NCBI GenBank assembly: GCA_026419335.1
Contig: JANZZP010000045.1
Coordinates: forward strand, 1-21,709
Reading direction: 5' to 3'
DNA length: 21,709 nucleotides
Source of the DNA: Elusimicrobiales bacterium
GTDB taxonomy: Bacteria > Elusimicrobiota > Elusimicrobia > Elusimicrobiales > UBA9959
In this document: piece by piece, positions 1-21,709 of the stretch
Position numbering within the stretch: the stretch's first letter is position 1
How the letters are laid out: each line of letters starts with the position of its first letter
The notes under the pieces: generated by a model
What the model was told of the DNA's origin: nothing
Databases searched by the model: none
What the model saw: only the letters and a program-made list of their open reading frames with translations
Translations under genes and position numbers: made by a program

Positions 1-1
1 A

Positions 2-1291
2 AATGATATAGAAGAGTTAAAAGAAACACTTTTTAAAGCTATCAAGAATCAAAAAAAGCCTGTTTTTATAAAAGTAAACTCAAAAATTGGTTTTAAAAGT
101 CCAAAGGAAAATTCTCCTAAAGTTCATGGAGAACCACTAAATAGTGAAGAAGTTGATAAAACAAGAGAAAATTTGGGTTGGGTTTGGAAAGAGAGATTTT
201 ATATACCTGATGAGATAAAATATGAGTTTTTAAGAATTAAAAATGAAAAAATTAACCAAAGAAAAGATTTTGATGCTAAACTAAAAGAGTACTCTAAAAA
301 ATATCCAAAAGAATATGAAAAAATAATGTTATTTAAAAATGGTATTATTAATAATATAAATTTAAATGATTTGAATATAAATGAAGAATCTCTTGCAACT
401 AGGGATTCTTTTGGAATTGTCATAAACTATTTATCAGAAAAAATAGAAAATTTAATATCTGGCTCTGCTGACCTTTCACCTTCAACTAAATCTGAACTAA
501 AAAAATATCCTCAAAGAACACTTCATTTTGGTGTTAGAGAGCATTTAATGGCTGCCTTTTGTAGTGGAGTTTCTTTGGATGGTTTTCTTATTCCTTTTTG
601 CTCTACATTTCTTGTTTTCTCAGATTATATGAGGCCATCTATAAGAGTTGCTTCAATTATGAATATACCTGTTTTCTTCGTTTTTAGTCATGATAGTATA
701 GGTGTTGGAGAAGATGGCCCTACACATCAACCAATAGAACATCTCATGTCTTTGAGATTAATTCCAAATTTATATGTTTTTAGGCCTGCTGATTTTTTTG
801 AAACAAAAATGGCTTTATATACATCATTAAAACTTAGAAAACCTACAGCTTTAATTTTTACTCGTCAGAAGGTTAAAAACCTTCATGCATATAAGGAAAT
901 TATAGAAAATAATTTTGATAAAGGTATTTACATCTTAGAAAATAAAAATTCTAATTATCTTATAATTGCTTCAGGTTCAGAGGTTGGGTTAGCTTTAGAG
1001 GTTTCAAGATCTTTTTCTTTGGAAGGTATAAATTTTGATGTTGCTTCAGCACCATCAGTTGAAATGTTTTTGATGCAGAATGATGATTATAAAAATATGT
1101 TTAGAAATTACGAAAAGGTTTTTGTGATAGAAGCTGCTAACTCATATGGTTGGTCTGATGTGTTAGGTAGGATGACAATCTGTTTTGATATAAAAACTTT
1201 TGGAGAATCAGGAAAGGAAAAGGATTTATTTGAAAAATTTGGGTTTAGTGTTGAGAAAATAAAAAAAGATATAAAAAGAGTATTATTTTAG
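2..1291 (+). CDS. tkt: Transketolase, C-terminal two-thirds (5' end outside window)
   Basis: Transketolase moves two-carbon ketol units between sugar phosphates in the non-oxidative pentose phosphate pathway, using thiamine diphosphate. The frame is open from base 2, so the gene enters from the left; 429 residues are visible against a usual 620-670, and about the first 200 are missing. Seen: the end of the first domain (IGFKSP, VHGEPL, TRENLGW), the linker, then the pyrimidine-binding domain with SADLSPS, FGVREH (the glutamate at 539-541 is the expected cofactor-activating residue), HDSIGVGEDGPTHQPIEHL and FRPAD, followed by the C-terminal domain (ASGSEV, SAPSVEMF). An ATG at 173 lies inside the protein and is not the start. 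The stop directly abuts the next ATG, so the two genes are probably cotranscribed. 1-Deoxyxylulose-5-phosphate synthase is less likely because the GEDGPTHQP block and VHGEPL are transketolase-like. Confidence 0.95.
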   Translation, partial: NDIEELKETLFKAIKNQKKPVFIKVNSKIGFKSPKENSPKVHGEPLNSEEVDKTRENLGWVWKERFYIPDEIKYEFLRIKNEKINQRKDFDAKLKEYSKKYPKEYEKIMLFKNGIINNINLNDLNINEESLATRDSFGIVINYLSEKIENLISGSADLSPSTKSELKKYPQRTLHFGVREHLMAAFCSGVSLDGFLIPFCSTFLVFSDYMRPSIRVASIMNIPVFFVFSHDSIGVGEDGPTHQPIEHLMSLRLIPNLYVFRPADFFETKMALYTSLKLRKPTALIFTRQKVKNLHAYKEIIENNFDKGIYILENKNSNYLIIASGSEVGLALEVSRSFSLEGINFDVASAPSVEMFLMQNDDYKNMFRNYEKVFVIEAANSYGWSDVLGRMTICFDIKTFGESGKEKDLFEKFGFSVEKIKKDIKRVLF

Positions 1292-2191
1292 ATGATTAGG
1301 ATTGGATATCCTTGTGTAAATAGAAGTGTTGGGTGTAGTTCTTCTAAAACTTTTAGGATAAAAAACTTTTCAAAAGAGAATCTTTTGAAAACATCGCAGG
1401 AAAATCTTAAGTGTCTTTTAAAAGTTATTGATTTTAACTATAAAAATGGAATACATTTTTTTAGAATATCATCAGATATTATACCTTTTGCTTCACATAG
1501 TATAAACAAGATAAATTGGCAAAGTTACTTAAAAGATTTTTTAAAAGAAGTTGCTAGAAAACTAAAAGAAACTAAAATTAGAGTTTCAATGCATCCTGAT
1601 CAATTTGTAGTTTTAAATTCACCAAATGAGGATATAGTAAAAAGAAGCATCAAAGAGCTTATATATCATCTTCGCCTCCTTCAGTCATTTGAAACAGATT
1701 TAACTGCAAAAATCCAGATTCATTTGGGTGGAAAATATGATGACAAAAAAGAATCTATAAAAAGATTTATAAAAAATTTTAATAAACTTCCTAAAGAATT
1801 GAAGGAGAGGTTGGTTATAGAAAATGATGAAAAGATATATACAGTTTCTGATTGTATTTATGTTGCAGAAAAAATAAAAGTTCCAGTTGTTACTGATTAT
1901 TTGCATCACAATATAAACTCAAACAACGAAGATTTTTTTAAAAAAATTAATGAAGTTGTACAGACATGGAATAAAAAAGATGGAGTTCCAATAATAGATT
2001 ATAGTTGTCAAAAAGAGAATTCAAAAAAAGGGATTCATTCTGAAAGCATAGATGAAAATAATTTTAAGGATTTTATTGGGAGATTATTGAAGATTAAAAT
2101 GGATTTTGATATAATGCTTGAGATAAAAGATAAAGAGAAGAGTGCTATTAAAGCTTTAAATATTTTAGAAAGTTTTTATATTAAAAAATAA
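1292..2191 (+). CDS. uvsE: UV damage endonuclease (UvsE/UVDE family)
   Basis: 299 residues, the usual size for bacterial UVDE. The family has a TIM-barrel fold, binds several metal ions and nicks DNA 5' of UV photoproducts and some other lesions, starting an alternative excision repair. Seen: N-terminal IGYPCVNRSVGC; NGIHFFRISSDIIPFASH; MHPDQFVVLNSP; IHLGG; the glutamate in VIENDEK; VVTDYLHHN; KKGIHSESID; and C-terminal IMLEIKDKE. These His, Asp and Glu blocks are the expected metal ligands in the expected order. The ATG follows the transketolase TAG with no gap. Only a weak purine run (aaaaagag near 1274-1281) precedes it, so translation is probably coupled. It is cytoplasmic, with no signal peptide. 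The family call is firm. Confidence 0.93.
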   Translation: MIRIGYPCVNRSVGCSSSKTFRIKNFSKENLLKTSQENLKCLLKVIDFNYKNGIHFFRISSDIIPFASHSINKINWQSYLKDFLKEVARKLKETKIRVSMHPDQFVVLNSPNEDIVKRSIKELIYHLRLLQSFETDLTAKIQIHLGGKYDDKKESIKRFIKNFNKLPKELKERLVIENDEKIYTVSDCIYVAEKIKVPVVTDYLHHNINSNNEDFFKKINEVVQTWNKKDGVPIIDYSCQKENSKKGIHSESIDENNFKDFIGRLLKIKMDFDIMLEIKDKEKSAIKALNILESFYIKK

Positions 2192-2201
2192 GGAGGCGTT
2201 T

Positions 2202-2828
2202 ATGGATTGTATAAACATAATAAAAGAAAGAAGGTCAGTAGGAAACTTCGATCCCTCTTTTGAAATGACAGATGAGGATATTAAAAAAATATATGAACTC
2301 GCTTCACTTACTCCCTCATCAATGAATCTACAACCATGGGAGGTTATAGTAGTAAGATCCAAAGAAAAAAAAGAGCTCTTGATGAAATGTGCAATGAATC
2401 AGATTAAGGTGAAGCATGCTTCAGCAAATTTTATAATAATAGCAGATACAGATGCATTAGAAAAAAATGTAGATGATGTTATGAAAAGTTGGATTGAATT
2501 AGGTTATTTAGATGAGAAAACCGCTCAAGAGTATAAAAAATTTGCTCCAAATTTATATGGTTCCACGAAAACTGAATTAAAAAGAAAAATATTTGCTGTT
2601 AAAAATGCATCCTTTTTTGCTATGTCTTTAATGTATGCAGCAAAAATATTAGGTTATGATTCACATCCTATGGATGGCATAGATGAAGATGCTATAAAAA
2701 AAGAGTTTAATATAGCTGAACATAAAATTATTCCGCTTGTAATTGCTGTGGGAAAACATGACGAAACAAAAAAAATACTACCCAGAGCAATAAGATTTAA
2801 CTTTAACATAAAAATGAAAATAATATAA
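2202..2828 (+). CDS. Nitroreductase-family FMN oxidoreductase (YodC/MhqN-like)
   Basis: 208 residues, the normal size for a single-domain nitroreductase. These are FMN-dependent, usually dimeric cytoplasmic enzymes that reduce quinones, nitro compounds or other electrophiles with NAD(P)H; the physiological substrate here cannot be read from sequence. Seen: the phosphate-binding RRSVGNF (cf. RRSxR) at residues 10-16, SSMNLQPWE after the second helix, and late GYDSHPMDGID plus PLVIAVG. The RRS box has Gly-Asn where many relatives have a second Arg. A perfect AGGAGG at 2191-2196 sits 5 bases before the ATG and shares its first base with the uvsE stop, so it is the third gene of the same probable transcript. 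About 205 bases without a gene follow. Confidence 0.88.
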   Translation: MDCINIIKERRSVGNFDPSFEMTDEDIKKIYELASLTPSSMNLQPWEVIVVRSKEKKELLMKCAMNQIKVKHASANFIIIADTDALEKNVDDVMKSWIELGYLDEKTAQEYKKFAPNLYGSTKTELKRKIFAVKNASFFAMSLMYAAKILGYDSHPMDGIDEDAIKKEFNIAEHKIIPLVIAVGKHDETKKILPRAIRFNFNIKMKII

Positions 2829-2957
2829 AACAATTAAATTAACAAAATAATATTAAAAAATATCCATGATATTAACTACCTTCCGTGTATCAATAATTAT
2901 TTTGCTTTTTTATAATTTTTAATAATTATTTAATATAGCTAAAATTGAATAATTTCT

Positions 2958-2986
2958 TTGATTTTTAATTTATTAATTCATATAAT
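2958..2986 (+). promoter_or_regulatory. Sigma70-type promoter for the four-gene envelope operon
   Basis: TTGATT (2958-2963) and a perfect TATAAT (2981-2986) are separated by exactly 17 bases. Transcription would start near 2993 and give a leader of about 40 bases carrying AAGGAGG (3021-3027) before the ATG at 3034. It is the best promoter in the window and lies in the 205-base gap after the nitroreductase. No riboswitch-like fold was recognised in the leader. The rest of the gap holds only A+T-rich sequence and a short inverted repeat (AATATC-cat-GATATT, 2859-2873). Confidence 0.6.
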
Positions 2987-3033
2987 ACTTTATAGGTTTT
3001 ATCCTAAGGGTAGAATCTTAAAGGAGGAAATTA

Positions 3034-4584
3034 ATGAAGTTTTTTTTAATATATATAAGTTTTTTTATTTTTATTTTAAACATACATTCAAATTCAGAAA
3101 CCCATTTTTCAAATGAACTTCAATTATATAACAATGATATATCTGGAAATGGGAAGTTACAATCATCACTTACGGAAGGTTTTAGCTATATAAATATATT
3201 TAATTTATATGGAAATGGTGAAAAAGAAGTTTTTAATTACAGTTACAACATTGGTATAAAGATTACAGACGATTCCAAAAATGATATAAAAAATATTTCA
3301 TTAACAAATTTACAAGGAAACTTTATAAAAGACTATCACATATTTAATTTTGGAGACATCTTTGAAAACTTCTCACAATATACGCTCGCAACCTCTCTTA
3401 AAGGTATCTCTTACAAATTTCTCAAACAAAATTCCAAACTACCAAAGATATATGCAATTTTTGGAAACCCTTATCCAAGGTGGGATTCTTTTTGGAATGA
3501 ACCCAAAACAAAGGTTACAAAAAGGCAAGTTTATGGGCTTAAAATAAAAGAAAATATTGGAGATTTAGAAATTGGTGGAAATTACTTAAATTCAAAAGAT
3601 GTAGAGCTTGTAAATGAAAATCAAAAATTTAGAACATCTAATTATTCTGTTGACTTCAATTATATAATACTTGATGGATTAAATCTGAATGGTGAGTTTG
3701 CCAAATCAAATGGAGATGAAAAAATATCTAATAAATCTTTAAACGGTAAAGCATTAAGGTTAGAAGCAGTTGGTGATGCAGAACCTTCAAGAGTAAGTAT
3801 AGAATATGAAAACATAGAACCAGATTATACCTCACTTCTTGGATCAGCTATATCAGATAGAAGGAAAATAAAAGCAAAATGGAAATATAAATACTCTAAT
3901 CTAGTAAATTTAAATTCCTCTCTTCTTTACTATAGAGATAATCTCACAAATCAAAAAAAACAAACAACCTATACTTATAGACCTGAGATATCACTATCAA
4001 TTAAAAAAGTATTCAGTTCAAGGCCATTGTCTTATGCAAATATATCATACAAGTTTGATAGAAAATATGGACCCGCATCACAAAAAGATCATTATTTTAA
4101 TATAAATTATCAAGATAAATTCAAAGATATTGAAAATGACACTAATATTGGATATACTACATACAAAACAGATCCTAATAAAAGAAATTCATCAGAGATT
4201 AATTTCAATACTTCATTTTTAAAAAGAATTGATAAAAACGATTCAACAATAACACCATCACTAAATTTAGGAAGTTGGTATTCAAAGGATGAACTATCAA
4301 ATACAACAGATAAAATCTACGAATATTCTATGGGACTTATCTATGAGAAAATTCAAGCAAGTTTTAATATTGATTTCAAAATGGGGCAAAATTTTCTAAA
4401 AAAACAAAACTCACAAGATTCAGAAAAGACATTTGCTTTGATTAATTGTTATTATAAAACGAGGATGATTAATTATGACTCAACTATATTTTTAAAAATT
4501 GCCTATAATAATTATAATTTTTCCATTAATTCAAATGATTTTAGGGAAAAATCAATAACCTTCGGTGTTAATACTTCATTTTAA
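3034..4584 (+). CDS. Exported beta-barrel-like outer-membrane protein of unknown function
   Basis: 516 residues. The first 19 form a signal peptide (Lys at 2, then a run of Phe/Ile/Leu, ending near NIHS). After it come about 500 residues of alternating polar/hydrophobic beta-strand-like segments rich in Asn, Ser, Tyr and Lys, with no cytoplasmic domain and no long hydrophobic helix. The last strand ends ITFGVNTSF, with a C-terminal phenylalanine as in the barrel-insertion signal of outer-membrane proteins. A block near residues 145-175 (FGNPYPRWDSFW, then RQVYGLKI) looks conserved-domain-like, but I cannot name the family. AAGGAGG at 3021-3027 supports the start. The next gene begins 10 bases after the stop, so it is first in the envelope operon. 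It could be a porin-like channel or a surface anchor; the sequence does not choose between them. Confidence 0.75.
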   Translation: MKFFLIYISFFIFILNIHSNSETHFSNELQLYNNDISGNGKLQSSLTEGFSYINIFNLYGNGEKEVFNYSYNIGIKITDDSKNDIKNISLTNLQGNFIKDYHIFNFGDIFENFSQYTLATSLKGISYKFLKQNSKLPKIYAIFGNPYPRWDSFWNEPKTKVTKRQVYGLKIKENIGDLEIGGNYLNSKDVELVNENQKFRTSNYSVDFNYIILDGLNLNGEFAKSNGDEKISNKSLNGKALRLEAVGDAEPSRVSIEYENIEPDYTSLLGSAISDRRKIKAKWKYKYSNLVNLNSSLLYYRDNLTNQKKQTTYTYRPEISLSIKKVFSSRPLSYANISYKFDRKYGPASQKDHYFNINYQDKFKDIENDTNIGYTTYKTDPNKRNSSEINFNTSFLKRIDKNDSTITPSLNLGSWYSKDELSNTTDKIYEYSMGLIYEKIQASFNIDFKMGQNFLKKQNSQDSEKTFALINCYYKTRMINYDSTIFLKIAYNNYNFSINSNDFREKSITFGVNTSF

Positions 4585-4594
4585 GGGAGGAACA

Positions 4595-5827
4595 ATGAAA
4601 AAAACAATAATATTGATAACAATGTTATTAGTAACATATTCATCAGCCTATTCAAAATGGTGGATTTTTGGAAAATCAAAAGATGAAGTTATTATAAAAT
4701 ATATGCTTATCAATGATATTTCACAAGACGATGCGGCAGGAAAAATAACACTCTTTTATGAAAACATAAAAAATTTAAAAATATATGTGAAAGGGAAAGC
4801 ATATCCTGGAAAAAAATCCACAATAGGTCTTGTCAGATATACAATAGATAACAAACAATCTTGGAATGAAGCAAAATTTAATGAAAATGGAGATTTCGAG
4901 TTTGACTTTAACATAGAAAAAGATAAAAAATATGTTTTATGCGTTGAGATAACAAATACCTTGGGTAAAACCAATAAAGTAGATGAAAGCTGTAAAGAGA
5001 TTATAATATCTAAAGAGAGCATTAATTTAAATATAAAAAGCACTTTAGATGAACTTTTCAAAGCATATTCGGAAAAAAATATAAATAAGTTTATGAAATT
5101 AGTATCTGAAGATTTTGTAGGTGATAAAGATTTATTAGAACTTGCTTTAAAAAAGGATTTTAATACATTAGATAATATAAGCATTAGCTATACAATAAAT
5201 AATATTGCTTTAGGCTCTAAAGGAATTGCTGTTTCAATAACATATTCAAGAAGTTTTATTTCAAAAAAAAGCGGTTCTATTATACAAGATAGAGGAATGA
5301 CGGAAATGGTATTCAAAAAAGAAGCTAACAACATATTGCTATACAGTATGAAAAAACCACTACTTTTTGGATTATCGGACACAGATAATCTTGCCTCAGG
5401 AACAACTGCCGGGCAAACTGAAAGTATAATAATAGATGATATTGGAGAGGTAACCAGTGGAACTCAAATAATAACAATTTATAATTGTAACTCACTTGCA
5501 GTTTACAATTTTTCAAGTGGTAATTATATATGCGATATGGGAATGCCAAATGGTGATATATGGTTTTACAGCTGGGCAGATGCAATAGGATATTCTATGC
5601 CAAATGAGCATAAAGAAATAAATAAACCTTTATCCTTAATAACTCCCACTGAAGCAAAAAACAACACAGGATTTTCAAGCAATGCCTCTGTAAATCCTGC
5701 ATCGTTAGGAAAATCATATATATTTAAAATTTCAAATGGGTATTGGGGAATAGAACTTTTAGAAATGCCGTATCAGACTTATGGAGGAATGCAATTTAAA
5801 ATAAAATTTAAAGTTAAAAAATTTTGA
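4595..5827 (+). CDS. Exported protein with Ig-like and NTF2-like domains, function unknown
   Basis: 410 residues when started at the ATG at 4595, which has GGGAGG at 4585-4590; a longer reading from 4565 overlaps the previous gene and spoils the signal peptide. Residues 1-20 are a clear signal peptide (MKKTIILITMLL, AYS). Residues about 55-138 look like one Ig/fibronectin-type sandwich. Residues about 145-260 look NTF2/SnoaL-like: a helix with LDELFKAYSEKN, then NKFMKLVSEDF, then long strands. The last 140 residues are beta-rich, include YNFSSGNYICDMG and GKSYIFKI, and belong to no family I recognise. It lies between the beta-barrel and the coiled-coil protein. The NTF2-like part resembles the C-terminus of the next gene product, suggesting a shared partner or ligand. 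Periplasmic or surface location is inferred. Confidence 0.7.
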   Translation: MKKTIILITMLLVTYSSAYSKWWIFGKSKDEVIIKYMLINDISQDDAAGKITLFYENIKNLKIYVKGKAYPGKKSTIGLVRYTIDNKQSWNEAKFNENGDFEFDFNIEKDKKYVLCVEITNTLGKTNKVDESCKEIIISKESINLNIKSTLDELFKAYSEKNINKFMKLVSEDFVGDKDLLELALKKDFNTLDNISISYTINNIALGSKGIAVSITYSRSFISKKSGSIIQDRGMTEMVFKKEANNILLYSMKKPLLFGLSDTDNLASGTTAGQTESIIIDDIGEVTSGTQIITIYNCNSLAVYNFSSGNYICDMGMPNGDIWFYSWADAIGYSMPNEHKEINKPLSLITPTEAKNNTGFSSNASVNPASLGKSYIFKISNGYWGIELLEMPYQTYGGMQFKIKFKVKKF

Positions 5828-5861
5828 AAATATTTATCTATTAGTTTAATAAGGAGATTAT

Positions 5862-8477
5862 ATGATTTTGAGTATTATAATATTTTTTAATTCTATAATA
5901 TTATCACAATCTAAAACATATTTAGAAATAACAAATGAGCTAAGTTGGGAAATTTGGGGAACCGTGCAAACTAAAAAAGAATTACAAAAATATATTGAAG
6001 AACAAGTAGCAAATCTTGATACCCTTAATAAAATAAGACAAGCACAAATAAAACTTAGAGAGATGGCTCAACGACAAAATATTAAAACAGCAGTTAAAAT
6101 TGTAGATGTTGGGATAACTGCTGTAGGAATTATAACAGGAGGAACTGCTATTGCAGCTAAAGAAGGTGGGAAAGAAGCTCTTAAATGGTATTTTGCAAAA
6201 GAAGTAGGGAAAGAGGTAACAAAAGAAGCTATAGGTATACCAGGTTATTCTGACATAATTGGGGCTGGAGTATTTATATTTAACAAAGCAGATGAAAATA
6301 CAATAAGAGCTCAACTTTCAAAAGAATCTAGTCAAATATTAATAAAGGTTCAAGAAATACTAAAAAACTCAGAAACTTCCTACCAAGATAAGTCAAGAGA
6401 AATGTTTAATCTAACATTAGAAATGGAAGAAATAGTTGAAACTAAACAAAATCAAATTAAAGGTATTGCAAATCTTCTTGAAGAAAAAAACAAAAAAATT
6501 GAAGAACTAAGAAAAATAGCACAAATATTAAAGGATGAAGAAAAGAAAAAAGAATCAATGCGAGAAAAAAACATAAAAAATATAGAATACAAACCAGAAA
6601 TAGAGACACAAACAAACAAAGATATCGAAATAGAAATACAAACTCTGCCAAATGAAACCAAAGAAGAAAGTCGAAAAAAAATGCAAAAAGCAATAGATAA
6701 CTACATAAACTCACTCTCATTAAAAATAGTTAAAGATGATGACAAAGTATGTAAAGAATTAAGAAATATAAAAAATCAAGATATAAATTATGGTTATGAC
6801 GCAGAATCCTACTGGAAGGAATTTGAATATATGAAAAAAAATTTAGATAACTTAAATACATATTCATCTGCTGAAAGCATGGAAATTTCAGCCAAAAATA
6901 TTTATGAAAATCTTATAAAACAAAAAGATGCATATAAAAAATTCAAGGTTGAAATAAAAAATAATATAGAACCTTTAATAAAAAACATGTTAGAAAATAT
7001 TTCTTTATGGAATAAAATTTATTTAAAATACACATCAGCTGGATATAAAGTAGCAAAACCACCAGAAAATTCTGAATTTTTTGGATATAAAAATTGTTAT
7101 ATAAATGAGATGTCAAATATTGAGAGTTTTATGGCATCAACTAACGGATTAGAAAACTTGTTATCATCTATAGAAACATCAGCAAAAGGAAGAAAAGAGT
7201 TAATATACAAAATAGCTTCCGATTTTGGAATTAATCTTGTATCAAAAATAGAAGATTTTAAATCAAAAAAACCTATATATGAAAAGATAATAACAGAAAA
7301 ACTATCAAAACTTGACTATGATGCTGATAAAATTATCTCTCTTAGACAATCTATAATAAATGAGTTTAGTAGTATTGGGTCAAAAAATCTTAAAAATTTA
7401 AGCTCAAAAATATCAGAAGCATCTTTAATATATTCAGATATAGTTTCAAAATATTTAGAAATAAACCAAAAGTATAAAGAAATAAACACTTTAGCGTATG
7501 AAATAAATGAAATGAAATCAAATCCTCTAATCTCAGACATAAGTTATATTTCTTATCAATCTAAAAATCAATCACATAAATCTGCTATGTTACCTTTATA
7601 TAAAAAAATTCAAGATGATATATCCTTAAATATACCTTATTATGATTTTGAAGATAAATATGAAATATTTTCAAAAAACATTACCTCTGCTCAAACTGCT
7701 TTAAATTATTTAGAGTCTCAAAAAAATAAAATAATTTCAATTTATTCAAAAGCTATATCGGATTTTAAAACAGCATCTCAAAAAGATTTTTCCTCTTTTT
7801 ACGAGAGCACGTCAACTTTAAAAGAAGAGGTTTTAAAACTGGATTGTTTTTATGAAGATACAAAAAAACAAGAAGAAGAAATCACATCTGAAATTGTATC
7901 TAAAAAGTTTTTTGAAAATGTTGGAGAACAAGAGCCAACTCTTGCTAGAACTGGTTTCAACGATAAAGAAATATTAAATAAAAAAGAAGAATTTGAAAAA
8001 TTAAGAAGTGATTTTTGGTCATCAGATAAAGGGAAAGAAATAAAAAAATTATTATCATTAAATAATAACATTTCAAATGATTTGCAAACAATAGATAAAA
8101 TAAAAAATAATTATATCAACAAGTTATATAATGATTTAAAAAATGGATATGAAACTAAAAATATTTATAAAATAATTTCCCTCATAGATCCTTCTTGGCA
8201 ATCTCCAGACGGAGACACAATATCACAACTTCAAGAACACTTAACAAACATATTTAAAGTTTTTAATGAAATTAAATTTAATATAACGAATTTGCACATT
8301 ATTCCAAACAAAGATGGTAGCTTTAGAGTAAATTATAATTTGGAAATTATATCAAAAATATATTCTAAAAATATTAAAAGGATTGAGAATTCATTTGTTT
8401 CAGAAATGATAATTATAGAAAATGGTAAAGCAAGAATAGTCAAAACAGAAGAAGGAAATTATTGGATGATAAAATAA
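5862..8477 (+). CDS. Large exported coiled-coil protein with C-terminal NTF2-like domain
   Basis: 871 residues of no recognised family. AAGGAG at 5851-5856 supports the ATG. A short hydrophobic N-terminus (MILSIIIFFNSIILS), unusual in lacking a basic residue, probably serves as signal peptide. Residues about 76-98 and 127-140 are Gly/Ile/Ala-rich and hydrophobic (VGITAVGIITGGTAIAA; IIGAGVFIF), like a membrane-interacting hairpin. Residues about 145-260 and much of 310-745 are highly charged Lys/Glu-rich helix with strong coiled-coil character. Residues about 749-871 look NTF2-like (YNDLKNGYETKNIYKIISLIDPSW, split as one helix and turn) and end in GNYWMIK. The stop is 25 bases before the giant protease gene. 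A structural or tether role at the envelope is an inference; coiled-coil composition alone can mimic unrelated families. Confidence 0.68.
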   Translation: MILSIIIFFNSIILSQSKTYLEITNELSWEIWGTVQTKKELQKYIEEQVANLDTLNKIRQAQIKLREMAQRQNIKTAVKIVDVGITAVGIITGGTAIAAKEGGKEALKWYFAKEVGKEVTKEAIGIPGYSDIIGAGVFIFNKADENTIRAQLSKESSQILIKVQEILKNSETSYQDKSREMFNLTLEMEEIVETKQNQIKGIANLLEEKNKKIEELRKIAQILKDEEKKKESMREKNIKNIEYKPEIETQTNKDIEIEIQTLPNETKEESRKKMQKAIDNYINSLSLKIVKDDDKVCKELRNIKNQDINYGYDAESYWKEFEYMKKNLDNLNTYSSAESMEISAKNIYENLIKQKDAYKKFKVEIKNNIEPLIKNMLENISLWNKIYLKYTSAGYKVAKPPENSEFFGYKNCYINEMSNIESFMASTNGLENLLSSIETSAKGRKELIYKIASDFGINLVSKIEDFKSKKPIYEKIITEKLSKLDYDADKIISLRQSIINEFSSIGSKNLKNLSSKISEASLIYSDIVSKYLEINQKYKEINTLAYEINEMKSNPLISDISYISYQSKNQSHKSAMLPLYKKIQDDISLNIPYYDFEDKYEIFSKNITSAQTALNYLESQKNKIISIYSKAISDFKTASQKDFSSFYESTSTLKEEVLKLDCFYEDTKKQEEEITSEIVSKKFFENVGEQEPTLARTGFNDKEILNKKEEFEKLRSDFWSSDKGKEIKKLLSLNNNISNDLQTIDKIKNNYINKLYNDLKNGYETKNIYKIISLIDPSWQSPDGDTISQLQEHLTNIFKVFNEIKFNITNLHIIPNKDGSFRVNYNLEIISKIYSKNIKRIENSFVSEMIIIENGKARIVKTEEGNYWMIK

Positions 8478-8502
8478 ATAAAATTGTACAATATCTATAA
8501 TT

Positions 8503-11500
8503 ATGAACAAATATAATAGGAAACTATATTTAATAATCTTGTTCATATTTCTATTTCCTACTTATTTAATTTCCAAAAGCAAATCTATTAAACTATATTC
8601 AAAAACACACGGAAGAGAAATAGAAGTTGCAGAAAATGAAATAATTGTGAAGTTCAGGGAAAATGCAAATGTCGAAAAAATAAATAATTTAATCATAAAA
8701 TCACAAAAGAAAATTCAAAAAAGTTTTAAAAAAAACATTAAAAGAATAAAATTTAGTGATAATGTCGATATACTAAAGATAATAGAACTTTATAAAAATC
8801 AAAGAGATGTGATTTATGCTGAACCTAATTATGTAGCTCAAAAATTTTCTTTTATTCCAAATGATCCATTATATAATGAACAGTGGGGACTTAATAAAAT
8901 TGAAGCAGATAAATCATGGGATATTATAAATCCAAAAAGAAAAGCAATAGTTGCATTAGTTGATAGCGGTGTTGACTTTTCCAATTTAGAACTCTCAAGA
9001 AGTCTAATTGATGGATATGATTTTGTAAATGATGATAATTTACCAGAAGATGATAATGGTCATGGCACTCATTGTGCTGGTATAATTGCTGCAGAAATAG
9101 ATAATGGAATTGGTATTGCTGGAGTTCTTAATTCAGTAAGTATAATGCCTTTAAAAGTTCTTGATAAAAATGGAGTTGGATTTTATTCAGACATCGCTGA
9201 AGCAATAATATATGCAGCAGACCAAGGAGCCAATGTTATTAACCTAAGTTTGGGAGGTATGGAACAATCACATTTTTTACAAGAAGCTATAGATTATGCA
9301 TATGAGAAAGGATGCATAATAATCGCTGCAGCAGGAAATCTAGGTAATTCAACTCCAATTTATCCAGCAGCTCTTCAAAATGTGATAGCAGTAGGAGCAA
9401 CAGATGAAAACGATTTTAGATGGTATATGTCTTCTTTTGGCAATTATCTTGATATAGTTGCACCTGGAGTTAATATATTAAGCACCTATTTAGGAAACAC
9501 ATACAAAAAAGCAACAGGCACATCAGTAGCAGCAGCATTTGTATCTGCTATATCAGCTTTTATAATTTCAAATTCAACCGATATAAAAAATTATGAAATT
9601 GAAAATATAATTTTAAACACAGCAGACGATCTCGGAAATTATGGAAAAGACGAAGAATATGGATATGGGCGAATTAATATGCTAAAAGCAATAAAAAACA
9701 CACCAAATTTACAACATGATCTAAGTATAACAAAAATAACGGTAAGTAGTACAAATTTTTCAGACAAGGATATAAATATATACATCACACTAATGAACCA
9801 AGGAAAAAATGAAGAGAAAAATGTAGAAGTAAAAACAATAATAAATGAAAAAGAAACTTTCAGTGAAACAGTTAACAAAATTAAATCTGATGAAAAAATT
9901 AATATAAATATAAAATTATCTCAAGATATATCCTCTTTAGAAAGGTTAATTATTAAATCTGAAGTTTTGCCTGTTGAAGGAGAAATAGATATAGAAGATA
10001 ATAAAAAATCAATTTTATTCAGAATAAATTATGACTCAAACACAAAACTTGCCACACTACATGAAGTAGATGTTCATTCCTATATAATAGAAGAAGCTTT
10101 AAAATTATGGCCTAATAACACTTCAAATGAATTATATCTTTATAAAAATGAACTACACAGAGGAGCTGGAAACTACTCTGGAAGTTATACATATTCCGAA
10201 GATGGAAATTCTGATTATTATGGGAATCTATACATTTGTAGTATATCTGTATCAGAACATTTTTGGGATCCGTATAATCAAGATTATGTAGCATGGTGGA
10301 ATCTATGTTCACCACCATACTCACCAAGCACAGCAAGAACAAGAGCTTTATATATTTGGAACAATTATTCAATTCCAAACTATTCTACTCAAAAAAATAA
10401 AGCATATTATTATTTGGGAAGAGTCATACATCTTTTACAAGATATGAGTGTTCCAGCTCATGTTGTATGGGATCAACACACACCAATAGATAAAGATACT
10501 TATGAAAGCATATTTCTACCATCTAACTATTATAATTATAAAGCAACTGGAAGCCCTATAATAAAATCTGATATAAATAGTTATTTTGAATCTATGGCAA
10601 AGACTGCTAGAAAATATCCTTCTGATGATTATGATGGTTATTCTGACTCCGGTATTTTTTGGTATAACAACAATGGAAACCTAAGTACAACTAATGGAAA
10701 TAACGCTTCTTTAAATAACACAGCACTTCAAACAATAGCTTCAGATCTGATGATATCAGTTATACAACATGTCGCAGGAGCTTTAAAATTATTTGCTGAA
10801 ACAGTAGACAATACTCCTCCATCATCGCCAGCAAATCTTGACGATGGAGTTTCAGGTTGGAGTAGAACCAATAATTTCTCCTTTTCCTGGTCTGCATCAA
10901 CTGACAACCTTAGTGGAGTTAAAGGATATTATTACTCATTAACCGATTCAACTCCAGATAATGATGACTTCTTCACGAAAGATACCTCTACAACTATTAT
11001 CAATATACCAGATGGAATCTGGAATTTTTATGTATCAGCAGTAGATAATAGCATATCTCAAAATATAAGTCAGCCAAGTTATCATACTTTTATGATCGAC
11101 ACAACATCACCTACAATAATAAATAATCAAACTGGAGATGATGTTTGGCAAAACTCTAATAATAGAATTTATAATATTGATTTTGAAGATTTGGTTTCAG
11201 AATTAAATAAATTTCAAATAAAAATTACAACGGGACCAAATCAAAGCGGAAGAGAAATTATCCCCTGGACTGATATACTAACAAATATAAACTCACAATC
11301 ATACACTAATAACTGGCAAATTCCGGATTCAATTTTTAATCTATTATCAAATGGAACATCTTATATAAGCATCCGAGCTTACGATAATGCAGGAAATTAT
11401 TCAGAATTATCAGACGCGTTTTATATAAAAAAAGACACAATTCCTCCAAATATAATAAACACAACAGTTCAAAGTGGTGCTAAAGATAATATATGGCAAA

Positions 11501-13953
11501 ATTTTGATAACCAGCCAGTATTTAACTGGAATGCGTTAGATGATGGATCAGGTGTTTTTGGACATTATATTTATTTTGGAACAGATCCTAATGGTATTTC
11601 TTTCAACTACATTGTTTCAAATTCCTTTTCTTCTAATCTATTATCAGACGGTACTTACTATTTAAGAATACAATCAAAAGATAATGCTTCAAATTTAACA
11701 CCATGGATTACAATTTTTACCTTTAAATATGAATCTACAAAACCTACTACAACAATCAATTTAAATGGAACAATGGGAATTAATGATTGGTATATATCTG
11801 ACGTTATTATAACTCTCGCGGCATCGGATACAAATGGTTCTGGTATAAAAGAAACCTATTATAAAATTAATGGAGGGGAAACTCAAAATTATACATCACC
11901 ATTTACAATTAGTTCACAAGGAATTTTTACAATAGAATATTGGAGTATAGACAATGCTGGAAATGAAGAAGGTCATAAATACATAAATCTGAAGATAGAT
12001 AAAACTAATCCAACGTGTTATATAAAAGATTTACCAAACTATATAAAATTAACTTCATTTACGATTGAATGGAATGGATTTGACGGTATTTCAGGTATTG
12101 ATGAAAACAGTTTTGATATACAATACAAAATAAACTCTCAGCCATGGATAGATTGGTTTACATTAACAAATACTACCTATTCAGTTTATGGTCCTGTCGA
12201 ACCAATACCTGTAACTGAAGGAAATACATATTCTTTTAGATGTCGTGTAAAAGACAAAGCAGGAAATATCTCAGAATATAGTAATAATAACTATTCAATA
12301 ATTGTTGATACATCTCCACCTAATATCACAAGCATACTATCTACTACTCATCCTGAAAATGTTTGGAAAAACATATCCGATATAGTTATAAATTATTCAG
12401 CAAATGATTCAATTTCTGGTATTGAGAGATATGGTTATCAAATAAGCAATAGTTCCTTTCAATTAATTAACAACTTAATATATACATATAATAACTTATT
12501 AGAATTGAATAATATGTCAGATGGAATATGGTACTTTTATTTGCTTGCAGTTGATAAAGCTGGAAATTACAGCAACATAGCCACATACGGTCCCATTAAA
12601 ATAGACACCACCTCTCCACAAGCAACAGTAACATTATCAAAACATATCATAAAACAGGAACCATTAATAATCAATATAATTGCAAATGAGGATATATCAG
12701 AAATATCCTCTTCAATAACACAGAATGGTTCAATAAATATCCCATTATCGTTTGAAAGTTTGGATGGTATAAATTGGTCAACTAAATATATTCCTATTAC
12801 AAATTATGATGGAACAGCTATCTTTAATGCCACAGTAAAAGATGTAGCAGGAAATTCTATTTTTATATCAACAAATTTTATAGTTGATACAACTTCACCA
12901 ACTGCCGTAATTACAATGGATCATATTCCACCTTTTAAAACAGGTGAAATTAAAATAAATTTAACAATAAATGATTTAACAGACATTTTACAAAAACCTT
13001 TTCTTAAAATCTTGCTTCCTAACAATGATTTAATAACTTTAAATCTTATAGGTTTTAATAAAACATGGTCATCAAAATTTTACATAGAATCAACAACACC
13101 ACAAGGAGTTGCCTATTTTATTTTTTCGGCAACAGATACAGCTAATAATAATGGAATAGAAATTATTTCCGGTGATAGCTTTACAATAGATACGACTATA
13201 AATAATACAGAAGGAGGAAGTTCTTCAAACTCTGATGGCACATCGGTATATCTACCTCCTTATTCTACATTAGAACCAGTAAATATAATTATTACTGATA
13301 TCTTAAATACTACACCTCCAATACCAAAAGCAAATGATAAACTAGATATTTGGATAAAACCAATAAATATATATAAAAAATTTACAGCAATTGGTGAATA
13401 TTCATCTTCAAATATAAAATATTTCCAAAAAGATATCACTATCTCTATTCCATACTTAGATGAAAATCAAGATGGATATGTTGATAACACAAATATAAAA
13501 GAGAAAACATTAAAAATGTTTCATTTAAATGAATTAACGGAGAAATGGGAAGAACTTATAACATCCCAAGTAATTGAAACTGAAAACAAAGTAATAGCAA
13601 AAACAAATACTTTTTCAATATACGCTTTATTTTCAATTTCACCTTATAACAACAACACAACTAATATAATCGCTTTTCCAAACCCTTGTTATATAAAAAA
13701 AGATGGATATGTACGCATAACAAATCTCCCACAAACATCAAATAGTTTAAAAATTTTCATCTATACTATCGCAGGAGAATTGGTAAGAATTCTTAATGAT
13801 TCCAATGAGATAAAGAATCAATCTGGAATCATTACAGCATATTGGGACGGATATACTGAAAATGGAAAAAAAGCAGCAAGTGGAGTTTATATTTATGTTG
13901 TTAAAGATAATAGCGAAATAAAAAAACGAGAAAAAATTGTAATTTTTTGGTAG
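8503..13953 (+). CDS. Giant secreted S8 subtilase fused to zinc phospholipase C-like, Ig-like and FlgD/T9SS-like modules
   Basis: 1816 residues. Signal peptide 1-24. Propeptide about 40-112 (AENEIIVKFRENA, VIYAEPNY). Subtilisin-like protease about 120-400 with the full triad: Asp154 (LVDSGVD), His187 (GHGTHCAG), Ser341 (GTSVAAA, instead of the usual GTSMAAP), and oxyanion Asn279 (AAAGN). CARDB-like domain about 405-510. Zinc phospholipase C-like domain about 518-765 with His525, His586 (EHFWDP), His643-x3-Asp647-x5-His653 (HLLQDMSVPAH) and Cys579/Cys602. Eight Ig-like modules about 769-1563, each opening with DTTSPT- or DNTPP-like linkers, the fourth like an OmpL47-type repeat. A beta domain about 1575-1720. 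Then a FlgD-like tail from FPNPCY (1725) to the end (GELVRIL, YWDGYTENGKKAASGVYIYV). No clear ribosome site precedes the ATG, but the signal peptide fixes the start. Substrates are unknown; secretion is well supported. Confidence 0.9.
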   Translation: MNKYNRKLYLIILFIFLFPTYLISKSKSIKLYSKTHGREIEVAENEIIVKFRENANVEKINNLIIKSQKKIQKSFKKNIKRIKFSDNVDILKIIELYKNQRDVIYAEPNYVAQKFSFIPNDPLYNEQWGLNKIEADKSWDIINPKRKAIVALVDSGVDFSNLELSRSLIDGYDFVNDDNLPEDDNGHGTHCAGIIAAEIDNGIGIAGVLNSVSIMPLKVLDKNGVGFYSDIAEAIIYAADQGANVINLSLGGMEQSHFLQEAIDYAYEKGCIIIAAAGNLGNSTPIYPAALQNVIAVGATDENDFRWYMSSFGNYLDIVAPGVNILSTYLGNTYKKATGTSVAAAFVSAISAFIISNSTDIKNYEIENIILNTADDLGNYGKDEEYGYGRINMLKAIKNTPNLQHDLSITKITVSSTNFSDKDINIYITLMNQGKNEEKNVEVKTIINEKETFSETVNKIKSDEKININIKLSQDISSLERLIIKSEVLPVEGEIDIEDNKKSILFRINYDSNTKLATLHEVDVHSYIIEEALKLWPNNTSNELYLYKNELHRGAGNYSGSYTYSEDGNSDYYGNLYICSISVSEHFWDPYNQDYVAWWNLCSPPYSPSTARTRALYIWNNYSIPNYSTQKNKAYYYLGRVIHLLQDMSVPAHVVWDQHTPIDKDTYESIFLPSNYYNYKATGSPIIKSDINSYFESMAKTARKYPSDDYDGYSDSGIFWYNNNGNLSTTNGNNASLNNTALQTIASDLMISVIQHVAGALKLFAETVDNTPPSSPANLDDGVSGWSRTNNFSFSWSASTDNLSGVKGYYYSLTDSTPDNDDFFTKDTSTTIINIPDGIWNFYVSAVDNSISQNISQPSYHTFMIDTTSPTIINNQTGDDVWQNSNNRIYNIDFEDLVSELNKFQIKITTGPNQSGREIIPWTDILTNINSQSYTNNWQIPDSIFNLLSNGTSYISIRAYDNAGNYSELSDAFYIKKDTIPPNIINTTVQSGAKDNIWQNFDNQPVFNWNALDDGSGVFGHYIYFGTDPNGISFNYIVSNSFSSNLLSDGTYYLRIQSKDNASNLTPWITIFTFKYESTKPTTTINLNGTMGINDWYISDVIITLAASDTNGSGIKETYYKINGGETQNYTSPFTISSQGIFTIEYWSIDNAGNEEGHKYINLKIDKTNPTCYIKDLPNYIKLTSFTIEWNGFDGISGIDENSFDIQYKINSQPWIDWFTLTNTTYSVYGPVEPIPVTEGNTYSFRCRVKDKAGNISEYSNNNYSIIVDTSPPNITSILSTTHPENVWKNISDIVINYSANDSISGIERYGYQISNSSFQLINNLIYTYNNLLELNNMSDGIWYFYLLAVDKAGNYSNIATYGPIKIDTTSPQATVTLSKHIIKQEPLIINIIANEDISEISSSITQNGSINIPLSFESLDGINWSTKYIPITNYDGTAIFNATVKDVAGNSIFISTNFIVDTTSPTAVITMDHIPPFKTGEIKINLTINDLTDILQKPFLKILLPNNDLITLNLIGFNKTWSSKFYIESTTPQGVAYFIFSATDTANNNGIEIISGDSFTIDTTINNTEGGSSSNSDGTSVYLPPYSTLEPVNIIITDILNTTPPIPKANDKLDIWIKPINIYKKFTAIGEYSSSNIKYFQKDITISIPYLDENQDGYVDNTNIKEKTLKMFHLNELTEKWEELITSQVIETENKVIAKTNTFSIYALFSISPYNNNTTNIIAFPNPCYIKKDGYVRITNLPQTSNSLKIFIYTIAGELVRILNDSNEIKNQSGIITAYWDGYTENGKKAASGVYIYVVKDNSEIKKREKIVIFW

Positions 13954-13976
13954 ATAGATGAATTTATTAAAAATGA

Positions 13977-14827
13977 TTAATTCTACAAACAAACACATAC
14001 TATAAAACATCTGCCACTTCATTTTTAAAAATAACATCAGATGTAAGATCTGCTGCTATGACGGATGCATTTTCTGCTGTTTGTAATGATATAAATAGTA
14101 TAGATTTTAATCCCGCTGGTCTAATACAAATAAAAACAATCAAGCTTCATTTTCCCATGTTGAATGGTTTGAAAGATTCTTTTGCGTTTATAACAGCTTA
14201 TCAAAAAATTGTATTAGGTGAAGCTATACATTATTTTCAATCGGAGAATTTTCATCTAATTCTTTTTCCCTTAATCTAACATTAAGTCATAAAATTAAAA
14301 ACCAACTATATACTGGTATTAATTAAAGCTATAAGAGAAGAAATTTACAAAGAAAAAGTACACTATATGCAACAGATAAGGATTAATTTATCCTTAATAT
14401 TACAAAATATAGGAAATAAAATTAAATTATATGAAAAATTATTGACTTCCCTCTGTTATGAAAATTGGAGCATATTACAAATTTTTATCAAAAATACATC
14501 TTTTATTAGATTATTCTAAATATTTTAATGACACAAAAATCATAGCAATTGGAAATGAATATGAAAATAAATAAGATTTCAATTATAAGAGCTGGTTATA
14601 AAATCAAAAAAATATTTATTACATCATCAGAAATATCAGGTGGAATAGGAATTAAAATTAATAATTTAAATGTAGATTATTCAATTAGTAATTTAGAAAA
14701 TTTAGGAATGATTCATAGGATTTCATTACTAATCAATTCTAAAAATTCAACTAAAAATCAAATTAGGACTCAAAGTTCTAAACTAACTACCCAAAAGTCT
14801 CTTAAAAAATTTATAAAAATTCTATAG
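13977..14827 (+). pseudogene. Frameshifted PorV/UPF0164-family outer-membrane protein gene
   Basis: No intact frame spans this stretch, but successive frames read as one PorV/UPF0164-type barrel. 13977-14242: SATSFLKI, RSAAMTDAFSAVCNDINS, then DFNPAGL, the family's N-terminal signature. A shift near 14242 gives 14243-14323 (GEFSSNSFSLNLTLSHKIKN, LYTGIN). A shift and stop near 14322 lead to 14322-14448 (IKAIREEIYKEK, LSLILQNIGNKIKLYEK). A shift near 14449 leads to PSVMKIGAYYKFLSK and LLLDYSKYFND to the stop at 14572. A last shift near 14567 leads to ISIIRAGYKIK, SGGIGIKINNLNVDYSIS, and a stop at 14825. That is at least four frameshifts; the segment around 14355-14375 is probably also shortened. 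No signal peptide survives. In type IX secretion PorV receives cargo tails; other members of the family are unrelated to that role. The fragments at 14058 and 14549 should not be called separate genes. Sequencing error is unlikely to explain so many breaks beside intact neighbours. Confidence 0.85.
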
Positions 14828-14838
14828 ACTTTAAATAG

Positions 14839-14862
14839 AATAACTCGAAGTTATTGGGAGGG
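14839..14862 (+). promoter_or_regulatory. Inverted repeat abutting the deiminase ribosome binding site
   Basis: AATAACT-CGA-AGTTATT (14839-14855) is a perfect 7-base inverted repeat with a 3-base loop. It touches the ribosome site GGGAGGG (14856-14862), which lies 3 bases before the ATG at 14866. The stem has one G-C pair, so a stable RNA hairpin is doubtful; a DNA operator is as likely. The Shine-Dalgarno part is firm and sets the start of the deiminase gene, while a role for the repeat is speculative. Confidence 0.4.
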
Positions 14863-14865
14863 AAA

Positions 14866-16065
14866 ATGAGAAAGGTATTTTTTATTTTGACTCTTATTCA
14901 ACTCACTGTATTCAATATTAACGCAAGCGAAAACAATTTAAATAAAGATTTTATACCTCCAACAAAGCAAAACATAAAAGATTCTACATATGAAATAACA
15001 ATTCCAAATCCTGCTGATTTATATCCATCATATCAAAATAATAACTATGGAGATAAAAAAGGTCCATCAGAAGCTCAAAAACAACTCATCAAATTAAAAA
15101 ATAAATCTATATTAAAAAATAATAATATAGACATAAAATTTTCAAATCAACCAAATATCAAATATAGACCATATGCTGATTATGAAAAAACAGGATATTT
15201 AATTTTTACATCTGAATTTAGATTTAACTCAAAAGAAGCTAAAAAAATTTTAGCGAAAAACATACCGCAAGACGCTAAGTTAATATTAATAATAAACCCT
15301 TATAATCAAAAAGAGACAGATGAAGCACTATCAACTCTTACCACAGTAATACCAAGAAATAGGATTATTTTAGCAAGATTTACGGAATCATCTAAAGCAT
15401 TTTGGGCAAGGGACGCAATGCCAATACCAGTTTTTTCAATTTTAGATAATTCATTTACAGTTATAGATGCAAAATACTATCATGAATTTAATCAAGATCA
15501 ACAAGTAGCATCAATGTTTGGAGCAAAACTTGAAAAGCATGAATATTATTTTGAAGGTGGAAATTTTATGGCAAATAAAAATGGAGATTGTCTAATAGTA
15601 AACAATGATTATCATAGAGAAATCCCAGATTCAATATTTTCAGTATATTATGGTTGCAAGAAGATTATTAAACTTCCTTTTATAGAAGGGATTGGGCATG
15701 TTGATGAGCATGCTAGATTTGTAAACGACACTACAATTCTCACAGACCTTATACAATATAAAACAATTCTTGAAAAAGAAGGATTTACAGTAATTATGCT
15801 TCCAAAACCACAAGGAGCGTATGAAACATATGTGAATTCTGTAATAATGGATGGAAAAGCTATTGTTCCAATTTTTGGAAGTAGTACTGATTCTTATGCT
15901 TTGTCAGTATATGAATCAGTAGGATTTAAAGCTGAAGGAGCTCCTTCAAAAGATCTTTCAAACAAAGGAGAAGGATCCGTGCATTGTATAACAATGACAT
16001 ATCCACCAGTTCCTTTAAAAGAATTAGCAAAAGCGCTAAATATTGAAATTTTAGATAGTATATAA
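14866..16065 (+). CDS. Secreted agmatine/peptidyl-arginine deiminase-family protein
   Basis: 399 residues from the ATG at 14866 (GGGAGGG just upstream); a longer reading from the TTG at 14854 would place that site inside the gene. Residues 1-20 form a signal peptide (MRKVFFILTLIQLTVF, NAS), so unlike ordinary agmatine deiminases it is exported. The guanidine-modifying fold follows: FWARDAMP with Asp183, FEGGNF, GHVDEH with His278 and Asp280, and the nucleophile Cys374 in GSVHCITM, all in PAD_porph order. The family hydrolyses a guanidino group to a ureido group and ammonia; the Porphyromonas member citrullinates protein C-terminal arginines. Whether this one acts on agmatine, free arginine or peptides cannot be read from sequence. 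It has no FlgD-like tail. Its gene follows the broken PorV-like gene. Confidence 0.85.
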   Translation: MRKVFFILTLIQLTVFNINASENNLNKDFIPPTKQNIKDSTYEITIPNPADLYPSYQNNNYGDKKGPSEAQKQLIKLKNKSILKNNNIDIKFSNQPNIKYRPYADYEKTGYLIFTSEFRFNSKEAKKILAKNIPQDAKLILIINPYNQKETDEALSTLTTVIPRNRIILARFTESSKAFWARDAMPIPVFSILDNSFTVIDAKYYHEFNQDQQVASMFGAKLEKHEYYFEGGNFMANKNGDCLIVNNDYHREIPDSIFSVYYGCKKIIKLPFIEGIGHVDEHARFVNDTTILTDLIQYKTILEKEGFTVIMLPKPQGAYETYVNSVIMDGKAIVPIFGSSTDSYALSVYESVGFKAEGAPSKDLSNKGEGSVHCITMTYPPVPLKELAKALNIEILDSI

Positions 16066-16082
16066 TTTTCATAAGAAATTTA

Positions 16083-16088
16083 TATAAT
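16083..16088 (+). promoter_or_regulatory. -10 element placed for a leaderless coaD transcript
   Basis: A perfect TATAAT ends 6 bases before the coaD ATG (16095). No Shine-Dalgarno sequence is present in the 29-base gap. A start about 7 bases downstream of the hexamer would fall on the ATG itself. No good -35 hexamer was found at 16-18 bases, and TATAAT is common in DNA this A+T-rich, so support is modest. Confidence 0.35.
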
Positions 16089-16094
16089 AATTCT

Positions 16095-16589
16095 ATGAAA
16101 AAGATTAAATCTGCTTTATATCCTGGAAGTTTTGATCCTCTTACTTTTGGACATTTAGACATAATTGAAAGAGCATGTCAAATCTTTGATAAACTTATTG
16201 TAAGCATTTTCGTAAACCAATCTAAAAAACCACTATTTACATTAGAAGAAAGAGTTGATATCCTTAAAAAAGTATTAGGTAAAAATAAAAGTATAATTAT
16301 TGATTGTTTTGATGGTTTGCTTGTTGATTATATGAAAAGAAAAAAGATAAAAGTTATAATAAGAGGACTTAGAGCAGTTTCGGACTTAGAATATGAATTT
16401 CAATACGCAGCAGCAAACAGAACCTTAGATCCAGAAATAGAAACTATTTTTTTTATGCCAAGACTAAGATATTCCTATCTTTCATCTTCTGTCGTAAGAG
16501 AAATATTAAAATTTGGCGGAGATGTTTCTAAAATGGTTCCTCCCTATGTTATAGAAGTAGTAAAAAGGAAAAACAACAATAAAATTTAA
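16095..16589 (+). CDS. coaD: Phosphopantetheine adenylyltransferase
   Basis: 164 residues, the usual length. CoaD joins ATP and 4'-phosphopantetheine to make dephospho-CoA, the penultimate step of coenzyme A synthesis, in the cytoplasm as a hexamer. Seen: the nucleotidyltransferase motif YPGSFDPLTFGH near the N-terminus; FTLEERVDIL; IIRGLRAVSDLEYEFQ; the second nucleotide-binding motif YLSSSVVREI; and FGGDVSKMVPPYV at the C-terminus. All hallmarks are intact. It stands 29 bases after the deiminase gene without a ribosome site and is transcribed toward the alkaline phosphatase gene, with only 3 bases between the two stops. An A+T palindrome (AAAATTTAAATTTT, 16581-16594) spans that junction. 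Confidence 0.95.
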   Translation: MKKIKSALYPGSFDPLTFGHLDIIERACQIFDKLIVSIFVNQSKKPLFTLEERVDILKKVLGKNKSIIIDCFDGLLVDYMKRKKIKVIIRGLRAVSDLEYEFQYAAANRTLDPEIETIFFMPRLRYSYLSSSVVREILKFGGDVSKMVPPYVIEVVKRKNNNKI

Positions 16590-16592
16590 ATT

Positions 16593-17798
16593 TTAAATAA
16601 AATTAAAAAGTTTCCTTCCAATTTCATCAATATCCATAAATCCTCTAAAATTTTCAGCTCCATTCCAATAAGAAAAAATACCAACATAACTTGCTTCATG
16701 TTCATTTGTAGACCACTTTATATTACAAAATACATTAAAAGGTTCAAGCAAACTTATGCGTTTGTTTTTTATATCATCAAAATCTCTAAATGATATAAAT
16801 ATTCCAAAATTGTTAAAATATTTCTGTTTAAACAAATCATAATCTTCCACTTTTTCAGTTTCTTTACTGAAAACAAAAGCAGAAGATTTTGCATTTTTTA
16901 TTGGTTCTATATTTAATACCTCATTTGCATCTCTGCCTAAAGAAAGCCCACCATTTGAATGATCTGATAACATTACAAACAAACTATCTCTATTTTTTGA
17001 AACATAGTTAAAGATAACTTTCATAACCTCTTTTAATTCTTTCATTTCATAAGCAAGACAAACTATGTCATTATCGTGTTCGCAATGATCTATTCTGCCA
17101 GATTCTACTATCATCAAAAAACCTTTTTTATTTTTAGAAAGAAATCTCAAAGAAAAATCAACTAAATAAGATAACGATGGTTCAGAATCCTTTCTATCAA
17201 TCTCATAACTCATATGAGAATCTGAAAAAATACCAATAATTTTATTGACATTTATATCAATATCTTCTTTTTTTCTTACTATTTCATATCCATTTTTAAA
17301 AAGTTCTTCTTCTACTAAATTAATATATTTCCACCCACCACCTATAAAAAGATCAAAATTAGATTTTGGAATAAAATGAGCAATTTCATTTTCCATCTCT
17401 CTGTCAATATGATTTGCATAAAATACTGCAGGAGTAGCATGAGTAATTCGGGTATTTGTAATTATACCAACAGATTTTCTATTTTTCTTAGCTCTATAAG
17501 CTATACTTTCAAGTCTATTACCTTTCTCATCTATACAAATTCTTCCATTTAATGTTTTTTTTCCACATGCTATAGCAGTACCAGCAGCTGCAGAATCAGT
17601 AATATAATACTTAGAGTTAACTGGGTACGGTTTTACAATACCAAAATCTGAAAAATTTTTGAATTCTTCCATATTCCATAAAAGATCACCAAAACTCATT
17701 GAATTTATGCCCATACCGTCTGCTATTAGAATTATAATATCTTTTGGTTTGGAAAATAAATCTGTGCAAAAAATAAATAGTATTAAAATATATCTCAT
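16593..17798 (-). CDS. Exported alkaline phosphatase (PhoA family)
   Basis: 401 residues with a short signal peptide (MRYILILFIFCTDLFS). Alkaline phosphatases are periplasmic or surface metalloenzymes that release phosphate from many monoesters. Seen: metal ligand Asp27 in ADGMG; nucleophile Ser69 in TDSAAAGTA; THATPA at 119-124; Glu232, Asp237 and His241 in VESGRIDHCEHDN; Asp279-His280 in LSDHSNGG, where many relatives have TADHETGG; and the last His in NEHEASYV, followed by GAENFRGFMD. The catalytic set is complete, so it is probably active. AAGGAGG lies just before the ATG. It is the last gene of the minus-strand run after the phospholipase-like gene and the 50-codon gene, which suggests joint use in phosphate recovery. 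No pho-box-like repeats were recognised. Confidence 0.92.
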   Translation of the reverse strand: MRYILILFIFCTDLFSKPKDIIILIADGMGINSMSFGDLLWNMEEFKNFSDFGIVKPYPVNSKYYITDSAAAGTAIACGKKTLNGRICIDEKGNRLESIAYRAKKNRKSVGIITNTRITHATPAVFYANHIDREMENEIAHFIPKSNFDLFIGGGWKYINLVEEELFKNGYEIVRKKEDIDINVNKIIGIFSDSHMSYEIDRKDSEPSLSYLVDFSLRFLSKNKKGFLMIVESGRIDHCEHDNDIVCLAYEMKELKEVMKVIFNYVSKNRDSLFVMLSDHSNGGLSLGRDANEVLNIEPIKNAKSSAFVFSKETEKVEDYDLFKQKYFNNFGIFISFRDFDDIKNKRISLLEPFNVFCNIKWSTNEHEASYVGIFSYWNGAENFRGFMDIDEIGRKLFNFI

Positions 17799-17810
17799 TA
17801 AACCTCCTTT

Positions 17811-17963
17811 TTAAATATCACTAAAATAATAATAAAAGTTTAAATTAGAAAAATTTTTAAACAATTTAAATTCAGATAAAAATCTTCTCTTTTTGTATAA
17901 TTTAATATAATTCTTTGAATTAGTTTTAAGCAATAAAACTATTTTAAACTGATCATTTTTCAT
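17811..17963 (-). CDS. Small basic 50-residue protein, unknown
   Basis: A 50-codon frame fills what would otherwise be a 160-base gap between the phospholipase-like and alkaline phosphatase genes. Its ATG overlaps the upstream TGA as ATGA (17960-17963), and a good ribosome site, AAGGAG (plus-strand 17972-17977), sits 8 bases before it inside the upstream gene. Its TAA ends 12 bases before the phosphatase ATG, just ahead of that gene's AAGGAGG. The peptide starts MKNDQFKIVLLLK and ends NFYYYFSDI. It has 9 Lys and 2 Arg against 3 acidic residues and is rich in Phe, Asn and Tyr, with no signal peptide or known motif. The overlap and site spacing argue for real translation; chance is possible because such A+T-rich DNA reads open easily. 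Confidence 0.55.
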   Translation of the reverse strand: MKNDQFKIVLLLKTNSKNYIKLYKKRRFLSEFKLFKNFSNLNFYYYFSDI

Positions 17964-18799
17964 GTTTCAAACTCCTTATTAACATCATTATAAAAAAACT
18001 CAATAAAAGAAAAAGTATAAGATATAGCTAACTTTATCAAGTTTTTACTTATAAAATCTATACTTTCCTTATTCAAGGGATAATTCAAACCATCTTTATA
18101 ATAATCAATCCTTCCTTTATTGTTGTAATAAAAATTACCATCTTTGTGATAACCATCTTCAAAATCATTAGGGAATCTTTTTGTTTCAAGAGAAAGATTT
18201 ATAAAATAATCATCAAAGTTATCAAACTTATATTTTTTTATACCATCTAAATATTCATCTTTTACTACAAGCTCTTTATGAAATTTTTCATAATTATCGT
18301 CCAAGGGCCAAAAAGGATGAGGAGTATAATGAACATGAGCAGGAACGGATAAATCAGTAAGTATATGCAAAACTCTACCGAGATAATAATAAGATTTTCT
18401 TTTATCAATTTTATAATATTTAACAACAAATTTATTATAAATATATCTTGCTCTATTTAAAGCATTTGATTTGCCATAAGGTGGGTTACATCTATTCCAA
18501 AAAGATATATAGTCTGGATTGTAAGGATCATAAAAATGTTCAACAGAAGATACAGGTTTACAAGTATATAATTCACCAAAGAAATCATTAACACTATCCT
18601 CAGAGTAATCTTCTCCATTATAAATTCCAGCACCCATAATTATAAAATTTTTATAAAGATCAATCTCTTTCTTAATACTTTCATCAATAAAATTAAATGA
18701 CTTTAAAATCAAATCTGCATGAGCCTTGAGAGAAAAACGAGTTTGAGAATATAAACATACATTCAAAAATACTGTAGTAAATAGTATCATAACTTTCAT
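17960..18799 (-). CDS. Exported zinc-dependent phospholipase C-like protein
   Basis: 279 residues; signal peptide about 1-18 (MKVMILFTTVFLNVCLYS). Phospholipases C of this all-helical fold bind three zinc ions and cleave phospholipid headgroups; S1/P1 nucleases share the fold. Likely ligands by spacing to the Bacillus cereus enzyme: His27 (LKAHADL), Asp64, His88 (VEHFYDP), His145-x3-Asp149-x5-His155 (HILTDLSVPAH), and Glu171 in DDNYEKF. The family His four residues before that Glu is Asp167 here, by my alignment. The N-terminal Trp that supplies zinc ligands in B. cereus is not evident. Cys80 and Cys104 probably form a disulfide. The same domain is embedded in the giant protease at 8503. No clear ribosome site precedes the ATG. 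It overlaps the 50-codon gene by 4 bases and leads to the alkaline phosphatase. Activity is inferred; the exact substrate is unknown. Confidence 0.82.
   Translation of the reverse strand: MKVMILFTTVFLNVCLYSQTRFSLKAHADLILKSFNFIDESIKKEIDLYKNFIIMGAGIYNGEDYSEDSVNDFFGELYTCKPVSSVEHFYDPYNPDYISFWNRCNPPYGKSNALNRARYIYNKFVVKYYKIDKRKSYYYLGRVLHILTDLSVPAHVHYTPHPFWPLDDNYEKFHKELVVKDEYLDGIKKYKFDNFDDYFINLSLETKRFPNDFEDGYHKDGNFYYNNKGRIDYYKDGLNYPLNKESIDFISKNLIKLAISYTFSFIEFFYNDVNKEFET
17972..17977 (-). promoter_or_regulatory. Internal ribosome binding site for the 50-codon gene
   Basis: Minus-strand AAGGAG near the 3' end of the phospholipase-like coding region, 8 bases upstream of the ATG at 17963. Position and match to the anti-Shine-Dalgarno are as good as for the annotated genes here, and it has no other gene to serve. 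It is the main evidence that the 50-codon frame is translated. Confidence 0.6.
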
Positions 18800-18893
18800 A
18801 ACTACATTTTGGTAAACTAATGTAAAGATAAATAAAAATAAAGGTAAAAAATTCGTAAAATTTTTAACTAAATTCTAAAGTAACAAAAAATTT

Positions 18894-18899
18894 TATAAT
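18894..18899 (+). promoter_or_regulatory. -10 element placed for a leaderless transcript
   Basis: A perfect TATAAT ends 6 bases before the ATG at 18906, the same geometry as at coaD, and again there is no Shine-Dalgarno sequence. It lies in the 106-base divergent gap to the phospholipase-like gene. The -35 position is not convincing. Confidence 0.35.
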
Positions 18900-18905
18900 A
18901 AATAA

Positions 18906-19625
18906 ATGTATCTGTTGTTAATTTTTTTTTGTTTAGCTTATGGAAATCAATTAAACATAGAGTTAGGTACTGGATTAATATATTCATCCTCAATATATAA
19001 ATCAAAACAGGATAGAAAAATTTTTATTCCATTTATCAAAGCATCATATTCAAAGTTGTCCTTATACGGAACTGAAGTTTCATACGAAATTTTCAATACC
19101 AATAAAACATTATTTACAACATCTTTAAAATGGGAACCCAGTGGTTTTGATCCTGATGATGGATGGTATTTAAAAGGAATGAAAAAAAGAAAAGATGAAA
19201 TAAATATAAGAGGAATTATCTCTTACAGAATACCATTAATAAGGTTATCATTTGAAAACTCATATAATTTAACAAGTTCAAAAAAATATTATTCATTTTC
19301 ATTTTCGATATCATCAAGAATACCTATAAATAAAACAACAAACGTTATTCCTTCAATAAAAGTAGAGTATGAAAATAAGAATAAAGCAAACTACAAATAT
19401 GGTGTTTTTTACTATGAGGAAACACAGGAAAGAAAACAATATTCTCCTAATGATACAATAATAAAATCATTAAATCTAAACTTAACAAAAAGATATGAAA
19501 AATTTGCAGTTATAATATTAAACTCTTTTAAGATTTTGTCAAAAGATGTAGAAAAAAGTCCCATAATATCACGAAAATTACAATTCACTACTATAATTGG
19601 GATTATTCTAAAAGAATTAAAATAA
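18906..19625 (+). CDS. Divergent MipA/OmpV-like outer-membrane protein
   Basis: 239 residues, typical for MipA/OmpV barrels (about 230-280). A short signal peptide (MYLLLIFFCLAYG) is followed by a run of amphipathic beta strands. MipA-like features: GTGLIYSSSIYKSKQDRKI then IPFIKASY near the N-terminus, LKGMKKRKDEINIRGIIS in the middle, and NYKYGVFYYEETQERKQYSP, which matches the family's YYGV-x-EA-x-Y-x-P segment near the C-terminus. It ends GIILKELK rather than in an aromatic residue, so barrel insertion would not use the usual terminal Phe. MipA of Escherichia coli scaffolds murein hydrolase and synthase; other members are porin-like and the role here is unknown. It converges on gatB, leaving 6 bases between the stops. 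Confidence 0.62.
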   Translation: MYLLLIFFCLAYGNQLNIELGTGLIYSSSIYKSKQDRKIFIPFIKASYSKLSLYGTEVSYEIFNTNKTLFTTSLKWEPSGFDPDDGWYLKGMKKRKDEINIRGIISYRIPLIRLSFENSYNLTSSKKYYSFSFSISSRIPINKTTNVIPSIKVEYENKNKANYKYGVFYYEETQERKQYSPNDTIIKSLNLNLTKRYEKFAVIILNSFKILSKDVEKSPIISRKLQFTTIIGIILKELK

Positions 19626-19631
19626 ATAAAA

Positions 19632-21068
19632 TTATATCTTTTTAATTATCTCAATTATAATCTTGGGATCAGCTTTTCCACCAGATTTTTTCATAACATA
19701 GCCAACTATAGGACCACTTGCTTTTTCGTTTCCTTGCTTAAAATCATCAAAAGCTTTAGGATGTGAAGAGATTGCTTCTTTAACCCATTTCTCTATCTCA
19801 GAAAAATCACTTATCTGCCTTAAATTAAGCTCATCAACCAAAATATTAGGCTCTTTTGATGTTTTTATAGCCTCCTCAAAAAGTTTTTTTGCTCCAAAAC
19901 TTGAAATGTCGTTTTTAGAGAGCAATAAAGCAATCTGACTAACTATCTGCGGTTTTATATATAAAGATATTTCCTCTTCAGCTATGTTTTTTTCATTGAT
20001 ATATGCAAGAACTTGAGTATTTATTATATTTAATGCATTTTTAATTGCTTTCTCATCATGACAAATTTTAATAACTTCTTCAAAATAATTATAAAGAGAC
20101 TTTGATGAAGTAACATTTTCAAGTTCATCTTCTTTTATATTGTATTTCAAGGAAATTTCTTTTTTTAACTGCAGTGGCAAAGTTTTTATAATAGACTTTG
20201 ATTTTTCAACTATATCATCAGATACAACTATACTTACAAGATCTGGTTCTGGAAAGTATCTATAATCTTGAGTTGTTTCTTTGATTCTCATAGTAATTGT
20301 CTTAGATGAGTTACTATCCCAAAGCCTTGTTTCATGTTCAACAACACCTCCATTCTTAACAATATCAATTTGTCTTGATATCTCATAGTTTAATGCATCT
20401 TTTACTGCTTTAAATGAATTTAAATTTTTTATCTCAACCTTTGTTCCAAAACTTTGACAACCTTTTGGCCTTATAGAAACATTCACATCACATCTAAGTT
20501 CCCCCTTCTCCATATCACAGTTTGAAACATCAATCCATCTAAGAATTTTTTTCAATTCAACTAAGTATTTATATGCTTCATCAGGAGTTGAAATATCAGG
20601 ATAGCTAACTATCTCAATTAAAGGAACTCCACATCTATTGAAATCTACTAAAGTATAATCAAGCTTTGTGCTACCTATAGCATGTAGAGATTTTCCTGCA
20701 TCTTCTTCAATATGAACTCTCTTTATTCTTATTTTTTTAAATCCTAAATCTATATATCCTTCTTCGCAAAGCGGAAGTTCATATTGAGATATCTGATATC
20801 CCTTTGGTAGATCTGGATAAAAATAGTTTTTCCTAGCAAAAAATGAAAAAGTATTTATCTTCATATTAAGAGCTGAACCAACCATTACAGCAAGCTCTAT
20901 AGCTTTTCTATTTGGAACAGGTAATGCTCCTGGATGTCCAACACAAACAGGACATATTGAAGAATTTGCTTGAGAATTTGTATCTACAACACTACAGGAA
21001 CAAAACATTTTGGTTTTTGTTTTAAGTTGAACATGAATTTCTAAACCTATAACTGATTCAAACTCCAT
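19632..21068 (-). CDS. gatB: Asp-tRNA(Asn)/Glu-tRNA(Gln) amidotransferase subunit B
   Basis: 478 residues, the usual size. GatB binds the misacylated tRNA and activates its side-chain carboxyl with ATP; GatA supplies ammonia and GatC bridges them, so Gln-tRNA and/or Asn-tRNA are made indirectly. Seen: VIGLEIHVQL; zinc-type cysteines in FCSCS and ICPVCVGHPG; NYFYPDLPKGYQISQYE; HIEEDAGKS; DFNRCGVPLIEIVS; RCDVNVSIRP; EIKNLNSFKAV; DYRYFPEPDL; and the C-terminal YqeY-like tail with SSHPKAFDDFKQGNEKASGP then GYVMKKSGGKADP. The ATG at 21068 is preferred over the in-frame TTG at 21071 because GGAGG (plus-strand 21075-21079) is 6 bases upstream. It follows the Nudix gene by 18 bases in a gatA-Nudix-gatB run. 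No gatC lies in the window. Confidence 0.97.
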   Translation of the reverse strand: MEFESVIGLEIHVQLKTKTKMFCSCSVVDTNSQANSSICPVCVGHPGALPVPNRKAIELAVMVGSALNMKINTFSFFARKNYFYPDLPKGYQISQYELPLCEEGYIDLGFKKIRIKRVHIEEDAGKSLHAIGSTKLDYTLVDFNRCGVPLIEIVSYPDISTPDEAYKYLVELKKILRWIDVSNCDMEKGELRCDVNVSIRPKGCQSFGTKVEIKNLNSFKAVKDALNYEISRQIDIVKNGGVVEHETRLWDSNSSKTITMRIKETTQDYRYFPEPDLVSIVVSDDIVEKSKSIIKTLPLQLKKEISLKYNIKEDELENVTSSKSLYNYFEEVIKICHDEKAIKNALNIINTQVLAYINEKNIAEEEISLYIKPQIVSQIALLLSKNDISSFGAKKLFEEAIKTSKEPNILVDELNLRQISDFSEIEKWVKEAISSHPKAFDDFKQGNEKASGPIVGYVMKKSGGKADPKIIIEIIKKI

Positions 21069-21086
21069 CAAATACCTCCATTAAAA

Positions 21087-21506
21087 CTATTTTTTTAACA
21101 TCTCAATCAACATATCTACCATCTTCTTATCAGATTCATATACAAGCATTTCTTTTGCTTTTCTTATATCAACCCATCTAACCTCTTCAATTTCGTTAGG
21201 AGTTTCAATTTTTTTCGTATCTTCTATAGGTTTCATAAGATACCAATAAACAGTCTTTAAAACTTTCTTATTTTCCCGACTAAATATATAATTATTTACA
21301 AAAAACTCTTTATCACTTTCTGTTATACATTTAACCCCTGTTTCTTCTAAAACTTCTCTTAAAGCTGTTTGAAGAGGAGTTTCATTTTTTTCAATATGTC
21401 CCTTTGGAAAAGTCCAAACTTTTGTTTTTGATATTGTATTCATAAGAATTAAAAGAACCTTACCATCTTTAACTACAACACCACCAGCTGAAACCTCTTT
21501 ATCCAC
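21087..21506 (-). CDS. Nudix hydrolase (MutT-like), GTG start
   Basis: 139 residues from a GTG at 21506. Nudix enzymes hydrolyse nucleoside diphosphates linked to another group; the substrate is unknown. The Nudix box is complete: Gly of GHIEKNE, then TPLQTA, then [10 protein letters not shown], matching GX5EX7REUXEEXGU. Before it are [17 protein letters not shown] and VWTFPKG, and after it YWYLMKP and EEVRWVD, a layout like small diadenosine-polyphosphate or MutT-type members. Start choice: an upstream ATG at 21626 in the same frame would give 179 residues, but those extra 40 codons overlap the gatA 3' end in another frame, whereas AGGAGG at plus-strand 21511-21516 stands 4 bases before the GTG. 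The GTG overlaps the gatA stop by 8 bases, indicating coupling. It sits between gatA and gatB, an unusual place. Confidence 0.9.
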
Positions 21507-21708
21507 AAACCCTCCTAGAAATCTCGAACAACCAATCCTCACAAAAACGATTAGCGATAAACTGAATAGAATATCTAAAACCATCAAAACTTTTTCCATA
21601 TGGAGCAGACAAAGCACATATACCACATAAATTCACAGGCACAGTAAATATATCATTAAGATACATTTTCAATGGATCGTCAATTTTTTCTCCTATTTTA
21701 AAAGGTTT
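21499..21708 (-). CDS. gatA: Glu-tRNA(Gln) amidotransferase subunit A, C-terminal 69 residues
   Basis: The minus strand from 21708 reads open as [16 protein letters not shown], then [20 protein letters not shown], then [19 protein letters not shown], and stops at 21499-21501. This is the C-terminal end of an amidase-signature GatA: the DPL-x-MYL-x-DIFTVP-x-NL-x-G block, the small-residue SAP turn and the GLQ-like [10 protein letters not shown]. GatA is the glutaminase that feeds ammonia to GatB. The catalytic Lys-Ser-Ser lie upstream, outside the window. The rest of the gene, and perhaps gatC, should lie beyond the right edge. The stop overlaps the GTG of the Nudix gene. Confidence 0.88.
21511..21516 (-). 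promoter_or_regulatory. Ribosome binding site fixing the Nudix GTG start
   Basis: Minus-strand AGGAGG inside the last codons of gatA, 4 bases before GTG at 21506. It decides the Nudix start and implies that gatA, the Nudix gene and gatB are read from one message. Confidence 0.7.
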
Positions 21709-21709
21709 T

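Follow-up and report, generated by a model that had tools for sequence, protein, structure and literature searches.

A subtilisin-like protease joined to a zinc phospholipase C-like domain in a secreted Elusimicrobiota protein, with a possible built-in activation site

Results

The locus

The window, by which we mean the whole 21,709-nucleotide stretch analysed, carries on its forward strand a long open reading frame (ORF) for a modular protein, and on its reverse strand a stand-alone paralogue of one domain of that protein beside an alkaline phosphatase gene. The features are as follows.

8503..13953, + strand: ORF of 1816 aa with an ATG start, encoding S8 protease, CARDB, phospholipase C-like (PLC-like) domain, eight Ig-like modules and FlgD-like tail (Pfam and motif count)
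8503..8574, + strand: signal peptide, residues ~1-24 (hydrophobic stretch, by eye)
8629..8829, + strand: fervidolysin-type prodomain, residues 43-109 (Pfam, E 6.3e-8)
8938..9669, + strand: peptidase S8 domain, residues 146-389 (Pfam, E 2.5e-55)
8962, 9061 and 9523, + strand: S8 triad D154, H187 and S341, with oxyanion N279 at 9337 (S8 motifs in the sequence)
9715..9921, + strand: CARDB module, residues 405-473 (Pfam, E 3.4e-5)
10057..10062, + strand: proposed activation site L519-H520 (structural alignments and flanking residues of relatives)
10060..10815, + strand: zinc phospholipase C-like domain, residues 520-771 (profile search, AlphaFold model, structural alignment)
10075..10506, + strand: putative metal ligands H525, D567, H586, H643, D647, H653, H659 and E668 (alignment of relatives)
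10807..13197, + strand: eight Ig-like modules, residues 769-1565 (Pfam, including Big_13, and motif count)
13711..13911, + strand: FlgD_ig-like C-terminal module, residues 1737-1803 (Pfam, 27.1 bits against a cut-off of 27)
16593..17798, - strand: alkaline phosphatase (Pfam), co-directional with and downstream of the stand-alone PLC-like gene
17960..18799, - strand: stand-alone PLC-like paralogue, secreted-looking, 279 aa, 95 of 257 positions identical (37%)

Three consecutive ORFs with hydrophobic starts (516, 420 and 871 aa) lie at 3034-8477; none matched Pfam or NCBIfam at E 0.01. A 900-base stretch (13954-14853) holds neither an ORF of at least 100 aa nor an Rfam match, and is followed by a peptidylarginine/agmatine deiminase-like protein with a hydrophobic N-terminal leader (14854-16065). 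Rfam returned nothing at gathering scores over the whole window, and megablast against plasmid records gave no match.

The reverse-strand genes belong to a block (16593-19625) that reads coaD, alkaline phosphatase, stand-alone PLC-like gene, mipA. Among 80 loci checked, the PLC-like/phosphatase pair is kept in two, L001 and L002; the latter also keeps mipA and coaD around the pair in conserved order, and the former has the pair alone. Two further relatives, P0016 and P0018, bear Elusimicrobia names, which, with the kept pair, fits an Elusimicrobiota source. A phosphodiesterase paired with a phosphatase would suit the scavenging of phosphate from lipid or nucleic acid.

Two enzyme domains on one chain

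An earlier note, made from the sequence letters, had described a complete S8 triad followed by a zinc phospholipase C-like domain with H-x3-D-x5-H metal spacing, eight Ig-like modules and a FlgD-like tail. D154, H187, S341 and N279 each lie where it placed them, within the Pfam S8 domain, and the metal spacing is present as H643-x3-D647-x5-H653. Eight linker motifs and eight D-x-A-G-N-like motifs agree on eight Ig-like modules, a ninth linker-pattern match (residue 1530) having been dropped from the count as it sits inside a module. The FlgD-like tail was also recovered, at a score that barely reaches the curated cut-off. Pfam, the profile search and the fold match together give two complete enzyme domains on one chain that begins with a signal-peptide-like stretch, and we regard this two-enzyme anatomy as close to certain.

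The S8 part has a subtilisin fold plus prodomain, and model 2 matches pro-Tk-subtilisin from residue 44. Subtilisins filled the matches listed for a model of the S8-CARDB-PLC region, in which domain orientation is unsure (pTM 0.58); contacts between domains were left unused. Subtilases of the fervidolysin, thermitase and Tk types (S8) differ from the window protein, which has in addition the PLC-like domain and an extended Ig tail. The Ig modules, with the FlgD-like tail, would form a stalk or anchor of a secreted protein.

The PLC-like domain is a family missed by Pfam annotation

The domain scores 16.6 bits against PF00882, below the gathering cut-off of 26.8, so that Pfam annotation misses it. 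Residues 505-772 carried no Pfam family at cut-off, NCBIfam listed none for the whole protein at E 0.01, and a PHROGs search returned nothing at E 0.01. A profile of 14 sequences matched B. cereus PLC (9e-12) and C. absonum alpha-toxin (2.3e-5), and the AlphaFold model of the domain matched 17 PDB chains at E<=0.001, all of them PLCs or alpha-toxins. The PLC-like fold that the earlier note had read from the sequence was therefore recovered by structure prediction and comparison.

The domain departs from the zinc-dependent PLCs of PF00882 (B. cereus PC-PLC, Listeria PC-PLC and the N-domain of clostridial alpha-toxin) in being internal rather than N-terminal, in its fusion to a protease, in its score below the Pfam cut-off and in having His at the place of Trp1 in the alignments to alpha-toxin. 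A mature PC-PLC has an N-terminal Trp as ligand; here an internal His520 stands instead, and we therefore file the domain as a sister family within the PLC/P1 superfamily and not as a PC-PLC.

The ligands of B. cereus PLC are H14, D55, H69, H118, D122, H128, H142 and E146. We take H525, D567, H586, H643, D647, H653, H659 and E668 to be the counterparts of these eight PLC-fold side-chain ligands; the profile alignment to B. cereus PLC covers part of the chain. Across 112 profile-aligned domains, counting the window's own, H586, H643, D647, H653 and H659 are invariant (112/112). H525 is His in all 105 non-gap rows, D567 is Asp in all 108, and E668 is Glu in 110 of 112. At the position of D665, Asp occurs in 101 and Glu in 8 of the 112 domains. 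D571, taken as the D55 equivalent in a first alignment, was replaced by D567 in view of the latter's conservation. From the fold match, the eight ligands would be expected to cluster in space.

As judged from domain matches, few genomes have the family, and these are spread over several bacterial phyla and archaeal bins. Matches at E<=1e-10 were found in 14 of 198 genomes of the phylum of G001, 10 of 245 (phylum of G010), 9 of 297 (G004), 3 of 294 (G007) and 12 of 252 (G005), and the true shares are slightly lower, as the samples include genomes picked for having the domain.

The fusion recurs and has more than one origin

A genome scan gave 89 loci with a relative of the PLC-like domain. An S8 domain precedes a PLC-like domain in one ORF at 7 of the best 80 of these 89 loci and in 5 of 36 proteins, making 12 distinct ORFs, so the architecture is not confined to the window protein. 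The protein-set fusions are P0001, P0003, P0007 (subsurface metagenome), P0008 (Thermodesulfobacteriota) and P0011, with 81% identity between P0001 and P0003 in the PLC-like domain. By title, the fusion loci come from Deltaproteobacteria (L003), Pacearchaeota (L005), Proteobacteria (L008), Phycisphaerae (L012), Desulfobulbaceae (L019), Rhodocyclaceae (L020) and Nitrospirota (L026); these are metagenome bins, in which binning errors are possible. The catalytic D, H and S are present in all 12 fusions and the oxyanion Asn in 11, the archaeal L005 aligning Lys, and all eight putative side-chain ligands are complete in 12/12. Between the end of the S8 match and H525 or its equivalent lie 125-135 residues in nine fusions and 95, 145 and 252 in the rest. 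Further whole-genome samples, seen within ~1.5 kb flanks and with some long frames in full, gave no new S8 fusion. Genome G004 holds, as the window does, both an S8 fusion (L003) and a PLC-like protein whose domain lies near the start (L128).

Six relatives (P0005, P0006, P0019, L009, L023 and L028) have an HExxHxxGxxH metalloprotease motif upstream of the PLC-like domain, perhaps a second kind of protease joined to it. Of these, P0006 was scanned with Pfam and matches metzincin families.

We compared the histories of the two domains. The PLC-domain tree (112 rows, quick method) requires nine changes of the S8 label, and starred branches force seven of these; this tree omits two duplicates, second copies from the same genome, short loci with longer replacements, and rows under the coverage or score limits. 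P0001 and P0003 share a clade of ten rows with stand-alone forms, among which several are from Elusimicrobia. The S8 tree (62 rows) places 11 of the 12 fused S8 domains in one group (93) and the archaeal L005 elsewhere; the group also takes in L169, a row counted as unfused that stops close to the edge of its contig and may itself be a fusion cut short. One common origin for the 12 fusions was rejected on the S8 tree, itself a quick tree (AU test, P = 0.0037). All seven fusion-holding genomes searched gave the fused S8 domain as top match to that of the window, although some unfused proteases of the Elusimicrobia phylum are equally identical to it (45-49%). The S8 grouping, the AU test and the PLC-domain tree thus point to one main S8 stock together with at least one separate fusion, and to loss or swapping of the partner.

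H520 stands at the register of a mature N-terminus

The earlier note had argued that an internal PLC domain lacks the free N-terminal ligand of its relatives unless the chain is cut at about residue 518. H520 is indeed internal and stands at the register of the N-terminal residue, and the suggested position (the position only) is near L519|H520, which several structural alignments and the leader-only relatives mark as the N-terminus. H520 (model residue 21) is the first aligned residue against residue 1 of 1ca1, 2wxt, 2wxu, 1ak0 and 4cxo, and is aligned with residue 21, the mature start, of S1 nuclease 5fb9; other rows begin one residue later with the register unchanged. These alignments give first and last aligned residues, so the H520 match is one of register and not of distance. 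With the closest structure, B. cereus PLC, alignment opens at residue 518 and chain residue 4, and H520 does not fall on Trp1. In the domain model, residues 500-514 have pLDDT <50 and residues 512-533 form one helix, its first part of low confidence; in the longer model the same helix begins at 524. The local shape at H520 is therefore unsure.

The leader-only relatives, with the domain near the ORF start and the conserved His by residue 70, comprise 66 rows, of which 64-65 are usable per offset. Five residues before H525, the signal-peptidase (-3,-1) rule is satisfied in 31 of 65 rows, compared with 0-16 at 17 other offsets, and H, Y, F or W stands there in 43 of 65. The rule and such a residue occur together in 28 of 65 rows at -5, compared with 0-7 elsewhere and 13 at offset 0. 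Further genomes gave 25 rows, 15 with the His aligned, and by eye 11 of these 15 show a small residue and then H, Y or F at 5-10 positions ahead of the His, with the sites split between offsets -5 and -9. One of the four without a site, L200, is a repeat of L006; L198 and L199 are near copies.

We defined the anchor as the first H, Y, F or W met in the order -5 to -9, -4, -10 from the His, a rule that allows chance finds, and by which 95 of 105 rows have an anchor and 10 do not. The anchorless rows include three of the six with the metalloprotease motif. H520 as a universally conserved metal-binding His was rejected, since Tyr, Phe and once Trp also occupy the position and ten rows have none of these. 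Of the 76 anchored rows in which the domain starts within 100 residues, 32 have Ala before the anchor. In stand-alone P0002, P0013-P0015, L001 and L002, Arg or Lys precedes an anchor Phe ([RK]-F-S-L-K-A-H) a few residues past the likely signal cleavage, perhaps marking a second trimming step.

The residue before the anchor is L or F in 8 of 12 S8 fusions, compared with L, F or Y in 3 of 83 others (Fisher exact test, P = 6e-7, uncorrected for kinship), and the residue four before it is L, F or Y in 7 of 12 fusions versus 10 of 83 others. Both positions fit the preference of subtilisins. K or Q precedes the anchor in 3 of 12 fusions; P0008, with two adjacent His, is ambiguous, and taking the first of them as the anchor gives L or F in 9 of 12. 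A tree-aware test with seven independent pairs gave, in a typical pairing, three for, none against and four ties (median P = 0.25), so that with kinship allowed for, the association appears suggestive only. Since 11 of the 12 fused S8 domains group together, the linker may simply be inherited with the protease. The archaeal L005, derived separately, likewise has Leu before its anchor.

An alternative is that both domains are active in the intact chain, with the H520 side chain binding the third metal in place of an N-terminal amine and the fusion kept for joint degradation of protein and membrane. We consider it somewhat doubtful. It gains from the His or Tyr kept at the anchor in longer-front relatives with no detected protease, nine of which have Glu before it, and from S8 genes that neighbour separate PLC-like genes, on the same strand and within 2 kb, in two of 11 further genomes drawn from the phylum to which the Pacearchaeota genome G005 belongs, against an expectation of ~0.08 genomes within 3 kb that assumes one PLC-like locus per genome; the sample is small and was counted after the neighbours had been noticed. 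The PLC-like proteins of both neighbour genomes show a signal-peptidase-like site before Tyr (L201, L204 and L211), so no protease would be needed there. However, many relatives carry Tyr or Phe at the anchor, and these are poor stand-ins for an imidazole ligand. The anchor also coincides with a signal-peptidase-like site in the leader-only forms, and one extra residue before W1 abolishes the activity of Listeria PC-PLC, according to PMC10576769.

In two genomes of the phylum of G005, with the loci L213 and L217, an S8 protease gene adjoins PLC-like genes; at L213 three PLC-like frames come after it in the same orientation.

Discussion

The second domain is very probably a metal-dependent phosphodiesterase, and phospholipid is its probable substrate rather than nucleic acid. 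That it is instead a nuclease of the S1/P1 kind seems unlikely. S1/P1 nucleases share the superfamily fold, and H520 is in register with their N-terminal residue; they match the domain model at lower Z (12.8-14.7), and none is among the nine PDB sequences that match the profile at E<=1. A degenerate, non-catalytic binding module would agree with the absence of an N-terminal Trp and the score below the Pfam cut-off, but is very improbable given that the eight side-chain ligands are kept in every S8 fusion and in nearly all of the 112 aligned domains.

As described in PMC10576769, Listeria PC-PLC is an inactive proenzyme until Mpl, a protease, cleaves off its propeptide of 26 residues. W1 then binds metal 3 through its main chain, and activity is kept in W1F but lowered in W1A, W1E and W1K. 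The S1 nuclease chain begins with Trp21, which coordinates zinc through its main chain (PMC5201275). The Listeria pair resembles our working idea in that a protease cut exposes a metal-binding N-terminus, and differs in that Mpl is a separate metalloprotease, whereas the protease of the window protein is an S8 domain in the same chain that would make the corresponding cut. The nearest published idea to the fusion that we found in open-licence literature is the Het-C toxin domain, a PLC/S1-P1-like domain listed with a processing protease, the PVC metallopeptidase, in PMC3482391; protease and delivery differ from those of the window protein, and the relation of Het-C to PLC is given there as of borderline significance only. 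A published description of an S8/subtilisin-phospholipase C fusion was not found in the open-licence literature, which is no proof of absence.

Our best explanation of the whole, held tentatively and at slightly less than even confidence, is a zymogen with a built-in activating protease. We infer catalysis, cleavage, metal binding, substrate and ecological role as follows. The protein would be a secreted modular hydrolase of a probable Elusimicrobiota bacterium, in which the prodomain would fold the S8 protease, which would then free itself, as subtilases do. The CARDB module would connect the protease to a metal phosphodiesterase of the PLC/P1-nuclease type, and this second enzyme would be a zymogen while joined upstream, because H520 occupies the place of the family's metal-binding N-terminal residue. 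The built-in S8 domain would cut L519|H520, in cis or in trans, and expose His1, whose alpha-amine and carbonyl would complete the third metal site; this activation step we put at nearly, not quite, an even chance. The freed enzyme would cleave phosphodiesters, most likely phospholipids, and protein and membrane debris would be degraded together for nutrients and phosphate.

A wider and less secure proposal, which we regard as possible, is a rule for the whole family, by which signal peptidase in leader-only forms, or an S8 protease in fusions, would leave the same aromatic or His N-terminus to close a trinuclear metal site. The class would be widespread but rare, and the fusion, joined at least twice (in the bacterial group and in the Pacearchaeota-bin protein), would carry its own activator.

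The analysis names a family that scores below the Pfam cut-off. If the activation is true, the two-gene device of Listeria PC-PLC and Mpl becomes a device on one chain, and a general principle would follow in which the metal site depends on the way the N-terminus is generated. Even without activation, the repeated joining of a protease to a PLC-like phosphodiesterase, together with the pairing of its paralogue with an alkaline phosphatase, would point to the scavenging of biomass and phosphate in uncultured Elusimicrobiota.
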